Source: Candidatus Poribacteria bacterium
Lineage (GTDB): Bacteria; Poribacteria; WGA-4E; WGA-3G
NCBI GenBank assembly: GCA_028820845.1
Contig: JAPPII010000101.1
Location: 151,591 to 215,590 of the forward strand
DNA length: 64,000 bases
Reading direction: 5' to 3'
The notes below the pieces were generated by a model. The model worked only from the letters and a program-made list of their open reading frames with translations. It was not told the DNA's origin and did not search any database. This document shows, piece by piece, positions 1-64,000 of this stretch. Positions within the stretch are counted from its first letter, which is position 1. Each line of letters opens with the position of its first letter. A program made the translations under genes and the position numbers.

Positions 1-1
1 G

Positions 2-417
2 CAGCCTCTTACACCTTGCGGTGAATACCATATTGCCACGCTCCGTCTCAATCGTTCATGGCTGCAGCAACACCGTCGTGATCGGACTCAGAAGTGGACG
101 CGATTCAATGACGCGTATCAATTACAGATAGAACTTGAAAGAACCATTGAGACACGACCCGCAGACGATGCGACTCGAATGATGCGACGTTTACTTTCTT
201 TCCTGTCCCAAGAGATCAGTGCTTTACGAAGCGAACTAACAGTGGCTATCCCGATGTGGGATCTAAAGAACCTGTCCAATAATGATTCAGAGCGCACTTG
301 AATGGAAAAACCCTCGTCTTTAGTTCTGACCGTTCAGATCACATGCGGATTTACCTCATGGATTTAGCACAACCCATTCAAGAAGAAGAATTGAAGGCAC
401 GATTGGCAGGGCTGTAA
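2..417 (+). CDS. C-terminal end of a PD40/TolB-like protein, partial and apparently frameshifted
   Basis: The window opens inside this gene. One frame is open from base 2 to a TGA at 299-301, a charged, helical-looking stretch that ends in DLKNLSNNDSE. Stepping back one base near 292 continues as AHLNGKTLVFSSDRSDH, then IYLMDL, to a TAA at 415-417. GKTLVFSSDR followed by IYLMD is the pattern of a PD40/TolB beta-propeller blade, and NLSNND is the kind of strand that precedes it. I therefore infer one gene with a one-base loss. The upstream part is not recognisable as propeller, so the family call rests on the last 50 residues. It could equally be two chance open frames. Confidence 0.4.
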
Positions 418-525
418 TCCCGACCTTTCTTACATGCTTCTTGTAGGAGTGATCTCCCGGTGCGACTTCTCCCAGAAAATCCAGAAAAAACTGAAAGCTA
501 AATAGCCGTAATGAACTCTCAATCG

Positions 526-654
526 CGACAGAGCCATTCAATTCTTCTGTAGGAGGGAACTCCGATTCCCGACACATTCCTGTAGCGGCAAACTTTCAAC
601 TCGCGATGCCTTCGCGAAAATACTCAAAAATCCGACAATTGAATGGCTCTGTCG
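526..654. repeat. 129-bp element bounded by perfect 18-bp inverted repeats
   Basis: CGACAGAGCCATTCAATT at 526-543 is exactly inverted at 637-654, with 93 bases between. The interior contains a TGTAGGAGGGAACTCC-type string, and a similar GTAGGAGTGATCTCCC string lies just outside near 436. No obvious target-site duplication flanks it. The rest of the 418-860 gap holds no supportable gene. It looks like a small non-autonomous repeat element or a large hairpin. Confidence 0.6.
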
Positions 655-860
655 TTGGACGCTTTGGCATCCTCTCCAGTCTAAAGACTGAAGATTCCTT
701 ATTGTTAAGAACATAGAGTTGGTTAGACAAAATACAGGCGTGTTCCCGTAAGAGAGACACCTGAAAATTAAGGTGACTTGAAGTGCCACCGTTTATTTAG
801 ACCAAAAATTAGCAAAGTTAAGACAAGTATTGTTGTTCACATTCAAAAATGGTTCTGTTT

Positions 861-1403
861 TCAACGTTCTTCGCTGTCATACGAATACCGCCATAACGCT
901 CTATCAAGCGTTCGCATCTTTATCCGGTTTCGGTTGGCAATATCCCGACAAAACGCAATATATTTCGGCCAGAATGGATACGAACTTCTTTGTCTGAATT
1001 TAAGCCCAACAGACCAGAGGGCGTGAATATCGAGTATAGGATACTGCCCTTTGTCATAGAGGTGTAGGATCGCGGAAGCAACTGACTCCCCAATGCCTTG
1101 TAACTGGGTCAAAGACAACAATTTTACCTCATCGTCTGTAGGCGTGAATACCTGTTTAGTAATTTCCCTTATAAAACCGTCCCGGTTATCTAAGGTCAGG
1201 TCTGCCCTCCCAAAAATATTTCTGGTTTTCCAATAAGTGACCTTATGCAATTCATCTTTGGTTAGGTAACCTCGCTCCTGAATACCATCCCGAAATCCGA
1301 TAACCTGCTGTTCCCTCGTTTGGCCTTTCGTCGTTTGGTATTCCGTATAGATGTTTGCCCAATAGGCGATTTCGGATTCGCAAAAGCGTAGTCGCATTTT
1401 CAT
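861..1403 (-). CDS. Helix-hairpin-helix (HhH-GPD-like) protein
   Basis: A 180-residue protein. The central LTQLQGIGESVASAILHLYD (about residues 97-116) is a helix-hairpin-helix with the G-I-G turn, followed by a PILDIHALW stretch. Helix plus a downstream acidic residue is the arrangement of HhH-GPD base-excision glycosylases, in which the aspartate (here in ILDIHA) is catalytic. It is shorter than MutY/Nth enzymes, has no Fe-S cysteine cluster, and resembles small conserved HhH proteins of unknown substrate. The start has no strong ribosome binding site; M3 is an alternative. It stands alone, divergent from the type III restriction-modification genes. DNA binding is likely; glycosylase activity is inference. 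Confidence 0.7.
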   Translation of the reverse strand: MKMRLRFCESEIAYWANIYTEYQTTKGQTREQQVIGFRDGIQERGYLTKDELHKVTYWKTRNIFGRADLTLDNRDGFIREITKQVFTPTDDEVKLLSLTQLQGIGESVASAILHLYDKGQYPILDIHALWSVGLKFRQRSSYPFWPKYIAFCRDIANRNRIKMRTLDRALWRYSYDSEER

Positions 1404-1603
1404 TTCGTCTTAGTTCCAGCTCTTTTATCCTCCTACTACGGTAGGAAGGTAGTAGAAACGGAATTGAGGTGCCGTTTCGTAGCAGTACCACCCTAAACTG
1501 GTAATCAAATTATATCACAGATATTTTGTGAAATCAATCTTATATTTTCCGAAAATCCAAAGATAAGATGAGTACGGCGTGTGTTTCGGACTTCAGAAAA
1601 ATG

Positions 1604-1650
1604 TTGCATTTCTCCCCAATTTCTGATAATATACATTATGTATAATATCA
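1604..1650 (+). promoter_or_regulatory. Putative promoter overlapped by a palindrome, upstream of the type III mod gene
   Basis: TTGCAT (1604-1609), a 17-base spacer and TAATAT (1627-1632) form a plausible sigma-70 promoter. TGATAATATAC (1624-1634) is inverted, with one mismatch, as GTATAATATCA (1640-1650), so a dimeric repressor bound here would cover the -10 box. The remaining 1404-1931 gap has no convincing gene; a few short open stretches after 1638 lack good starts. A second hairpin (GAAACGG/CCGTTTC) lies near 1456-1480. Confidence 0.4.
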
Positions 1651-1931
1651 GCACATTGAAGAGATAAGGACATCCGTTGCTGCCTACGACAAGTGGGACA
1701 CGGTTTCGGAATATTTCGGAAACGATTCGACAGTGTAATCTGATAGTGGGATTTTTGCGTAAGGAACGTGAGTTTGAAAATAGATCTGTAGGTCGGGTAG
1801 AGCGGTAAATACACACGAAATCCCTTGAAATGCGGACAAATATCCGGTTTTCATCCCCCCTTGGGGTCAGAAACTATAGCGAAACCGGACATGTCACTTT
1901 TATCAAACTGGTGTTAAGGAGAACTTGCAAC

Positions 1932-3548
1932 ATGCCTACACTCGATTTCAAAGGAAAACACCACATCTACGCCCACCATCTCTCCGTCCCGTATCGCCCC
2001 CTTGAACCCGACGAAAGCCGATCCTGTAATCCATCCGGTGAAGAAGATAACCTCATCATTCACGGCGATAACCTACATGCTCTCAAAGCGTTACTCTCCC
2101 GCTACGCGAATCGCGTCAAGTGTATCTATATAGACCCACCCTACAACACCGGCAATAAGAATTGGATATACAAGGACGACGTAAGCAATCCACCCATGCA
2201 AGAATGGTTTAAGGAGCATAGTTGGGTCGACAACGAAGATATGGAACGGCATGACAAGTGGCTCTGCATGATGTGGCCCCGGTTGCATCTGCTAAAGGAG
2301 CTGCTTGCTGAAAACGGTGCTATTTTTATATCTATTGATGATCACGAACAGCATCGTTTGCGGATGTTGATGGATGAGATTTTTGGAGCGGAAAATTTTG
2401 TAACTAACATAATTTGGCAGAAAAAATTTAGCCCGCAAAATGACGCTAAATATTTTTCCGATAATCACGATTTTGTTTTATGTTACGCAAAGAACAAAGA
2501 TATATGGAGACCCGTTCTGCTGCCGAGGACTGAGAAACATGACAAGCGATATTCTAACCCCGACAATGATCCACGGGGCCCTTGGAGCTCTAGTGGATTA
2601 GATGTTAAAACCTATCAAGAAGAATATGACTATCCCATTACCACTCCATCAGGCCGAGTTGTGAACCCTCCGCAAAGTAGATGTTGGCGGTGTGGTAGAG
2701 AAAAATTTGATGAATTAGTGAATGATAATCGGATATGGTTTGGTGAAGAGGGCAATAATGTCCCTCGTGTAAAGCGATTTCTATCGGAGGTAAAACAAGG
2801 TATTACACCTTTAACTGTATGGCTACACGAAGATGTAGGACATACACAGAGTGCAACGCAAGGACTCAATAAAATTGGAGTTGCTTTCCCAAATCCTAAA
2901 CCACACACTTTACTAAAACGTATCTTACAAATTGGGACGCAACCTAATGACCTCATTTTGGACTCTTTCGCTGGTAGTGGAACAACTGCTCATGCCGTCC
3001 TCGCCTTGAACAAAGAAGATGGCGGCAACCGGAAGTTTATCCTCATTGAATGCGAAGACTATGCAGACACTATCACAGCCGAACGCGTTCGGCGCGTCAT
3101 AAACGGCGTTGAGAACGCTAAAGATAAAACGTTGAAGGAAGGTCTCGGCGGCTCTTTCACCTACTGCACGCTCGGTGAACCTATTGCAATAGAAACGATG
3201 CTCACCGGAGAATCTTTGCCACCGTATTCAGTTCTCGCTGCCCATTTGTTGTTTACTGCTGCTGGCGTTTCTGTTGGAGAGGAGAAACTCGATCAGAAAA
3301 ACGGTGACGGGCTTTTTTATTCGGATGGCAAAAACGACTACTACTTGCACTACCAACCCGATCTTGAATTCTTATCCAGCGACGAGGCACTGCTAACACA
3401 GGAGCACGCCGAACACATCCGAGATGCCAGTCGTCAAAACGGTAAAAAAGCGATTGTTTACGCTGCAGGCAATTACATCGGGCAGCGTGAACTCACAAAG
3501 ATGGGAATCGTATTTTGTCAACTCCCTTATGTCCTGCAGGAAAGATAA
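1932..3548 (+). CDS. mod: Type III restriction-modification DNA methyltransferase (Mod)
   Basis: 538 residues from ATG 1932, chosen because AAGGAG at 1916-1921 precedes it; the frame extends upstream to 1830 but without a ribosome binding site. YIDPPYNTGN (residues 66-75) is the catalytic DPPY motif of N6-adenine methyltransferases, and DSFAGSGTT near residue 343 is the SAM-binding FxGxG motif. The order DPPY then FxGxG marks the beta class used by type III Mod subunits. The divergent segment between them should be the target-recognition region. It ends 15 bases before res, so the two form one operon. Mod methylates one strand of the recognition site and also specifies the site for Res. Length is at the short end for Mod. 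Confidence 0.95.
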   Translation: MPTLDFKGKHHIYAHHLSVPYRPLEPDESRSCNPSGEEDNLIIHGDNLHALKALLSRYANRVKCIYIDPPYNTGNKNWIYKDDVSNPPMQEWFKEHSWVDNEDMERHDKWLCMMWPRLHLLKELLAENGAIFISIDDHEQHRLRMLMDEIFGAENFVTNIIWQKKFSPQNDAKYFSDNHDFVLCYAKNKDIWRPVLLPRTEKHDKRYSNPDNDPRGPWSSSGLDVKTYQEEYDYPITTPSGRVVNPPQSRCWRCGREKFDELVNDNRIWFGEEGNNVPRVKRFLSEVKQGITPLTVWLHEDVGHTQSATQGLNKIGVAFPNPKPHTLLKRILQIGTQPNDLILDSFAGSGTTAHAVLALNKEDGGNRKFILIECEDYADTITAERVRRVINGVENAKDKTLKEGLGGSFTYCTLGEPIAIETMLTGESLPPYSVLAAHLLFTAAGVSVGEEKLDQKNGDGLFYSDGKNDYYLHYQPDLEFLSSDEALLTQEHAEHIRDASRQNGKKAIVYAAGNYIGQRELTKMGIVFCQLPYVLQER

Positions 3549-3563
3549 AGAGGTGGAATTATA

Positions 3564-6161
3564 ATGGAATTAAAAGTATATCAACAGAACGCATTGGACG
3601 CTTTCACCCGCTGGTTAGAGGCACTATCTGAGGCTGAAAATACTTCAAAAACCGCTATAGAGGCACTGAAACAAGCAGGTGTTGATAGTATTCCCGCCGA
3701 GTTGCATAATTACCCCCAAAATGCATGGCAGAATTTGAAACAGAACGACGGCGTTGCCCCAACTGCCGGCGACTACGTTACACGCACCGACGACGCAAAA
3801 CGTCCCATTCCACATATCTGTTTTAAAGTCCCAACGGGTGGCGGGAAAACCCTGCTCGCAGCATCCGCTTTGGAACGTCTCCATCGGCAACGTGGGCTAA
3901 CACTATGGATTGTGCCGACGAGAGCAATCTATGCACAAACCAAAAAAGCTTTATGGGACAAAGAACACCCTTACCGTAAAATGTTGGAGCGCGCCAGTGC
4001 CGGTAAAGTCAAAATGCTCGAAAAGGATGACCCTTTCAATAGAGACGATATTGCCAATTACCTCTGTGTTATGCTGCTGATGTTGCCAGCGGCGAATCGA
4101 CAAAAAGGCAAGGAATTCCTCCGGATGTTCAAAGACACCGGAAAATATCCCAGTTTTTTCCCCGACAGTGACGACATTTTCGGCGACACTCGCATGCGAA
4201 ATGAATATCCCGATCTGGAGTGTAAAAGTGAAGCGGAAGGTGGAGTCGTTAAACAGAGTTTGTTTAATGTGTTTAAAATGCTCCGTCCTATTATTGTTTT
4301 AGACGAAGCACATAAAGCGTATGGCGCGAAAAGACAGAAAGCAAACGAAGAATTTGCCCGCTCTATCAACCGCCTCGATCCCCAAATGATAATAGAACTC
4401 TCTGCTACACCCAACCGTGGCATCAGCAATCTACTCGTTGATATTGACGGAACCGCCCTAAAACAGGAGGAGATGATTAAGTTACCCGTACAAGTGAAAT
4501 CCAATTTCAGGAAAAATGCGGAAACGACTTCTTGGCGGGACGATTGGCAATACACTTTGCAGCAGGCAGTTGACGAACTTGAACAACTCAATAAAGAAGC
4601 AGAGGCACTTGAAAACACCACCAACCGATATATCCGACCCATCGCCGTTGTCCGAGTCGAGCGGACAGGCAAGGATCAGCAAGATGGTGAGCGTATCCAT
4701 GCCGAAGACGCGCGCGCCTATCTTACACGCTTAGGTATACCACCGGAGGCGATCCGCGTCAAATCCGCCGAAAATGATGAACTTCAAGACGAAGATCTGC
4801 TTTCTAAAATGTCCCAGGTCCGTTGGATCATCACAAAAGCCGCACTCATGGAAGGATGGGATTGCCCCTTCGCTTACCTCTTGGTCATGTTGGACAATAC
4901 ACAAGCGCAAAAAGCAATCACACAACTTGTAGGACGTGTGATGCGGCAACCGCATGCCCAACTCACCGGACGAAAAGCATTGGATCAATGTTATGTCTAT
5001 TGCAATAACACAGATGTCGCTGTCGCCGTCGAGCAAGTCAAGAAAGGTTTAGAATCCGAAGGTCTCACCGGTTTAGGCGATGAGGTCATTGGTGCTGCAG
5101 ATACACAGGAACTCCTCGATTTACGCACACAAACCGTGAAACGCCGAGCGCGATTTCGAGGTCAGGAGATCTATTTGCCGATGGTGCTCCATAAGAATGG
5201 GGACGAGTGGATTCAACTCAATTATCAATCTCATATTCTACCCCATATAAAGTGGGCAGCAATTCAAGCACCCGATCTGAAGGCTTCTGCACCCGATACG
5301 ATGATATGGCAATCTGCAGCCGTTGACGTTGGAGACGCACCGCCTGTCTACCATCCCGATCAGGAACCCTATATTGACAAAACAGTCGGCATCTCCGATT
5401 TTGCGCGCCGTCTTTCAGACCTTTTGCCGAATCCCTGGCGAGCGGCTCGTATTGCAGCGCAGATGCGCGAAAGCCTTAGACAAAACGGCGAAACCGAAGA
5501 AGATATTTACGATAGGCGTTCTTATCTCGTCCATGCCCTGCGGGAGCATGTAAAGCGTGAAGTCGAACAGCAAGCAGAGCAGATCTTTCGTAAAAAATTA
5601 GAGAAAGGTGAAATCAAATTTGACTTAGAGACAGGAGAGCCGAATTATAAACTCCGAGACCAGTATGAAATAGAGGTCAGAGCCAACGATAGACCGCTCA
5701 CAAGGTATGGGAACCCTGTTCAACTCAGCCTCTTTGAACCCGTGTTTGAACAACATTTTGATAACGAATTTGAAAAGAAATTTGCCTATTATCTTGATGA
5801 ACGGCGCGCACTACAATGGTGGCATCGAATCGCTGTTCGTCAACGCGGTGAGTATTACGTGCAGGGTTGGAAACAGGGACGTATCTACCCGGATTTCGTT
5901 GCAATGACGAGTGAATTTGGTGACGTAACACGCGTCCTGATTTTCGAGACAAAGGGTGAGCATCTTGGCGGCAACCTTGATACCGAATATAAGAAAAAGG
6001 TCTTGAAGACTCTTGAAGATACATTCAATAACGTCGGTACCATGTGTGTCCGTGAAGGAACAACACGCGAAGGTATCTTTCAGCTTGTATTTAACGAGCG
6101 GGAGTTTCCAGAAATCACGGCGCGTCTCGGGGAACAGAACTTTACGGAGATGGATAACTAA
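3564..6161 (+). CDS. res: Type III restriction enzyme, helicase-nuclease subunit (Res)
   Basis: 865 residues. KVPTGGGKT (88-96) is Walker A, VLDEAH (near 245) is the DEAD-box motif II, ELSATPNR is motif III, and QLVGRVMRQP is motif VI of the superfamily-2 helicase core. Near the C-terminus, YPDFVAM (about 775) and FETKGE (about 794) fit a PD-ExK nuclease active site. Known Res subunits use ATP to translocate or switch state after Mod recognises two sites, then cut DNA 25-27 bases away. AGAGGTGG lies before the ATG. The gene appears intact with all motifs present, so the system should be active. A MITE-like element begins two bases after its stop. Confidence 0.95.
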   Translation: MELKVYQQNALDAFTRWLEALSEAENTSKTAIEALKQAGVDSIPAELHNYPQNAWQNLKQNDGVAPTAGDYVTRTDDAKRPIPHICFKVPTGGGKTLLAASALERLHRQRGLTLWIVPTRAIYAQTKKALWDKEHPYRKMLERASAGKVKMLEKDDPFNRDDIANYLCVMLLMLPAANRQKGKEFLRMFKDTGKYPSFFPDSDDIFGDTRMRNEYPDLECKSEAEGGVVKQSLFNVFKMLRPIIVLDEAHKAYGAKRQKANEEFARSINRLDPQMIIELSATPNRGISNLLVDIDGTALKQEEMIKLPVQVKSNFRKNAETTSWRDDWQYTLQQAVDELEQLNKEAEALENTTNRYIRPIAVVRVERTGKDQQDGERIHAEDARAYLTRLGIPPEAIRVKSAENDELQDEDLLSKMSQVRWIITKAALMEGWDCPFAYLLVMLDNTQAQKAITQLVGRVMRQPHAQLTGRKALDQCYVYCNNTDVAVAVEQVKKGLESEGLTGLGDEVIGAADTQELLDLRTQTVKRRARFRGQEIYLPMVLHKNGDEWIQLNYQSHILPHIKWAAIQAPDLKASAPDTMIWQSAAVDVGDAPPVYHPDQEPYIDKTVGISDFARRLSDLLPNPWRAARIAAQMRESLRQNGETEEDIYDRRSYLVHALREHVKREVEQQAEQIFRKKLEKGEIKFDLETGEPNYKLRDQYEIEVRANDRPLTRYGNPVQLSLFEPVFEQHFDNEFEKKFAYYLDERRALQWWHRIAVRQRGEYYVQGWKQGRIYPDFVAMTSEFGDVTRVLIFETKGEHLGGNLDTEYKKKVLKTLEDTFNNVGTMCVREGTTREGIFQLVFNEREFPEITARLGEQNFTEMDN

Positions 6162-6162
6162 T

Positions 6163-6282
6163 AGGACTTACACATGATGCTCTTTTGTAGCATAACCTGT
6201 TAGGTTGTGCCACCAAAACGTCTGTGTTTTTCAGTGAACGCTATCTAACAGAGTGCCCTACGGTCAAAATTGCGTAAGTCCT
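6163..6282. mobile_element. MITE-like element copy 1 (AGGACTTAC ends)
   Basis: About 120 bp with ends AGGACTTACACA and TGCGTAAGTCCT in inverted orientation. ACTAAT lies directly before the left end and again one base after the right end, which looks like a target-site duplication. Inside, at 6187-6211, is a GCATAACCT...AGGTTGTGC hairpin of the same type as the array at 10094-10260. It starts two bases after the res stop and separates it from the next gene. Confidence 0.7.
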
Positions 6283-6341
6283 GACTAATTTTATCGTGTC
6301 GGTCCCCATATCTGTCCAGCTAAGCGTATAGGGAGCAATAT

Positions 6342-8711
6342 ATGAATCACAACCCAACTTATGAATATGCTGGAATCCCTCTATTAATACCCATTACGAG
6401 AAGTCTTATTTTTCTGATTCTTCTCATCATCGCCGGTTGCGATCTGGATACACCACCAGATAAGATGGATCCGCAATTGGCGGCACACTATCAGCGCGGT
6501 ATTGATGCTTTAGACAGGCGCGACTTCGCTGAAGCCGAAAAAGCATTTCGGGCGTGTTTACAGATGGATCCCAACACCCACGATGCACGTATGCAGTTGG
6601 CACGGACCTACATCAGACAGCAGAAGTTTACCGCCGCTGAGGTAGAATTACAAATGTTAATAGGACTTCTGAAGCAGATACCAAGGGCACAGGATAAGTT
6701 ATCAAGGGCATATTTGACGTTAGCACAGGTTTTCAGTTATCAACAACGCTTTTCTGATTCCACTGCCGCACTTACCAACGCGCTGGAGGTGAATCCCGAC
6801 GATACAGATGCACGCATTAGGTTGGGCTATTTCTTAGGTGCCCCGCAACAAATGCTCGTCCCCGACCTCTCAGCGTCTAAGCGTCAATTTGAAAAAGTAC
6901 TGGAACTTGAACCGAATAACCTTGAGGCGATGCTACAACTCGGTTTAGCCGAATTCCGGCTCGGGGAGGCGGACAAAGCAGCCGAAAGGTTTGAGAATAT
7001 CATCCAAAATTACCGTCGCCACTCCGGTGCCTATTACTATCTCGGTGTCTATCATCTCCGACACGGTGATCCTGAAAAAGCCGTTGCGAATTTCAAAGAG
7101 TCGCTCCGTCTCAAACCCCGCGATCCTGAAACCTTATGGAATTTATGGACAGCATACAGTCAACTCGGCGGCTACCCCGAGGATCTGCCAGCGGAATTTA
7201 AGATTCAAGTAGCACGTAGGGGCGAGGTTACCTCGCCCCTACAGAGCCAGTTCACCAATATTGCCCCCGACTTAAAAATGGACAAGGTCGATGGCGGGCG
7301 CGGCAGTGCTTGGGGAGACTACGACAATGACGGAGATTTGGATATCGTCGCCGTCGGGACGTATCAACCGCACGTCCTTTATCGCAATAATGGGGATGGG
7401 ACTTTCACAAACGTAGCAGAACAAGCAGGCGTTGCCGATCCGAGAGGCGGTTGGGGTTCGCTCTTTGCCGATTACAATAACGACGGTTACCCAGATCTCT
7501 ACATCACGCGTGGCGGTTGGTCGGGGGCAGCGGAAAACACACTTTATCATAACAACGGAGACGGTACGTTTACCGATGTAACGCACACCGCAGGTGTCGC
7601 CGACCCACAAAGCAGTTTCTGTGCCGCGTGGGCGGATTATGACAACGACGGATACATCGACCTCTACATTGCAAATGGAGTTATCGGGGACGGTGCCGCG
7701 AATGTTTTGTATCGGAACAATGGTGATGGCACTTTCACCAATACTGCGGAGACAGCAGGTGTAGCGAACACGGGGAACTCCCTCGGAACCGCTTGGGGTG
7801 ATTACGATAAAGACGGGTACATCGATCTACACGTCGTTAATTACGGACAATCTAACGTTCTCTATCGGAACAACGGGGACGGCACGTTCACGGATGTAAC
7901 GGCGGCGGCTGGCATGAGTCTCGCTGTTACGGATGCATTTGTTACCTTCTTTTTAGACGTGGATAACGATGCCGATCTCGACCTTTTCATCTCCAATTCA
8001 GGATCGTTTCAATCCTTCATTGCAGGGCAAATTACAGGGAGTGCTACACACGATAGCGACCGACAGGTGCTCTATCGGAACAATGGCGATGGCACCTTTA
8101 CGGATGTCACAAAGAAATCCGGTCTGTACCACGCCTATGGCGCGATGGGAGCAAATTTCGGGGACATCAATAGCGACGGCTATGTTGATATCTATCTCGC
8201 CACGGGGGCACCGCAAATGGGACGACTTGAACGCGACGCGCTCTTCCAAAACAACGGGGATGGCACTTTTACGGATGCAACTGTCGCTTTGGGTTTAGGC
8301 AACATCGGAAAAGGACACGGTGTGACTTTCGGAGATGCCGACGCTGATGGGGATGTTGATATTTATGTACCTGTTGGCGGGGCATTTATCGGAGACCAGT
8401 GGCACAATCTCTTTTACCAGAATGCTGGTACTGGAAACAACTATCTTACCCTAAAACTCGTCGGTGTGAAAAGTAATCGGGACGGTATTGGTGCTAAAGT
8501 GACCTTGAACCTCGGCGATAGCACAATCTATAGAGAGGTCAGCGGAGGGTGTGGGTTCGGTTCAACCAATAGTCTACCCCTTGAAATCGGTCTCGAAACG
8601 CACACAAAAGTTGATACGCTTGAAATCATCTGGCCCTCCGGTCAGGTAGATACACATAGGAACCTTTCTGTCAACCAGAGACTCATTCTCACTGAGGGAG
8701 AGGACCTATGA
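6342..8711 (+). CDS. TPR and FG-GAP/ASPIC-UnbV repeat lipoprotein (CRTAC1-like)
   Basis: 789 residues. A hydrophobic stretch ending LIIAGC gives a lipobox with Cys33, so a lipoprotein anchored in the cell envelope is likely. Residues about 45-270 are tetratricopeptide repeats. From about 300 to 690 come some seven FG-GAP/VCBS-type units of the form DYDNDGDLDI...LYRNNGDGTFT, whose Asp-rich loops bind calcium in integrin-like propellers. The last 90 residues (RDGIGAKV...IWPSGQVD) are the ASPIC/UnbV domain. TPR and propeller are joined by a segment partly encoded by a 27-bp palindrome (7216-7242). It overlaps the following NAPRT gene by four bases (ATGA), so they are cotranscribed. Function is unknown; extracellular or periplasmic protein-protein contacts are likely. 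Confidence 0.85.
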   Translation: MNHNPTYEYAGIPLLIPITRSLIFLILLIIAGCDLDTPPDKMDPQLAAHYQRGIDALDRRDFAEAEKAFRACLQMDPNTHDARMQLARTYIRQQKFTAAEVELQMLIGLLKQIPRAQDKLSRAYLTLAQVFSYQQRFSDSTAALTNALEVNPDDTDARIRLGYFLGAPQQMLVPDLSASKRQFEKVLELEPNNLEAMLQLGLAEFRLGEADKAAERFENIIQNYRRHSGAYYYLGVYHLRHGDPEKAVANFKESLRLKPRDPETLWNLWTAYSQLGGYPEDLPAEFKIQVARRGEVTSPLQSQFTNIAPDLKMDKVDGGRGSAWGDYDNDGDLDIVAVGTYQPHVLYRNNGDGTFTNVAEQAGVADPRGGWGSLFADYNNDGYPDLYITRGGWSGAAENTLYHNNGDGTFTDVTHTAGVADPQSSFCAAWADYDNDGYIDLYIANGVIGDGAANVLYRNNGDGTFTNTAETAGVANTGNSLGTAWGDYDKDGYIDLHVVNYGQSNVLYRNNGDGTFTDVTAAAGMSLAVTDAFVTFFLDVDNDADLDLFISNSGSFQSFIAGQITGSATHDSDRQVLYRNNGDGTFTDVTKKSGLYHAYGAMGANFGDINSDGYVDIYLATGAPQMGRLERDALFQNNGDGTFTDATVALGLGNIGKGHGVTFGDADADGDVDIYVPVGGAFIGDQWHNLFYQNAGTGNNYLTLKLVGVKSNRDGIGAKVTLNLGDSTIYREVSGGCGFGSTNSLPLEIGLETHTKVDTLEIIWPSGQVDTHRNLSVNQRLILTEGEDL
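7216..7242. repeat. Perfect GC-rich palindrome lying in frame within a coding sequence
   Basis: GTAGGGGCGAGG, a three-base loop, then its exact complement. It is 27 bases long, so it adds nine codons without shifting the frame, between the TPR and FG-GAP parts of the surrounding gene. Its architecture (GTAGG, GC-rich stem, TT/CCT centre) matches the intergenic palindromes at 36275 and 46260. Confidence 0.8.
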
Positions 8712-10099
8712 AATCCATTCTTCCACGCTTCCATTCTTCTCCGCCGAGATCCGCTTTGCTCACAGAGGATAACATGTCCCTTTTTGTTGATTACTATCAA
8801 CTCACAATGGGACAGGCGGATTTCAACGCACAAAACGACGCCATTATTACAGCGAACTACTACGTCCGTAAAATCCCACAGGGACAATATCTCATCGCTG
8901 CCGGGCTGGAGCAGGTGGTCCACTATATCTTAAATTTACGCTTCACCGATGCTACGCTCGACTGGTTAGCACAGCGTGGCAACCTACGTGCCGACTACCT
9001 CGCTTCGCTCAAAGACTTTCGTTTTGACGGTTCCGTTTTTGCAGTTCCCGAAGGCACCCCCGTTTTTCCGAATGAACCGATTATCAACGTCACAGGACGC
9101 TCCAGAGATGTCCAACTTTTTGAAACCTATCTGCTCTGCGTTATGAACTTCCAAACATTAATTGCGACGAAGGCATCGCGGATTGTGCAAGCAGCGCGAG
9201 GTAGACAGGTTTTTGATTTCGGTGCGCGGCGGGCACACGGCAGGGATGCCGGTATTTTGGCTGCCCGTGCTTCCTTCATCGGAGGTGCTAAGGGAACATC
9301 ATTGGTACTCGCAGGACACTATTTCGATATTCCCTACGTCGGCACGATGGCACATAAATTCATTTCTGAGCGTCCTACCGAGTTAGAAGCCTTCCGAGAT
9401 TACGCGACAGCCTTTCCAAACAGCACAACACTTCTAATTGATACGTATGACACGATTCAAGGAGCGCGAAACGCTTGCATCGTCGCAAAAGAGATGGAGG
9501 CATCTGGAACAAAGTTACGCGCAGTCCGATTGGATAGTGGCAATCTTTTAACACTCAGCAAGAAAGTCCGTCGCATCCTTGATGCCCACGGACTCGATTA
9601 CGTCCAGATCATTGCCAGCCATGAACTGGATGAGTTCCAGATAGACACTTTGCTCGAAAATGGGGCACCCTTGGATAGTTTCGGGGTAGGCACTCGGCTC
9701 GCGACGGGTGCTAATTTCAATTCACTCACAGATGAAGGGGCTCCGTCTGCCTTGGGCGGGGTCTATAAGTTAGTCGAAAGTGGTGGCAAACCTGTCGGGA
9801 AACAGTCGCTTGATGAACCCTCTAAAGCCACTGTGCCCGGGAAGAAACAGGTTTACCGCATAACCGATGCTGACGGGAATTATGTAAAAGACCGTGTGAC
9901 GCTTTGGGATGAGGAAGTCTCCGAGGGACAACCACTGCTAATTCCGATTATCCAGAATGGAGAATTGGTATATGATTTTCCGAACCTCCACGACATTCAG
10001 GTATACACGGCTGCAGCCCTCGAAAAACTCTCGGAGTCGCATAAGCGTATAACGGGGGCAACACCTTATCTCGTCGCGTTAGATCCAGTTGCAGCATAG
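8708..10099 (+). CDS. pncB: Nicotinate phosphoribosyltransferase
   Basis: 463 residues. It converts nicotinate, PRPP and ATP to nicotinate mononucleotide in the Preiss-Handler NAD salvage pathway, in the cytoplasm. Family signatures seen are DYYQLTMGQA at the N-terminus, FDFGARRAHGRDAG in the middle, and the VRLDSGNL and GVGTRLATG phosphate-binding strands. The start overlaps the previous stop (ATGA) and has GGGAGAGGA in front. An internal ATG at 8774 with its own AGAGGA matches where the family usually begins, so the first 22 residues may be an extension. The stop codon TAG lies inside the first hairpin of the repeat array that follows. Confidence 0.93.
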   Translation: MKSILPRFHSSPPRSALLTEDNMSLFVDYYQLTMGQADFNAQNDAIITANYYVRKIPQGQYLIAAGLEQVVHYILNLRFTDATLDWLAQRGNLRADYLASLKDFRFDGSVFAVPEGTPVFPNEPIINVTGRSRDVQLFETYLLCVMNFQTLIATKASRIVQAARGRQVFDFGARRAHGRDAGILAARASFIGGAKGTSLVLAGHYFDIPYVGTMAHKFISERPTELEAFRDYATAFPNSTTLLIDTYDTIQGARNACIVAKEMEASGTKLRAVRLDSGNLLTLSKKVRRILDAHGLDYVQIIASHELDEFQIDTLLENGAPLDSFGVGTRLATGANFNSLTDEGAPSALGGVYKLVESGGKPVGKQSLDEPSKATVPGKKQVYRITDADGNYVKDRVTLWDEEVSEGQPLLIPIIQNGELVYDFPNLHDIQVYTAAALEKLSESHKRITGATPYLVALDPVAA

Positions 10100-10260
10100 C
10101 CTGTTAGGCTGTGCTGCGTATATCTTCTGTAGCATAACCTTTTAGGTTGTGCCTCTATTGTAGCATAGTTTCCTGTTAGGCTGTGCTGCGTATATCTTCT
10201 GTAGCATAACCTTTTAGGTTGTGCCTCTATTGTAGCATAGTTTCCTGTTAGGCTGTGCCT
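10094..10260. repeat. 72-bp tandem hairpin array between convergent genes
   Basis: Two apparently identical 72-bp copies (10100-10171, 10172-10243) and the start of a third. Each copy carries a GCATAACCT-TTT-AGGTTGTGC hairpin and a CCTGTTAGGCTGTGC half hairpin. The array supplies the TAG of the NAPRT gene (10097-10099) and, on the other strand, the TAA of the AAA ATPase gene (10248-10250). Serial stem-loops between converging genes could act as a two-way terminator. A single related hairpin lies at 6187-6211. Confidence 0.85.
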
Positions 10261-11870
10261 CCCTCCAATGAAGGCATTTCTTGAATTACAGGAATGACGT
10301 AACTCCGAATCGTCAGCTCTCCTGCTAACGTCTCTGTTTCCACGCGCGGTTCCGCCTCTTTTCGATGATCAAAAACAACATAATATCCTTCGGCGACTCC
10401 CTCCGATTTGAGATAAGCAGCAAGCTGCTGTTTACCCGCTTGATAACGACTCTCACCTCGCCATACCTTCGTCTCAACGATGTATTTCTGCCTATTATGC
10501 GTGATAAGGATGTCCATCCTACCGCGTCCCGTTTGCGCTTCAATGTGCATCATACCCCCAATACGCCTGACAAACGCATCGAGGTAAGCAAGCAGCAGAT
10601 GTCTATCCACAGACTCTTGCGGGGTCTCTGGCACCTGTAGGATTCTGAACCCAGCACGTACAATAAAATCCCTGAAGTTATCCAGCAATGCCACCATCTC
10701 AATCTCTCCAGTAGGTGTGAGATAGTCCCTGAAATCCGAGCCTCCGTCTTTAGGCAGGTATTCCTGCTCTAATCCGTTCACGAGTGGTTTGAAGACTTCC
10801 AGGATGCAATACAGATAAATCGGATTGAGAATCTCACACATACCATCAGAACCCTTCTTAATGACCCCATAAGTTGCCAGTTCATCTATTATGTTATTGC
10901 GTGGGTTGAAAGGGACCCCTTCGTCGCGTTCCATAATACGCATAAGCAGTCGTTCAAAACGCGGATCCCTTTGAACATTAGTTGTTAGATGCTCGATGTT
11001 CGTGTTCCGTTCTTGTAACAACTGCGCGTGTGCCGTTGTGAAGTGTTCCATCGTAATCGATTCAGTTTTCGGGATGTCCAGTTCTTCAGTAAGGATCTGT
11101 CCGAATCGACTCACAAGCACCGGTTGTCCAGCTGTCTGTTTGTGAATAGCGGTTATGGCCTCGGGTGCGAAAACTTGACCAACTTCCTCGGTATACTGCG
11201 CAAAAAGTTCTTGCACCTGTTCAAGGGTGAAGTTGGGTAAATGGAACTCCTGCTGGATGTTGAAGGGTGAAATAGATCTATCGTAGTTGAGTTGAATGAT
11301 ATTCTTGATGCCGACGATGCCGACGCTATGTGGACAGCGCGTTCTACCGGAAAGATAGACACGGCGTAAGGAACGCAGGAATCCTTTGACAGCGTCTTGT
11401 GGAATCGCATCAAATTCATCAATGATCAGGACAACTTTCTGCCTAATTCCAAAGTGTTCCTCAAGAAGGCGCGCCAGTTGGGTAAAGAACCTTCTCATCG
11501 CGACATGATCGGTTATCTGAGTCCCCTGCAAAAATTGCGTAAGTGCTTCAGAAGGCACCGACCTACGCCGCTGAAAGATAACCTCGACTTCATCACAAAT
11601 ATCTTCAGAGAGAGCTCCATAAAAATCTACGGGTGTGAGTTCTTCGTACTCCTCGAAGTTCAACTGGATTGGGAAATAGGTTAAATCTTCAGTTGTGAGG
11701 GTGTCAAGTGCAAGCCGGAAAAAAGTGGTTTTGCCTGTCTGTCGCGGCGCGAAAAGGACGATGTATTTGCCCTGTTTGATACGGTCAATGAAGTCGGCAG
11801 TCTCTTCTGTGCGGGGAGCAACATAGTTATCCTCAAGATACAAGCGACCTTCGGTTCCAAAACGTCTCAT
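10248..11870 (-). CDS. AAA-like ATPase with C-terminal PD-(D/E)xK nuclease domain
   Basis: 540 residues. APRQTGKTT (41-49) is Walker A and VVLIIDEFDA (about 147-156) is Walker B. The N-terminal two thirds match stand-alone AAA_35/STAND-like ATPases that begin with a FYVPR/Y-E-D-N type strand. Near residues 450-472, GRMDILIT followed by YIVETKVWRGE is a PD-DxK-type nuclease core (D...ExK). Such ATPase-nuclease fusions are abundant in bacteria with large genomes, and are suspected in defence or mobile-element control; no function is proven. The last codons and the stop are provided by the hairpin array. No partner gene is nearby; it is monocistronic. Confidence 0.8.
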   Translation of the reverse strand: MRRFGTEGRLYLEDNYVAPRTEETADFIDRIKQGKYIVLFAPRQTGKTTFFRLALDTLTTEDLTYFPIQLNFEEYEELTPVDFYGALSEDICDEVEVIFQRRRSVPSEALTQFLQGTQITDHVAMRRFFTQLARLLEEHFGIRQKVVLIIDEFDAIPQDAVKGFLRSLRRVYLSGRTRCPHSVGIVGIKNIIQLNYDRSISPFNIQQEFHLPNFTLEQVQELFAQYTEEVGQVFAPEAITAIHKQTAGQPVLVSRFGQILTEELDIPKTESITMEHFTTAHAQLLQERNTNIEHLTTNVQRDPRFERLLMRIMERDEGVPFNPRNNIIDELATYGVIKKGSDGMCEILNPIYLYCILEVFKPLVNGLEQEYLPKDGGSDFRDYLTPTGEIEMVALLDNFRDFIVRAGFRILQVPETPQESVDRHLLLAYLDAFVRRIGGMMHIEAQTGRGRMDILITHNRQKYIVETKVWRGESRYQAGKQQLAAYLKSEGVAEGYYVVFDHRKEAEPRVETETLAGELTIRSYVIPVIQEMPSLEGGTA

Positions 11871-11958
11871 TTCTTTTCTCCCATGAACTTTTCAACATTA
11901 ATCTTCAGTTTTGGAATCTCCATGCTTCAGCATAGAGAGGAAAAACTACAAAAAACAC

Positions 11959-11987
11959 TTGATTTTGTAAGTGAAATGTGATATAGT
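11959..11987 (+). promoter_or_regulatory. Sigma-70-type promoter candidate
   Basis: TTGATT, a 17-base spacer and TATAGT read toward the large LRR gene, about 420 bases upstream of its likely start. A MITE-like element (12095-12247) now sits between them. The rest of the 11871-12404 gap shows nothing else besides the poly-C tract region at its end. Confidence 0.45.
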
Positions 11988-12094
11988 AATTATAGGCGAA
12001 GCCAGTGTAATCACATATTATTTCGGGTTAAGCCGCAATTGATTCTATCACATCCCGGTGTGGAGGTCAATATTTATCGGATCAAGTTGTAACT

Positions 12095-12247
12095 ACGATT
12101 TACGCAATTCCAGGGTAGGTGCAGAATGTAATACAAGGAATGGAAATGTAATATAGGGAATGGATTTAGTCTATTCCCAGACCAAATCCCCTAACCGCAC
12201 CGATCGCGTGACAAATAGCAAAATTCCGTAATTCTGCGTAAATCCTG
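12095..12247. mobile_element. MITE-like element copy 2, diverged
   Basis: Inverted ends GATTTACGCA (12097-12106) and TGCGTAAATC (12235-12244). The string TAACTA precedes the left end and recurs after the right-end CCTG, consistent with a target-site duplication. The interior contains decayed copies of the GTAGGTGC...TAACCGCACC palindrome found at 36275. Confidence 0.6.
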
Positions 12248-12404
12248 TAACTATGCAATTGAGGATGCGTTACAAACAGCAGCGCGTCTTAAACCGCGCC
12301 TTGAATAAGAGTAGCAGCTTGGTGATGGTAAGAAATTATACTATGAACCTCACATCTCAAAATTCAGTTTGCATGGCGCGTACTTCCCGGGAGTTTCGTA
12401 TGTT

Positions 12405-15400
12405 ATGGGTATCTCGTCAGTTAAGGTCACTACTACTACCCCCCCCCCAGATTATTATAAGTTAAGTATTTCGACAGACAGTTCTCACCACCTGTTAAAT
12501 GTCGGACAGAACGGTACATCAATTGTCCGACCCTTTCGAAAATTCTTTTACTGTATTTGCCTAATTCTTTTTCTCATATACCCCCTTGCAGTCTTCGGGG
12601 CCCCAAGTGATCCCGTGAGCATTCCGGACCCGACGCTCCGGGCCCGCATCGAATTCTTACTCAACAAGAATCCGGGAGACACCATCACCGAACAAGAGAT
12701 GAGTGGACTAACACGTCTCACACTCGACCAGAACGTTGACCTAATTGCGCTAACGGGTTTAGAGTATGCAACCGAACTCACTTATCTGCTGTTATTCCGC
12801 AGGCAGACTGCAAGGGACTCAACACGCAGCAGTTTGGATCTGAGCCCCTTAACAGGTCTAACGAAATTGGAATTCCTCTCTCTTCAAGGATATCGAATTA
12901 CAAACATCTCGCCCCTATCGACGTTAACAGAATTAATATACTTATCACTTAACAGGACTCATGACATAACAGATCTCTCGCCCCTATCGACGTTAACAAA
13001 ATTGAGGTCCCTCACTCTTACCGATAATGACATCACGAACCTAACACCGATCCAAAGTCTCACAGAATTGAGACAGCTTGTTCTTTCATCAAACAGTAAG
13101 ATCTCGGATATCTCACCCCTATCGAAGTTAATAAATTTGGCAAATTTGGCCCTCACCGGTACTCCTATCACTGATGAAAGTTTCTCTGCCCTGCTACCCT
13201 CTTTCGTAAATTTCGATAGTCCAATACAAGTCCTCGATGCTATTATTCCTGCGGGTAAGTTAATCATTTCAAACACCGATATCACGGACCTATCCGTATT
13301 AGGCAGGTTCCCAGAAAACGTGTTCCTGTCCTCTCTGGATCTAAGATTCATGGGGCGAAACAGGGAGAACTTGTATTTCAATCTGAAGGATCTCACCCCT
13401 TTGGTGGACCTCATGAACGCAGGGAGGCTCATAAACAGTTCCTCCGAAATTGTCTTGCTATACAACTATGGGTTGGATTATGAGTCCCACTACGCGGATA
13501 TACCCGCACTCTTAGGAAGGGCTCGGTATCTTCCATATCAGCAGGGATCTACGCCTACACTCGAGAGAGAATTTCCGACGGAGGAATCTTGGAGAGGCCA
13601 CCCCAAAATCTCCTACACGTTTGCCGTGCGTGCCGTTAATACACATGACCCTCTGCCCCGAGGCTTCCCTTGGACACCCCGTACGCCAGGTGGAATCCCC
13701 AACAATAGGAAATTCTCCGAGGTCCCTGTTACCTTCATCGTTACCGCGCCTGATGGTACCAGCGAAACACGCGGGCCAGTGCTGACCGGAGACGATGGGT
13801 TGGCGCGCGTTCCCGTTACCCTTGGAGAGGATGGGGAAACGCACACTGTGGAAGCGGTTGTTCCCGCCAACGCACCGACCCCGGGTGAAATCGAGCACGC
13901 GGAACTGCGCGTGACGTTCACTGCGACCGCCGACATCACAGTGCCACCGCCGGTGCCTTCAGGGGGAGGAGGGGGTGGCGGCGGAACTTTGAGTAGATTA
14001 TCCTTCCCGGGACAGATCAGTTTCAGCGAGTTGATGTTCGCTCCGGGGGGTGGGCGCGATCGCTTCCCGCAGTGGATAGAACTTTACAACGCCTCTGAGA
14101 CAGCTACTGTCAACTTATATGGATGGCACTTTGAAATAGAACGGCAAGACGATACCGGTGCCTATCAATACACCGACCTCACTCTCAAAGATTTGGTGAT
14201 CCCACCGCAGCAGGTTGGTCTCATTGTGACATCGGAGGGGCCCACCTCTGTAAATCTTCCCCAAGAAAGCATCTGTGTCCTTTCCACGCATCACCCACGT
14301 CTTTTTAAGGACACCGAGGATCCGAACAACTTCCTCGGTCAAACAGCTTTCTGTCTCCAATTGTCCGATCCATCGGGACAGGTGAGTGATACGTTTGGGA
14401 ATCTCGATGGGAATAAAAAGACAGAAGATGCACCGGCTTTTGCACTGCTGGATGGCAGCACGGCGTATGGTGCCCGGACATCACTCTTGCGTCGGTATGA
14501 TCCCAAGGAAGACACGCCACTCGATGGAAAGCTCCTTGAAAACTGCTACCGGGCGGCGGACGTGCGTTTGGAGTTCATCACCTATTACGGATACGAGACA
14601 GACATCGGGAATCCGGGACATAAAGATCAAGGCGGTCCGTTTCCACCGTTGCATCGCGTGCATTTTAGCGAGTTGATGTTAACTTCACGGGGAGGGCTGC
14701 ATTCGCTCCCGCAGTGGATAGAACTTTACAACATCTCGGAGACGGAAAGTGTAGATTTGAACGGATGGCGGCTGAAAATAGAGTCCCTTGATGCCAATGA
14801 CGATCGACGGCATGCGTTTATTAGGCTGAGACGTTTGATCATTCCACCGAAGGAATCCGCCCTGCTGGTGACATGGAATGCGCCGCATTCTCGCGATATC
14901 CCCATGGGGCGCGTCTACAATCTTTACCTTCATCACGGAAATAGCTTCGATCAGCACAACCACCAGCACCGGAACAAAGTCTTCGGGCAGCACGGGTTCT
15001 TCTTAAAGTTATATGATGCCGATGGACGCGTCCAAGACATTGCTGGGAATCTGGATGGTGCTGCTGAGACACGCGACACACCGGCGTGGGTGTTGCCTCC
15101 CGGCAAAACTGCAGATGGGGAACGGGTATCGCTGCAGCGGCGGTATGAGCGTGTGATGCGGATACCCCTGGATGGTAAAACATCAGCGAGTTGGGGCTCT
15201 ACATCTGAAATCCCATTGCCGGTCCAGACGTATTGGGGCAGAAGTGCCGATATTGGCACACCGGGACTGACAAACGAAGACCTCTTGTCCCCGTACCCAT
15301 CTGTGAGTTTTAGCGAGTTTCTGTTCGCCGCGCGCGGTGGACTCCATTCGCTGCCACAATGGATAGAACTCCGCAATGCTTCTCAGACGGAGCCGGTAAA

Positions 15401-16928
15401 CTTGAGAGGGTGGCATCTTGAAATAGAGGCACAAGATGAAACCGGTGCACACAGACATATCAGGCTTCAGTTGAAGGATCTCAGGATCCCTCCGAACCAA
15501 GTCGCGCTGCTCGTGACGCAGCACGGGCTTGCCTCTCGGTCGATGCCCAAAGCGCGTCTCTACAATCTCTTGATGCATCACGGGGCGACGTTCAGAGATG
15601 GCACACACCGAAATAGGGTGATAGGTCTGAAAGGTTTCTCCTTGAAGTTGTTGACCCCTGATGGTAGAGTGAGTGACACGATGGGGAACCTTGACGGGGA
15701 TAAACGGACGCGAGATACGCCGAGGTGGGAACTCGGTGCTGGTAAAACTGCAGACGGGGTGCGAACTTCGCTGCTGCGTCAATATGATAAGCTCGGTCAG
15801 GCGTTCGACGGGACAGCCTCCGCATCGTGGGTGCCTGCGTCTGAAAAGCCGTTGCGGGTCCGAACATATTACGGTCAAGAGACAGACATCGGCAATCCCG
15901 GATATGTCAATGAAGCCCTCCGGTTGCGTGGCGATCAAGTCAGTTTTAGCGAGTTGATGTTTCCGTCAAAAGTCGGCCGCCGTGCCGTGCGTTCCGTGCC
16001 GCAGTGGATAGAGCTTTACAACGCTGCTGACACGGAAATTGTAAACTTGAAAGGATGGAGTCTTGAAATAGAGGCACTCACGGGAAATGGTGAACATTGG
16101 CATACAGTTATCACCTTGAATGACTTGATTCTGCGTCCGAATGAGACGGCACTCCTCGTGACGGCAGCGGGGCCCCACTCTCAGAGTATGCCGACAGCGT
16201 CTATCTACAACCTATTGCGTCAGCATCAGAATGTCTTTCAGAGAAACAGGGGTAGTAACACGGTTCTGGGAGAGCAGGGGTTCTTCTTGCGTTTGCGGGA
16301 TCCGGCGGGTTCGCGGAGTGATGTCATTGGGAATCTGGACGGCGATCCGCAGACGAGGGATGCCCCGATGTGGGAACTGCCGGTTGTTGAAACAGCAGAG
16401 GGGGCTCGGGCATCCCTGCTGCGTCGGTATTATCACGTGACGGGTATCCCGCTGGATGGCAAAGTCGCATCCAATTGGGTATCAGCGGTGAACCTGCCCT
16501 TAGATGTGATGTGGTATTACGGTCAGGAGACAGACATCGGCAATCCGGGACACAGAGGTGGGGGGCCGCTGCCAGTGGTGTTATCGAGTTTTCGTGCGGA
16601 ACATGTTGATACGGGGGTGGTCATCAAGTGGACGACGGCATCGGAGAAAGACAACGCAGGCTTCAATATCCTACGGAGTCAGATACGTCAAGGGCCCTTT
16701 GTGAAAATCACTCCCAAACGGATTGCGGGGCACGGCACGACGAGCGAACGTCATACCTATACCTGGACAGATACGACTGCAAAGCCGAATGTTGTGTATT
16801 ATTACCGTTTGGAGGAGGTGTCGTTCTCAGGCGCACATAGGCAGTTAGCAACGGTTCGATTGCGGGGTCATGTTTCTGCAAGGGGCAAACTTACGACAAC
16901 CTGGAGTGATTTGAAGCAGCAACCGTAG
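12405..16928 (+). CDS. Giant secreted LRR protein with four lamin-tail-like repeats
   Basis: About 1,507 residues. A hydrophobic segment FFYCICLILFLIYPLAVFG (about 47-65) looks like a signal sequence but sits behind an unusual 45-residue leader, and no start here has a ribosome binding site. Residues about 95-300 hold internalin-type leucine-rich repeats (LSPLSTLTKLRSLTLTDN). An Ig-like segment, then an eight-glycine linker, lead to four repeats of about 213 residues, each opening (V/I)SFSEL and containing PQWIELYN.S.T..VNL.GW, as in lamin-tail (LTD) domains. A last VVLSSFRAE...WTTASE domain precedes the tail GKLTTTWSDLKQQP. This points to a surface adhesin-like or binding role, by inference. 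It is convergent with the TPR gene downstream. Confidence 0.8.
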   Translation: MGISSVKVTTTTPPPDYYKLSISTDSSHHLLNVGQNGTSIVRPFRKFFYCICLILFLIYPLAVFGAPSDPVSIPDPTLRARIEFLLNKNPGDTITEQEMSGLTRLTLDQNVDLIALTGLEYATELTYLLLFRRQTARDSTRSSLDLSPLTGLTKLEFLSLQGYRITNISPLSTLTELIYLSLNRTHDITDLSPLSTLTKLRSLTLTDNDITNLTPIQSLTELRQLVLSSNSKISDISPLSKLINLANLALTGTPITDESFSALLPSFVNFDSPIQVLDAIIPAGKLIISNTDITDLSVLGRFPENVFLSSLDLRFMGRNRENLYFNLKDLTPLVDLMNAGRLINSSSEIVLLYNYGLDYESHYADIPALLGRARYLPYQQGSTPTLEREFPTEESWRGHPKISYTFAVRAVNTHDPLPRGFPWTPRTPGGIPNNRKFSEVPVTFIVTAPDGTSETRGPVLTGDDGLARVPVTLGEDGETHTVEAVVPANAPTPGEIEHAELRVTFTATADITVPPPVPSGGGGGGGGTLSRLSFPGQISFSELMFAPGGGRDRFPQWIELYNASETATVNLYGWHFEIERQDDTGAYQYTDLTLKDLVIPPQQVGLIVTSEGPTSVNLPQESICVLSTHHPRLFKDTEDPNNFLGQTAFCLQLSDPSGQVSDTFGNLDGNKKTEDAPAFALLDGSTAYGARTSLLRRYDPKEDTPLDGKLLENCYRAADVRLEFITYYGYETDIGNPGHKDQGGPFPPLHRVHFSELMLTSRGGLHSLPQWIELYNISETESVDLNGWRLKIESLDANDDRRHAFIRLRRLIIPPKESALLVTWNAPHSRDIPMGRVYNLYLHHGNSFDQHNHQHRNKVFGQHGFFLKLYDADGRVQDIAGNLDGAAETRDTPAWVLPPGKTADGERVSLQRRYERVMRIPLDGKTSASWGSTSEIPLPVQTYWGRSADIGTPGLTNEDLLSPYPSVSFSEFLFAARGGLHSLPQWIELRNASQTEPVNLRGWHLEIEAQDETGAHRHIRLQLKDLRIPPNQVALLVTQHGLASRSMPKARLYNLLMHHGATFRDGTHRNRVIGLKGFSLKLLTPDGRVSDTMGNLDGDKRTRDTPRWELGAGKTADGVRTSLLRQYDKLGQAFDGTASASWVPASEKPLRVRTYYGQETDIGNPGYVNEALRLRGDQVSFSELMFPSKVGRRAVRSVPQWIELYNAADTEIVNLKGWSLEIEALTGNGEHWHTVITLNDLILRPNETALLVTAAGPHSQSMPTASIYNLLRQHQNVFQRNRGSNTVLGEQGFFLRLRDPAGSRSDVIGNLDGDPQTRDAPMWELPVVETAEGARASLLRRYYHVTGIPLDGKVASNWVSAVNLPLDVMWYYGQETDIGNPGHRGGGPLPVVLSSFRAEHVDTGVVIKWTTASEKDNAGFNILRSQIRQGPFVKITPKRIAGHGTTSERHTYTWTDTTAKPNVVYYYRLEEVSFSGAHRQLATVRLRGHVSARGKLTTTWSDLKQQP
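12439..12448. repeat. Poly-C tract (10 C) near the 5' end of a surface-protein gene
   Basis: Ten C residues directly after an ACT-repeat in the first 50 bases of the LRR protein gene. Length change here would switch the upstream frame. Another frame is open across the tract from 12253 and the two frames meet here, so slippage could decide which leader is fused to the signal segment. Confidence 0.5.
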
Positions 16929-16961
16929 TCGTCTCAAATACAACAATGCCTTTACGGATAA

Positions 16962-19049
16962 CTATTTCAGCCGTTTTGGGTGTTCTTTAAGAAAACGCAT
17001 GACTGTGTCTGGATCGGTGGCTTGAAGGTTGCCAAGCGTACTGGCTTCTTCTATGAGTGCTGTCATTTGGACAGGGTTGTCGGTGAGTGTGTCTTCCGCC
17101 CTTTCGTAAAAATAGGCTGCCTGTGCTTTTTGATCGTGCTTCTCATTTATAGCAGCGAGATAGATGTAAGCAGCGGCGAGACGTGGAGATTCAGTACGGT
17201 TCTGAATGAACTCTTCAAAAGCGAAACGTGCCTCATTGTAACGTCCATCGTCGTAATGGACGCGTCCGATCCGAAACTGTGCTCTATCCGAGAAACTATC
17301 CTTGTGTCCACCCGCAAGATACCTATCACGTTCTGGATAACCTATAGTAGTTTTATAGGCTTGTAGTGCCTCGCTATAGCGGTTCAGTTTTCTGTACAGC
17401 TCGCCCAACTGGAAATTTGCCATCATCGCTTGCAAGGTATCCGGATATGATGCAATAACCCTTTTATAAGTCTCAAGTGCCTCGTTAGGATTAGAGAGGC
17501 GTTCAGCGTAAAGAAGCCCACTACGATAGAGGGCTTCGGCGGCGTATGTTAAATCGGGATAATGCTTCGCTACCGTATGATATGCCTCAGTTGCCTTCGG
17601 GTAGTCTTGTAACTGTCGCTCATAGATGGTCCCGATTTGCAATTGCGCCCGTGCCGCCTCAATAGGTGGTAAGGCGTTGTTATGGAGCTGCTCGCGCAGA
17701 TTTTCAATGGCTGCAAGGTGTTGGAGTGTCGAAAGTTGTTCGGATGCCAGTTTTGCTTGGGGTGTATGCGGTACGGTGGCAACGAGGTTTCGGACGATGC
17801 TTAATGCCTCATTAAAATCTCTATCCGCCCGTGCTTTGTCCAACCGTTCTAATTCCGTTTCCGACATCTGTTCTGCAAGATTCTCGATTTTCCTATGAAT
17901 TTGGGTTCTCACTTCAGACACACTCTTATCGTGCATTGAAATCTGTCCTAAATATGCGGGGTCGAGTTGTGGCAGATACGCATGAAGGAATGTTTCAAAA
18001 GCCGCTATCGCTTTCGGATAGTTCAAGGCTTTTTCGTGGCAAACCCCTGTCCAATAGATGACAGCGTGCATATTCCAGAAGTTCGGATATTTCTGTTTGA
18101 GTTTCTCAAACACAGGGATTGCCAGTGAGTATTTTTCAGTAGTCCGGTGGATATTTGCAATCTGATAGAGTGCTTCCGCTGCGAAATTGCTCGTGGGATA
18201 ATCGTTCACAACCTTTCTGTAGGTCGCAATCGCTAAGCCAGATTGGTTGAGAACGGTATGCCTTAAATGCGCAATACGCCATCTCGCTTCTGGTGCCATG
18301 ACGGTATCTGGGTGCGCTGCTAACAGTTCCTCGTACTTGACAATTGCTTTTGAAGGTTGATTGAGTTGCGACTGGTTCCGGTAAAGTTCGGCTATCTGGA
18401 ACTGGGCAACGGCAGCAAGCGGCGTGCCACGGTGCTGAATCATTACACGCTGCTGCTCCCTGAGATCAGCGAGTGCCGTGTTAATATCCCGAATCTTTTG
18501 TAAACCCGTTTTATGCACGAAGTGGGAGGCTGGCGCGAGTTTGATTAGCCTGTCGTAGGTCTGAATCGCATCCTGGTAGTTACCCATGCGACTGTAGACA
18601 TCCCCTTTCTTAATGATAGCCAGAAAGAGCTCTTCAGGAGTGAGACCATTTTTTTCAAACTGCAGAATTTTGTCATAAGCCGCAGCTGCGTGATTGTATT
18701 GATGCGTGTAGTTGTAGTAGATTTCGCCAATCTGATAGTAGCACCAACTTTTTACCGCAATATCCTTGGTAGATTCTGCAAGGGCTTCGAGTTTATGAAG
18801 TGCTTGGGTATACTCTCCCGCTTCAATTAAGACGTGCACTTCTTCAAAGTGCGCAACCGCTGCAAGCGGAAGGAAGAACATTATTAGCAGTACCTGTGAG
18901 ATAAGGGTTCTCAGCCGTCTATTGTCAGGCTTCGGACAAGAACAATTTGTAAAAGTCTTCCACCGCTCGGTGTACGCTAAGAGGCGGTGAATTGTTACAG
19001 GAAGACCTCTTAACTGACAACTGATAACTGATAACCGACAACTATTCAT
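16962..19049 (-). CDS. Secreted tetratricopeptide-repeat protein of an ECF sigma operon
   Basis: 695 residues from ATG 19049, which has AAGGGA six bases upstream and lies two bases after the anti-sigma stop. TPR units run from about residue 75 to the end (for example YQIGEIYYNYTHQYNHAAAAY and ALYRSGLLYAERLSNPNEAL), like the YbgF/BamD-type periplasmic TPR proteins. The signal-like segment TLISQVLLIMFFLPLAAVA begins only at about residue 49. The preceding 45 residues are encoded by a dispersed repeat (18911-19045) inserted in frame after the start codon. It is third in the operon after sigma and anti-sigma, suggesting an envelope stress or transport role. Whether export still works is unclear. 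Confidence 0.8.
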   Translation of the reverse strand: MNSCRLSVISCQLRGLPVTIHRLLAYTERWKTFTNCSCPKPDNRRLRTLISQVLLIMFFLPLAAVAHFEEVHVLIEAGEYTQALHKLEALAESTKDIAVKSWCYYQIGEIYYNYTHQYNHAAAAYDKILQFEKNGLTPEELFLAIIKKGDVYSRMGNYQDAIQTYDRLIKLAPASHFVHKTGLQKIRDINTALADLREQQRVMIQHRGTPLAAVAQFQIAELYRNQSQLNQPSKAIVKYEELLAAHPDTVMAPEARWRIAHLRHTVLNQSGLAIATYRKVVNDYPTSNFAAEALYQIANIHRTTEKYSLAIPVFEKLKQKYPNFWNMHAVIYWTGVCHEKALNYPKAIAAFETFLHAYLPQLDPAYLGQISMHDKSVSEVRTQIHRKIENLAEQMSETELERLDKARADRDFNEALSIVRNLVATVPHTPQAKLASEQLSTLQHLAAIENLREQLHNNALPPIEAARAQLQIGTIYERQLQDYPKATEAYHTVAKHYPDLTYAAEALYRSGLLYAERLSNPNEALETYKRVIASYPDTLQAMMANFQLGELYRKLNRYSEALQAYKTTIGYPERDRYLAGGHKDSFSDRAQFRIGRVHYDDGRYNEARFAFEEFIQNRTESPRLAAAYIYLAAINEKHDQKAQAAYFYERAEDTLTDNPVQMTALIEEASTLGNLQATDPDTVMRFLKEHPKRLK
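18911..19045. repeat. Dispersed GTTATCGG/GTCAG-word repeat, copy inside the TPR gene
   Basis: Runs from CAGCCGTC... to AACTGATAACTGATAACCG, with an internal GGTGTACGCTAAGAGGCGGTG core followed by CCTCTTAACT. The same core is recognisable in the intergenic copy at 46034-46203. This copy is translated as the N-terminal leader of the TPR protein. Confidence 0.75.
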
Positions 19050-19051
19050 TG

Positions 19052-19675
19052 CTAATATCCCTTGGCAGCTACCTGAGTTGTGTTGTTGACCTTTAAACTT
19101 TGCGCCAGCTTCATCCAATCGGTACCTTGTGCCTGTTCTTGGACCCGTTGGAGGCGGCTTTCTGTGTCCCACGCGTCATTTCGGAGGTGATATGTAATCA
19201 TAGCATCCTCCAAATTCCGCTGGATGTCCTGTTGAAGATATTGCTCAATCCGGGCATCAGCCGATTCTGATTCGCTTAATTGCAACTCCACTTTCGGCTG
19301 CCAGAACTCGCCAACTAAGACAACGGCAGTAATCAAAGCGATCAGAGCAGTGCTTGCGGCAGCGGTTTTGTGCCATTGAAAAAGGGCTTGAATGTTGGAT
19401 AAAAATGATCGAATACGCGAAGGGGCGGATTCCTCTTGTGAGGCGGCGAGACGTTTGTACACATTCATCTCAATATCCTGAAGTGCTGCTTCAGGTAAAG
19501 TTACTTCGTTCTCTGCCATATCCGTCAATTTTAGTAAGGTAGTGAAGGACTCAACCGCTTTGCTACAGTCTGAACATTTCTTCAAATGCTGTTCAAACGA
19601 TTCTGCTTCTTTACTCGACAAAAGTTTAGACGCATAATCAATAGCTTGTCCTTCAGACTTATTACACTTAGGCAT
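19052..19675 (-). CDS. Anti-sigma factor with zinc-finger (zf-HC2) domain
   Basis: 207 residues. H30-x3-C34-x2-C37 (QHLKKCSDC) with Cys4 nearby is the ZAS-type anti-sigma zinc-binding motif. A single membrane segment, TAAASTALIALITAVVLVG (about 105-124), follows, then an extracytoplasmic helical part of about 80 residues. It should hold the neighbouring ECF sigma factor inactive at the inner membrane until a signal arrives. The gene starts 14 bases after the sigma gene stop, with AAAGGAGGG before its ATG. Two bases separate its stop from the next start, so the three genes are one operon. Confidence 0.9.
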   Translation of the reverse strand: MPKCNKSEGQAIDYASKLLSSKEAESFEQHLKKCSDCSKAVESFTTLLKLTDMAENEVTLPEAALQDIEMNVYKRLAASQEESAPSRIRSFLSNIQALFQWHKTAAASTALIALITAVVLVGEFWQPKVELQLSESESADARIEQYLQQDIQRNLEDAMITYHLRNDAWDTESRLQRVQEQAQGTDWMKLAQSLKVNNTTQVAAKGY

Positions 19676-19689
19676 AAATGTTCCCTCCT

Positions 19690-20271
19690 TTAGAGTTCGT
19701 TGTTTTCCCGGAGTGGGTGCAGCAGCGTTTGCAACCGTTTCATCGCACGGTGTAAATGGATTTTCACTGTACCCTCTGCCATATTAAGGGTTTCCGCAAC
19801 TTCTTTGATTTGGAGACCTTCATATCGATTTAAAATAAATACTGCTTTCTGTTTCGGGGAGAGTTGATCGACGGCTTCACGAATAATGCGTCCGAGCTCC
19901 TTCTCTTCCACTTCTTTTACAGGATTGCTGTATTGGTCGGTGGCTACAAGATTCTCTTCTGGAATTTCCAGATCCTCTAACGCATAGACAGGGTGACGCG
20001 CTTTCGCACGGTGATAGTCGATGACAAGATTGGCGGCTATTTTGTAAAGCCATGTTGAGAATTTAGCTTTCGGCTGCCAATTCTCCAACGCGCGATACGC
20101 CTTGAAGAAGACTTCGATAGTAATATCTTCAGCGTCTTCATAATTTCTTACCGAGCGCAGGAGATACGAGAAGATTTTCGATTTATAACGCTTCATCAAC
20201 TCATCAAATGCGTTTTGGCGACCGGCTTGAAACTGGGCAACTAACATTTCATCATCAATCAACTTATCCAT
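19690..20271 (-). CDS. RNA polymerase ECF sigma factor (SigW/RpoE type)
   Basis: 193 residues. Region 2 (AFDELMKRYKSKIFSYLLR, DAEDITIEVFFKAYRAL, FSTWLYKIAANLVIDYHR) and region 4 (LSPKQKAVFILNRYEGL, IKEVAETLNMAEGTVKIHLH) are complete, with no region 1.1 or 3, as in group 4 sigma factors. It directs RNA polymerase to a small regulon, commonly envelope stress, and often its own operon. The anti-sigma gene follows immediately. The targets cannot be read from this window. The promoter in front looks sigma-70-like rather than ECF-like, so basal expression may be housekeeping. Confidence 0.95.
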   Translation of the reverse strand: MDKLIDDEMLVAQFQAGRQNAFDELMKRYKSKIFSYLLRSVRNYEDAEDITIEVFFKAYRALENWQPKAKFSTWLYKIAANLVIDYHRAKARHPVYALEDLEIPEENLVATDQYSNPVKEVEEKELGRIIREAVDQLSPKQKAVFILNRYEGLQIKEVAETLNMAEGTVKIHLHRAMKRLQTLLHPLRENNEL

Positions 20272-20367
20272 AATTCCCGACTTTCGATATCGGTTGGAAG
20301 TTTTGTCCGTATCAAAACAATGGACAAAATTGAACTATCGCTTCCTTAAACGGAAACGATGTAAATA

Positions 20368-20397
20368 AGTTTACAAAATTAGTGATTAATTTGTCAA
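20368..20397 (-). promoter_or_regulatory. Sigma-70-type promoter for the ECF sigma operon
   Basis: On the minus strand, TTGACA, an 18-base spacer and TAAACT, ending about 97 bases before the sigma ATG. Confidence 0.55.
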
Positions 20398-20409
20398 GCA
20401 GCTTTTGAC

Positions 20410-20438
20410 TTGATTTTCTAATACTATTGGTTTAAAAT
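20410..20438 (+). promoter_or_regulatory. Possible promoter for the DUF3500 gene
   Basis: TTGATT, 17 bases, TAAAAT on the plus strand, about 80 bases before the GTG start. A fragment of the GTCAG-word repeat (20471-20500) lies in the presumed leader. Confidence 0.35.
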
Positions 20439-20470
20439 AAAACGAAGAATAGTTATTGATTTTCAGTATT

Positions 20471-20500
20471 TAACTGACATCTGACGGCTGATAACTAACT
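20471..20500. repeat. Fragment of the GTTATCGG/GTCAG-word repeat
   Basis: TAACTGACATCTGACGGCTG followed by ATAACTAAC, the same words that end the copies at 19045 and 46203. No opposite end was found, so it is a solo end. Confidence 0.5.
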
Positions 20501-20520
20501 ACTATATGGAGGTATTTTTT

Positions 20521-21552
20521 GTGGCACATACGCATACTGATTCTGAATTAAAACCTTTGGTCATTCCTGCTTCTGAGACAGCGGCGCGGATGGCACAAGC
20601 GGCAGGGAACTTCCTGGATACGCTCACACCACCCCTACGTCAGCAAGCAGCACTTCCGTTTGATGGAAACGAACGCTTCCGTTGGCACTACATCCCCATT
20701 GAGATGTGGGAACGCAAAGGTGTATCTCTCAAAGAGTTAAACGAGAAGCAACAGGAAGCAGCCTTCGCGCTTATGGAGAGCGGTTTGAGTGCAAAAGGCT
20801 ATCAGAAGGCCCGCGCTATTATTAACTTAGAGACAACGCTCGGTGAGATTGAACGGGCTGCCGGTGAAGCCCGGCTCGTCCGTGATCCATCCTTATACTT
20901 CTTCACGGTCTTTGGTGATCCGACGGGGAACGGCGCGTGGGGATGGCGGGCTGAAGGACACCATGTCTCTCTCAACTTCACTGTTGTCAATCGTGAATTG
21001 GTTTCTCCTAACCCGTCTTTCTTCGGCTCAAATCCGGCTGAAGTGCCACAAGGGCAGAAAAAAGGACTCAGAGTCCTTTCGGCTGAGGAGGACATCGCAC
21101 GTAAACTCCTTACAAGCCTAAATAATGCACAGAAGGCACAAACCATTATCAATGCAGACGCACCCTCCGATATTTTAACGCGCGATGTCCCTAAAGTTGA
21201 GTTTGAGGCTGTTGAGGGGTTAGCCGCGGAAGCTATGGAGACACAGCAGCGAGAACTGCTGATGGAACTTGTCCACGAATACATTGATCGGCTGCCTGAT
21301 GAGATTGCTCAGATTGAGCGGCGCAAACTCCGCGAAGGGAACGTCAGCGATATCCATTTCGCATGGGCAGGGGATGAAGTACCGAAGACTCCGCACTATT
21401 ATAGGCTACACGGGCCGTTCTTCTTTGTGGAATACGATAACACCCAGAACAATGCAAACCACATTCACTCTGTGTGGCGGCACATCGCAGACGATTTTGG
21501 TGTCGACCTGCTTCGGTTGCACTACCACAAATCTGACCATCACGATCATTAG
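20521..21552 (+). CDS. DUF3500 family protein
   Basis: 343 residues from GTG 20521. The upstream ATG at 20506 overlaps the GGAGG (20508-20512), which is correctly spaced for the GTG, so I prefer the GTG. The sequence fits DUF3500: AAGNFLDTLTPPLRQQAALPF, then RWHYIPIEMWERKGV, YFFTVFGDP, GWRAEGHHVSLNFTVV, and a C-terminal HYYRLHGPFFFVEYDN with HIHSVWR and DFGVDLL. Conserved histidines in GHHVSLN and HIHS suggest a metal- or substrate-binding site, but no activity is known for the family. No signal peptide. It stands alone, divergent from the sigma operon. Confidence 0.85.
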   Translation: MAHTHTDSELKPLVIPASETAARMAQAAGNFLDTLTPPLRQQAALPFDGNERFRWHYIPIEMWERKGVSLKELNEKQQEAAFALMESGLSAKGYQKARAIINLETTLGEIERAAGEARLVRDPSLYFFTVFGDPTGNGAWGWRAEGHHVSLNFTVVNRELVSPNPSFFGSNPAEVPQGQKKGLRVLSAEEDIARKLLTSLNNAQKAQTIINADAPSDILTRDVPKVEFEAVEGLAAEAMETQQRELLMELVHEYIDRLPDEIAQIERRKLREGNVSDIHFAWAGDEVPKTPHYYRLHGPFFFVEYDNTQNNANHIHSVWRHIADDFGVDLLRLHYHKSDHHDH

Positions 21553-21555
21553 GAA

Positions 21556-21712
21556 GCGGCTATCAGCAGTCAGGGCGGTTTCTCCGAAACCTTTCAGTAG
21601 TCAGCGAAAAGATCGTTGTGGCGGTTATGAACATTTGTCATTGCTACAACGTGTTACTGACCGCTGAAAGCCTGCGTAGCAGGCGACCTGACTGCTGACC
21701 GCTAATCACTAA
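21556..21712. repeat. Dispersed GTCAG-word repeat, intergenic copy
   Basis: Ends GCGGCTATCAGCAGTCAGG and CCTGACTGCTGACCGC are inverted relative to each other. The right end also supplies the last codons and TAG stop of the CBM9-like gene (21702-21704). Confidence 0.6.
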
Positions 21713-22574
21713 TCGCCTTCAAGTTCCCCCAGGTCGTCGTTAACTTGTCAGCGGCTTTGACAGCGAGTTCCTCACTGGTGAGAACGACTAAACCCGTATG
21801 TTCCGAGTTCTTTCCGAAGACAATAGAGTGAGTATACCAACCACTCCAGCCTTTCTGTCCGTCCTGTCCAGCACCTTTGTCGCCATCGTTGACACAAATA
21901 CCCAGACCAAACTCTAATCCATCGCTAAATTTTTTGCCTTTCACTTGCAACTCTTCCGCCGTGAATCTGAGTTCGTAGTAGGTTTTCTTTTCTGTTTCGT
22001 CGCGGATAACGGCGATATCATCGCCGGGGACAATGCCGCCACCCCCCGGATTTTCATTGAGTGCGTTTGGGAGAATGTCCTTCCCTTTATCGTCTAAGCC
22101 GATATTGTACAGGAACATTTGATGTCCAGCAGTCCGTTTGCCACTCATTTCAAAGGCGAGTTGTGCACCATCACCGTTCCACGCAGGAGCGGCAGCGTGC
22201 TCATGCTCATCATCGGTGACAATCAGCGCAAGATAGACAGCACTAGCATCCCAAGTAATCATGAAGCAGGTCTCGTGATCATCGGGACCCGTCCATTTTC
22301 CACCATTATGTGTTTCAAAAACGTTTCCAGAGTATTCAACCCCACAAAAAGGTTTCCCATCCGTACCTGTGACGGCTTCAAGCATACCGTCCCATTCGTT
22401 AAGGTCTCCGTCAATTGTGACATCAATCCCTACCAGTGCATTATAGACATCGTGTGTTTTGCTGCGCCACTGGGCATCTGCTGTGATGTTTGTAAGCAGC
22501 GCGAATGCGGTTGTCAGTATCCAAATTTTGCCCATACGCGGCAAAATTTGTCTTTGCTTTACATTATTGTTCAT
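21702..22574 (-). CDS. Secreted CBM9-like carbohydrate-binding domain protein
   Basis: 290 residues. A signal peptide (KIWILTTAFALLTNITADA, about 16-34) is followed by a single domain with IDVTIDGDLNEWDG, FMITWDASAVYLALIVTDD, WNGDGAQLAFEMSG and YYELRFTAEELQ. This is the pattern of CBM9/DOMON-type sugar- or heme-binding domains found on secreted xylanases and in cellobiose dehydrogenases. No catalytic domain is attached. The C-terminus KLTTTWGNLK is shared with two other exported proteins here. It is last in a three-gene operon after the PQQ propeller, with AAGGAG before the ATG. The final residues come from a repeat. Confidence 0.8.
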   Translation of the reverse strand: MNNNVKQRQILPRMGKIWILTTAFALLTNITADAQWRSKTHDVYNALVGIDVTIDGDLNEWDGMLEAVTGTDGKPFCGVEYSGNVFETHNGGKWTGPDDHETCFMITWDASAVYLALIVTDDEHEHAAAPAWNGDGAQLAFEMSGKRTAGHQMFLYNIGLDDKGKDILPNALNENPGGGGIVPGDDIAVIRDETEKKTYYELRFTAEELQVKGKKFSDGLEFGLGICVNDGDKGAGQDGQKGWSGWYTHSIVFGKNSEHTGLVVLTSEELAVKAADKLTTTWGNLKAISD

Positions 22575-22589
22575 TTTTCTTTCTCCTTG

Positions 22590-24248
22590 TTAGCGGTTAC
22601 CAATAGTTCTGTCCGATACATCACCACCCAAACAAAAAATATACCGGTCGCTGCTTCCGATATACAACAATCCGTTGGCAACCGCAGGTGATGAATAGAA
22701 TTCTATATTTCGTGTGACAGTTCTCGTATCAAACTCCCACTGCATCTCTCCGCTACCAGCAGAGAGGGCGTAGATATATCCATTTTTTGTCGCCGCATAG
22801 ACGACTTCCGGCGTTACAGCCGGTGAGGAGACAACCGGTCCACCGAGATCCGTTTTCCAGTTAAGTTCCCCGTCCATTGCCCCAAGGCAATAGACATATC
22901 CATCGCGCGAACCAAAGATAACATAGCCATCTTGAACAGCGATCGCCGTGAGAACTGCGTCTTCCGCTTCGTGCTCCCATACGGTGTCCCCTGTTTCTAC
23001 GTTAAGCGCGACGACTTTGCCCGCGGGTATGGGGGCACTCTCGGAGAAGTTTCCTCTTCCGAGTCCAAAAAAGACGATATCTTCGTATACACTCGGGCTT
23101 CCCCACACGGGATAAGGCATCTGTTTTGACCAAACTTCAGTGCCTGTCTCTGCATTGACCGCAAGAATCTGGTAACCATCATAGCCTGTCCCGAAATAGA
23201 CTATTCCCTTATGCACAACGGGCGACATGTCAGCATGAACCCCACCGTAGTGCCAAATCTGTTGACCTTCTAAGGCATCAATGCAATAAACACCATCACC
23301 ACCGGCTGTAAAATAAAGTTTCCCTTGACTGATAAATGGTGTTGACTCCACGTGACTCGCTGTTGCAAAGGACCAGATAAGATCACCAGTGTTTGCGTCA
23401 AGACACCGGAGATGACAATTGCTGTCTTGATGGTAGCCTTCCCCGATGTAGACTCTGCCGCCGGCAACGGCAGGGGGCGAGAAAATTGGGATACGCGAAC
23501 TATGCCGCCAGACGACCTTCTGTGATTCCGTATCAATGCAGTACGTCGCACCGCCGAGAGAGAAAATCGAACCGTGTGAAGAACCTATATAAAGCCGATT
23601 TCCGACAACTGCTGGTGAGGAAGAGAAGTCAACCGCCATCGCCTCTTCGTCCCTGAACACCCATGCCAGTGTGCCGTGTGTTGGTCCCGGAAGTCCGTCT
23701 ACGTGTCCTGTCCGATTTTTTTCACCTCGGAAAGTTGACCATGCTCTGCTAACGCTTGTGTTTCCTGCACTCGTGTTCTGGACATTTGCTTCAGGGGTGA
23801 GAGTTGTCCAATTTCGTGCCGTGTCAATCAATAAGTAAGTTCCCCAAACAAACCCAACCAGAATAACGACGCTGAAGATAGTCGCAGTAACCTTATGTGC
23901 AGCAGCAAAATCGCGGCACTTGTAAAAAAACATTTTAACTGTATCTCTGGCAAACACGAGTCCTGTCAGCAGTGCCACCCCAACGAAAGCAAGAATTTGC
24001 GGGACGATACTCAGCAACGCCGTCAGGGGTCCGAGAAGCTGCGGAATAACAGCGTAGGCAGGGCTTGCTGAGGCAAGAAAAACAAAAGAAAAGATTGCTG
24101 TTAGCAGCAACTTTGTATTCGCTTTCGATGGGCTATCGGCTTTCGGGGCGTTCCGCTGCGCTCCACTCTCAGCGGTTAGGAACTGACGGCTAACTACTGA
24201 TTGCTGACGGCTGACGGCTGACAGCCCTTTTAATGCTGCTTTTCTCAT
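22590..24248 (-). CDS. Membrane-anchored PQQ-type beta-propeller protein
   Basis: 552 residues from ATG 24248; the ATG at 24254 touches the ribosome binding site GGGAAGGAG, so the inner one is used. A signal-like segment LLLTAIFSFVFLASASPAYA sits at about 46-65, then two more membrane segments (LAFVGVALLTGLVFA; TATIFSVVILVGFVWGTYLL). From about 180 on come PQQ/quinoprotein-type blades (LYIGSSHGSIFSL, WRHSSRIPIFSPPAVAGGRV, VYCLGAMDGELNWKTDLGGP), as in BamB and quinoprotein alcohol dehydrogenases. Catalytic PQQ/Ca residues were not recognisable, so a structural role is likelier. About 38 residues between KAALK and the signal core come from an inserted repeat. Confidence 0.82.
   Translation of the reverse strand: MRKAALKGLSAVSRQQSVVSRQFLTAESGAQRNAPKADSPSKANTKLLLTAIFSFVFLASASPAYAVIPQLLGPLTALLSIVPQILAFVGVALLTGLVFARDTVKMFFYKCRDFAAAHKVTATIFSVVILVGFVWGTYLLIDTARNWTTLTPEANVQNTSAGNTSVSRAWSTFRGEKNRTGHVDGLPGPTHGTLAWVFRDEEAMAVDFSSSPAVVGNRLYIGSSHGSIFSLGGATYCIDTESQKVVWRHSSRIPIFSPPAVAGGRVYIGEGYHQDSNCHLRCLDANTGDLIWSFATASHVESTPFISQGKLYFTAGGDGVYCIDALEGQQIWHYGGVHADMSPVVHKGIVYFGTGYDGYQILAVNAETGTEVWSKQMPYPVWGSPSVYEDIVFFGLGRGNFSESAPIPAGKVVALNVETGDTVWEHEAEDAVLTAIAVQDGYVIFGSRDGYVYCLGAMDGELNWKTDLGGPVVSSPAVTPEVVYAATKNGYIYALSAGSGEMQWEFDTRTVTRNIEFYSSPAVANGLLYIGSSDRYIFCLGGDVSDRTIGNR
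24131..24228. repeat. Dispersed GTCAG-word repeat, copy inside the PQQ-propeller gene
   Basis: CTGACGGCTGACGGCTGACAG and AACTGACGGCTAACTACTGA words, then an AGCGGAACGCCCCGAAAGCC-type core on the coding strand. It is translated between the positively charged start (MRKAALK) and the hydrophobic core of the signal sequence. Confidence 0.65.
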
Positions 24249-24265
24249 TTGCATCTCCTTCCCTG

Positions 24266-25444
24266 TTACTTGGATTCTTCCATAAATCCGACAGCGAAAT
24301 GCACTAAGTTCTCAAGCATCCGACGATTTTTAGCGATTTGCGCGCTCCTTTGGTTGTGAAGATTCGTGATGAGATACATCCCTTTTCCATATCTGAGTTT
24401 GGCGACGACAATCTCTTTTCCATTGTTAGTCGTTGCCAGTATCTGATATTTATCGTTCCATCCCCGCCATGAGTCATCGAGCGCGAGCTGCCCAGATCGG
24501 ATGCGGTTGGGTGCCTTGAAAAGTTCACCTGCTTGGGAAGTCACTTTGAAATCGTTTCGGGTTGGGCTCTCCACACCCTTGAGCGGTTCAGGTAACCACC
24601 CGCTGCCACACGGACGATCGTCGTCGCTATCCTGTCCCGAAGCGATGACAATACCGCCGTTCTTCACGAATTCTCTAATCTGTCGTTCTTGTTTGTCGTT
24701 AAGCCGGTATCTGCCTTCAGAGAGCGCGCGAAAACCGAGCCACAGAATATCTGCTTCATCGAGGGTCGGCAGGTTCCGGTCAGTCGTCGCATGATAAACG
24801 AAACCGAAATCTGCTACGGCATCCAGTTCACCAATAGCACGCGGTTCCGACTCATACCGTTCTGTTTTCAGTAACAGAAGCTGAAGCGCATCTCCACTGA
24901 GCATTCTACGTAACTCATCTTGAAAATTCGGTGTTGAATCTCGCCTTGACACCTTGTCTCTATTGAGATATTTCTCAAAGTGTGTGAACAGCCACCAACC
25001 CCAGTCTTTATCTCTCGGTCTTGTGACTTGGGTTTGAAACCATTTTCCTCGCGTGTGTGCGATGCTGTCAATGCGCCTACCAGCTTTCAGATAGAAGACT
25101 ATAATCGGTTCGCCTTCCCTCAGGAAACGGATAATTTCTTTTCTGTAGTCAGTTTCTCCTTTATAGACATCAAAACGCATCTTAATCTCTTGAAATTCAC
25201 TTTTGCCCTTGAGATTTTCTTCGACCTTGATTTTTGCTGTCTTTCGTTCGGTGTTAACCTCACTGACGGTTCCGAAGACAACGTTTGTGCTTTCCGCAAC
25301 GATTTGTCTGACGGTATACCGTTTTGCAATGTAGCCTTCCACAGATGCTTGTGTTAGTACGATAAGGCTTGTAACCAGCAGAAAGAAAAGGTAATAGGAT
25401 TTGCGGACAGTGTATAGCTTGAAGGTTAACGTTGGTATCTGCAT
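24266..25444 (-). CDS. Exported protein with glutamine-amidotransferase-fold-like C-terminal domain, unknown function
   Basis: 392 residues from ATG 25444, which has CAGGAG in front; an upstream in-frame start lacks one. A signal or anchor segment SYYLFFLLVTSLIVLTQASV lies at about 15-34. The N-terminal domain, VFGTVSEVNTERKTAKIKVE, resembles the small beta domain that follows signal peptides in many secreted proteins with a G-T-V-x-x-V motif. The C-terminal half (ADILWLGFRAL, QIREFVKNGGIVIASGQD, YGKGMYLITNLH) follows the alternating pattern of ThuA/DUF4159 class I amidotransferase-like folds. I do not recognise a catalytic triad. First gene of the operon with the PQQ propeller and CBM9-like protein. 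Confidence 0.65.
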   Translation of the reverse strand: MQIPTLTFKLYTVRKSYYLFFLLVTSLIVLTQASVEGYIAKRYTVRQIVAESTNVVFGTVSEVNTERKTAKIKVEENLKGKSEFQEIKMRFDVYKGETDYRKEIIRFLREGEPIIVFYLKAGRRIDSIAHTRGKWFQTQVTRPRDKDWGWWLFTHFEKYLNRDKVSRRDSTPNFQDELRRMLSGDALQLLLLKTERYESEPRAIGELDAVADFGFVYHATTDRNLPTLDEADILWLGFRALSEGRYRLNDKQERQIREFVKNGGIVIASGQDSDDDRPCGSGWLPEPLKGVESPTRNDFKVTSQAGELFKAPNRIRSGQLALDDSWRGWNDKYQILATTNNGKEIVVAKLRYGKGMYLITNLHNQRSAQIAKNRRMLENLVHFAVGFMEESK

Positions 25445-25532
25445 TGAAATTCTCCTGTATAATTCTGATGTTTTATGACAAGATGGCTTACAACTCCGCA
25501 AGTCAACGTTCCAAACGCATTAGTTGTGATCA

Positions 25533-26702
25533 TTATTGCGCTTTCCCTCTGGCTGCAATCTCCCACACAGATTCGACAATACCATTACGAATGCCGTAAT
25601 ATCTGTCATGGAGGTTCACTGTAGTGCAACAGTGCGTTGGCAAAATTTCGAGTTTATCTCCCGGACTGAGAGAGACGTTTTCATCGGATACCTGTATCTT
25701 TCCGTGCTCTTCAGAGAGTCCGGTCATCTCTACACCCGTTACGCCAATAGGTTGCGGAATACCAAACTCTTTAGCAAGCACTTTCAAACCCGTATCGACG
25801 ATAATCCGATCCGTGGAGGGGCGGCTCACAACAGTTGCCAGAACTGACAAAGCACGTTCAAAATGTTCGCCAATCCCTTCTACGTTTCCATAAGTAGAGT
25901 CCATCAAAACGTAAGAACCGGCTTGTACCTCTGTCATTTCAGGGATGCTACCCGTAATGTTGAAGGTGCCAGTCCCACCGCCACTCATGATGGATACTGC
26001 TACGCCGTGTTGTTCAAGGAAGGACTTTGTATCCACCAGAATTTGCATAGCCTCACGTGCAGCAGCGTTCCGTGCCGCTTTGTCGGGTTTCGCGACAGTA
26101 TGTCCCTCGTATCCCATCAAGCCTTCAAATTCAACGTTTGGACTTTTGCGTATCAGTTCAGCCAGTGCCAATGCGGGTTCACCCGGTTCAACGCCGCAGC
26201 GATCCATGCCGATATTAACTTCCACTAACATCCTGACGTTAGCGTCTTTCGCCGCTGCTGCTTCAGAGATGGCTTGCACGTTCTCGGAATTATCAACTGC
26301 AACCATAATCTCCGAGTGCTTTGCGAGATTAATAAGGCGCGCAATCTTTTGGGTGCCAACAATTTGATTGGCGATGAGTACGTCTCGAATTCCTGCGTGA
26401 ATCACCGCCTCTGCTTCACCTAACTTTGCGCACGTAACGCCAATCGCGCCCGCCGCAATCTGTTTGTGGGCGATAATCGGTGTTTTATGCGTTTTCAAGT
26501 GGGGTCTCAACTGTGCGTTCACCGTCGAAAAATAAGCCGCCATCGTCCGTATGTTGGCTTCCATTTTGTCTAAATCGATGAGTAGGGCAGGCGTATCCAG
26601 TTCCGTTTTGTGCATGCCGATAAAAGGCATTTTAAACGATTGCTCCTGGGCACTGCGTCCTACATCCTTGTGGTTTTCCTCTAAGTTCACTGCTTTTTTC
26701 AT
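25533..26702 (-). CDS. D-threonine aldolase / D-serine dehydratase-like PLP enzyme
   Basis: 389 residues. ELDTPALLIDLDKMEANI, then RPHLKTHKT with the PLP-binding lysine (about residue 69), MLVEVNIGMDRCG, and the C-terminal THCCTTVNLHDRYY metal site are typical of the alanine-racemase-fold family that includes low-specificity D-threonine aldolase and eukaryotic D-serine dehydratase (fold type III). H-x-C with a second histidine binds the divalent metal in those enzymes. The reaction would cleave a D-beta-hydroxy amino acid to glycine plus aldehyde, or deaminate it. It is last in the cysC-led operon. Exact substrate is inference. Confidence 0.88.
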   Translation of the reverse strand: MKKAVNLEENHKDVGRSAQEQSFKMPFIGMHKTELDTPALLIDLDKMEANIRTMAAYFSTVNAQLRPHLKTHKTPIIAHKQIAAGAIGVTCAKLGEAEAVIHAGIRDVLIANQIVGTQKIARLINLAKHSEIMVAVDNSENVQAISEAAAAKDANVRMLVEVNIGMDRCGVEPGEPALALAELIRKSPNVEFEGLMGYEGHTVAKPDKAARNAAAREAMQILVDTKSFLEQHGVAVSIMSGGGTGTFNITGSIPEMTEVQAGSYVLMDSTYGNVEGIGEHFERALSVLATVVSRPSTDRIIVDTGLKVLAKEFGIPQPIGVTGVEMTGLSEEHGKIQVSDENVSLSPGDKLEILPTHCCTTVNLHDRYYGIRNGIVESVWEIAARGKAQ

Positions 26703-26802
26703 AAATCACCTAAAAAACTTCAAGAGTTCCATACTACTTTTCTTTAAAAGGAATCTGCAAGGACAACGTCCGCCGCAGCTCAGATTTAATCGTTAAAAAA
26801 TC

Positions 26803-27756
26803 CTAAAGCTGCTTTACAGGGTTTGCTAAGGTGCCGAACCCGTCAATTTCTATTTTCACAAGGTCGCCTGCAGCGAGTGGCAGATCGTTCGGTACAATGA
26901 TACCTGTCCCCGTCGAGACGACGGTGCCGAACGGAATCGGGTTATCCCGCATCAGGAATTCCGTGAGTTGTTCAAATTTCCAATTGATTTGGGAGGTGTT
27001 CACGCTACCTTCATAGATAACTTCATCGCCCCGCAGAACGGTACACGTCATATCCAGATTATACGGATCATCTACTTCAGAGGGTGTAACAAACATAGGA
27101 CCGAGCGCACAACATCCATAAAAGACTTTGGATTGCGGTAGGTAGAGCGGATTGTCCCGTTCAATATCCCAGGCGGATACATCGTTGCAGAGCGTATATC
27201 CAATGATTTCGCCGTTGTCACCGAGGACGTAGGCGAGTTCAGGCTCGGTCGCGGTCAGCGCAGAGTCGCTCCGAATCCCGATAAAGCCGTTAGGACCTAC
27301 GCAACGTGAGGGAGTCGCCTTGAAAAATATCTCAGGTCGATCGGCGTAGTAGACGCGACTGTAGATGTCCTGTTCACTGTCGTCGTCCCGCATATCCGCG
27401 CTCCGTTTGTAGGTGACACCGCATCCCCAGACTTCGGGGGAGTCGATCGGTGCTAAGAGGTGTGGAACATTTTCAGCAGGGGCAACATCTAATTTTTTTA
27501 ATGTAAGTCCATCTGATTCCGTGGTTGCATTTTCTTCATCGGGATGTGCCTGAAGTCGTATAGGGGTCGGAGTCGCCACCTTTTCTTGGATGTCCGCGAG
27601 TATTACACCGAGGCTGACTTGCTCCCGATGGGCAAGTTCCAGTATCTCTAATACATTCGGTGAGTCTTCGCTTGTTACGTCAATGACTTCCTCTTCGCGG
27701 GTAACAATCCCAACCCGCTTGCCTAAGTTTGGTAGATGAAATTGGATGAGTTTCAT
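26803..27756 (-). CDS. Fumarylacetoacetate hydrolase (FAH) family protein
   Basis: 317 residues. The C-terminal FAH fold shows EPELAYVLGDNGEIIGYTLCNDVSA (about 195-219), in which the glutamates bind a divalent metal, and a later GTVVSTGTGI strand. The N-terminal domain and the WGCGVTYKRSADMRDDD segment resemble the subgroup containing 2-keto-3-deoxy-D-arabinonate dehydratase and related sugar-acid enzymes rather than tyrosine-pathway FAH. In an operon with an Ldh-family dehydrogenase, a 2-keto-3-deoxy acid substrate is plausible but not shown. Confidence 0.85.
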   Translation of the reverse strand: MKLIQFHLPNLGKRVGIVTREEEVIDVTSEDSPNVLEILELAHREQVSLGVILADIQEKVATPTPIRLQAHPDEENATTESDGLTLKKLDVAPAENVPHLLAPIDSPEVWGCGVTYKRSADMRDDDSEQDIYSRVYYADRPEIFFKATPSRCVGPNGFIGIRSDSALTATEPELAYVLGDNGEIIGYTLCNDVSAWDIERDNPLYLPQSKVFYGCCALGPMFVTPSEVDDPYNLDMTCTVLRGDEVIYEGSVNTSQINWKFEQLTEFLMRDNPIPFGTVVSTGTGIIVPNDLPLAAGDLVKIEIDGFGTLANPVKQL

Positions 27757-27806
27757 TCTTTATTGTCCTTGCACAATGTTATTGATACTTTATGCCGCGT
27801 CAGCAT

Positions 27807-28784
27807 TTAAAATGGAAGCGAAATACCAACGCGTTCAGCGACGCTTTTCAACTGTTCCTGATGTTCTTTGCCAACGGGGATGCCGATTTCAGCCCATTCC
27901 TGTTCGCGCGCCCATTCTAAGCCGCCAGGCAAATCTGATCGGTCATAACCCGGTGCCGGTCGCATCTGTCGAGCATCGTGGATATGTTGATCGATCTCTG
28001 CTTTATACTCGGCAATTGGGCGAAACCGAGAAATGTCAATTGCTGCGATAAAAGCACCTTGATTGGCACCCTCCCAGATTGTTGGCGGATCCGGCGGTTT
28101 ATCGAATAGCCAGATACCTGCCATAAACCCACCGAGCGCATGACTCACATGACTCAACCCCAACATCTTGAAGAACGCAGCTGGACTCTGTTCGAACGCC
28201 GCTTCCAACGGCAGCTTGGTGTCAATGCCGGTTGCCATATCGACGACTATGGGCGGTTGGTTGCCCGCTGGCAGTGCAAAACTCATCGGCGAAGCACCCG
28301 TTGCAGTGGCAATTACGCTCTCAGAACTATGTCGAAAACGGTGGCAGGAGACCGCGAATCCGGCACAATCTGCTTCAAGCGCGAGCCGTGAATACTTGCC
28401 AGCACTCCCAAAGTGGAAGTGGTTCCGACTCGTTGCAGCACCCAATCCCATTTCTTTGGCTTTTTTGACGGCCTCCTTTGCAGCATGATACGAAGCAAAA
28501 TGCCCCATACCACCATCGCCGTCATAGACTGCTGTTGTTGGGGATTCGTCAATGCAGCGGACATTTGGACGTGGATTTACTTTGCCGTCAAGCATCATCC
28601 CTACATATCCGGGCGTTTGGCGCGTGCCATGACTGAACACACCCCGCAGATCCGTGAGAACGAGCAGGTGTGCTATGTGCGCACCATCCGCTTCTGAGGT
28701 CCCAGCCTTCTGGAAGGCTTCACTGATGAAGTCTCGCATTGCATCCGGCATCACGCGGATAAATTCTTTTGGAACTACATTCAT
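27807..28784 (-). CDS. Ldh-family (malate/lactate/ureidoglycolate) NAD(P)-dependent oxidoreductase
   Basis: 325 residues. The family pattern is clear: LTDLRGVFSHGTRQTPGYV near the N-terminus, with the catalytic histidine in SHG, then VYDGDGGMGHFA, AATSRNHFHFGSAGKYS, and PIVVDMATG. Members reduce or oxidise 2-keto/2-hydroxy acids (malate, 2,3-diketogulonate, ureidoglycolate) with a non-Rossmann NAD(P) fold. It ends 50 bases before the FAH-family gene start and begins 3 bases after the dioxygenase stop, so it is part of the operon. The substrate is not readable. Cytoplasmic. Confidence 0.9.
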   Translation of the reverse strand: MNVVPKEFIRVMPDAMRDFISEAFQKAGTSEADGAHIAHLLVLTDLRGVFSHGTRQTPGYVGMMLDGKVNPRPNVRCIDESPTTAVYDGDGGMGHFASYHAAKEAVKKAKEMGLGAATSRNHFHFGSAGKYSRLALEADCAGFAVSCHRFRHSSESVIATATGASPMSFALPAGNQPPIVVDMATGIDTKLPLEAAFEQSPAAFFKMLGLSHVSHALGGFMAGIWLFDKPPDPPTIWEGANQGAFIAAIDISRFRPIAEYKAEIDQHIHDARQMRPAPGYDRSDLPGGLEWAREQEWAEIGIPVGKEHQEQLKSVAERVGISLPF

Positions 28785-28787
28785 AAT

Positions 28788-29612
28788 TTATTGAAACTCC
28801 AGTTGTGCCCACACTGCAGCATTCTTAACGACGGCATCGGGTGTGATTTGTGAAGAGAGCAGATGTCCTTGGGTCGAGCGGAGTGTCGGCTGTCTGGCAT
28901 CTTGGTAACGAAAATCCAGACTCCATCGGACGTGTGCTGCCCGGTTTGGTAACCCGCGGTGAAACAGGAGATTACTGAAAATCACAACATCCCCTGGGTC
29001 AATCTCTATACGAACCGCAGCTGCTTCGACAGGTTTGATATAGTCGTCGTGGATACGTAGATAGTACTCGTCTTTTTCGTGTGGAACGACTCCCCATTTA
29101 TGGCTTCCCGGAATAAATTCCATACACCCATTTTCAACATTGACTGGTACTAAGGGTGCCCAGATGTTCATCATCCGCAAGACATCCGCTGTCTCTGAAG
29201 TATAACCAGCATCCTGATGCCACAAAACTTCTGTACGTTTGTTCTCAGGCAATTTCGGACGCACGGAATAGTTTGGATACAATCGAATCTCTGGACCGAG
29301 GATCCTATGTGCAAGTTTAAGGAGGACAGGATGGGCGAACACACCGAAAAAGCCTTCTCGGTGCAGTTCTGGACGAAAGATAGTCGGATTTTCGTCTGGA
29401 TAGTTTTCGTAGAGCAGCATCAGGCGGGTTTCAAATGGGGCATCACGATAGGTATTCATCAACTTACCTTGTGTATACCGTTGTGCCGCAAGTTCAGCGA
29501 CTAATGCTTCACATTCGTCTTTGACCCCCGTAAGCACAACTGGCTCCAAAATACCCTGAAGAATACAGAAGCCGTTTTCATTGAAGTCCTTGATGACTGA
29601 TTCCACTTTCAT
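28788..29612 (-). CDS. Phytanoyl-CoA dioxygenase (PhyH) family protein
   Basis: 274 residues. LWHQDAGY places the iron-binding H132-x-D134 pair, and HRGLPNRAAHVRWSLDFRYQ near the C-terminus gives the distal histidine and the arginine that holds 2-oxoglutarate. These are the marks of the Fe(II)/2-oxoglutarate dioxygenases. Members hydroxylate diverse substrates; this family is markedly expanded in Poribacteria-like genomes, which is part of my taxonomic guess. It follows cysC by 55 bases and precedes the Ldh gene by 3, so it is cotranscribed. Substrate unknown. Confidence 0.93.
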   Translation of the reverse strand: MKVESVIKDFNENGFCILQGILEPVVLTGVKDECEALVAELAAQRYTQGKLMNTYRDAPFETRLMLLYENYPDENPTIFRPELHREGFFGVFAHPVLLKLAHRILGPEIRLYPNYSVRPKLPENKRTEVLWHQDAGYTSETADVLRMMNIWAPLVPVNVENGCMEFIPGSHKWGVVPHEKDEYYLRIHDDYIKPVEAAAVRIEIDPGDVVIFSNLLFHRGLPNRAAHVRWSLDFRYQDARQPTLRSTQGHLLSSQITPDAVVKNAAVWAQLEFQ

Positions 29613-29667
29613 GTTCCATACCTTCTCTGTAGTATCTATAGGGTCATGAAGGCATCCTTTCTCGGTT

Positions 29668-30300
29668 CTAATTGTCAGCAGGCACTAAACCCGCCTTAAC
29701 AAGAGCCGCGACGACTGTCTTTGCGGATTCTTCGATAGAGAGTTCTGCCGTATTCACTGTGACTTCCGGATCCAGAGGAGGTTCGTAGGGCGCACTGATA
29801 CCTGTGAACTCCTGAATCTCCCCAGCGCGTGCTTTTTTGTATAAACCTTTCGTGTCGCGTGCTTCGCAGACTTCGAGTGGACAGTCAACGAAAACTTCGA
29901 CAAATCTACCTTCCGCAATGAGTTCTCTTGCCGTGTCTCTATCGTCGCGATAAGGTGAGATGAAAGCAGTCATAACGATAGTACCTGCATCCGCAAAAAG
30001 TTTCGACACTTCGCCGATACGACGGATATTTTCCTCACGGTCCTCCGGTGAGAAGCCTAAGTTCTTGTTCAACCCATGTCGAACGTTGTCGCCATCTAAA
30101 ACGTATGTATGGTGGTTCTGCTGGTGCAATACGTGTTCGACCGCGTTTGCTAAAGTCGATTTACCGGAACCCGAAAGTCCAGTGAACCAAATCACACAGC
30201 CTTTCTGATTCAGTAATTTTTCTCTGTCTTCTACCGTGACAATTGCTTCATGCCACGTGATGTTCGTTGATTTCTGTTGAGCCAATCGATTATTCCTCAC
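29668..30300 (-). CDS. cysC: Adenylyl-sulfate kinase (APS kinase)
   Basis: 210 residues, the usual length. GLSGSGKST (41-49) is the P-loop; [18 protein letters not shown] and [20 protein letters not shown] are the APS-binding signatures, followed by [10 protein letters not shown] and [22 protein letters not shown]. It phosphorylates adenosine 5'-phosphosulfate to PAPS, the donor for sulfotransferases or for PAPS reductase. No ATP sulfurylase or PAPS reductase gene is in the window; instead it heads an operon of organic-acid and amino-acid enzymes behind a consensus promoter. That placement is odd for assimilatory sulfate reduction and hints at sulfation chemistry. Confidence 0.95.
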
Positions 30301-30367
30301 ATGTTAAAAAATCAAAAAATTGAGACATTCTAAACGTGCCTCCATAATTAGGTGTAATCCCTATACT

Positions 30368-30396
30368 ATTATACGCGCGAATGCAGCTAATGTCAA
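30368..30396 (-). promoter_or_regulatory. Consensus sigma-70 promoter of the cysC operon
   Basis: On the minus strand, TTGACA (30391-30396), exactly 17 bases, TATAAT (30368-30373). Both hexamers match the consensus perfectly. Transcription would start about 60 bases before the cysC ATG. Confidence 0.8.
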
Positions 30397-30506
30397 TATA
30401 AATAAAACCAAGAGTGTATAAATGTTTGGGTAGGCAATTGTTGAAGTCAGGAATTAACGCAAGTTGCCCAAATTTTACGCTACAAAGACCCGCAGAACTC
30501 TTATTT

Positions 30507-32237
30507 TTACCGATTTTCTGTAATGTGGATAACTCGGTTTATGGGGCTTTCCGCGTTTGAAAAATCAAGCGTCTGGATATGTCCACTTTGCCATTCTACC
30601 TTGATAGATTGGATTGTTTTTTCTGAACCTATACCAAAGTGAAGCATCCGCTCACTACCTGAAGCATAACTCCCACCGCACGTCCCTTCTCGGAATTGCG
30701 TTGTTTTCGCTGTCCGCACCCAGACTTTCGCACCAATGCCATCTCGGTTCCTTTTGGTTCCAACAAGCACAATTTTCACCCAATTATTTATTTTCGTCAT
30801 TTGAGAGTCATTTCGTAGTAACACCGCGGATTCACTGTTGGATGTAACAAGAATATCCATCGCGCCATCGTTATTATAGTCACCGATGGCTGCACCGCGC
30901 CCAACAACTCGACGTTTGAAAAACGCACCAGCTGTCTCGGATACCTCCCTGAATTGTCCCAAACCGGTGTTTTCAAAGATCTGACATCTCTGTCTGTAGG
31001 AGAGCGACGGCGTAATTTCTGATACGTTGTCCCACACATGCCCATTTGCAACAAAGAGGTCGAGCGTGCCGTTGTTGTCCGCATCGAGAAACTTGGTCCC
31101 GAAACCGAGTTGTGAGAAACTCAGATCAGCCAATCCCGCTTCAAAGGTGGTCATCGTGTAGAAATCCCCGTCGTCATTGTGAAAAAGACTGTTGACTTCC
31201 AAGGAGAAGTTTGTAATAAAAAGATCGGACGCGCCGTCATTGTCGTAATCACCCGAAGCGATCCCCATACTTGCTGTCGCTCGACCTTCTGAATTGTAAG
31301 CAACTCCTGCTGTTAATGCAACATCTGTAAAAGTACCGTCCTTATTATTCCGATAGAGAAAATCTGGGACAGCGTCGTTGGCAACGAAAATATCAGGGTA
31401 ACCGTCGTTGTTGTAGTCTGTAAAGAGTGTCCCTAACCCTTTACCGGCGTTGTGGAGTCCGGCGCGGGAAGTGGCATCTGTAAAAGTACCATCCCCATTA
31501 TTCCAATAGAACGTGTCCCGAACTCCCGGATATTCGTGAGGACCGCAGTAGATATGCACGCCTTCCAGAAAACAGGCGTGCGCTGTTTCGAGTTGGTAAT
31601 CCAGGTAGTTTACCACATAGAGGTCTAAATGTCCGTCAAGGTTGAAGTCTCCGAAGGACGCGCTAACGCTCCAGTTCCCATCTCCCACCCCTGCGTCCCA
31701 TGTGACATCTGTGAAGGTACCATCACCATTGTTCCGATAAAGTTGGTTTGGACCGAAATTAGTAAGGTAGAGGTCGGCATCACCGTCATTGTCGTAATCT
31801 GCGGAGATGCAGCCCATACCGTATCCGTGATTGTGTTGAAGTCCCGCTGCGACTGTGGTATCAGTAAACATTCCATCACCGTTGTTCCGGTAGAGAACGT
31901 TCATTTCGTCAGGCTGCCTGCGAGGCTTGGAGTCGCGGTCAAGGGTGCCGCTGTTGACAAGGTAGATGTCGAGATGCCCATCGTTGTCGTAGTCAAAGAA
32001 GAGCCCACCGGCTCCCATCGTTTCGGGTAGATATTTATGTTGAGATGCCCCCTTGGTGTGTTTGAATTGGATACCGGCTTGTTGCGTCTGTTCAGTGAAG
32101 TGGATTCTATTTTCAGCTGCGGATAGCAAGATAGGAAAACTGATGGCAAGTATGAGAGTGGTGAGTAGAAGGGGATTTGTGTTAGCACCGAGCGAGAGAT
32201 AACAGTAGTGCTTCAATTTTTTCCCTATATCTCGCAT
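30507..32237 (-). CDS. CRTAC1-like FG-GAP/ASPIC-UnbV secreted protein
   Basis: 576 residues from ATG 32237; a GTG at 32261 lies within the terminator of the gene before it, so I reject it. A signal segment LLLTTLILAISFPILLSAA lies at about 23-41. Then about seven FG-GAP/VCBS-type units (GLFFDYDNDGHLDIYLVN, LYRNNGDGTFTDVT, GDYNNDGAMDILVT) and a C-terminal ASPIC/UnbV domain (NRDGIGAKVWV, HFGIGSEKTIQSIKVEW). Same family as the 6342 lipoprotein but without TPRs. Calcium-binding propeller on the cell surface or in the periplasm, by analogy; no enzymatic role is known. Confidence 0.85.
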   Translation of the reverse strand: MRDIGKKLKHYCYLSLGANTNPLLLTTLILAISFPILLSAAENRIHFTEQTQQAGIQFKHTKGASQHKYLPETMGAGGLFFDYDNDGHLDIYLVNSGTLDRDSKPRRQPDEMNVLYRNNGDGMFTDTTVAAGLQHNHGYGMGCISADYDNDGDADLYLTNFGPNQLYRNNGDGTFTDVTWDAGVGDGNWSVSASFGDFNLDGHLDLYVVNYLDYQLETAHACFLEGVHIYCGPHEYPGVRDTFYWNNGDGTFTDATSRAGLHNAGKGLGTLFTDYNNDGYPDIFVANDAVPDFLYRNNKDGTFTDVALTAGVAYNSEGRATASMGIASGDYDNDGASDLFITNFSLEVNSLFHNDDGDFYTMTTFEAGLADLSFSQLGFGTKFLDADNNGTLDLFVANGHVWDNVSEITPSLSYRQRCQIFENTGLGQFREVSETAGAFFKRRVVGRGAAIGDYNNDGAMDILVTSNSESAVLLRNDSQMTKINNWVKIVLVGTKRNRDGIGAKVWVRTAKTTQFREGTCGGSYASGSERMLHFGIGSEKTIQSIKVEWQSGHIQTLDFSNAESPINRVIHITENR

Positions 32238-32243
32238 TGGTGA

Positions 32244-32280
32244 TAATACAAATAAAGGCACCCAGCGAGTGGATGCCTTT
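32244..32280 (-). terminator. Rho-independent-type terminator after the CBM6-like gene
   Basis: On the minus strand, AAAGGCATCC, a seven-base loop, GGGTGCCTTT (one G-U pair), then ATTTGTATT. It starts about 15 bases after the stop at 32296. Confidence 0.65.
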
Positions 32281-32295
32281 AAATGTCTGTTCTAT

Positions 32296-33000
32296 TTAGA
32301 ATCCGCCTTTGAGCGAACCCCAAGTCGTCGTGAGTTTGTTTTGTGCTTCAACAGCCGTCTGTGGATCGGTTTCGTTGGCATCAAACTCGATATCTGTTGT
32401 CGCGAAGATTTTATCAATGTATGTGCCGTCTTCGCGATGCGCAATATGCAAGGTATGCTCTCCAGCAGTCAACTCCACTGGAACGGGATCATCGCCGTGC
32501 TGGACAAGTTCAGTGCCTTCAAACGGACCATCACGCGTATTCAGCCGGAACCAGACCCAATCGGTTGTATAGTTAACCCGGAGATCTGGTACTTCAAAGA
32601 AATCCCAGATGTTCATAGTCGCATCATTGGTAGAGGCAACATCACCATCAGCAGCATCGAATACCCAGTAACAGGAGTTGTCGCCAACTGACGGAGCAAT
32701 AACGCGGCCCCAGAAATGCCAATCGTCTGCGTCGACTGAGAATTCATATTTTACCCAGTCGCCACCGTCATTGGTCGCACCATTGTGTGAACCGATGTAA
32801 GCACCACCGGATGCTTCTGTGACAGTGTAATCGTCTACACTTTCAGCAGCATTACCCGGGTGATCGGTTGGGACTGTAAAGACCTCAAATTTTGTGCCGT
32901 TTGAATCAGAAAAGTCTTCTGCTTCCCAACTGATATATTTTTGTGCAAATGCGGGAAGCGCGATAAGGCTTAAAACTGTCAATAAAACGATAGTTCGCAT
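32296..33000 (-). CDS. Secreted CBM6-like protein with LTTTW tail
   Basis: 234 residues from ATG 33000, with a strong AAGGAGG seven bases upstream. The signal peptide IVLLTVLSLIALPAFA is followed directly by QKYISWEAEDF, then GGAYIGSHNGATNDGGDWVKYEFSV, which has the WEAE/GGDWVKYEF pattern of CBM6-type beta-jelly-roll domains that bind polysaccharides, and HTLHIAHREDGTYIDKIF. No catalytic module. The C-terminus is NKLTTTWGSLKGGF, the shared tail. Its own terminator follows, so it is probably monocistronic and well expressed. Confidence 0.8.
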   Translation of the reverse strand: MRTIVLLTVLSLIALPAFAQKYISWEAEDFSDSNGTKFEVFTVPTDHPGNAAESVDDYTVTEASGGAYIGSHNGATNDGGDWVKYEFSVDADDWHFWGRVIAPSVGDNSCYWVFDAADGDVASTNDATMNIWDFFEVPDLRVNYTTDWVWFRLNTRDGPFEGTELVQHGDDPVPVELTAGEHTLHIAHREDGTYIDKIFATTDIEFDANETDPQTAVEAQNKLTTTWGSLKGGF

Positions 33001-33120
33001 TAACAAACCTCCTTAGAAAAGTGGATTAAAGTCATTGTAGCACACTGAAAAGAAAAATGCTACTTTTTTATTTCTCAATCTCTCGTTTAAACTATTTACG
33101 TCGTCACTATGCTTTTGGAT

Positions 33121-33363
33121 TCACATCAAAGCATCTTCAACGGGTTCGGGCAGTTCCACTGTACTCGGATCGACATCAATCGGATACTCAGTGCCGTAAG
33201 CTTCGACGAGTTCATCAAAAGTGACGTTGTCTACACGCTCAAGATCGTCCCCCGGATAGACAAGCCAAACGCCATAGCACCCGTCACAGCTGACCATATC
33301 TACATCGTCGTTTTCAATCGGAAACTGCGTCAAAGGGTTATTACAATCAGGGCAAGGCAGCAT
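33121..33363 (-). CDS. Small zinc-ribbon protein
   Basis: 80 residues. CPDCNNPL at 4-11 and CDGCYGVWL at about 26-34 form a two-knuckle zinc ribbon like zf-TFIIB/DUF-type small proteins; the remaining 45 residues are acidic. AAGGAGG before the ATG is strong. It follows the rhodanese-MoeB gene by 34 bases on the same strand, so it is probably cotranscribed and may serve sulfur-carrier chemistry. That link is only positional. Confidence 0.75.
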   Translation of the reverse strand: MLPCPDCNNPLTQFPIENDDVDMVSCDGCYGVWLVYPGDDLERVDNVTFDELVEAYGTEYPIDVDPSTVELPEPVEDALM

Positions 33364-33397
33364 ATACGTTCCTCCTTGTGGTTATCTCGGGCTAATG

Positions 33398-34585
33398 TTA
33401 GTCAGCTGCGGGGGCGAAAGTTTCCGGATTCTCCGCAGCAGCATCGTAGTCGTCAATCAGTTGTGTAATGACCGGGTTATCGCCGCAAAGCGGACAATTT
33501 TCATCTCGGTTAATTTTCATCTCGCGGTACGTCATACCCAATGCATCATAGAGAACGAGCCTGCCGATAAGAGGTTCGCCGATACCGAGGATGTATTTAA
33601 TCGCTTCGGTTGCCATCATGACACCAATTACGCCTGGGAGCACGCCCAGGACACCAGCCTCGCTTCAGCTCGGCACCATGCCCGGTGGCGGCGGGGTCGG
33701 ATACATGCATCGGTAGCAAGGTCCCTCGTGCGGTTTAAAGAGCGTGACCTGGCCTTCAAATTGAAAAATACTACCGTGAACGATTGGTTTGTTTAGCAGC
33801 ACAGCTGCATCATTAACAAGGTAGCGGGTGGCGAAGTTATCGCATCCATCCACAATCAGGTCGTATTCCGAGAAAATCTCTTCAACATTATCAGCAGTCA
33901 GACGGAGGTTATACGGTGTAATGTCGATGTCCGGATTCAGCGACTTAATCGTTGTTGTCGCTGATTGCACCTTCGGGGTGCCGACGGATTCTGTACGATG
34001 AAGTATCTGACGTTGAAGGTTGCTCAGTTCTACAACATCGGAATCAATAATACCGAGGTGACCCACACCTGCAGCACCCAGATACACACCCGCCGGTGAA
34101 CCCAAGCCGCCTGCTCCAACCATTAAAACTTTAGCATCAAGGAGCTTCGCTTGTCCCTGTTCTCCGACTTCTGTCAGCATAAAGTGTCGGCTGTAACGAT
34201 CGAGTTGATCGTGCGACATCGGTTTGTCTTGAGCAGTCGGGAAACCCGCAGTCATCCAATCCCGGTATCCCCCCGCAAGAGAGACGGTATCGGTATATCC
34301 CATCTCGCGGAGCGATTTGGCAGCGAGAAGGGAACGAAGTCCTGCCGCACAGTAGACAACGACCTTTTGGTCCCGGTCGGGAATATAATTTTCAACCGAA
34401 AATTCGAGCATCCCGCGTGTGACATGGACAGCGTTGGGGATATAACCGGCACGATATTCATCTTCATCGCGAACGTCCAGCAGTACGAAATCGCTGTCTT
34501 GGTCCTGTTCGGCTTTTACTTCGTCGACTGTTACTTCTGGTATTTCTGTTTTGGCTTCCTCAACGATTTGCCTGTAGGATTTCAT
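33398..34585 (-). CDS. moeB: Rhodanese-MoeB (E1-like adenylyltransferase) with in-frame UGA, probable selenoprotein
   Basis: 395 residues if the UGA is read. Start ATG 34585 has CAGGAGAA upstream. Residues 16-115 are a rhodanese domain with the C79-A-A-G-L-R-S loop. Then comes MoeB/ThiF: GAGGLGSP (157-164) binds ATP, C290/C293 and C364/C367 bind zinc. At residue 307 (33667-33665) a TGA stands where the family has Cys in P-S-C-x-E-A-G-V. After it the frame stays open with SEAGVLGVLPGVIGV and the whole C-terminus, 82 further conserved codons. The equivalent Cys in ThiF forms an acyl disulfide with the sulfur carrier. Such proteins adenylate MoaD/ThiS-like carriers, and the rhodanese domain supplies sulfur. 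The alternative is a nonsense mutation or sequencing error; conservation on both sides and the hairpin argue against that. Confidence 0.85.
33633..33667 (-). promoter_or_regulatory. Candidate bacterial SECIS element with its UGA
   Basis: On the minus strand UGA is followed 14 bases later by CCUGGG, the loop CGUGCU and CCCAGG, a perfect six-pair stem. The loop begins 20 bases after the UGA, has G in its first two positions and contains GU. These fit the published pattern for bacterial SECIS hairpins, which must lie just downstream of the UGA within the coding region. Confidence 0.65.
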
Positions 34586-34670
34586 AAAATTTTTCTCCTG
34601 AGGAGAAGGAATATGAAGGTCAAGGTTCATATTCTGGCTCTATAAATTTTTAGTTTTTGGCATTTCCAAA

Positions 34671-34699
34671 ATTATATCACAACTGCGTGATATTGTCAA
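34671..34699 (-). promoter_or_regulatory. Consensus sigma-70 promoter of the rhodanese-MoeB gene
   Basis: Minus strand TTGACA (34694-34699), 17 bases, TATAAT (34671-34676), both perfect, about 80 bases before the ATG at 34585. Confidence 0.8.
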
Positions 34700-34711
34700 T
34701 TTTTAAATTTT

Positions 34712-34723
34712 AGGACTTACACA
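34712..34723. repeat. Solo end of the AGGACTTACGCA element
   Basis: AGGACTTACACA matches the left end of the copy at 6163 exactly. No right end was found within the following few hundred bases. It probably marks a truncated copy. Confidence 0.45.
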
Positions 34724-34790
34724 GAATCCTCTTTTGTCAGATCTCACTTCAGACCTCAACGCAAAACGATTGAACAAGGCACTTTTTTAC

Positions 34791-34819
34791 TTGACAAAGG
34801 TTAGCAAATATACTATAAT
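34791..34819 (+). promoter_or_regulatory. Consensus sigma-70 promoter without an obvious gene
   Basis: TTGACA (34791-34796), 17 bases, TATAAT (34814-34819) on the plus strand. It is divergent from the moeB promoter and not followed by a credible protein gene until the PHP gene, which has its own promoter. Confidence 0.75.
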
Positions 34820-34825
34820 TATATT

Positions 34826-35036
34826 ATACCTACTTTCAAAGGAGGATGGACGCTGCAAATCTGTCAAAACTGAATACCTGATTAACACCCACAATCTTCA
34901 CCGACAAAATGTTACACTTTTCGCCAAATTATTTTTTTTACGGGAAAAAATAAAACGCTAACAAACCCTTATGGAGACTGGGTTCTCTAACGTTACATAC
35001 GACACACCAAATGTTACACTGGTGTAACATTTTTAA
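34826..35036 (+). ncRNA. Candidate small RNA or leader transcript
   Basis: Roughly 210 bases between a perfect promoter and an 11-bp perfect hairpin, AAATGTTACAC-TG-GTGTAACATTT (35009-35032), followed by TT, which may terminate it. AAAGGAGG (34838-34845) touches an 11-codon ORF at 34846-34881, so a leader peptide is possible. The half site AAATGTTACAC also occurs at 34907-34917, so the hairpin could instead be an operator. Besides this unit, the 34586-35321 gap holds only the moeB and PHP promoters and a solo repeat end. Confidence 0.4.
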
Positions 35037-35206
35037 GGTGGATTTCTGAAAAATATACCATTAAGTTAATATCATATTCACCTCCGTATAATCTTGCAAA
35101 TCCTCCAATCCTGCCCATTCTGATTTGCGGCGTACTCGCCTAAATGCGACGTGCATTCTGACAATCCACTGCCAAAATATTTACACACCCAAAATTAACT
35201 AAAAAA

Positions 35207-35236
35207 TTGACACACAAGTTGTGGATATGCTAAAAT
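35207..35236 (+). promoter_or_regulatory. Promoter candidate for the first PHP gene
   Basis: TTGACA, 18 bases, TAAAAT, ending about 85 bases before the ATG at 35322. Confidence 0.55.
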
Positions 35237-35321
35237 GGATGTGGACATGGACAATAGGCCCAACAGATTAAGGCATTATCTCTAACGGCTGACCCATAGC
35301 ATCAGAGAAGAAGGGGTATCA

Positions 35322-36197
35322 ATGTTGTATACAAATCCTTTTCAACAACCCGGGCAGTGGTATCGCGGGAATACACATAGCCACAGTACAGAATCCGATG
35401 GACAACTTTCGATCGGAGATCGGTTTGCTGCATATCGGGACGCAGGCTATGATTTCCTCGTGCTAACCGACCACCGCAAGGTTAACGATGTACAGGCTTA
35501 CACCACACCGGACTTTTTGGCAATATCAGGGAGCGAAGTGCATCCTGATAATCCCTATGGTGGTGATACCTACCACTTCGTCGCCATTAACATACACGAA
35601 CGCATAAACTGCTCGGAAATGCATCCAAACGCAGTGCTTGATGACATTAAGGCACAAGGGGGTGAAGCAGTTTTGTGTCACCCTTATTGGTCAGGACATA
35701 CCATTTTAGATTATCTGCCGTTGCGGGAATATTTCGCTATTGAAGTCTACAACGACAGTTGTGTGGGCATCGGCAAAGAATTTTCAGAACAAGCATGGGA
35801 TGATTTGTTGGATAGAGGCGGACCTGTTCTCGGTATCGCTGCTGATGATTCGCACGGGACAGAAGATGATTGCTTTCACGGATGGATTATGGTCAAGGCG
35901 GAAGAATTGACGCTTGAGAGCATCATGGAATCGCTTCGGACTGGGGCGTTCTATTCTACACTCGGACCTGAAATCAAGGACCTGACGTTAGATGGAAAAG
36001 AATTAACCGTCAAATGTTCGGAAGCACAATCGATTGTTTTTAAAGCGCAGTGCAGTCGTGGGAAGCGGGTCCTACCATCTGAAGGTGAACGCTTGACCGA
36101 GGCGACCTATAGCATTCCAGAAAGTGTGAAATACGTTCGCGTTGAAATAACCGACGAAACCGGCAAGAAAGCTTGGTCGAACCCCTTCTTTTTCTAA
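35322..36197 (+). CDS. CehA/McbA-type PHP-domain metallohydrolase, copy 1
   Basis: 291 residues. NTHSHSTESDGQLS (about 18-31) and VLTDHRKVND are the first metal-binding motifs of the PHP (polymerase and histidinol phosphatase) fold; ISGSEVHPDNP, VLCHPYW and AADDSHGTE are the following ones, giving a full set of His/Asp/Glu ligands. CehA-type members hydrolyse esters or carbamates, others phosphoesters; the substrate here is unknown. GAAGGGG lies before the ATG. No signal peptide. It is followed 184 bases later by a near-identical copy. Confidence 0.88.
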   Translation: MLYTNPFQQPGQWYRGNTHSHSTESDGQLSIGDRFAAYRDAGYDFLVLTDHRKVNDVQAYTTPDFLAISGSEVHPDNPYGGDTYHFVAINIHERINCSEMHPNAVLDDIKAQGGEAVLCHPYWSGHTILDYLPLREYFAIEVYNDSCVGIGKEFSEQAWDDLLDRGGPVLGIAADDSHGTEDDCFHGWIMVKAEELTLESIMESLRTGAFYSTLGPEIKDLTLDGKELTVKCSEAQSIVFKAQCSRGKRVLPSEGERLTEATYSIPESVKYVRVEITDETGKKAWSNPFFF

Positions 36198-36251
36198 GCG
36201 AGTATCTTGGCAGATAAGATTGCCTTTCTACGGGTGTTCCGATTCAATAAT

Positions 36252-36341
36252 AGGACTTACGCACTCCCCCGGTAGGTGCGGTTTCCTAACCGCACCGATT
36301 GCGACAAGATAGACTGAATTCTCTGATTTTGCGTAAGCCCT
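36252..36341. mobile_element. MITE-like element copy 3, with nested palindrome
   Basis: AGGACTTACGCA (36252-36263) is inverted at 36330-36341 with one mismatch. TCAATAA occurs just before and, one base after the right end, again, consistent with a target-site duplication. Inside is GGTGCGGTT-TCCT-AACCGCACC (36275-36296). It lies between the duplicated PHP genes. Confidence 0.75.
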
Positions 36342-36381
36342 GTCAATAACTTAGAAAATCATGAGAGAAGAAGGAGCAGCA

Positions 36382-37257
36382 ATGTTCAATACAAATCCTT
36401 TTCAACAACCCGGGCAGTGGTATCGCGGGAATACACATAGCCACAGTACAGAATCCGATGGACAACTTTCCGTCTCAGATCGGTTCGCTGCATACCGGGA
36501 CGCAGGCTACGATTTCCTCGTGCTAACTGATCACCGCAAGGTTAACGATGTAGGGGCTTACACAACATCCGATTTTTTGGCAATATCGGGGAGCGAGGTG
36601 CATCCTGAAAATCCTTATGGCGGTGGGACGTACCACATCGTCGCTATTAATATACATGAACGCATAAACTGCGCGAAGATGCACCCGAACGCAGTAATTG
36701 ATGATATTAAGTCACAGGGTGGTGAAGCGGTTTTGTGTCATCCGTATTGGTGTGGACATACGATCCTGGATTATCTGCCGTTGCACGGTTATTTCGCCGT
36801 TGAAGTCTATAATGACACCTGTATGGGTATCGGCAAAGGGTTTTCAGAACAGGCGTGGGACGATTTACTGGATAGGGGTGGACCTGTTCTCGGTATCGCT
36901 GCCGATGACGCACACGGGACAGAACACGACTGCTTCCACGGATGGATTATGGTCAAAGCGGAAGAACTGACGCTTGATGGCATCATGGAATCGCTTCGGA
37001 CGGGCGCGTTCTATTCTACGCTTGGACCCGAAATCAAGGACCTGACGTTAGATGGAAAAGAGTTGACCGTCAAATGTTCGGAAGCACAATCAATTGTTTT
37101 TAAAGCGCAGTGCAGTCGTGGCAAGCGAGTTCTACCGGCTGAAGGTGAACGCTTGACCGAGGCGACCTACAGTATTCCGGAAAGTGTGAAATACGTTCGC
37201 GTTGAAATAACCGACGAAACGGGTAAGAAGGCCTGGTCAAACCCTTTCTTTTTCTAA
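36382..37257 (+). CDS. CehA/McbA-type PHP-domain metallohydrolase, copy 2
   Basis: 291 residues from ATG 36382, the position equivalent to copy 1, with GAAGGAG upstream; the ATG at 36361 is in frame but lacks a site. It is nearly identical to copy 1 along its whole length and keeps every metal-ligand motif (THSHST, TDHRKVND, GSEVHPEN, CHPYW, ADDAHGTE). Differences cluster in the middle (IVAINIHERINCAKMHP, GHTILDYLPLHGYFAV). Similar sequence extends about 20 bases upstream and 50 downstream of each gene, so the duplication included flanks. Possibly retained for dosage or a shifted substrate range. Confidence 0.88.
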   Translation: MFNTNPFQQPGQWYRGNTHSHSTESDGQLSVSDRFAAYRDAGYDFLVLTDHRKVNDVGAYTTSDFLAISGSEVHPENPYGGGTYHIVAINIHERINCAKMHPNAVIDDIKSQGGEAVLCHPYWCGHTILDYLPLHGYFAVEVYNDTCMGIGKGFSEQAWDDLLDRGGPVLGIAADDAHGTEHDCFHGWIMVKAEELTLDGIMESLRTGAFYSTLGPEIKDLTLDGKELTVKCSEAQSIVFKAQCSRGKRVLPAEGERLTEATYSIPESVKYVRVEITDETGKKAWSNPFFF

Positions 37258-37303
37258 GGTAACATCTTGACGTTTCTCGTCGCCTTTTTCGCGGGTGCAT
37301 CCG

Positions 37304-38332
37304 ATGCAAAACATTCTGGTCTGCCAAACAGGGGGATGGATCGGCGATATGGTGCTGCTGACTCCCGCGTTGCGCGCCCTGAAACGTACATATCTTGAAT
37401 CTAATCTGACACTTCTCTTGCGACCGCGCGTGGCAGATTTAATGCAAACGCACCCTTATGTTGACACCTGCCTCGTTGATAACAAAACAGAAGGCCGCTA
37501 TCGATCCGTTAGGAACCTTGTGCGCCAACTACGGGATAGCGTATTTGACATTGCCGTTGTACTGCATCCGACCTCATTCCGAAACGCGCTCCTACCGTTC
37601 CTTGCACGCGTTCCAATACGTGTTGGAACAAATGTCAGTGGACGTGGGATGCTGCTAACAGGGTCTTGTAAAGACGACACAGGGGTACATGAAGTCCACC
37701 GATACCTACACGTTCTAAAACTGCTCAATATTGACACTGCGCCATCTTCTTTGGAGTTTTGGCATACAGATGCAGATCGACAGTTTGTTGAACGTCTCTT
37801 ACGTGCTGAAGGTATATTGCCGGAGAACCGCATTGTCGCTCTCAATTTAGGCACTACATGGGCAACGAAACGATGGGATGTAACGAACTTTGCCGATCTT
37901 ATCCAGCAAATTGTCCGTTTGCTACCGAAAATTAAAGTCGTGTTAGTCGGTTCGTCTGAAGAAGTGGAACTTGCGGAATCCCTTCCGGCTTCGTTATCGG
38001 TTATTAATTTCGTCGGGAAAACAGGGATTCTCCAACTGGGTGCGTTGTTGGAAAGATGCGAAGTGTGTGTAACTTGTGATAGCGGTCCGATGCACATTGC
38101 TGCAGCAGTTGGCACCCCAACGCTGGCACTCTTCGGTCCAACGAGCCCGACGCGCCATCAACCTTACGGAACAGGGCATACCGTTATTGAGAAACTTGTC
38201 TCTTGTCGTCCGTGTTACAAACAGATATGTCATCGACAGGATGCACCGCATCTCTGCATGAAAGAAATAGGCACTGCTGAGGTTCTGAAAGCATTGGAGA
38301 TTAAGTTACGTCAGAAAACGGACGCTGCTTAA
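37304..38332 (+). CDS. Family 9 glycosyltransferase (ADP-heptose:LPS heptosyltransferase-like)
   Basis: 342 residues from ATG 37304; a GTG at 37295 is the alternative. ILVCQTGGWIGDMVLLTPALRALK at the N-terminus, VALNLGTTWATKRWDVTNFADLI in the middle, and the acceptor motif CDSGPMHIAAAVGTPTLALFGPTSP are those of GT9 enzymes such as WaaF, which transfer heptose from ADP-heptose to lipopolysaccharide core. C-terminal SCRPCYKQICHRQDAPHLCM has the extra cysteines common in the RfaF subgroup. It indicates an outer membrane with LPS-like glycolipid. It follows PHP copy 2 by 46 bases and may be cotranscribed. Confidence 0.88.
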   Translation: MQNILVCQTGGWIGDMVLLTPALRALKRTYLESNLTLLLRPRVADLMQTHPYVDTCLVDNKTEGRYRSVRNLVRQLRDSVFDIAVVLHPTSFRNALLPFLARVPIRVGTNVSGRGMLLTGSCKDDTGVHEVHRYLHVLKLLNIDTAPSSLEFWHTDADRQFVERLLRAEGILPENRIVALNLGTTWATKRWDVTNFADLIQQIVRLLPKIKVVLVGSSEEVELAESLPASLSVINFVGKTGILQLGALLERCEVCVTCDSGPMHIAAAVGTPTLALFGPTSPTRHQPYGTGHTVIEKLVSCRPCYKQICHRQDAPHLCMKEIGTAEVLKALEIKLRQKTDAA

Positions 38333-38339
38333 ATTAAAT

Positions 38340-38459
38340 AGGACTTGCGCAGACAGGCGATGGATCGCCTTACTACCAACAGATACACTTTTATAAGGAC
38401 GTGTGTTTCAAAAGCTGCATAGTTCGTAGTAGCGCAATTTATTGCGCGTTGCGTAAGTC
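38340..38459. mobile_element. MITE-like element copy 4
   Basis: AGGACTTGCGCA (38340-38351) and TGCGTAAGTCCT (38448-38459) are inverted ends. TTAAAT stands directly before the left end and again after the G that follows the right end, a clear target-site duplication. An internal CGCAATTTATTGCG hairpin sits near the right end. Confidence 0.75.
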
Positions 38460-38494
38460 CTGTTAAATATGAAACGTAGAAAAAAGGAGAGTGA

Positions 38495-39244
38495 ATGAGA
38501 AATATCCGCGCATTGGTATTTGATTTCGGCGGGACTTTAGATGGAAACGGTATCCATTGGTTAGAACGGACCTACCTGTTCATCCGTAAGCACTGCCCAG
38601 AAATTACACGTGAGGCATTCGACGAGGCAGATAAAGCGACAATAACAGAATTCTTTCTCGGTGATCCTTCTCACGAGTGGTCTTACCAAGACGGTTCGAT
38701 GCTGCCCGTAGGTGCGGTCGCGTCTGAGCATGCGGCGCGCTGTAATTTGCGAGAAACTGCCGACGCGATTGCTTCGGGAATTTATAGGCGATTAGGGCTA
38801 AGCAAGCAGATGAAAGATGAGTATGTTGACTGGTTCTGTGCAGGGGCTGCCGAGAGACTCGCGGAAAATCGGCGATGGCTTAAAACGCTTCATGACACCT
38901 ATCAACTCGCTGTAATTAGCAATAACTTTGGGAATACACAAGGCTGGTGTGACGACTATGGACTTTCCCCACTGTTTGGGGCGATTATAGATTCTACGGT
39001 TTTGGGGATAGCGAAGCCAGATGTTCGTATCTTTGAAGCAGCTTTGTCCAAGTTGAACGTGGCACCGAACCAAGCGATTTATGTTGGGGATAGTTACGCT
39101 GCGGATATGGTCGGCGGGAAGAACGCAGGTATGTGGACTGCGTGGCTTATCGGTGATGCGGACAAAACGTGTCCGGACCCATCTATGGTTGATGTCAAGC
39201 TCTCGCACCTACACGAGTTGACCGATTTTTTGGATGCGTCGTAA
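38495..39244 (+). CDS. HAD-superfamily (subfamily IA) hydrolase
   Basis: 249 residues. Motif I is LVFDFGGTLDG (D10 nucleophile; the usual acid/base Asp two residues on is Gly12), motif II is AVISNN, motif III is the lysine in GIAKPDVRIFEAAL, and motif IV is VGDSYAADMVGGKNAGM. The helical cap lies between motifs I and II, so it is the C1-capped type that dephosphorylates small metabolites. The DFGG form of motif I is seen in a number of HAD-IA proteins, and its effect on catalysis here is unclear. AAAGGAGAG precedes the ATG. Substrate unknown. Confidence 0.88.
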   Translation: MRNIRALVFDFGGTLDGNGIHWLERTYLFIRKHCPEITREAFDEADKATITEFFLGDPSHEWSYQDGSMLPVGAVASEHAARCNLRETADAIASGIYRRLGLSKQMKDEYVDWFCAGAAERLAENRRWLKTLHDTYQLAVISNNFGNTQGWCDDYGLSPLFGAIIDSTVLGIAKPDVRIFEAALSKLNVAPNQAIYVGDSYAADMVGGKNAGMWTAWLIGDADKTCPDPSMVDVKLSHLHELTDFLDAS

Positions 39245-39259
39245 AATTTTGAGTGGAAG

Positions 39260-39283
39260 TGGGCAGACGTTTCATTCTGCCCA
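39260..39283. terminator. Hairpin between convergent HAD and lexA genes
   Basis: TGGGCAGA, an eight-base loop, TCTGCCCA: a perfect stem placed between two converging stops. No T-run follows on either strand, so termination is uncertain. Confidence 0.35.
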
Positions 39284-39315
39284 TCAACCCAAGTGGCGAA
39301 TATAAAAACTCGTCG

Positions 39316-39981
39316 CTACATTTCTCGGTGGAGACCGATAACTTTACCGAGTATTATCACCTCATTAATGTTAAAAATACTCGGTTCAATGGCAGGATTT
39401 TCCGGTTGTAACCGGACTTGGTCACCATCAATAAAGAAACGTTTTACGGTTGCTTCGTCTTCAACCATAGCGACAACGATATCGCCCGGATCTGCATCCG
39501 ATTGTCTCTTAACGATAACATAATCACCTTCTAAGATACCGACCCCGATCATACTTGAACCGATGATCCGGAGGGCGAAGCATTCATAGTTATTTACCAT
39601 ACGCGTCGGAATAGGAAGGGTGCCTTCAATATTTTGTGAAGCGAGAAGAGGTGTTCCTGCCGCTACACGTCCAAAAATCGGGATTTCTATAATATCCCGT
39701 TCTGCTTCTGTCAGAATCGGATTCGCGCTCTGTTCTTCAAGCCATTTACTGGTCTCGATTTTAGGTTGTGCTTCCTTCAAAACGGAAATCGCACGCGGTT
39801 TACCTTCTTCGCGTCCAATATACTTCTTTTTCTCAAGCGCGTTGAGGTGGTCATGTGCCGCCTTTTCTGAAAAACCGAATTGGCTGCCAATCTCACGAAT
39901 GGTTGGCGGATAACCGTTCTTAATACATCGCTGGATGAAATTAAAAATCTCGCGCTGCCTTTTGGTCAGGTTCTTTGCCAT
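39316..39981 (-). CDS. lexA: LexA repressor
   Basis: 221 residues. The N-terminal winged helix (LTKRQREIFNFI, YPPTIREIGSQFGFSEKAAHDHL) binds SOS operators. The C-terminal S24 domain has the autocleavage bond A108-G109 in GRVAAGTP, Ser143 in GSSMIG (usually GDSM), and Lys180 in EATVKRF. RecA-stimulated self-cleavage derepresses DNA-repair genes after damage. Its promoter carries a perfect palindrome over the -10 box, as expected for autorepression. uvrB, a classical SOS gene, lies about 3.5 kb away. AAAGGAG precedes the ATG. Confidence 0.95.
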   Translation of the reverse strand: MAKNLTKRQREIFNFIQRCIKNGYPPTIREIGSQFGFSEKAAHDHLNALEKKKYIGREEGKPRAISVLKEAQPKIETSKWLEEQSANPILTEAERDIIEIPIFGRVAAGTPLLASQNIEGTLPIPTRMVNNYECFALRIIGSSMIGVGILEGDYVIVKRQSDADPGDIVVAMVEDEATVKRFFIDGDQVRLQPENPAIEPSIFNINEVIILGKVIGLHREM

Positions 39982-40016
39982 GAGTAAATCTCCTTTAACT
40001 CATGATAAGTGTTGGT

Positions 40017-40057
40017 TAATATACGTATATTATACTATATGCAGGTTAAGAAAGCAA
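40017..40057 (-). promoter_or_regulatory. lexA promoter with a palindromic operator candidate
   Basis: Minus strand TTGCTT (40052-40057), 17 bases, TATAAT (40029-40034). The perfect 16-base palindrome TAATATACGTATATTA (40017-40032) overlaps the -10 box. Position suggests the LexA operator of this lineage. Confidence 0.55.
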
Positions 40058-40157
40058 GAAAAAATTGAATATTTTATGTTAACTTGCATAAATCAGTTCC
40101 ACAAAAGTGAAACCGAACAGGGTTGCTAACGTCTTAATTGAAGGGAAAAATTTAGAA

Positions 40158-40853
40158 ATGGAAAGTCCAACACTCTTTACATCCTTTTTTACGCATAGCC
40201 ATCTTATCGTTGAGAAGTCCCCACCCCTCTCTACTGTCTTGCATCGCTTATGTATTGTGTTTGTCCTGTTCGTCACAAGTACGAGTTTCGGATTGGCACA
40301 AGAGAAAGTAGAGAAAGTAAAACTTGATGCTGTCGTCAAGAACTTCACGCTCAAAGACGCTACGGGGACCCCGCACACTTTATACAAATTGAGCGAGGAA
40401 AAATCTGCTACTGTCGTTCTGTTTCTCGCTACGCAATGTCCAATAGTGACCGATTATGCGGAACGGATTGTCACTTTGGCTAAGACTTATGGCGAAAAAA
40501 ATGTGCAGTTTATCGGTATCAATTCAAACAGACAAGAGAAGGTTAAAGAGATTTTGGAATATAGTGAGAAGCACAAATTTGAATTCACTGTACTAAAGGA
40601 CCCAGAGAACGATATTGCGGACTATTTTGGAGCCAGAAGAACGCCTGAGATATTTCTGATCGATGCAAAACGTGCCCTCCGTTACATGGGAGCAATTGAC
40701 AACAGCCCCAAAGAACCCACGAAGCACTATCTCCAGAACGCCTTAGATTTAGTGATTGCTGGAGAAAATATTTCCAAGGAATCCAAAAGGACCAGAGCGG
40801 TGGGTTGTACCATTAAGCGCGTGCGGAAAACCAGTGTGGATAGAACGCCGTAA
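40158..40853 (+). CDS. Exported redoxin (AhpC/TSA-type thioredoxin-fold) protein
   Basis: 231 residues from ATG 40158, with AAGGGA upstream; an in-frame GTG at 40107 is less likely. LCIVFVLFVTSTSFGLA (about 31-47) is the signal or anchor segment. The domain follows with VKNFTLKDATGTPHTLYKLS, VVLFLATQCPIVTDYAERI (Cys94, without a second Cys), FIGINSN, and the RRTPEIFLIDAKRALRYMGAID cis-Pro region. The C-terminal KRTRAVGCTIKR resembles periplasmic redoxin proteins of planctomycete-like bacteria that contain T-R-A-V-G-C. It may reduce peroxides or shuttle thiols. It precedes the PBP1A gene by 57 bases. Confidence 0.82.
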   Translation: MESPTLFTSFFTHSHLIVEKSPPLSTVLHRLCIVFVLFVTSTSFGLAQEKVEKVKLDAVVKNFTLKDATGTPHTLYKLSEEKSATVVLFLATQCPIVTDYAERIVTLAKTYGEKNVQFIGINSNRQEKVKEILEYSEKHKFEFTVLKDPENDIADYFGARRTPEIFLIDAKRALRYMGAIDNSPKEPTKHYLQNALDLVIAGENISKESKRTRAVGCTIKRVRKTSVDRTP

Positions 40854-40910
40854 ATACTCGTCCATAGCCTCGTTCTCTGTTGAACATCACCGTGGAGGTG
40901 AAAAAACAAA

Positions 40911-43385
40911 ATGCTTCGATTCTTATACCATTGTTTTCAAGCAGTCCTAAGCCTGTTTTGGGTGGTGTGTATTCTTGTATTTATAGCGATCTTCGCCGGA
41001 ATCGGGTTTGTGGGTGGTATTTTCTTCGCGTGTTGGGAAGATGTGCGCGGCATCGATCTCGATCGGCTTGAATATAATGTGGATACCGAAACATGGCGGC
41101 AACACTTAGAGGTTTATTCTTCGGTCTGCGAAGTACGAAAAGCGGATAAAATTGCATTTTTGGTTGATAAATTGAACCGGCTGGAATATAAACGGGTTGC
41201 TGAAATTATTCCAAAATTGAGCGAACCGGGTGAGTACGCCGAGACCGTGGATACTAAAGGGAACCGCACCCTACGTATCCACCTGCGGGATTTTGAATAT
41301 CCGCATCTTGACGTAGAAGCAGGACATGTTCAAATTTCGGTTCGGGACGGAAGAATAACCGACATTCGCAGTGGTGATGGTGCTGTGCGCAAGAATTTTT
41401 ATCTTCAACCGGAGATGATAGCCGAATTCGCTGATGATGAAGGTTCTACGCGACGTTTGATTCCGCTCCTTCAGATGCCTACGAAATTGACAGGGGCATT
41501 CATTGCTATTGAGGATCACCGTTTTTCCAACCACTGGGGAATTGATATTATACGCCTCACCGGGGCAGTGAAGAATACCGTTGTGCACGGCAGCCGATTG
41601 GCTGGGACAAGCACGCTAACGCAGCAGTTAGCGCGAAATATTTACCTGTTTAATCAGAGATCTAAAAGAAGCGTCGTCCGCAAAACGAGAGAAATTCTCC
41701 TCGCTGTGAGGATTGAAAAGGTTTTCTCTAAAGATGAAATTTTAGAGCGTTACCTGAATCATGTAGACTTAGGTAGATCGAGATATGGCGGCAAAACTTT
41801 TTACGGTGTTCAGCAAGCAGCTCTCGGATATTTTGGGAAAGAGGTGTCAGAACTCAGCTACCACGAATGTGCCTTGCTCGCAGCCCTTCCCAAAGGGCCT
41901 TTCGCCTTTTCGCCGTTTTCCAATCCCCATGATGCTAAGTATCGGCGTGATGTCGTCCTTGACAGAATGTTGGCTGAAGAATACATTCCAGCATCTGAGT
42001 GGCTTGCCAGTCGAAATGCTCCCTTACTTCCACAAAATCTGGATGAGAATCGGACCAGAATTATCGCAAAGGAGGCGGGGCACTTCCTTGAGTATATCCG
42101 CGAAGAACTCGTCCGGCTCCCAGAACTTAAAGACAAGTTGTATAGTGACGGTCTAAAGGTTTACACGACTATAGATATGTCTATGCAAGCCGTCGCTGAA
42201 CGAGAAGTCGCAAAGCATCTCCGCTACATGGATGGCACGTACGGCCCAAGAAGCCTACCGAATTATGATACGAATAAACGGAATCTGCACGGTATTGATC
42301 CGATTAATAGTTATTTGCAAGCTGCACTGATTGCGTTTGAACCGAAGACTGGACATGTTAAAGCGATGGTAGGTGGACGCGATTACAATATCACCAAGAC
42401 GGAGATTAATTACTACAATCGCGCGATTGGAAGCGCAAGGCGGCAACCTGGATCTGCCTTTAAACCGATTGTTTTCGCTGCTTTATTGGAAGATCCGTCC
42501 ATCATAACGCCAGCAACAGTCATCTCTGATAAAAGATGGGGGATCGTTCCCTTCCCCGGACAGAAGACGTGGTATCCGCGGAATTATAGCGAAAGATTTA
42601 GAGGGAACGTCACGATGCGCGATGTACTAACGCGATCGATTAACGTGCCGACAGCGAAAGCCGTTTTGGAGACACCAATAGGCGACAACGGTATTTGGGA
42701 AGGGATAAATCGCGTCGTCGATTTAACGAAACGTATGGGTGTTGAGAGTCCAATGGACCCCAAACCTGCGCTCACTTTAGGCGCGTCCGGCATGACAGTC
42801 CTTGAGTTAACCTCAGCGTATGGCATCTTTGCAAACGGCGGAATCCACACGAAACCGGTACATATTCAATATATCCTTGATACAACGGGAACCGTAATCT
42901 ATCCGTCCGAAGACCATCAGGTCGAACGCGCCCGTGTTTTAGATGAAAAGATCGCGTATCAGATTACTTCGTCTTTAGAGAATGTAATTCAAAACGGAAC
43001 GGGTAGACGTGCAGGACGGATGGGGCTTACCCGACCGGCAGCCGGTAAGACGGGAACTACTAATGATAACGTGGACGCATGGTTCGTCGGTTATACCGCT
43101 GATTTGGTCGTCGGTGTTTGGGTCGGATTTGATAAAAATCGCTCAAGTCGTCGCAATTACAATCAGGAAGGCGCGAAAGCAGCGCTGCCAATCTGGGCAC
43201 AATTTGTAATTGATTCAGCACGCGGACCCCATGAGGAATTTCCGGTGCCTGAGGGCATTGTCTTCCGCGACATTGATAAGAAGAGCGGACTTCTTAAAAG
43301 GGTAGATTGCCCCGAGGAGAACATTCACACAGAGCCGTTTATTGAAGGACAGGAACCCCAAAAACTTTGTAATTTGCAGCATTAG
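40911..43385 (+). CDS. mrcA: Penicillin-binding protein 1A (bifunctional glycosyltransferase-transpeptidase)
   Basis: 824 residues. One N-terminal membrane anchor (ILVFIAIFAGIGFVGGIFFA). The GT51 domain has AIEDHRFSNHWGID (about 198-211) with the catalytic Glu, then GTSTLTQQLARN. The transpeptidase domain has RQPGSAFKP (Ser about 513), the SIN motif in RSINVPTAKA and AAGKTGTTND (about 710). It polymerises glycan strands and cross-links peptides in the periplasm. The region of about 100 residues between anchor and GT51 (YPHLDVEAGHVQISV) is longer than in E. coli PBP1A, resembling PBP1B-like UB2H spacing. TGGAGGTG precedes the ATG. Confidence 0.93.
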   Translation: MLRFLYHCFQAVLSLFWVVCILVFIAIFAGIGFVGGIFFACWEDVRGIDLDRLEYNVDTETWRQHLEVYSSVCEVRKADKIAFLVDKLNRLEYKRVAEIIPKLSEPGEYAETVDTKGNRTLRIHLRDFEYPHLDVEAGHVQISVRDGRITDIRSGDGAVRKNFYLQPEMIAEFADDEGSTRRLIPLLQMPTKLTGAFIAIEDHRFSNHWGIDIIRLTGAVKNTVVHGSRLAGTSTLTQQLARNIYLFNQRSKRSVVRKTREILLAVRIEKVFSKDEILERYLNHVDLGRSRYGGKTFYGVQQAALGYFGKEVSELSYHECALLAALPKGPFAFSPFSNPHDAKYRRDVVLDRMLAEEYIPASEWLASRNAPLLPQNLDENRTRIIAKEAGHFLEYIREELVRLPELKDKLYSDGLKVYTTIDMSMQAVAEREVAKHLRYMDGTYGPRSLPNYDTNKRNLHGIDPINSYLQAALIAFEPKTGHVKAMVGGRDYNITKTEINYYNRAIGSARRQPGSAFKPIVFAALLEDPSIITPATVISDKRWGIVPFPGQKTWYPRNYSERFRGNVTMRDVLTRSINVPTAKAVLETPIGDNGIWEGINRVVDLTKRMGVESPMDPKPALTLGASGMTVLELTSAYGIFANGGIHTKPVHIQYILDTTGTVIYPSEDHQVERARVLDEKIAYQITSSLENVIQNGTGRRAGRMGLTRPAAGKTGTTNDNVDAWFVGYTADLVVGVWVGFDKNRSSRRNYNQEGAKAALPIWAQFVIDSARGPHEEFPVPEGIVFRDIDKKSGLLKRVDCPEENIHTEPFIEGQEPQKLCNLQH

Positions 43386-43415
43386 AAGATACATCTCTCT
43401 ACACATTTTTGGCAA

Positions 43416-43454
43416 GATATGGTATACTATATAAAATGCATTGCATACCATATC
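43416..43454 (+). promoter_or_regulatory. Inverted repeat in the uvrB upstream region, operator candidate
   Basis: GATATGGTAT (43416-43425) is exactly inverted as ATACCATATC (43445-43454). Between them lie a TATAAA -10-like box and TATACTATAT, a ten-base string also present in the lexA promoter (40031-40040). Confidence 0.4.
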
Positions 43455-43542
43455 AATTTCTTGTAGTTCCGAGATAACGCATTCCCCACAACCCAGATTC
43501 CTAAAGGCAATCGGAATCTGTGAGAAGGAGCAAGAAGCCGAA

Positions 43543-45624
43543 ATGAGAGAGAATTGGGAATTGCTAACGGAGATTGACGCTCCAGAAAATGACATCCCCG
43601 AATTGAATGATGCGGAATTTGAGTTAATCTCAGATTTCACACCCCAAGGCGATCAACCCGCAGCGATTGATAAACTCACAAATGGACTGCTACGGGGTGA
43701 TAAAGCACAGACTTTGCTCGGTGTGACGGGGTCTGGCAAGACCTATACCATGGCGAATGTTATCCAAAACGTTCAATTGCCCACACTCGTCATCTCACCC
43801 AACAAGACACTTTGCGCCCAGCTCTACAACGAATTCCGAACATTTTTTCCAAATAACGCCGTTCACTACTTCGTCAGTGATTACGAGTATTATCAGCCAG
43901 AGGCATACATCCCTGCTACCGATACCTTTATTGAAAAGGATGTCCGTATTAATGAGGAAATCACGCGAATGCGGCTCGCTGCAACTGCGTCCCTAATATC
44001 GCGTCGAGATGTTATTGTTGTTGCAAGTGTTTCTTGCCTTTATGGTCTCGGATCTCCGCGTGAATTTGAGAACCAAAGAGTTCAGATAACCGTGGGTGAT
44101 GAAATTCGGCGCGACAGTCTCCTACGTGCTTTAGTGGATATTCAATACGTCCGCAACGACGTTGAATTCTGGCAAGGGGTCTTCCGAGCACGCGGCGATG
44201 TCGTTGAGGTGTTTCCGGCTTATAGCGAGAACGCGTATCGTATTGAACTCTTCGGGGACGAGATTGATCGTATTAACGAAATTGACACCACAACCGGTGA
44301 AGTGTTAAAACGACATGAATCCCTCGAAATTTATCCCGCGAAGCACTTCATGACCGATGCCGAAATCTTTGACGAGGCATTAATTAATATTGAACTCGAA
44401 CTCCAAGAACGAATCCTAACTTTTGAGAAGGAAAATAAATTACTGGAAGCGCAGCGCATTGAACAACGCACCCGTTTTGATTTAGAGATGTTGCGGGAGG
44501 TTGGCTACTGTTCCGGTATTGAGAACTACTCGCGACATCTCTCTGGATTACAACCGGGTGAACCGCCTTATTGTCTCATGCACTACTTCCCTGACGATTT
44601 TCTGCTCTTTATTGATGAGTCCCACGTAACCATTCCGCAGCTACGCGGCATGTATCGCGGGGACCGGTCAAGAAAGACGACGCTCGTCGAGTATGGGTTC
44701 CGTCTGCCATCTGCATTAGACAATCGTCCACTGCGTTTTGACGAAGTGGAGGCGCGTGTCAATCAAGTTATTTTCGTTTCAGCAACGCCTGGTCCCTATG
44801 AGATGGAAAACGGTGCGCAAATTGTTGAGCAAATCATCCGTCCTACTGGACTGGTTGATCCAAAAATTACGATCCACTCGGTGAGAGGACAGGTCGATCA
44901 CCTCATCGGCAGAATCCAGGAACGTGTCAGGCACAAGCAGCGTGTCCTCGTTACGACCCTCACCAAACGGATGGCAGAGGACCTAACCGAATACTTAACC
45001 GAAGCAGGAATTCGCGCCGATTACATGCACTCCGAGATTGATGTGTTTGATCGGGCGCGTATTCTGCGCCAACTTCGCGAAGGCGTTTTTGATGTTCTTG
45101 TTGGGATCAATCTACTTCGCGAGGGGCTTGACTTACCGGAGGTATCTCTCGTCGCAATCTTGGATGCCGATCGACCCGGCTTCCTCCGTTCCGTCAGATC
45201 TCTCGTTCAAACCGCTGGACGCGCTGCACGGAACGTTGATGGTGAGGTTATCCTCTATGGAGATAATATCACTGACGCGATGGCGGAAGCCATACAGGAG
45301 ACGCAACGCCGACGCGACATTCAGCTCCAGTATAACGTTGATAACGACATCACACCTGCAACAATTGAAAAGGCGATCCAAGAACTGATTGCCGAGTCTG
45401 AGGATACGTACAACACGAAAAAACCCGATAAGCCAGTGGTTACCGTCGAGAGTATCGCGCCTGGAGATGTTGAAGCGTTGATCACTGACTTAACAAGGCA
45501 GATGCGAAAGGCTGCCCTTGAACTCGATTATGAGGAAGCCGCTGCCTTGCGAGACCGTATCGTTGAACTGAAGGAACAATCAACGAAACAAGAGACGGTT
45601 CAGGCTGTCCAAAACGCTGATTGA
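43543..45624 (+). CDS. uvrB: Excinuclease ABC subunit B
   Basis: 693 residues from ATG 43543, with GAAGGAG upstream; the frame is open further but without support. LLGVTGSGKTYT (58-69) is Walker A; YYQPEAYIPATDTFIEKD is the beta-hairpin that probes DNA; VSATPGPYE, VLVTTLTKRMAEDLTEYL and RSLVQTAGRAARN are the helicase motifs. The C-terminal UVR motif (MRKAALELDYEEAAALRD) binds UvrA or UvrC. It loads onto lesions with UvrA and recruits UvrC in nucleotide excision repair. uvrA and uvrC are not in the window. Confidence 0.97.
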   Translation: MRENWELLTEIDAPENDIPELNDAEFELISDFTPQGDQPAAIDKLTNGLLRGDKAQTLLGVTGSGKTYTMANVIQNVQLPTLVISPNKTLCAQLYNEFRTFFPNNAVHYFVSDYEYYQPEAYIPATDTFIEKDVRINEEITRMRLAATASLISRRDVIVVASVSCLYGLGSPREFENQRVQITVGDEIRRDSLLRALVDIQYVRNDVEFWQGVFRARGDVVEVFPAYSENAYRIELFGDEIDRINEIDTTTGEVLKRHESLEIYPAKHFMTDAEIFDEALINIELELQERILTFEKENKLLEAQRIEQRTRFDLEMLREVGYCSGIENYSRHLSGLQPGEPPYCLMHYFPDDFLLFIDESHVTIPQLRGMYRGDRSRKTTLVEYGFRLPSALDNRPLRFDEVEARVNQVIFVSATPGPYEMENGAQIVEQIIRPTGLVDPKITIHSVRGQVDHLIGRIQERVRHKQRVLVTTLTKRMAEDLTEYLTEAGIRADYMHSEIDVFDRARILRQLREGVFDVLVGINLLREGLDLPEVSLVAILDADRPGFLRSVRSLVQTAGRAARNVDGEVILYGDNITDAMAEAIQETQRRRDIQLQYNVDNDITPATIEKAIQELIAESEDTYNTKKPDKPVVTVESIAPGDVEALITDLTRQMRKAALELDYEEAAALRDRIVELKEQSTKQETVQAVQNAD

Positions 45625-45774
45625 ATCTTTAGCATTTAAATCTTGCATTCCAATGCTGAATCTGCTAATATGCAGGAATCAGTTGTAACTTTAAACCCCA
45701 TAACTTTGAATCTCCTGAGGATTATTTTTTCACGAAATGTTAATCTTCTTGAGGAATAGAGAAAGGACTTTACC

Positions 45775-46032
45775 ATGTTTGTTTGTGTCGCTTGCGGTTA
45801 TTTGTGGAAGGAAGCAGATAGCCCACCAGACGAGTGCCCGGCTTGCACGGCACCCAAAGAAAAATACATTCCTTACGATGACCGAGCGGAACGATGGGTC
45901 AAACGCGCAGTCGCAGCACATGTCATGTATCCGGATGCAGAAGACGCAGACCTTCGCGCAGAAAATTCTGCACTCTCATCACACATCAGGTTTGCCCTCG
46001 TCGGGTTGCTCGGTGACCTTGAGAAATCCTAA
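45775..46032 (+). CDS. Small rubredoxin-like protein
   Basis: 85 residues. C4-x2-C7-G-Y near the start and C21-P-x-C24 further on form an iron- or zinc-binding pair like rubredoxin or rubrerythrin C-terminal knuckles, but with 13 residues between the pairs instead of about 30. The remaining 55 residues are helical (DDRAERWVKRAVAAHVMYPD). GAAAGGAC precedes the ATG. Function may be electron transfer or structural; I cannot tell which. Located downstream of uvrB by 150 bases. Confidence 0.75.
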   Translation: MFVCVACGYLWKEADSPPDECPACTAPKEKYIPYDDRAERWVKRAVAAHVMYPDAEDADLRAENSALSSHIRFALVGLLGDLEKS

Positions 46033-46033
46033 G

Positions 46034-46203
46034 TAGTTATCGGTTGTCAGCCGTAGTGGTTATCGGTTAACGGTTTTCAGTTGTTCGTTAGAGGGACTAC
46101 TGGGACAATCACCCGCTTTTGGCGTACGCCAAGAAGTGGTGAATTGGTACATTAATACCTCTTAACTAAAATACCTCTTAACTAATAACCGATAACTGAC
46201 AAT
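46034..46203. repeat. Dispersed GTTATCGG/GTCAG-word repeat, intergenic copy
   Basis: Starts GTTATCGGTTGTCAGCC and ends AACCGATAACTGACAA, inverted relative to each other. The core GGCGTACGCCAAGAAGTGGTG followed by CCTCTTAACT aligns with the copy translated in the TPR gene at 18911-19045. With the hairpins at 46260 and 46284 it fills most of the 46033-46406 gap; no gene there. Confidence 0.7.
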
Positions 46204-46259
46204 TTTTATTTATTTTATAGTAAATTCCAAAAACAAATACACACTTCCAACCCCCGGTA

Positions 46260-46281
46260 GGTGCGGTTTCCTAACCGCACC
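46260..46281. repeat. GGTGCGGTT palindrome, intergenic copy
   Basis: GGTGCGGTT-TCCT-AACCGCACC, preceded by CCCCCGGTA exactly as in the copy at 36275-36296, but here without MITE ends. Confidence 0.75.
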
Positions 46282-46283
46282 CG

Positions 46284-46306
46284 CAGAATGCTACACGCGC
46301 ATTCTG
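46284..46306. repeat. Second hairpin adjacent to the palindrome
   Basis: CAGAATGC, a seven-base loop, GCATTCTG, directly following the palindrome. Function unknown; about 100 bases upstream of the M16 peptidase start. Confidence 0.5.
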
Positions 46307-46406
46307 ACGTTGATTCGCTGAGTGTATAAGTAATTACAGAATCTACTATAAAAAGAAAGGAAGCAGCATTGTCCAACAGAGACGGCTGCTGCAATGAAGG
46401 AAATCA

Positions 46407-47924
46407 ATGAAACAGATACGTTATTTGCTGATCCTATTTTTTATTGCCTTACACGGAATAGTATCAGCGCAAGACCTTTCAGATCGGGTGATAGAGCACA
46501 CGCTCCCGAACGGTCTGAAGTTGTTAATGATTGAACGCCACACCTCCCCTACTATCGCGCCATACATCCTCTTCAAAGCAGGTTCCGTTGATGAATCAGA
46601 CGATACACGCGGCATCGCACACATGCTGGAACACATGTTGTTCAAAGGCACTAAAACAATCGGCACAAAAGATTATGAAAAAGAGAAGGAAGTCCTTGCC
46701 GAAATTGATCGGATAGGCGATGCACTTGACATGGAACGGGCGAAAGGCTCCAGGGCAGATGAGGCTAAGCTTGCGGAATTAGAAGCAGCACTTAAAACGC
46801 AACAGGAACTCGCAAAGGAGTGGATTGTCACAGGAGAGTATACCGAAATCTATACGCAGCACGGTAGCACAGGCTTCAACGCCGGCACCTCTGTTGACTA
46901 CACCATTTATACGGTCGAATTGCCATCTAACAAATTAGAGTTATGGGCAACGCTTGAGTCGGATCGGATCAAGAATGCTGTCCTACGTGAATTTTATGTC
47001 GAGCGTGAGGCGGTCAAAGAGGAACGTCGGATGCGTGTTGATACGCAAGCAGGCGGTAAACTCTACGAGCAATTTATCGCAACGGCGTTTACTGCCCATC
47101 CGTACGGTATGCCGATTATCGGTTGGCCCTCGGATATCGCGATGCTAAATCGTCGCAAGGCTGCGGAATTTTTCCGCATCCATTACGCACCGAACAACTC
47201 CGTTATCGCCATTGTTGGAAGCATTAATCCCACTGAAACCATCGCGCTCATTGAGAAATACTTCGGTGATATACCGTCCCAACCCCTCCCACCTGAGGTC
47301 ACAACCGATGAACCGTCTCAAGAAGGGGAACGCCGGATTGAAGTCGAATTTGACGCAGAACCCCAACTCATGATTGGGTACCATAAACCGACAATTCCGC
47401 ATTTTGACGATTATGTGTTTGATATGATTAGTGCTATTCTTTCCGATGGACGCACCTCTCGGTTCTATAAAAACATCGTTGAGGAAGGGATAGCTGTCTC
47501 TGCTAATTCGGTAAACGGATATCCCGGTGGACGCTACGATAATCTTTTTGTTGTGAATGCGACACCACGCTCACCCCACACAACCGCCGACGTTGAAGAA
47601 GCAATCTATGCTGAACTCGAAAGGCTCAAAACCGAACCTGTTGCGGAAAGGGAATTTAAACGTATCCTCAAACAGGTTGAGGCGGGTTTCATCCGCGGAC
47701 TGAGTTCAAACGCTGGAATGGCAAGGCAATTAACCTTCTATGAAGGGATCGCAGGCGATTGGCGTTATATCCTTGATTGGCGGGAAACGATGTATAGGAT
47801 CACGCCGGAAGACATCATGAAAGTCGCAAACACCTATTTTACAAAAAGCAACCGCACCGTCGCTACGCTTGTTAAAAAAGGGGTCGTAGCACCTACAGGT
47901 AACGACGCGGAGGGGAACGAGTAA
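46407..47924 (+). CDS. M16 family zinc peptidase (active type)
   Basis: 505 residues. Signal peptide YLLILFFIALHGIVSA. The inverted zinc motif HMLEH is at residues 72-76, and EREAVKEERRM further on carries the third ligand. Between them is an insert of about 60 charged residues (DRIGDALDMERAKGSRADEA) that looks like a coiled coil. The usual two M16 halves follow, with HYAPNNSVIAIVGSINP. It would act in the periplasm as the catalytic subunit of a two-subunit peptidase. The partner gene overlaps by one base (TAATG). AAGGAAATC precedes the ATG. Confidence 0.92.
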   Translation: MKQIRYLLILFFIALHGIVSAQDLSDRVIEHTLPNGLKLLMIERHTSPTIAPYILFKAGSVDESDDTRGIAHMLEHMLFKGTKTIGTKDYEKEKEVLAEIDRIGDALDMERAKGSRADEAKLAELEAALKTQQELAKEWIVTGEYTEIYTQHGSTGFNAGTSVDYTIYTVELPSNKLELWATLESDRIKNAVLREFYVEREAVKEERRMRVDTQAGGKLYEQFIATAFTAHPYGMPIIGWPSDIAMLNRRKAAEFFRIHYAPNNSVIAIVGSINPTETIALIEKYFGDIPSQPLPPEVTTDEPSQEGERRIEVEFDAEPQLMIGYHKPTIPHFDDYVFDMISAILSDGRTSRFYKNIVEEGIAVSANSVNGYPGGRYDNLFVVNATPRSPHTTADVEEAIYAELERLKTEPVAEREFKRILKQVEAGFIRGLSSNAGMARQLTFYEGIAGDWRYILDWRETMYRITPEDIMKVANTYFTKSNRTVATLVKKGVVAPTGNDAEGNE

Positions 47925-50074
47925 TGAAAAAATGGACTTCTACAGGGACTCTCATCGTCACACTGATCGCTTGTCTTGTTGTGTGGGGAGTTCCCTCCAC
48001 ATTCGCAAGACCATACGAAGAACTTACCTATGAACCGATTGAATTTAAACCACCCGTTCCAGAGAAACGCGTACTCTCGAACGGAATGAAACTTTATCTT
48101 ATTGAAGACCACGAGTTACCACTTTTCAACATCAACGGTTTAATCAAAACCGGCGACATTTACGATCCACAGGATAAAGTGGGGTTGTCATCCATATTTG
48201 CCAGTGTCATGCGGACGGGGGGTACAGTGTCGCGTGAACCGGACGCACTGAACGAGGAATTGGAATCTATGGCGGCTTCTGTGGAAGTCGGCATGTCCCG
48301 TGAATACGGCACAATTAACCTCTCAACACTCGCCGAAGACATCGAAAAAGGGTTAGAAATCTTTGCCGATGTACTCAGGAATCCAGCGTTTCGTGAAGAT
48401 AAATTGGAACTCCGTAAGCAACAATCAATCGAACGTATCCGGCGACGCAACGATAATCCTATCCAACTCGCATGGCGGAACTTCTCTGCTCTGTTATACG
48501 GAACGGATCACCCCTTCGGTTGGTATACTGAAATGGAAGGCATAGAGAGTATCACTGTTGGCGACCTCAAAGCCTTTCACGCAAAGTATTACCATCCTGA
48601 TAACATGATGCTCGCAATTACAGGCGATTTTGATACAGAAACCTTAATCGCGCAACTGGAAAAAGTTTTTGAGGGATGGGAAGGTGCGAAGATTGCATTT
48701 CCGGATGTTCCAACCGTGGATGGTACACCGAAACCCTCCGTTAATTACATCTTCAAGGACTTTCCGCAAACGACGATGTTAATCGGGCATTTCGGTATCA
48801 AACGTACTCCCGATTTTCCTGACTTCTTCGCACTCCGGGTCATGAATGAGATTCTCGGAGAAGGTGGGTTCACCTCACGTCTGATGACGGAAGTACGCGA
48901 GAAACATGGACTCGCCTATATGGTCGGCAGCCTGATGCAGACAACTTACTACACGAATCCAGGGGAATGGTTCGCTTATTCACAGACCCGTACCGAGAAA
49001 ACCGCAGAGGCAATTTCACTCATCATTGATGTCGTTAAGGGACTCCGAGATGTCCCTGTGCCGGAAGCGGAACTGCAGCGCACCAAAGATTCACTCGTCA
49101 ATTCGTTTGTTTTTGGCTTTGAAAGCAGCTCACAAATCGCCTTTCAGCAGATGATGCTTGACTATCGCGGTTACGCACCCGGCTTCCTTGAAACCTATAC
49201 CGACAATATCGCTAAGGTCACAGCCGAAGATGTACAATCTGTCGCGCAAAAATATCTCCATCCCGACTCACTCACAATTGTCACTGTCGGAAATAAAGAG
49301 AACTTTGATCGACCCCTTGAAGAATTCGGAGCGGTTAACGAGATTGAAATAGAGCGACCCGCACCGCCACCACCTCCCGAACCGATGCCCGAAGCGAGTG
49401 AAACAGACGTGGCGAAAGCCAAAGAAGTCCTTGCTGCTGCTGTTGAAGCACACGGGGGGCTTGAAAAGTTGCAAGCCGTGAAAAACATCGTCATGGAAGC
49501 GCGGGCGACAGCAAATTCACCGATGGGGCAAATGCAAGTCGAGGGCAAATCCTACTACGTCTATCCTGATAAATTCAGACAGGATGTCAAGCTACCACAA
49601 GGTGAAATGGGATATGTCTTTGATGGTGCCTCTGGGTTTGCCCTGACACCGATGGGGGTTCAACCCTTACCGCCTGATGTGACGAACTCCTTTAAGGATG
49701 CAGTCTTCCGGGAAACGATATGGCTCCTGACAAATCTCTCACAAAATGAAATTTCGGTTCAGTATGCGGGGACGGAGGATGTACACGGCACATCCGCACA
49801 TGTTCTGCTTGTTCCGCAGCCCTCTGGTGAAACCTTACGGCTTTTTGTGAGCGAAGAGACACATTATGTCGTAAAATTCGCTTATCGCGAGATGGCACAA
49901 GGTGTTACGGCAAATAGAGAGTCTCTCATGAATGATTATCGCGATGTTGACGGCGTTAAGGTCGCTTATCATGTTGTTCAGAACGTAGACGGTGAACTTT
50001 TCTCTGAAAGTCGGGTAACAGGTGTTACGCTAAACGCTGAGCTTGACGATGCCCTATTCATGGAGCCAGAGTGA
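47924..50074 (+). CDS. M16 family non-catalytic partner with extra C-terminal domain
   Basis: 716 residues. Signal peptide LIVTLIACLVVWGVPSTFA. The M16 fold is clear (VLSNGMKLYLIEDHELPLF, FHAKYYHPDNMMLAITGDFD, GFTSRLMTEVREKHGLAY), but the zinc motif is absent: the spot that should read HxxEH reads LSSIFASVMRTGGT. Such subunits supply the arginine/tyrosine pair for the catalytic partner. A proline linker (APPPPPEPMPEASE, about 484) leads to a further 230-residue domain, EAHGGLEKLQAVKNI..., which resembles LolA-like or DUF4292-type lipoprotein-binding beta folds. It forms an operon with the active M16 and the following hydrolase. Confidence 0.88.
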   Translation: MKKWTSTGTLIVTLIACLVVWGVPSTFARPYEELTYEPIEFKPPVPEKRVLSNGMKLYLIEDHELPLFNINGLIKTGDIYDPQDKVGLSSIFASVMRTGGTVSREPDALNEELESMAASVEVGMSREYGTINLSTLAEDIEKGLEIFADVLRNPAFREDKLELRKQQSIERIRRRNDNPIQLAWRNFSALLYGTDHPFGWYTEMEGIESITVGDLKAFHAKYYHPDNMMLAITGDFDTETLIAQLEKVFEGWEGAKIAFPDVPTVDGTPKPSVNYIFKDFPQTTMLIGHFGIKRTPDFPDFFALRVMNEILGEGGFTSRLMTEVREKHGLAYMVGSLMQTTYYTNPGEWFAYSQTRTEKTAEAISLIIDVVKGLRDVPVPEAELQRTKDSLVNSFVFGFESSSQIAFQQMMLDYRGYAPGFLETYTDNIAKVTAEDVQSVAQKYLHPDSLTIVTVGNKENFDRPLEEFGAVNEIEIERPAPPPPPEPMPEASETDVAKAKEVLAAAVEAHGGLEKLQAVKNIVMEARATANSPMGQMQVEGKSYYVYPDKFRQDVKLPQGEMGYVFDGASGFALTPMGVQPLPPDVTNSFKDAVFRETIWLLTNLSQNEISVQYAGTEDVHGTSAHVLLVPQPSGETLRLFVSEETHYVVKFAYREMAQGVTANRESLMNDYRDVDGVKVAYHVVQNVDGELFSESRVTGVTLNAELDDALFMEPE

Positions 50075-50850
50075 AAACCTTAGATTTACGTGTCCGTTAC
50101 TTTCAGGATAGCACACCAGCAGATGAACCGTGCCTTGAAACCGCCTTCATCCGCCGTGAGTTTGAGATGCCGTTACCAGTTGATGAGACCGCTTTGGTGC
50201 TCGTTGATCTCTGGAATGTGCATTTCATCGAGAGTTGGATAGAACGCGCCGCACGGATAACGAAGGAATGCGTTGTGCCAGTCTTAGACGCTGCGCGGCG
50301 AGCGGGCTTGACAATCGTGCATGCCCCTTCGCCGCCGGTGGCGGAGCAGTATCCGCAACTCCAACGTCACAAACCCCCTGAACCGTCTGTACCTTCGGCG
50401 TGGCCCCCCGCTGCCTTCCGAAGTCGAGAGGGGGACTATACCGTTTACCGCGGTCCCCGCAGTCAACCGCCGGGGATCGGCGTGCATTGGGACAAACTCG
50501 CAGACCAACTTTCTGTCTCTCCTGCGATTGATGTGAGCCCCGAAGAGTTTGTTATCGCAACAGGACAGCAGCTCCATGAACTGCTGGAAGAACGGCGTAT
50601 CTTGCATCTGATCTTCGCCGGTTTCGCAACGAATTGGTGTGTCTTGGGCAGGGATTACGGTATCCGTTCGATGGCGCGGTATGGATATAACATCGTGCTA
50701 CTCCGCGATGCTACAACGGGTGTAGAGTTTCCCGATACTTACGGTAACCTGTTCACAACAGAGATCGCCATTCGGGAGGTGGAGCAGCAGTACGGGTTCA
50801 GTGCATCAAACGCCGATTTCTTCGCGGCGGTTGAGGGACTTTCAGCGTAA
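50071..50850 (+). CDS. Isochorismatase-fold cysteine hydrolase
   Basis: 259 residues from GTG 50071, overlapping the previous stop by four bases (GTGA). ALVLVDLWNVHFIESW has the catalytic Asp of the isochorismatase fold, and LIFAGFATNWCVLGRDYGIR gives the cis-peptide and the nucleophilic cysteine; an intervening lysine completing the triad is not certain. Members hydrolyse amides such as nicotinamide, N-carbamoylsarcosine or ureidoacrylate. The 60-residue segment with LQRHKPPEPSVPSAWPP is an insertion versus small nicotinamidases. Substrate unknown. A strong terminator follows. Confidence 0.85.
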   Translation: MKTLDLRVRYFQDSTPADEPCLETAFIRREFEMPLPVDETALVLVDLWNVHFIESWIERAARITKECVVPVLDAARRAGLTIVHAPSPPVAEQYPQLQRHKPPEPSVPSAWPPAAFRSREGDYTVYRGPRSQPPGIGVHWDKLADQLSVSPAIDVSPEEFVIATGQQLHELLEERRILHLIFAGFATNWCVLGRDYGIRSMARYGYNIVLLRDATTGVEFPDTYGNLFTTEIAIREVEQQYGFSASNADFFAAVEGLSA

Positions 50851-50870
50851 ATTTTCATTTTTCATTGTTA

Positions 50871-50907
50871 GGCGAGGATGGCTTCGGCTTTGTGCCTCGC
50901 CTTTTTT
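50871..50907 (+). terminator. Rho-independent terminator after the M16 operon
   Basis: GGCGAGG (50871-50877) pairs with CCTCGCC (50895-50901) followed by six T. An inner GGCTTCGGCT adds a small loop. Confidence 0.8.
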
Positions 50908-50929
50908 CTTACACTTACAAGAGTTCCGC

Positions 50930-51643
50930 ATGCAAAGCAAAAAATCACAAGAATCTCAAAAATTACTGGACTCCATAAGAGAAAAATACAACCAAACCGA
51001 TGAGCTTGACCGTCGTAAAGAGGAGGCAGAATACGGTTTGGGAGAGCATGAGCAGGCGTTTGTTGAGAAGTTCCCAGAAGGCAGCCGCCTGCTTGACATC
51101 GGTTGTGCGTCTGGACGGTTATGCCTTGCCCTTGCGAAACTCGGATACGCCGTCACCGGTATAGATGTTGCCGAGAAACAGATAGCACAGGCACAACGGA
51201 TTGCTGAAAAAGAGAGCATTGACATAACATTTCTACATTGCGAACCATCGACACTCCCGTTTCCCGATGCGTCTTTTGCAGCGGCTTTTATGGGGAACGT
51301 CTACTGTTATATCCCACATCGTGCAGCACGGATTGCGTTTTTAGAAGAAGTCGCACGGATACTCTATCCCAAGGGGCAACTGTTTCTGTCTAATTCGGTC
51401 CTTGATGGTCTTGTTGACAGTTACGAGCCAACGTATGATGAGAATTATAACCAATTTGCTTCAAACTATGAGACGTTAGAAAAAGGTGATAATTTTTGGT
51501 TAGAAGAACAACCGATTTACGTGCACTATTTCTTTTCAGATGATCTCAAAGCCGAGTTGGAAGAATCACCATTTCGACTACTCAATTCTTCTGTAGAAAA
51601 TGAGCAAGTTCGGTGTGTGTTGCAGAGGAATGAATTAGGTTAG
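50930..51643 (+). CDS. Class I SAM-dependent methyltransferase
   Basis: 237 residues from ATG 50930 (behind the terminator, so the upstream open frame is not used). RLLDIGCASGRLCLALAKLGY is motif I, VTGIDVAEKQIAQAQRIA is motif II with the acidic residue binding the SAM ribose, and LPFPDASFAAAFMGNVYCYIPH is motif IV. The C-terminus has no clear substrate signature. Belongs to the broad Methyltransf_11/25 group, so the acceptor is unknown. Its last four bases overlap the convergent repeat protein gene. Confidence 0.85.
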   Translation: MQSKKSQESQKLLDSIREKYNQTDELDRRKEEAEYGLGEHEQAFVEKFPEGSRLLDIGCASGRLCLALAKLGYAVTGIDVAEKQIAQAQRIAEKESIDITFLHCEPSTLPFPDASFAAAFMGNVYCYIPHRAARIAFLEEVARILYPKGQLFLSNSVLDGLVDSYEPTYDENYNQFASNYETLEKGDNFWLEEQPIYVHYFFSDDLKAELEESPFRLLNSSVENEQVRCVLQRNELG

Positions 51644-52338
51644 GAAGATAAAACAAAGGTATCCTTGAACTTTCGGAACCATTGAGTAAAAAGCACCACA
51701 GCCTCTGGATCCTGACGTTTCGGTGAAAACTGATAAGTCCCTTCACTTTTTTCATCGTAAGACAGGGCATAGACCCCTCGTGCCTGTCGTCCGCTCGCGA
51801 TAACTCCCCAGGCTTTCCCATGGAGGTATTCATCTGCTACAAAAGGTTTTTTCATGCCCGGAGCGATAGCAATGAGTCCGCACGTATAGGTCGAGCTGAG
51901 TGAAATGACGCCAGCAGAGAACCCGGGACTTATGGAAATTACCCCGCAAGATCCCCAGAGACCTATCGAAATGATGCCACAAGATCCCCAGCAACCAATC
52001 GAAATTACACCACAAGATCCCCATACACCAATGGAAATCACACCACAAGACAAATTTCCAAACGAAATCATTCCTGATGAGATTAATTCGTAACTGATAT
52101 TAGAGAGGCCTAAGGCATGCCAGACGTTTAAGAAACCCGTGATGTCGACTTTTGCCTGATCTAAATACCATGCGATCCCATAAGCGATGAACGGCGAGCT
52201 AACGACAAGCCATAAAATCATAAGGAAGGTTTCATATTTCCGAGCGTACCCGTTGAACGTTCTTCGGAAGATTTCTGCATCAAAGGGATAGTTATGAATT
52301 TCACCAGTTTTTGTCTGTTTTTCTAAGGTTTCTTGCAT
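51640..52338 (-). CDS. Membrane protein with an 11-residue glycine repeat (unknown)
   Basis: 232 residues from ATG 52338, with GGAGGG seven bases upstream. One membrane segment, LMILWLVVSSPFIAYGIAWYL (about 39-59). Then residues about 89-160 consist of repeats of 11, each of the form G-(V/I)-I-S-I-G-x-W-G-S-C, with glycine, isoleucine and cysteine in fixed places. The regular pattern suggests a solenoid or beta-helix rung stack with stacked cysteines. The remaining tail (VIASGRQARGVYALSYDE) looks like a small beta domain. I do not recognise a named family. Encoded by a 33-bp DNA tandem repeat. Confidence 0.7.
   Translation of the reverse strand: MQETLEKQTKTGEIHNYPFDAEIFRRTFNGYARKYETFLMILWLVVSSPFIAYGIAWYLDQAKVDITGFLNVWHALGLSNISYELISSGMISFGNLSCGVISIGVWGSCGVISIGCWGSCGIISIGLWGSCGVISISPGFSAGVISLSSTYTCGLIAIAPGMKKPFVADEYLHGKAWGVIASGRQARGVYALSYDEKSEGTYQFSPKRQDPEAVVLFTQWFRKFKDTFVLSS
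51902..52066. repeat. 33-bp tandem repeat inside the membrane-protein gene
   Basis: Units begin with GAAAT at 51902, 51935, 51968, 52001 and 52034, exactly 33 bases apart, with a shorter last one at 52064. Each encodes one 11-residue rung on the minus strand. Confidence 0.85.
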
Positions 52339-52424
52339 CTGTATTCCCTCCGCCAAACGCCAAAAAAGTATGGGTTATACCCCACTTTTAATCAGCACAA
52401 ACTATAGCCCAAATTTTGCTGCGT

Positions 52425-52920
52425 TTATGTGGTTTCTTGATCGATTTCGGTCAGTATTTCTCGAAGAGATGAGTTTAATTCGACTAACTCTTGTTGTAAA
52501 TCGGATATCTGTTGACGCAGCATCTTGACTTCATTCTTTTTTGATCTGCATGTTTACGACGACGGTGTTCAATAAGTTGAGGACGATTCAAACGTAAGCG
52601 TTGAATGTAAAACGCCCCTTCAGGAGTTTCTCCAATGAGTTCCGCGTTCTGCTGTTCACGAAGATGCAAAGTTAGGTTGTCTTCAAGTGGATGAAGTAAG
52701 CGAAGGTGTGGAATTTGAACTTCGTGCCAATATGCCCCTTTGTGTTCGTTACATCGGGGACAACAGTAAACGAGATTTTCATCATCGTTTGTGCCGCCGT
52801 GGATTGTTGGATGGTAATGGTCTACTGTCAGCGTTGCCCAACGTCCGATTCGTGAACACCACAATATCCGCAACTGTATACATAACGCTGACGAATCCTC
52901 TCTTGCTGTGATGCATCCAT
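52425..52920 (-). pseudogene. HNH endonuclease gene broken by two one-base frameshifts
   Basis: From ATG 52920 the first frame gives VYSCGYCGVHESDVG, and stops a few codons later. One base missing in the G-run at 52837-52839 would join it to ATLTVDHYHPTIHGGTNDD and CPRCNEHKGAYWHE, the zinc-linked HNH core (CxxC, D-H, CxxC, H). Near 52545 one base missing in a run of six A would join it to a coiled-coil tail (KMLRQQISDLQQELVELNSS) that ends at TAA 52425-52427. Both breaks are in homopolymers and in the same direction, so undercalled bases are as likely as a true pseudogene. It follows a small coiled-coil gene. Confidence 0.75.
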
Positions 52921-52924
52921 TCTG

Positions 52925-53272
52925 TCACTTTGTTTCAACGTGTGTTTTAGAAAGGTTTTGGCCGGTGAGGCGATGATACTTATCGGCAAGTAATTCGCGT
53001 TTTGATTGGAGTTGCGTCAGATATGCGCGGGCATCGGTTAGCAGTCGCTTATGCTCAGTAACAATATCTTGCAATTGCGAAGCCATCTCTTCAAGTTCCG
53101 CTTTTTCTACCTGCAGCTTTTGGCTTTTTTCTTTTCCTGGTTTCAATGCCTCTGCTTCCTCCGCATCTAACTCAGCGAAGATGGCTAAAAGTTCTGTCCG
53201 TTCTTCTTCAGTCAAGCTACCTTCTGCCTCCCGAAGTCGGAGTCGTTCTAATCTATGCTGTCTGTTTTTCAT
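52925..53272 (-). CDS. Small coiled-coil protein upstream of the HNH gene
   Basis: 115 residues, highly charged, with heptad-like leucines throughout (RLERLRLREAEGSLTEEERTELL, MASQLQDIVTEHKRLLTDARAYL). No recognisable domain. Its TGA lies four bases before the HNH start, so the two are cotranscribed; the pair may form a nuclease-partner unit. The function is not known to me. Confidence 0.6.
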   Translation of the reverse strand: MKNRQHRLERLRLREAEGSLTEEERTELLAIFAELDAEEAEALKPGKEKSQKLQVEKAELEEMASQLQDIVTEHKRLLTDARAYLTQLQSKRELLADKYHRLTGQNLSKTHVETK

Positions 53273-53335
53273 CGTTCTATTTTCCTATGTATGGTGAGTC
53301 CAGGAGCGGTTTTTAGCGTCTTGAATCTGTGCCTT

Positions 53336-55231
53336 TTAATCAGCAGCGACGGTTTCCAATGGCGGAAGTTCTGGGTAATTCCCACGCGCGTTTCGCCATG
53401 CAATGACCCCTTCAGCAACCATCCATATCTGCAACACTTCAACAGCGACACCGAATCCGAAGAGTAGATATTGACCAGTGAAGAGCCAGCCCGTCTCTGG
53501 GTTGAACATCTGATGGAGCATTGCCCACGCTGGCATAACGAGCATGACAAGCATCGGGAGAAATGCGAACCAGATAGGCTTATCGCGACGCAGGAGATAA
53601 AAAACGATGACCATAAACGCTAATCCCGCTAAGAGTTGATTCGTCGCTCCGAAAAGGGGCCAGAGCGTCAATCCACCACTCCCAGGTCCACCCGCCCCCT
53701 GTAGCAAGGCGACAGCAGCAGCGAGCACTAACGCAAACGCAGTTGCGATATAACGATTTGTCAACGGTTTGATGTTAACAGTTTGTGCCAGTTCGTGGAT
53801 GACATAGCGTTGCAATCGCGTCGCTGTATCGAGCGTTGTTGCCGCGAAACTCGCAACAAGTACCGCCATAATCGAAATGCTCATCTTAAGTGGAATCCCA
53901 AGGGATGCGAGAAAGTTTCCACCTCCGTCAACAAATGCACTCACCTTTGCCTTGAGAGTATGGCTTGCCCAACCACCAACGACCCGCGTTGTGCCATCAG
54001 GGTTTGTTACCACCGTGCTTGTCGCGTAACGGGTTTTCCACGCCTCTTGATTGGCAAGCGGGGCTGCGCTTTCTGCCTTAACAATGGGTTGGAATGTATA
54101 GTTTGCACCAGTGCCAGTCCGATTGAAAATTCCCATACCGATACCAGCACAGCAGGCGAGGATAACAATAACAGCAAGACCCCCTTCAAGCAGCATCGCA
54201 CCATAGCCGACGTATTGTGCGTCGCCTTCAGACGCTACCTGTTTGCTCGACGTACCGGAACTCACCATGCAGTGGAAACCGCTAACAGCACCACACGCAA
54301 TGGTAATGAAAAGGAAGGGCCAGATCGGTGGTGCGTCGGGTGGAATGTCGGAGGCGACAGCCGGTGCGGATGCCACTAAATCTGCGCTGCCCGTGAATCC
54401 AGCGACAGCAAGTCCGAGTATAAGTAGCAGCAGTGCCAATACCAACTCGTGGCTATTGATGAAATCTCTCGGTTGCAGGAGTGTCCAGACAGGCAACACT
54501 GAGGCAATGAAGCAGTAGACAAAGAGCACCAGTGTCCAGATGACAACGACGTTCAAATAGGTTTGTCCGAGGAGCGGGATGCCGAACCAATGTCCCAAGT
54601 CAATCGGTAGGAGGTAAGCACCAACTGCCATGCCGATATACATGATGCCGAGGGCAATAATGGATGGCACGAGGATGTTACCGCCTCGACGATAGATCCA
54701 GAGACCGATAGCGACGGCAAGCGGAATTTCTATCCAAACGGAGAGGACAGATTCAGGATAGTAGGAAAAAATAAGGGCAATGACCAAACCGAAGACAGCG
54801 AGGACGATGGTCAAACCCATAAAGAGGACAAAAAGAAAGAGAAATTTGGCCCGCGGACCAATCATTCTGCCCGCAACTTCGCCGACGCTCTGCCCCCGAT
54901 TCCGCAGTGAGACAACAAGTGCACCAAAGTCGTGAACAGCACCAATAAACACCGAACCGAGAACAACCCAGAGCAACGCTGGCAACCACCCCCAAAAAAC
55001 AGCAATCGCCGGACCCACAATCGGACCCGTACCCGCAATGCTGGTAAAGTGATGTCCAAAGATAATCTCTTTTTTCGTGGGAATGTAGTCTACATCGTCT
55101 CGTAATTCTTGACTCGGCACCGTTGCTTTCGCGTCCAAGCCGAAAATTTTTCTCGCCAACCATTTGCCATAAGTATGATAGGCGACGATGAAGCCAATAA
55201 AACTCAAGACCGCAATTATCAGTGTATTCAT
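53336..55231 (-). CDS. cstA: Carbon starvation protein CstA-type peptide/pyruvate transporter
   Basis: 631 residues, about 16 membrane segments. DVDYIPTKKEIIFGHHFTSIAGTGPIVGPAIAVFWGWLP is the unmistakable CstA N-terminal core (residues about 47-85), followed by RNRGQSVGEVAGRMIG and the conserved FHCMVSSGTSSKQVASEGDA. Members import peptides or pyruvate during nutrient limitation. Alone on the minus strand, 48 bases downstream of xylA; it might be cotranscribed with it. Length is typical for the shorter CstA forms. Confidence 0.95.
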   Translation of the reverse strand: MNTLIIAVLSFIGFIVAYHTYGKWLARKIFGLDAKATVPSQELRDDVDYIPTKKEIIFGHHFTSIAGTGPIVGPAIAVFWGWLPALLWVVLGSVFIGAVHDFGALVVSLRNRGQSVGEVAGRMIGPRAKFLFLFVLFMGLTIVLAVFGLVIALIFSYYPESVLSVWIEIPLAVAIGLWIYRRGGNILVPSIIALGIMYIGMAVGAYLLPIDLGHWFGIPLLGQTYLNVVVIWTLVLFVYCFIASVLPVWTLLQPRDFINSHELVLALLLLILGLAVAGFTGSADLVASAPAVASDIPPDAPPIWPFLFITIACGAVSGFHCMVSSGTSSKQVASEGDAQYVGYGAMLLEGGLAVIVILACCAGIGMGIFNRTGTGANYTFQPIVKAESAAPLANQEAWKTRYATSTVVTNPDGTTRVVGGWASHTLKAKVSAFVDGGGNFLASLGIPLKMSISIMAVLVASFAATTLDTATRLQRYVIHELAQTVNIKPLTNRYIATAFALVLAAAVALLQGAGGPGSGGLTLWPLFGATNQLLAGLAFMVIVFYLLRRDKPIWFAFLPMLVMLVMPAWAMLHQMFNPETGWLFTGQYLLFGFGVAVEVLQIWMVAEGVIAWRNARGNYPELPPLETVAAD

Positions 55232-55279
55232 GAGCGCAGCTCCAACTTTTTCAGAGTTGTGCTTGCCAACTGACTTCGT

Positions 55280-56449
55280 TTATCTGATACCGGTGAGTAT
55301 CTCGAATGTGAGTTGATCCAACTTCTCGTATCCAAGACCTTTCTGGGCAAGGGTGTCAGGTTCAAAGTCTATCTTCCTCAATTTGCCGACGCTCTCAGCG
55401 GTGTAGTGTGCCATGAGTGCTTCAAGTTCGACATCGCGGGCATGCAGTTCAGCGAGGATCCCTTGAATCTCAGCGTCTTCATTGAATCGATGGGCTTTCT
55501 CTTTGAGTATGAGATAACTCCGCATACAGCCAGCAGCGAAGTCCCAAACCCCTTGTTCATCTTCAGTTCGATAAGCATGCGCGTCGAAGTGTCGGTTCCC
55601 GTCCCAGTTAACATCTTCGAGGAATTTGACGAGGAAAAACGCACCTTTAATGTTCTCGGAACCGAACCGCAAATCCTGATCGAAACGACTCATCTTTTGG
55701 TCATTCAGATCGATATGAAAAAGTTTCCCAGATTCGTATGCCTGCGCGACACCATGTAGGAAACTCAGACCTGCCATCGTTTCATGTGCGAATTCGGGAT
55801 TAACACCGACCATTTCGGGGTGATCGAGCGTTTCGATGAAGTGAAGCATGTGGCCGGTCGTCGGTAGATAGATGTCGCCGCGCGGTTCGTTTGGCTTCGC
55901 TTCCAAGGCGAAACAAAGGTCGTAGCCTTGGTCTTTAACGTAGTGCGTGAAGTAGTTCATCGCCTCACGGTTCCACTTGACAGTATCGGGGCCGTTCTTA
56001 GCAGCGTCCACTTCCGCGCCTTCACGTCCACCCCAAAACACATAAACCGTTGCGCCGAGTTCTACACCGAGATCAATGGCGTTCAGAGTCTTCTGGATGG
56101 CAAACGCCCGCACCTTCGGGTCATTAGAGGTAAACGCGCCGTCTTTGAAGATTGGATGGTAAAAGAGATTTGTTGTAGCCATCGGCACTTTCATGCCATG
56201 GTCAGTGAGTGCTTGTTTGAATTCGCTAACGATTTTATCACGTTCAACGGCTGAGGCATCAAAGGGAACGAGGTCGTTATCGTGCAGATTGACCCCATAA
56301 GCGCCCAGCTCGCTTAATTTTTGGACAGTGTAGGTAGGTTTCAAGGGGGGCCTGACGACATCACCAAAGGGGTCGCGTCCGGGGTTACCCACCGTCCACA
56401 ATCCAAAGGTGAACTTATGCTCAGGCTTAGGCTGATACTGTTCTGACAT
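55280..56449 (-). CDS. xylA: Xylose isomerase
   Basis: 389 residues, the length and pattern of the class I (Streptomyces-type) enzyme: [24 protein letters not shown] at the start, [13 protein letters not shown] with the catalytic histidine (about 54), [36 protein letters not shown] with the metal-binding glutamate, [14 protein letters not shown], and [20 protein letters not shown]. It interconverts D-xylose and D-xylulose (and glucose and fructose) with two divalent cations. No xylulokinase is nearby. A sigma-70 promoter lies upstream. GGAGTG precedes the ATG. Confidence 0.96.
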
Positions 56450-56502
56450 GCATTCACTCCTGTTGTTTGTTAATTTTGGCGAAGTTATAAGCCAACATTT
56501 AA

Positions 56503-56532
56503 ATTATACCATATTTGGTATCTTTGTTGCAA
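56503..56532 (-). promoter_or_regulatory. Sigma-70-type promoter for xylA
   Basis: Minus strand TTGCAA (56527-56532), 18 bases, TATAAT (56503-56508), about 55 bases before the xylA ATG. Confidence 0.55.
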
Positions 56533-56671
56533 ATTCTTATCGTTGTTTGCTCTGGATCGTTTATGGTAAATTAAAAAAAAGGATCCTAACCACAATGGAG
56601 AAAAATAACTTGTCCCTGCACCCGAACCTATGCTAAACTCTAATATGAGTTCGATAAAGGAGAACGCACGC

Positions 56672-57445
56672 ATGGTTACCCGGGAAGATATCCAAGCGAC
56701 ATGCGACGACATCGTGCGCGAATTTACGCCCCTACAAGTGATTCTCTTCGGTTCCTATGCCTACGGCACACCTACCGAAAACTCGGATGTGGATATACTT
56801 GTTGTCATGGATATTCCTAAATCGGAATTTCGCAACAAGGCTGTGGAAATCCGGCAACGTATTCCTGACCGTTTCAGTTTGGATCTTTTGGTGCGTTCAC
56901 CGGAAGAAATCGCGTCTCGCGTCTCGTATAACGATTGGTTCCTTCGAGAGATTACTGAAAAAGGTGATTTTCTCTACGGATCCGATGCGGATTACAATAG
57001 AGGGAACCGGCGAAGCACGTCAAACGCTGTCAAGAAGGAGCAGGACCGCATGAATCCGTTGGCGCTGGAGTGGGTAGAGAAGGCTGAAGAAGATTATAGT
57101 ATAGCAGAACTGGCGCGACAGGCATCCCGTCCATTTCACAATTCTATCTGTTTCCATGCCCAACAGTGTATTGAAAAATATCTCAAGGCATGGCTTCAGG
57201 AGGCAGACGTTCCCGTCCCAAGGACGCATGACCTTGAAGAATTGCTGGCGTTGATTGAACCGACGCTACCTGCTTGGGCACAGTGGCAGCCTGATTTTAA
57301 GAGAATAACCGAGTATGCGGTGGACTCCCGCTATCCCGGTGATTCGGCGACTGCTGACGATACGCAACACGCCATGCGGATATGCGGTGCGGTGCGGCAA
57401 GCCGTTCGGGCCTCGCTGAAATTGTCAACAGACAACGGTAAATAA
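56672..57445 (+). CDS. Fused MNT-HEPN protein (minimal nucleotidyltransferase plus HEPN domain)
   Basis: 257 residues from ATG 56672, with AAAGGAG nine bases upstream. GSYAYGTPTENSDVDILVV (27-45) is the nucleotidyltransferase G-S...S-D-x-D motif. After a charged linker, residues about 125-250 are HEPN: NSICFHAQQCIEKYLKAWLQ and the DSRYPGDS motif. In most bacteria these are two genes forming a toxin-antitoxin pair in which MNT modifies the HEPN RNase. Here they are one polypeptide, so the pair would regulate itself in cis. The canonical HEPN RNase Rx4-6H motif is not obvious, so activity is uncertain. Monocistronic; convergent with thrC. Confidence 0.85.
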   Translation: MVTREDIQATCDDIVREFTPLQVILFGSYAYGTPTENSDVDILVVMDIPKSEFRNKAVEIRQRIPDRFSLDLLVRSPEEIASRVSYNDWFLREITEKGDFLYGSDADYNRGNRRSTSNAVKKEQDRMNPLALEWVEKAEEDYSIAELARQASRPFHNSICFHAQQCIEKYLKAWLQEADVPVPRTHDLEELLALIEPTLPAWAQWQPDFKRITEYAVDSRYPGDSATADDTQHAMRICGAVRQAVRASLKLSTDNGK

Positions 57446-57528
57446 GCAGTACACTACTCACCTCACAAACTTTTATGCGTCCGTCCTAACGACTGAAGTT
57501 GCGGGTGTTCCTGATAAAGACTGGTGTG

Positions 57529-58857
57529 TTATGCGTCAAGGTGCGCGCCAATCTGCTTCAAGACTGTCTCATAGTCTGCTTCTAACTCTACTGGCGCGTT
57601 CAAGTAGCGGGGAGGCGGTTCACCCGGGGCAACATTGTGATACGCTACTTTGAAATCTGGAAATTTGAGACCGTTTGCTGTAGAGATTACGATGACCCTG
57701 TCATCTGGAAGGATTTGCTGGCGTTCAATCATTTTTATCAGCACAGCCAACGCGACACCCGTATGTGGGCAATTGAACAGTCCGGTTCTATCCGCTCTCG
57801 CCGCCGCATCCGCCAATTCCGTTTCTGTCGCTTGGTCAACGATCCCATCAAACCGTTTCAAGGTTCGGATGGCACGGTGAATTGAGACCGGGTTTCCAAT
57901 CTGAATTGCCGTCGCTTGCGTAGATTGTGCTGTAATGGAGCGAAATTCCGTGAAACCGGTTTGGTAACTTCGGTAGAGTGGGTTTGCACGTTCGGCTTGC
58001 GCACAAGCGATGCGTGGGAGTTTATCGATGATACCAAGTTCCAACATCATGAGGAAACCTAATCCAAGTGCCGAGACGTTGCCGAGGTTGCCACCCGGAA
58101 TAATAATCCAATCGGGGACCTCCCAATTGAACTGCTGCACGATTTCGATACTAATCGTTTTTTGCCCCTCAATTCGGATGGAGTTAATTGAATTCGCGAG
58201 GTAGAAGTCTTTACGGGCAGCGAGTTGTTGTACAATCGCCATACAGCCATCGAAATCTGTCTCTAACGAGAGTGTTAGGGCACCGTTAGCAATAGGTTGG
58301 ATGAGTTGTTCACGGGTAACTTTGGCTTTGGGTAGGAGAATAACTGCGGGAATACCAGCTGCAGATGCGTACGCTGCGAGTGAGGCGGAAGTGTCACCTG
58401 TAGATGCGCACATAACAGCACGAATGTTCCCAGATTCAGCAATAATCTGTTTAACCATTGAGACGAGAACAGTCATTCCAAGGTCTTTAAAAGAGCCAGT
58501 ATGACTGTTACCGCACTGCTTAATCCAAAGGTCATGCAAACTAAGTTGTTCACCGAAACGTTCTGCCCAGAACAGATTCGTCCCACCCTCATACATGGAG
58601 ATGACGTTATCGTCGTCAACATTCGGGCAGACAAGTTCCTTTTTTCCCCAAACACCGCTACCATACGGATATTGTGTCCGCATGTAACGCTTCTCAAAAA
58701 GGGATTTCCAATCTGCAGCACTGCGTTGTTTCAGCGCATCCAAATCGTGCCGCACCTCTAACAAGCCGTTGCAATTTTTGCACCGATAGATAATTTCTGT
58801 GAGTGAATAGGTTTCACCGCATCCTTCACTGCACTGAAACCAGGCATTGTAGTCCAT
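57529..58857 (-). CDS. thrC: Threonine synthase
   Basis: 442 residues. An N-terminal zinc ribbon (CSEGCGETYS, RCKNCNGLLE) is typical of the short threonine synthase subgroup. KQCGNSHTGSFKDLGMTV holds the PLP lysine (about 122), then CASTGDTSASLAAYASAAGIP and PGGNLGNVSALG bind the cofactor phosphate. It converts O-phosphohomoserine to threonine. Its ATG overlaps the scpB stop (TAATG), an operon link with chromosome-segregation genes that seems incidental. Confidence 0.94.
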   Translation of the reverse strand: MDYNAWFQCSEGCGETYSLTEIIYRCKNCNGLLEVRHDLDALKQRSAADWKSLFEKRYMRTQYPYGSGVWGKKELVCPNVDDDNVISMYEGGTNLFWAERFGEQLSLHDLWIKQCGNSHTGSFKDLGMTVLVSMVKQIIAESGNIRAVMCASTGDTSASLAAYASAAGIPAVILLPKAKVTREQLIQPIANGALTLSLETDFDGCMAIVQQLAARKDFYLANSINSIRIEGQKTISIEIVQQFNWEVPDWIIIPGGNLGNVSALGLGFLMMLELGIIDKLPRIACAQAERANPLYRSYQTGFTEFRSITAQSTQATAIQIGNPVSIHRAIRTLKRFDGIVDQATETELADAAARADRTGLFNCPHTGVALAVLIKMIERQQILPDDRVIVISTANGLKFPDFKVAYHNVAPGEPPPRYLNAPVELEADYETVLKQIGAHLDA

Positions 58858-59495
58858 TACGCTGTACTTTCCTCCATAACAGCTGCGGGCAGTTCTTGTG
58901 GGGATTCGCTCCCGTTAGGCGCGCTAAGGAGTTCATCAATCTCATCAAGTGAAGGGAGTTCAGAGGCATCCTTCAATCCGAATTGTTGAAGGAACTCATC
59001 GGTCGTTGAGAAAAGGAGAGAACGGCCAGCCTTTCTGCCAGCAATAGAGACAAGCCCTTTCTCAATAAGTGAATTAAGGACACTGTCGCTGTTTACGCCT
59101 CGAATCGCAGCCACATCGGCACGCGTGACAGGTTGTTTGTAAGCAACAATCGCAAGCGTTTCTAATGCTGGCGGGGATAGCGTGACGCGAACTTGCTGGG
59201 TATAAAACTTCTGAATCCACGCTGAATATTGAGGACGTGTACAAATTTGATACCCGTTCGCAATTTCAGCGAGATGGAAACTGCGTCCCATCTCTTGATA
59301 GTCGTCACGGAGGGTATCAAGCACTTTTCGGATAATGCGAACATCTAACCCCGACAGTACTGCCTGAAACTGTTTCAGCGAAATCGGTTCACTGGCAGCG
59401 AACAAAATCGCTTCCAAAACCGATTTCAATGCTTGCTCCGACATTGAAGCCGGGTCATCTATTGGTTCCACGAGGGTAACGTATTCAGAATCCAT
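58857..59495 (-). CDS. scpB: Segregation and condensation protein B
   Basis: 212 residues. The two winged-helix domains are recognisable: ALKSVLEAILFAASEPISLKQF at the start, then VTLSPPALETLAIVAYKQPVTRADVAAIRGVNSDSVLNSLIEKGLV and GRSLLFSTTDEFLQQFGL. ScpB dimerises and bridges ScpA with SMC in the condensin complex that compacts the chromosome. Eleven bases after scpA, so the pair is translated together, as usual. Confidence 0.96.
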   Translation of the reverse strand: MDSEYVTLVEPIDDPASMSEQALKSVLEAILFAASEPISLKQFQAVLSGLDVRIIRKVLDTLRDDYQEMGRSFHLAEIANGYQICTRPQYSAWIQKFYTQQVRVTLSPPALETLAIVAYKQPVTRADVAAIRGVNSDSVLNSLIEKGLVSIAGRKAGRSLLFSTTDEFLQQFGLKDASELPSLDEIDELLSAPNGSESPQELPAAVMEESTA

Positions 59496-59506
59496 AAACT
59501 AAGTTC

Positions 59507-60352
59507 CTAATAGCCTTGCTCTTCTGAGTGAGGCGTTTCTACGGGCGGAGGCAGCGCAATCTCGTGATCGGTTGTCTCCTCCTCCTGTTTAACGATATAG
59601 ATACTCTCAAAATGATCGGTTTGGACAGTGACAATTTTCCCAATCCGGATCAGTTCTAAAATAGCAAGAAATGTGACAATCCGATCCAACTTGCTTGAAG
59701 ATAGCGGAAATAAATCTTCAAAAAGCAATTGGTTTTCGTTTATCAACTGTCTGTCAATGAAAGCGATTTTATCCTCAACGGTGATTGTCTCTTCTTCGAC
59801 CGTTTCGTACATCTCTTCGGTATCTATCTCTGCAGCACGGTCGTTGATATTCTTGAAAGCAGAGAGTAAATCAAAGAGGGTCGCTTTAATTTCAAACTCA
59901 CGGGTACCATCTAAATCGGCGTGCAGTTTCGGACTTCTGCTATAGAGCAACGTGCGCCGTTCAGCGTAAACATCCAACGCCTGTGCTGCCTCTTTAAACC
60001 GCTTGTATTCTAAGAGCTGTCGGACAAGTTCTGCCTGATCCCCAAGTGTATATTCAGCGTCTGGGGTGAGCTGCGGAAGGATGCTCTGTGATTTGATATG
60101 AAGCAGCGTTGCCGCCATCACCAAAAATTCAGATGCGACATCCAAGTCCAACTGCTCCATTAAATTGATGTATTCCAGATACCGCTCTGTGATTTGTGAG
60201 ATCTGAATGTCATAAATATCCATCTCCTCTTTTTCAATGAGATGGAGCAGCAGATCTAACGGTCCCTCGAATCCCTCTAATTTGATAGAATACATCGGGG
60301 ACACAGTATCGAGGTCTTGGCTTTCAGGTGTTTGGATTGTTTCAGGTAACAT
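59507..60352 (-). CDS. scpA: Segregation and condensation protein A
   Basis: 281 residues. YSIKLEGFEGPLDLLLHLIEKEEMDIYDIQISQITERYLEYI is the kleisin N-terminal signature that binds the SMC neck; DLDVASEFLVMAATLLHIKSQSILP follows. The C-terminal winged helix (FLAILELIRIGKIVTVQ) binds the SMC head. It links ScpB to SMC. It precedes scpB and follows the M50 protease, an arrangement common across bacteria. Confidence 0.96.
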   Translation of the reverse strand: MLPETIQTPESQDLDTVSPMYSIKLEGFEGPLDLLLHLIEKEEMDIYDIQISQITERYLEYINLMEQLDLDVASEFLVMAATLLHIKSQSILPQLTPDAEYTLGDQAELVRQLLEYKRFKEAAQALDVYAERRTLLYSRSPKLHADLDGTREFEIKATLFDLLSAFKNINDRAAEIDTEEMYETVEEETITVEDKIAFIDRQLINENQLLFEDLFPLSSSKLDRIVTFLAILELIRIGKIVTVQTDHFESIYIVKQEEETTDHEIALPPPVETPHSEEQGY

Positions 60353-60487
60353 CTATGCTACTTTCAGGATTATAGGACCTAACTTACAAATTTTCCATAT
60401 CGAAGTTTAAGCAATATCTTCCCAACTTCCATACTTCCAACTGATCCTTTAATATTGAAACTTGCTGAGTATAAAACAATTTATTTT

Positions 60488-61168
60488 TCAGCGTAAGCCG
60501 ACAATTGTTGCTATTAAATCGAATATCGCATAACTAATGTCACTCAAGAATCCGAATATGTTGAGTATAGGGAGGAAATATGGCATAAAGATCAGACACA
60601 TCAAAATTGGCATACCGTAGGGCATTAACTTTTCAAATTGACGTGCAGCATCTTCCGGAAGCAAACCTCGAACAACGCTAAAACCGTCCAGTGGAAAGAG
60701 CGGCAGCATATTAAACGCTGCGAGAAACACGCTAATGAGTGCCATCCGAATGACTTGCCTATTTATTTCAGCGTGCAGCAGTGAGCTCCGCGGACTGAAG
60801 TCTGTAAATTCCAATACGATCCTAAGTCCTCCCAAAATGACGAAAGTGAGCAGGATATTCATGAAAGGTCCCGCCGCTGCGATTAGCATCAGATCTCGGC
60901 GCGGGTTCTTCAGATTGAACGGGTTGACCGGCACCGGTTTTGCCCACCCAAAGAAAGCACCGCCAAAGAGTGTACCGAGTAGCGGGAGTATCACCGTACC
61001 GATGATGTCAATGTGGACCCCCGGATTCAGCGACATTCGTCCCTGATTCTTCGCCGTTGGGTCCCCTAACATATCCGCTGACTTCGCATGTCCCCATTCA
61101 TGAAAGGTTAACAGTATGATGAATTGTGTAACTATAAGGATTGCTGCAAAAGGATCGAAATTAGACAT
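60488..61168 (-). CDS. Site-2 protease family (M50) membrane metalloprotease
   Basis: 226 residues with about five or six membrane segments. FHEWGHAKSADMLGD gives the HExxH zinc motif (residues about 23-27), and NMLPLFPLDGFSVVRGLLP gives the N-P-x-D-G equivalent. The gene belongs to the compact M50 family without PDZ domain, usually found beside scpA/scpB. It may cleave membrane-bound regulators in the inner membrane; the substrate is unknown. Confidence 0.93.
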   Translation of the reverse strand: MSNFDPFAAILIVTQFIILLTFHEWGHAKSADMLGDPTAKNQGRMSLNPGVHIDIIGTVILPLLGTLFGGAFFGWAKPVPVNPFNLKNPRRDLMLIAAAGPFMNILLTFVILGGLRIVLEFTDFSPRSSLLHAEINRQVIRMALISVFLAAFNMLPLFPLDGFSVVRGLLPEDAARQFEKLMPYGMPILMCLIFMPYFLPILNIFGFLSDISYAIFDLIATIVGLR

Positions 61169-61202
61169 TGTCTATTTGGTGCCGCTTGCAAGTCAAATCT
61201 TG

Positions 61203-62654
61203 CTATACAAAAGTCCGTAAGCGGGAATACGCCTCCTCTTTTTTATTAATTTCTCCGTCTAATTGTGCGGCAAATAGTTCCCAAAGTTGCGTTTTAAACG
61301 CACGACTCGGCTTTTTTCCCAATTGAATTAAATCTTTCCCTGTAATCAAGGGTTGAACCTTGCGCAGCGCAAGGAGGTAGCCTCTTATTTTTTCGCGTTT
61401 CCATTGCGGGGCTGTTTCATCTTCAGCCCCCAGAACTAACGCCTCAAGTGGATACGGTTTAAGCAATTGGTAAATTTCGCTCGGTTTCACTCGCTTCTTT
61501 AGTGCGCCAAGTCCTTTTTTTAATTGATTATAAGCAGTGAGCGGCGTTTCTACCTGAAATAGACTGCTTTCTCCGCAGACGTAAGTTGTTCCTATCCCTG
61601 TTGAAACGTCTGCATCAACGATGAGCCATTTTCCATTTTGGCATTCAATTGAAACGTCCTGCGACAACGGAAATCCGAGTTTTTCAAAAACAGCGTGTGT
61701 CACCTTCTCAAGTGAAACGCGATGGTTCTCCGCCTGTGCAGGGCTTACCAACCGCCGCAGTTGATGCGTTAATACAAGCCTAAAACTCAGTGCCTCAATC
61801 TGATAGACTGGCGTATGCGATCCAAAAAATGCCATCCAACGGACAAGTTCAGACCGAAATTCGTCATCCGTAAGATGCTCTGATGCCCAAGCGATTGCCC
61901 GTTGCGCCGTTTGGAAATCAGTCCCAAAATTTGGTGAAATCTGCCATCCTGTGCGGACTATATCATATACGTCAAATTCTGCGAGTTGTTGCACAATTCG
62001 CGGAGCATTCTCCTCCAAAAGGACCCTATCAATTTCATTCCGAATCCGTTCACCACTCAGTTCTGCAAGTACAGGGAATGCCGCCCGGATTAGATCCACA
62101 TCCGTCTCAGCAATACGAAAGTTATAACGTCCAGTATACCGACAGGCGCGGAAAATACGCGTCGGATCGTCCGTAAAGCTTCGCGCGTGTAGAACCTGGA
62201 TGATACCTTTCTCAAGGTCTTCGAGTCCGCTTGTGTTATCAACAATAGTCCCGAAAGCACTCTTATCTAAACGCATTGCTAATGCGTTTATCGTGAAATC
62301 CCGCCGATGCAGGTCATCCGTGAGAGTTCCATGTGCTACTATAGGTAACGCTCCTGCAGTTTCGTAAGTTTCACGACGTGCCGTGACGAAGTCTATTTTG
62401 GGCAGATTAGGGTTCGCTGGCGTGACAGTTGCAGTGCCGAATTGCGGATGCACGTGCAATTTCCCGTTCCACCGATCCTGCATCGTTTTTGCGACTGGCA
62501 TTGCATCCGTTTCCACAACGATGTCGATGTCGAGGTTCGGTCGTTTGAGCAGAAGGTCACGGACGAACCCGCCGACGATGTAAGTGCCTTTTCCACCGAC
62601 TTCGCCGATTTCCTTCAGCAGATTTAGAATCGGTTCAGGAATATTGGGCATCAT
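61203..62654 (-). CDS. CCA tRNA nucleotidyltransferase / poly(A) polymerase family
   Basis: 483 residues. IVGGFVRDLLLKRPNLDIDIVVE (25-47) contains the nucleotidyltransferase GG...R and DxD motifs, and HRRDFTINALAMRLD and VLHARSFTDDPTRIFRACRY are the class II head-domain motifs. The length and C-terminal extension resemble the bacterial CCA-adding enzyme or the A-adding enzyme; the two cannot be separated here. It repairs or matures tRNA 3' ends. It is part of a run with cyclase and M50 genes, with gaps of 30-45 bases. Confidence 0.9.
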   Translation of the reverse strand: MMPNIPEPILNLLKEIGEVGGKGTYIVGGFVRDLLLKRPNLDIDIVVETDAMPVAKTMQDRWNGKLHVHPQFGTATVTPANPNLPKIDFVTARRETYETAGALPIVAHGTLTDDLHRRDFTINALAMRLDKSAFGTIVDNTSGLEDLEKGIIQVLHARSFTDDPTRIFRACRYTGRYNFRIAETDVDLIRAAFPVLAELSGERIRNEIDRVLLEENAPRIVQQLAEFDVYDIVRTGWQISPNFGTDFQTAQRAIAWASEHLTDDEFRSELVRWMAFFGSHTPVYQIEALSFRLVLTHQLRRLVSPAQAENHRVSLEKVTHAVFEKLGFPLSQDVSIECQNGKWLIVDADVSTGIGTTYVCGESSLFQVETPLTAYNQLKKGLGALKKRVKPSEIYQLLKPYPLEALVLGAEDETAPQWKREKIRGYLLALRKVQPLITGKDLIQLGKKPSRAFKTQLWELFAAQLDGEINKKEEAYSRLRTFV

Positions 62655-62698
62655 TTTTCTTCGTGGATGGATTCTCTACTGTTTGTCTGGGACGATAC

Positions 62699-63379
62699 TT
62701 ATACGAAAGCAAAGACCCGGGTCGGGGCACCGGAACTCTGTGCCAACTTTAACGGGGCAATGACTACATAGAAATGCGTCGGCAACTGACTTAAATTGCA
62801 CAGATCTTCAACGTGTGGGATACCCGCACCCAAGAAGACGAGGTGTGCAGGCGGTAAGCCGTCGTGCAACGGTGGGTGTCCGGCAACTGAATCAATGCTA
62901 CACGCATCTGTTCCTATGACCTTTATGCCCTTTTCGACGAGCAGCTCAGCGGCATCCTCACTGAAACCGATCCACTCCCGATTGAAGTTGTCCTGATAGA
63001 CGAATCTGTCCATCCCTGTTCTCATGAAAACGATACTGTCCGCTGGAATTTCGCCGTTTTCAGTTACCCACGCTTTAACATCTTCAGCGGTCACAGCGTC
63101 GTTCGGTTTCTTAATCGCGGAATAGTCCATCAACACGGCGTGTCCTGTCAGTTTCTCTTTTGGAATTTCGGCGATGGTCGCTCCACCGGGATACATGAGA
63201 CAAGGCGCATCCATGTGCGTGGAGTAGTGTCCTGACATATCAACGCGGCTTTCAAAGTAGCCATCTTTTTCTAACGTCGCCTGATCGTATATTTTCGCCG
63301 GATCAATCGGCAGTTCACGCGGGCTATCTTCATCAACCACATAGGAGAGATCCAGCACATTTTCAAAGTCAAGATGCAT
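62699..63379 (-). CDS. Cyclase / kynurenine formamidase-like metal-dependent hydrolase
   Basis: 226 residues. DLSYVVDEDSPRE and HYSTHMDAPCLMYPGG carry the H-x-x-x-H-x-D metal site of the cyclase (PF04199) family, with GTDACSIDSVAGHPPLHDGLPPAHL and FYVVIAPLKL following. Members hydrolyse N-formylkynurenine or cyclise polyketide-like substrates; the substrate here cannot be assigned. No signal peptide. Cotranscription with the downstream CCA gene is likely (44-base gap). Confidence 0.88.
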   Translation of the reverse strand: MHLDFENVLDLSYVVDEDSPRELPIDPAKIYDQATLEKDGYFESRVDMSGHYSTHMDAPCLMYPGGATIAEIPKEKLTGHAVLMDYSAIKKPNDAVTAEDVKAWVTENGEIPADSIVFMRTGMDRFVYQDNFNREWIGFSEDAAELLVEKGIKVIGTDACSIDSVAGHPPLHDGLPPAHLVFLGAGIPHVEDLCNLSQLPTHFYVVIAPLKLAQSSGAPTRVFAFV

Positions 63380-63475
63380 TTTATTTTTTCTTTCCTTCCT
63401 ACAAACCTTTTACTTTTGCAAATCTATGCTATGTAGTATAACACATCTCCTTGAAATGTTCAAGTAAATCAGAAA

Positions 63476-64000
63476 TCAAGCACTCTGAAAATAGTTCAAA
63501 ACCGTACTGTGCAAGCCCCCATTCGTCGCTATGAGAGACGCAGTGTCTTTCGTAACAGGCTGCCCCTGTATGTCTGTTACCTTCCCACCGGCTTCTCGGA
63601 CGATAACAGTGATAGCAGCGATGTCCCAGACGCTAATCGCTGCTTCAATAACAACGTCTGCCCTCGCGGAAGCCACGAGGTGATACATATAGAAATCGCC
63701 GAATCCTCTCGAACGTGCCGCGGCGTTGATAAGGTTGTAAGCACCCGGGAAAGTGCCTTTCTCTGTAAACCATCTCAATCCACCGTGGCAGATCATTGCG
63801 TCTTCGGGTTGTGTTACATCGGACACCTGAATCGGTTCACCATTTAGAAAGGCACCGCCGCCGGTCTCGGCATAGAGGAGCTCGTTCAAAAGGGGAGCAT
63901 TGGAGACACCCAGAATAAGTTCCTCACCTTTCATCAGCGCAATTTGGGTCCCGAAGATCGGGATTTTTCGGATATAATTCTTAGTCGCATCAATTGGATC
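63476..64000 (-). CDS. hisN: Inositol monophosphatase-family phosphatase, histidinol-phosphatase-like, partial
   Basis: The 5' end lies beyond the window. DPIDATKNYIRKIPIFGTQIAL at the edge is the metal-binding DPIDGT motif (with Ala for Gly), followed by EELILGVSNAPLLNELLYAE, RGFGDFYMYHLVASARADVVIE and SVWDIAAITVIVREAGGKVTD, whose WD holds the last metal ligand. The DPIDxTKNY and RGFGDFYM strings resemble HisN-type histidinol-phosphatases more than inositol monophosphatase, so a role in histidine synthesis is likely but not certain. Confidence 0.85.
   Translation of the reverse strand, partial: DPIDATKNYIRKIPIFGTQIALMKGEELILGVSNAPLLNELLYAETGGGAFLNGEPIQVSDVTQPEDAMICHGGLRWFTEKGTFPGAYNLINAAARSRGFGDFYMYHLVASARADVVIEAAISVWDIAAITVIVREAGGKVTDIQGQPVTKDTASLIATNGGLHSTVLNYFQSA

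Follow-up and report, generated by a model that had tools for sequence, protein, structure and literature searches.

Two genes with predicted export in the 64,000-nucleotide window (the whole stretch of DNA analyzed here, from the genome of a sponge-living Candidatus Poribacteria bacterium) carry dispersed repeats that are translated in frame between the start codon and the hydrophobic core of the signal sequence. We consider it probable (roughly 0.8) that these repeats are MITE-like palindromic elements, tolerated in signal-peptide n-regions by way of a habit of placement next to stop codons. The original prediction had offered tolerance or selection; tolerance of long n-regions appears supported, and tolerance together with the placement habit is the likeliest cause, rather than selection for the encoded peptide. 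The features are as follows, in window coordinates.

16962 to 19049, minus strand: gene for an exported TPR-repeat protein (predicted export), start ATG at 19049-19047
18852 to 18893, minus strand: TPR signal core and cleavage region VLLIMFFLPLAAVA, with a hydrophobic core in all orthologs read
18906 to 19042, minus strand: heptad-armed palindromic element of the GTTATCA type in the TPR gene, ~137 nt
19052 to 19675, minus strand: upstream anti-sigma-like gene from the open reading frame list, its TAG stop 9 nt ahead of the array
21548 to 21713, no strand assigned: full GCAGTCA-type element in normal intergenic placement, an inverted repeat between converging genes that touches both stops
22590 to 24248, minus strand: gene for an exported PQQ/beta-propeller protein (predicted export), start ATG at 24248-24246
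24051 to 24110, minus strand: PQQ signal core and cleavage region LLLTAIFSFVFLASASPAYA, conserved in orthologs
24146 to 24226, minus strand: heptad element of the GCAGTCA type in the PQQ gene, ~81 nt

Reading of the frames bore out the earlier claim that an in-frame repeat separates the ATG from the hydrophobic core in both genes. Both also look otherwise intact, as had been stated: the TPR gene is an open frame of 695 codons that matches Pfam TPR families, and the PQQ gene is one of 552 codons that matches PF13360/PF13570. The TPR element (array at 19042-19014) is translated as n-region residues ~3 to 48, as far as RRLRTLISQVLLIMFFLPLAAVA-HFEE, and the predicted fold pairs its arms, GTTGTCGGTTATCAGTTATCAGTTGTCAG with CTGACAATAGACGGCTGAGAAC; the same element occupies the same TPR site in genomes G060, G012, G023, and G035. 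The PQQ element (array at 24225-24183) is translated as n-region residues ~8 to 35, as far as KLLLTAIFSFVFLASASPAYA, and its core, GGGGCGTTCCGCTGCGCTCC, was found again in other elements of the genome. With hydrophobic cores beginning at about residue 53 (TPR) and residue 47 (PQQ), the n-regions are longer than first drawn. The two repeats had been taken for one and the same; both are indeed heptad-armed elements, but they belong to different subfamilies, GTTATCA-type in TPR and GCAGTCA-type in PQQ. An Rfam search of the region returned no family match.

Ortholog alignment indicated that the repeats are frame-keeping insertions, since repeat-free orthologs of both genes share the start context; among orthologs of the same genus, which retain the ATG context, many are free of the repeat. 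The TPR ATG lies 2 nt past the TAG (19054-19052) of the anti-sigma-like gene, a position common to repeat-free orthologs, among them that of G029, which has the same start context (MESQRRFIFLLQVLLIIFF); the PQQ ATG is preceded by AAGGAG, and this start too is common to orthologs. We compared start-to-core lengths across dozens of orthologs of three genes: TPR, PQQ, and a lipoprotein gene (C124), whose repeat-free G029 ortholog keeps the start context (MSAKSFFRIIVNWVLKQGSRGYFAPIVLLISIPFIFGC). All lengths were in frame and stop-free, in 13/13 TPR orthologs (4 lengths), 23/23 correctly anchored PQQ orthologs (11 lengths), and 25/25 C124 orthologs (11 lengths). G005 and G011 fall outside the PQQ count because of a false start anchor; their true N termini, MKRGSLKQ..., are in frame by ortholog reading. 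From start to cleavage site, PQQ orthologs span 28 to 87 residues. The PQQ genes of G012 and G023 were considered as empty sites and rejected, since a 12-nt element end (GCGGAACGCCCC) remains and marks them as partial deletions; no clean empty site was identified among the orthologs compared.

Because every difference in start-to-core length is a multiple of three, we conclude that translation starts upstream of the repeat. The original prediction had allowed that the real starts lie downstream, on a non-ATG codon, which would leave the repeats as untranslated leader. A simple gene caller did place the TPR start at the ATG at 18881, and a TTG is present near the PQQ core; however, every correctly anchored ortholog measured was stop-free with length changes in multiples of three, repeat-free orthologs have the same upstream ATG in the same context, and a downstream start would cost PQQ its basic n-region and TPR half its core. 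We regard downstream starts as highly improbable. Automatic start calling can clip such N termini, as happened to the TPR start with our simple caller. Taken by itself, survival of the TPR insert without stops was not significant against a neutral simulation (P = 0.21), so the argument rests on the many in-frame length changes.

The repeats belong to a large family. We scanned 2.02 Mb, about one-third of the genome, for further n-region copies. A degenerate three-heptad pattern gave 184 + 209 genome matches, versus 37 + 36 for the reversed pattern used as a control, an excess over chance. Among 221 arrays in 2.02 Mb, 42 neighboring pairs faced each other and none faced apart. Facing arm pairs span 63 to 171 nt, and the arms consist of degenerate 7-bp units. 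Like MITEs, the elements have inverted-repeat ends and are short, non-autonomous, and present in many copies; copy number, structure, and presence/absence argue for their mobility. The family is expanded throughout the genus; most of the order's remaining genera nearly lack it.

This architecture also bears on whether the stretches arose when heptamers expanded locally by slippage, within an n-region that is long and unconstrained by nature, instead of by insertion of mobile elements. Consistent with slippage, the heptad array of the C92 gene differs by 24 nt, in frame, between G000 and G060 (two genomes of one species), and PQQ orthologs without the repeat have basic n-regions of ~25 residues to begin with. 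The inserts nevertheless hold complete elements, whose arms face each other and whose cores recur in intergenic copies elsewhere in the genome; slippage would not yield these. We therefore give slippage little weight as the origin of the stretches, although it may act later on the element arms.

Most family copies are intergenic and span the distance from a gene's stop to the Shine-Dalgarno site of the next gene. Of 31 same-strand gaps with a complete element, 29 have a left arm that begins no more than ~15 nt from the upstream stop; the right arm stops just short of the next Shine-Dalgarno site or start. Sense arms fall mostly at -8 to +10 nt from the upstream stop and anti arms mostly 0 to 30 nt ahead of the next start; 82 anti arrays have a start no more than 150 nt away, and for most the distance is at most 30 nt. 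The GCAGTCA-type element at 21548 to 21713 is placed in this way, between converging genes that end at 21552 (plus strand) and 21702 (minus strand). Sense arms are open in 456/663 frames versus 123/663 for anti arms, and genic copies number 32 sense versus 11 anti.

In the TPR, C124, and C92 genes, the start codon precedes or abuts the previous gene's stop. We propose that the repeats are copies of a MITE-like palindromic element that expanded within this Poribacteria genus. In these three genes, an element at the customary stop-adjacent position lies within the downstream gene, between the ATG and the signal core. Orthologs retain both the start and the core, and the intervening stretch varies, only in frame in the three genes measured by length. 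Such insertions would survive because Sec n-regions probably tolerate changes in length and sequence, needing positive charge only; out-of-frame, stop-bearing, and domain-interior insertions would be purged. Export presumably goes on with n-regions of ~45 to 60 residues, and the repeat-encoded peptide would have no selected function. The first residues of an export signal are thus probably a stretch where selfish DNA can insert without harm. The TPR insertion is itself at the family's usual stop-adjacent position, since the TPR ATG directly follows the upstream stop. In the PQQ gene, as in C114, the element is found ~45 nt past the upstream stop, within the N-terminal tail.

The scan for other genes with the repeat ahead of a signal core, a check that the original prediction had proposed, yielded three more in 2.02 Mb: the lipoprotein, a protein that seems to bear a signal sequence, and a sugar transferase whose N terminus contains a membrane segment. 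The two independent insertions first reported in this spot are therefore real but an undercount: roughly one-third of the genome holds five such genes, and in other species unrelated repeat families fill the same n-regions. N-regions make up 0.88% of coding residues yet hold 5 of ~34 genic elements (P ~ 1 × 10−5 versus uniform placement, from an approximate element count and our own simple gene caller in a sample partly picked for repeat content). Without the two given cases, 3 of ~32 remain (P ~ 0.003, in the same partly repeat-picked sample). In the 2.02 Mb, no clear in-gene N-terminal copy was found in a cytosolic protein, and three candidates have an ATG just past the repeat. It is doubtful that n-regions are a preferred, repeatedly refilled reservoir for selfish palindromic DNA genus-wide, with species-specific front ends that alter production or export and so generate export variation.

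The TPR insert itself speaks on both sides of whether such inserts are selected regulatory elements, in which a hairpin just past the start codon, or heptads that bind a regulator, would tune translation of exported proteins. For TAACTGA repeats that precede start codons in Beggiatoaceae, such a translation-tuning role has been put forward (PMC4679880), and anti arms here cluster just ahead of start codons genome-wide. The TPR insert folds more stably than shuffled sequences (z = -2.06), 95.7% of its base pairs are kept across five genomes, and its divergence between species (0.08 to 0.17, almost only transitions) is lower than that at fourfold sites of the same gene (0.22 to 0.60). This low divergence counts against our preferred explanation, being unexpected for a freely drifting insert unless recent recombination spread it. 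However, covariation pair counts were no better than the shuffle control, with a both-sided change in one pair only; close relatives carry PQQ and C124 inserts of very different length and sequence, or have lost part of them; and placement is accounted for by the sole room between stop and Shine-Dalgarno site. Changes in the TPR insert were spread 11/13/15 by codon position, so no amino acid constraint was seen. A regulatory role is thus unlikely, and we retain tolerance with stop-adjacent placement.

In autotransporters, the extended signal peptide region (ESPR) lengthens Sec signal peptides by ~25 N-terminal residues, and export still takes place. ESPRs are conserved in sequence, have been assigned a putative role, and precede the classical signal peptide of type V secreted proteins. 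The Poribacteria signal peptides are likewise N-terminally extended, with predicted export, but their extensions are element derived and differ between orthologs and from species to species, and the proteins are of TPR and PQQ propeller type. They provide a natural insertion series on Sec signal peptides, with n-regions of ~8 to ~60 residues on the same proteins.

In-frame selfish DNA in proteins is known from Rickettsia, where it is seldom accounted for by position; compact operons with overlapping stop and start codons, combined with a tolerant n-region, would supply a simple reason that comparative genomics can test. The Rickettsia palindromic elements (RPE; Ogata et al. 2000) are dispersed, ~100 to 150 bp long, and have many intergenic copies; others sit within conserved protein genes without breaking the frame and seem to be tolerated there (PMC2229807, PMC10969869). 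The Poribacteria elements are also palindromic, dispersed, and mostly intergenic, and the five N-terminal cases (set against orthologs), together with further genic copies, are in-frame insertions in conserved protein genes. The likeness drawn here is one of mode of working. The Poribacteria elements belong to another phylum, have degenerate-heptad arms, and show marked stop-to-start placement as well as insertion in signal-peptide n-regions. Yersinia and enterobacterial MITEs (YPAL/RU-2, ERIC) similarly encode peptides fused in frame with open reading frames, including at signal peptides (PMC2229807). There, however, the MITE supplies part of the hydrophobic signal, whereas the Poribacteria element lies upstream of a preexisting conserved core.

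By analogy, then, the elements work like Rickettsia palindromic elements, with arms that partly match TAACTGA heptamers. TAACTGA direct repeats occur in Beggiatoaceae, Cyanobacteria, and Bacteroidetes (MacGregor 2015, PMC4679880); they crowd just ahead of starts, are translatable in the reverse orientation, and in a few cases lie in open reading frames. A text search of PMC4679880 found no mention of Poribacteria, and n-region insertions are absent from its description. The Poribacteria units also differ in being degenerate and in their arrangement, a core flanked by arms that face each other, the first past a stop and the second ahead of the next start. The GTTATCA arm contains TCAGTTA, the reverse complement of TAACTGA, mixed with other heptads such as GTTGTCG and GCAGTCA, and arms in that orientation likewise crowd just ahead of start codons.

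The genome around the window (5.69 Mb; the window lies on contig C101) has as its relatives only metagenome-assembled genomes of Candidatus Poribacteria, which are sponge symbionts. The original prediction placed in-frame, translated repeats between the start codon and the hydrophobic signal core of the TPR and PQQ propeller genes, and this is correct; the domain content of both proteins is intact.

19049, minus strand: ATG of the TPR gene, 2 nt past the TAG of an anti-sigma-like gene
About 19042-18906, minus strand: TPR-gene element, GTTATCA-type heptads, in frame in the ATG-to-core stretch
24248, minus strand: ATG of the PQQ propeller gene, preceded by AAGGAG
About 24226-24146, minus strand: PQQ-gene element, GCAGTCA-type heptads plus core GGGGCGTTCCGCTGCGCTCC, in frame in the ATG-to-core stretch

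The window also holds a palindrome-like intergenic repeat (CCTGTTAGGCTGTGCTGCG...) as an exact 72-bp tandem duplication (10100-10243) and a pair of 300-nt copies 1060 nt apart with 89% identity (35300-36659).

A three-heptad pattern matched the genome 184 + 209 times (versus 37 + 36 for the reversed pattern), and 221 heptad arrays were counted in a 2.02-Mb sample chosen partly along known repeat positions. Adjacent arrays faced each other in 42 cases and faced apart in none (spans of 63 to 171 nt); the repeat unit is therefore a palindromic element of sense arm, core, and anti arm, and the predicted fold of the TPR copy is a hairpin of these parts. Exact matches were numerous in all examined genomes of the genus, whereas most other genera of the order had few such matches or lacked them. 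The elements are probably mobile.

With genes called by our own simple script, 178 of the 221 arrays were not within a predicted gene; sense-oriented arrays in genes numbered 32 and anti-oriented ones 11. This sense bias reflects survival, since stop codons are usually missing from sense arms but usually present in anti arms (456/663 versus 123/663 stop-free frames). Intergenic positions are strikingly tight: sense arms mostly start -8 to +10 nt from the upstream stop, and anti arms mostly end 0 to 30 nt ahead of the next start, in most cases leaving a Shine-Dalgarno site in between. In same-strand gaps, heptad elements take up the space between the upstream stop codon and a point just ahead of the next Shine-Dalgarno site (loci L146-L244), with complete elements beginning about 15 nt or less from the stop in 29 of 31 gaps. 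The stop-to-start gap is the spot where a compact operon can take an insertion without harm to either gene. Stops adjoining elements in these loci were enriched in TAG (41/75 versus 483 of ~1650 genes). Other in-frame copies occur within large proteins of this genome (e.g., peptide SSQQSAVSSQQS), and many lie at extreme C termini, with endings such as ...LAISD (listed sites for both: C22:6748-8063, C10:24918-28944, C123:15258-17046, C13:28807, C13:59237, and C47:30017).

The TPR array begins 9 nt past the preceding stop, the family's usual place, and it falls inside the signal peptide because the TPR start codon precedes that position. The 2.02-Mb sample held three further genes with a repeat ahead of a signal core or first hydrophobic segment: a lipoprotein gene on contig C124, a gene on C92, and a sugar transferase gene on C114. 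The first two carry the element in the signal peptide for the same reason as TPR: the lipoprotein gene's ATG overlaps the 3' end of its upstream neighbor (dapB, as we read its protein) and the array begins 2 nt past that stop, and the stop preceding the C92 gene, as read from the sequence, falls within the repeat. In the PQQ and sugar transferase genes, the element lies ~45 nt past the upstream stop, in the N-terminal tail ahead of the first hydrophobic segment. Signal peptides were assigned by eye and hydropathy. Of all coding residues, 0.88% belong to n-regions, yet these regions hold 5 of the genic elements (approximately 34). All three N-terminal candidates among cytosolic proteins have an ATG just past the repeat.

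Repeat-free orthologs, with which the original prediction proposed alignment, exist for both window genes. The TPR element occupies the same site in the window's genome (G000), its conspecific G060, and related genomes G012, G023, and G035; none of the other congeners read carries it. G029 shows MESQRRFIFLLQVLLIIFF in the same ATG context, and G025 and G022 have a different, shorter n-region. Unrelated palindromes lie in the TPR n-region of G017 and G027 (GTCCCGCAAGCCCACACGCGGCTTGCGCC). Repeat-free basic PQQ n-regions of ~25 residues occur in G029, G035, and more distant congeners; G012 and G023 retain only a 12-nt element end, and G007, G009, G001, G033, and G025 hold other repeat stretches. 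GGAAGAT-type heptads occur in the PQQ n-region of G009 and in the C92 gene's n-region of G007, G001, G002, and G030. The lipoprotein element is found in seven genomes and as a short remnant in three, the rest being free of it or holding other insertions instead; the sugar transferase insert is absent in G012 and G023. Within one species, the C92 gene (C92:52593-54197) differs between G000 (L275) and G060 (L276) by an in-frame 24-nt change in the heptad array ahead of the signal core.

It had also been proposed that the real starts lie downstream of the repeat. For three genes, we measured the distance between the conserved ATG and a conserved position past the core in each ortholog. All correctly anchored sequences kept the frame and lacked stops: 25/25 lipoprotein orthologs (11 lengths), 13/13 TPR orthologs (4 lengths), and 23/23 PQQ orthologs (11 lengths; two with false start anchors were omitted, both in frame on separate reading). 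So many independent length changes, all multiples of three, would be very hard to explain if ribosomes started downstream, and they indicate a translation start upstream of the repeat.

The original prediction left tolerance and selection as alternatives. Distinct changes in the TPR insert number 11, 13, and 15 by codon position, and its nonsynonymous/synonymous ratio is mostly 0.3 to 0.8, versus ~0.1 in the mature protein, indicating a peptide that is not conserved as such. The n-region share and the post-repeat ATGs of the cytosolic candidates likewise fit tolerance. However, the insert (18906-19049) diverges from G012, G023, and G035 by 0.08 to 0.17, roughly two- to fivefold below the divergence at the gene's own fourfold sites (0.22 to 0.60), and almost all changes are transitions, a pattern at odds with simple drift. 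Structural selection is a possibility, although pair counts in the insert gave it no support beyond the shuffle control. Local between-species recombination of a short tract at the n-region is likely and would lower this divergence: G035 (L064) is ~95 to 100% identical to its sister G025 (L066) over the greater part of the mature TPR gene, but has the element and core common to the G000/G023 group; G025 lacks the element, and the whole n-region differs. Under tolerance, the proteins would be exported with long n-regions.

In function, the closest known counterpart is the Rickettsia palindromic elements, which are described as in-frame insertions within many genes (PMC2229807, PMC10969869). TAACTGA repeats of Beggiatoaceae, Cyanobacteria, and Bacteroidetes (PMC4679880) resemble the Poribacteria elements in arm sequence and in crowding ahead of start codons. 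Against a limited open-access literature search, the two-armed element running from stop to start appears to be new, as do its expansion in this Poribacteria genus and its recurrence in signal peptide n-regions.

Follow-up and report, generated by a model that had tools for sequence, protein, structure and literature searches.

The window analyzed here is a stretch of 64,000 nucleotides from a Candidatus Poribacteria genome. On its minus strand lies a gene that the original prediction had described as encoding a membrane protein at 51640-52338. The frame itself was confirmed: it opens with an ATG, and a GGAGG stands 8 bases ahead of it (52347-52351). The features of the gene are as follows.

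51640..52338, minus strand: gene of a 232-residue protein, predicted to be a membrane-tethered solenoid (ATG at 52338, stop codon ending at 51640)
52165..52230, minus strand: hydrophobic segment, residues about 37-58 (from hydropathy and flanking charge)
51859..52074, minus strand: putative glycine-pentad solenoid, residues 89-160, with seven rung starts (from periodicity and charge)
51935..52050, minus strand: 33-bp tandem repeat encoding the well-preserved 11-residue rungs (3.5 copies, 81% matches)
51643..51777, minus strand: conserved C-terminal cap, residues 188-232, with the pattern GxYxLSY...SPxRQDPEAVxLF... (from the alignment and cap-only profiles)

The preserved DNA repeat noticed originally is thus present, and there is one clear hydrophobic segment ahead of the rungs, as had been claimed; it likely forms a single transmembrane helix with the N terminus inside. 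The rungs start at residues 89, 99, 110, 121, 132, 143, and 154. Within residues 85-160 we counted 34 identities at lag 11, while the best of 10,000 shuffles, at any lag from 2 to 24, reached 23. Some details of the first description have to be revised. The rungs had been held to measure exactly 11 residues, which is true of five spacings but not of a sixth, which measures 10. Tryptophan and cysteine had been placed in register in every rung; cysteine is so in five (residues 98, 109, 120, 131, and 153), but tryptophan occurs in three only. The last 45 residues form a non-repetitive tail, in which a low-confidence AlphaFold model places a helix at cap residues 211-225. We would guess that the cap consists of a hairpin and an amphipathic helix.

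The gene is closely preceded, on its own strand, by an HNH endonuclease ORF (PF01844; 52484-52873), and such an ORF also adjoins the family gene in L090, L096, L098, and L103. In L027 (G048:C158, 1081-1902), the reading frame of an HNH-nuclease-like ORF continues into the solenoid and cap, and the transmembrane part is absent; this is apparently a natural fusion caused by a deletion between neighbors. Elsewhere, the window contains a 72-bp tandem repeat (10100-10258; 2.2 copies, 100% match) with shorter sub-periods inside. Two short ORFs at another locus of the same genome (L085, 1380-1667 and 1464-1691) are the two strands of a single tandem repeat, (PLKII)n / QRDY, and were set aside as low-complexity and unrelated.

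A Poribacterial family and its glycine pentad

BLAST matches to the window protein were found in 51 of the 84 genomes of the phylum, and a family profile matched 54, with partial matches in G007, G001, and G002 (the latter two being zinc-ribbon forms, described below). Removing duplicates and ORFs shorter than 120 residues left 70 distinct ORFs. Near-duplicates were then removed by hand to give an alignment of 52 rows, in which the window row stands for L003. The family is real and under purifying selection: dN/dS of the window gene is 0.20 against L002, 0.25 against L025, 0.11 against L011, and 0.23 against L019 (a range given as 0.10-0.25), the last two pairs having high synonymous divergence. 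The solenoid alone gives 0.20 (L002) and 0.17 (L025). Two further open frames, 60-65 residues long, match the C-terminal cap and no other part of the protein (L079, G049:C150 107-241, and G027:C114 39297-39410). These may be gene remnants or free caps.

Across the family the repeat unit is a glycine pentad that occurs in steps of 5, 10, or 11 residues. The spacings are mostly 5, 10, and 11, and the glycine autocorrelation, computed on 68 of the 70 members, is 0.53, 0.40, 0.29, 0.26, and 0.21 at lags 5, 10, 15, 20, and 25. At least eight uninterrupted glycine pentads occur in 28 of the 52 members, the longest run having 16; shuffling residues 61-170 of all 52 members gave at most 7 consecutive pentads in 200 rounds. 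The consensus is G-[IV]-[IVNF]-[AS]-[IFV], and the 11-residue unit of the window protein reads as a pair of pentads plus one extra residue. Clean indels separate some close relatives: L045 and L046 (91% identical) differ by 15 residues, L031 and L029 (89% identical) by 10, and L025 and L007 (73% identical) by 22. The automatic gap list with these three indel sizes also contains many others, which come from weaker pairs or lie outside the repeat. The original prediction had asked whether rung number varies between relatives, and it does, L025 being exactly two rungs shorter than L007 and L008.

Neither tryptophan nor cysteine is conserved in the family. Cysteine takes the last position in 32 of 97 11-mers and 24 of 161 10-mers among the 52 aligned members, and it shares this site with V, F, I, and Y, being one of the hydrophobic residues accepted there. 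In a tree of 51 rows, which leaves out L078, the window protein, L008, and L025 form one clade with support 100/99. Hence, the Trp-Gly-Ser-Cys rungs are a local elaboration. Of the short solenoid with stacked cysteines beside a membrane anchor that had been proposed, the anchored solenoid is supported, but the Trp/Cys stacking is a local decoration.

The repeat is almost free of charge. In the window protein, residues 85-160 are all uncharged. Among the 28 members whose runs reach eight pentads or more, D, E, K, and R make up 18 of the 1356 residues at the four non-glycine positions. This recount used runs picked by glycine alone, because the 10-/11-residue unit pattern itself forbids charge at positions 1, 3, 4, 5, and 6 and is unfit for charge counts. 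The wider repeat region, loop included, has a mean charged fraction of 3.8% in 48 of the 52 members, with a maximum of 10% in one of them; a canonical pentapeptide protein of the window's own genome has 20% over 150 residues. K+R is higher in the N-side flank of the first hydrophobic segment in 50 of the 52 members and equal in 2. By the positive-inside rule, if there is only one span, the N terminus would be cytoplasmic and the solenoid outside.

The genes were compared in 64 loci with a family member. In 22 of them the member lies between mnmA and miaA, on the same strand and mostly no more than 150 bp from either gene (the distance to miaA is 1.0 kb in L055 and 1.5 kb in L069). Six loci, all of one clade, are among pspA-like genes on the same strand, and five adjoin Gfo/Idh and ABC-like genes, the latter identified by eye. 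In the window's own subfamily (the window and L090-L109), cstA lies within 1.3 kb in 18 of 21 loci. An M16 peptidase gene lies within 600 bp, on the same strand, in 5 loci, and 6 loci have none of the compared neighbors. Pfam models, run on one example each, matched PspA_IM30 (34.2 bits, cut-off 33.9), IPPT, tRNA_Me_trans, GFO_IDH_MocA, CstA, and Peptidase_M16_C. Since these contexts track subfamilies, the gene must have established itself in more than one operon, and its neighbors name no single function. We gave up the idea that it is functionally linked to tRNA modification: in G000 the mnmA and miaA matches are 585 bp apart without a member there, the family members of that genome sitting elsewhere. 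In G081 they are 1159 bp apart with a member between. A test of co-occurrence with PspA was uninformative because PspA is present in 83 of the 84 genomes.

Relatives with zinc ribbons, helix-turn-helix domains, and kinases

A profile of the mnmA-miaA group (A4), which covers both the glycine repeat and the cap, matched 63 of 386 genomes, 11 of them outside the phylum. Three of the latter (L129, L133, and L134) were dropped as low-complexity or unrelated repeats. Most of the remaining ones, together with two distant genomes of the phylum, share a common order: an N-terminal zinc ribbon, a motif resembling EWxSKTxxFGxPLVHIAIGR, a solenoid of glycine decads, and the cap. Among nine proteins scanned with Pfam, zinc-ribbon models were over the cut-off in L125, L131, L135, and L136, below it in L124, L126, and L128, and matched none of L127 and L130; in L132 the ribbon was recognized by eye. 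A profile of the zinc-ribbon forms (A5) matched 69 of the 386 genomes, 18 outside the phylum, with G088 and G278 excluded from the count of outside relatives because they matched in the zinc-ribbon part only. The same part alone is covered by the five Acinetobacter and one Pseudanabaena matches that L135 found among plasmids.

Because glycine repeats inflate scores, we made a further profile from nothing but the cap. With this profile 10 of 1463 ORFs matched at E up to 1, and for eight of these E was 0.002 or lower. Such E-values, like those of the zinc-ribbon and N-terminal-motif searches, refer to small ORF sets preselected for a match and not to whole genomes. All ten are solenoid ORFs, seven of them from outside the phylum, and the low-complexity ORFs L129, L133, and L134 were not matched. 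In the reverse direction, a cap profile matched 50 of the 52 Poribacterial rows over the D..A motif of the cap (i-E 0.0013 or better, on a set preselected in the same way); this is the domain-level count, the full-sequence scores (52/52) including matches to the repeat. The best of 1040 shuffled controls reached 8.1 bits.

The N-terminal motif alone leads further. Within its preselected ORF set it matches, among others, L150 (E 1.9e-9), L151 (2.8e-10), and L139 (1.9e-8). L150 has a helix-turn-helix of the XRE/repressor kind, with matches to 3op9 (E 3.5e-8), the P22 C2 repressor, and an Xre regulator, and in L151 there is a PknB-like kinase (E 3.7e-58). L138 is annotated as XRE HTH. Two cases come from Oscillospiraceae plasmids: that of Pusillibacter faecalis is annotated as "XRE family transcriptional regulator" and that of Subdoligranulum variabile is not annotated, and in both the helix-turn-helix part looks short by eye. 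In L161 (G113:C40, 1-1875), a solenoid with the N-terminal motif leads, again by eye, into a hydrophobic segment and then a long stretch of repeat-like sequence containing CxxC pairs. The cap profile matched neither the helix-turn-helix nor the kinase forms, and the N-terminal motif was found in only one of the 52 rows of Poribacterial tethered forms at E up to 0.1 (L009, 0.074); the tethered branch carries its transmembrane helix at the place of the motif. Hence, the chain of homology runs via the zinc-ribbon forms. In several phyla, then, the solenoid domain has a DNA-binding domain, a kinase, or a zinc ribbon next to it, and none of the libraries searched gives it a name.

Possible roles and comparison with known systems

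We propose that the window protein belongs to a membrane-tethered, Poribacterial branch of an unnamed bacterial beta-solenoid domain whose place is at the membrane, where it acts as a platform or sensor, a reading to which we give a probability of about one half. Its N-terminal helix would hold the chain at the membrane, and the chain would wind into a beta-solenoid whose faces are glycine pentads. Each coil would take up about 20-22 residues, which in the window protein means two of its 11-residue units. The conserved, non-repetitive cap would close the solenoid and could contact a partner. Almost uncharged and presumably rigid, the solenoid may lie against the membrane, or against other copies of the protein, and serve there as a platform or sensor. 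The N-terminal module would be interchangeable, being an XRE helix-turn-helix, a Hanks-type kinase, or a zinc ribbon in relatives. The beta-solenoid fold, the membrane contact, the sensing, and the partner binding are thus all proposals. A match to a characterized family or a prediction of disorder had been named at the outset as grounds for abandoning the solenoid; neither emerged, although the fold was not confirmed either, both AlphaFold predictions having a mean pLDDT of 35, from input alignments of only 2 and 3 rows, with strands at the rungs. The topology predicted for the tethered form suggests that the solenoid is outside the cytoplasm, in conflict with the helix-turn-helix, kinase, and zinc-ribbon forms, which point to a cytoplasmic or membrane-embedded solenoid.

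Such an uncharged repeat could also be read as the transmembrane helices of a multi-pass protein. The high hydropathy of the window protein over about 70 residues and the lack of charge over residues 85-160 agree with this, as does the net positive charge of both the N-side flank and the C-terminal tail (K+R 13.8%, D+E 8.4%). However, a glycine every five residues keeps to no single face of an alpha-helix, 19-residue hydropathy means over the repeat of the window protein are 0.9-1.7 against 1.9 in the first segment, and the low-confidence models give strands at the rungs, so we consider multiple passes unlikely. Glycine zippers, for comparison, have a period of four. A flat solenoid of the curli-like or ice-binding-like kind, with rungs of 20-22 residues made of two 10/11-residue strands that stack or polymerize at a surface, is suggested by the 10/11-residue half units and by the cysteine ladder of the window clade. 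Yet the three-pentad indel between L045 and L046 would move the cap to the opposite face, and it therefore argues against a two-sided solenoid and for equivalent faces. There is also no significant sequence match to a solved structure over the solenoid, and the helix-turn-helix and kinase fusions of relatives are ill suited to a fiber. We regard this arrangement as rather improbable. It is quite improbable that the gene is a functionless passenger moving between operons. Its presence in only 54 of 84 genomes, its several unrelated contexts, and the mnmA-miaA gaps of G000 (short, its member elsewhere) and G081 (long, with one between) would fit a passenger, but the low dN/dS against four relatives and a cap conserved across phyla do not.

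The five-residue period calls to mind the pentapeptide repeat proteins. These form a beta-helix, often with a C-terminal helix, have membrane-linked members such as HglK, and are recognized by at least eight contiguous consensus pentapeptides, as described in an excerpt of PMC8145042. Their helix is right-handed and quadrilateral; the mean pLDDT of our two models is 35. A canonical member acting as a DNA-mimic gyrase protector is nonetheless scarcely credible here. The pentad of the family differs from the [S,T,A,V][D,N][L,F][S,T,R][G] of Pentapeptide repeat (PF00805), and this model is absent from the 20 Pfam families matched by the 52 members at E up to 1, although it found the canonical protein of the same genome. 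Although 28 members have eight or more glycine pentads, the 14 with the longest runs fit the canonical consensus, in the best frame, at only 2.3-2.8 of the 5 positions, against 4.4 of 5 in the genome's own pentapeptide protein, and L/F at the center reaches at most 13%, against 100%. Moreover, there is little charge for DNA mimicry. Two related models give some support to a pentapeptide protein. Pentapeptide_2 (PF01469) matches 5 of the 52 members weakly (best E 0.097), and the GLTT repeat (PF01744), a short glycine repeat of five residues, matches 20 of the 52 at E up to 1 (best 2.3e-6). Nevertheless, of 20 members scanned singly only two (L068 and L066) pass its curated cut-off of 21 bits, and the window protein has no GLTT match at E up to 10.

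That no family could be assigned originally was confirmed, as no Pfam or NCBIfam model matches the window protein. Profile searches of solved structures gave no convincing match over the solenoid. PHROGs and PADLOC returned no family at E up to 0.01 for five proteins, which gives no indication of a phage or defense origin; viral contigs contained no relative, phage records none for two queries, and plasmids none for the window protein, L057, and L029. The open-licence literature searched had nothing on this repeat or on repeat or beta-helix proteins of Poribacteria. The knotted solenoids of PMC13123833 were set aside, being Brevundimonas proteins in the excerpt of that source. Alone, the window protein is a modest ORFan, but the search that starts from it exposes the wider domain. 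If it had a name, proteins now called hypothetical and regulators with loose names would become one class of possible membrane sensors that can be tested. Its nearly charge-free make-up raises the structural question of where such a solenoid sits, and its fusion partners hint that it may take part in sensing or in assembly at the membrane.

Two systems are worth comparing in this respect. YjbI of Caulobacter crescentus is described, in an excerpt of PMC12864828, as a secreted, envelope-bound pentapeptide solenoid with cysteine pairs that regulates envelope stress. Set beside our family by description only, it differs in being a canonical quadrilateral beta-helix at the outer membrane. Toastrack proteins (DUF4097/DUF2154/DUF2807) have a right-handed beta-helix C-terminal to transmembrane domains and are associated with pspA and with regulators of the HTH and LytTR kinds, according to an excerpt of PMC11237479. 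Membership of the present family is not supported, since none of these three models is among the 20 Pfam families mentioned above. A phmmer search did give a weak match (E 0.071) to 4ygu, a "putative adhesin" that we take to have the Toastrack fold. The likeness lies in the pattern of partners, with a pspA operon in 6 of the 64 loci and helix-turn-helix and kinase fusions in relatives; in our family a likely transmembrane segment precedes a repeat that would be a beta-helix. It is possible, and we suggest it tentatively, that the glycine-pentad solenoid is a bacteria-wide domain for signal input or assembly at the membrane, coupled according to lineage to regulators, Hanks-type kinases, zinc ribbons, or a plain anchor. 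The window protein could then be its anchor-only Poribacterial form, and so a second, independent answer to a problem of the phage-shock system for which Toastrack domains have been proposed as a solution.
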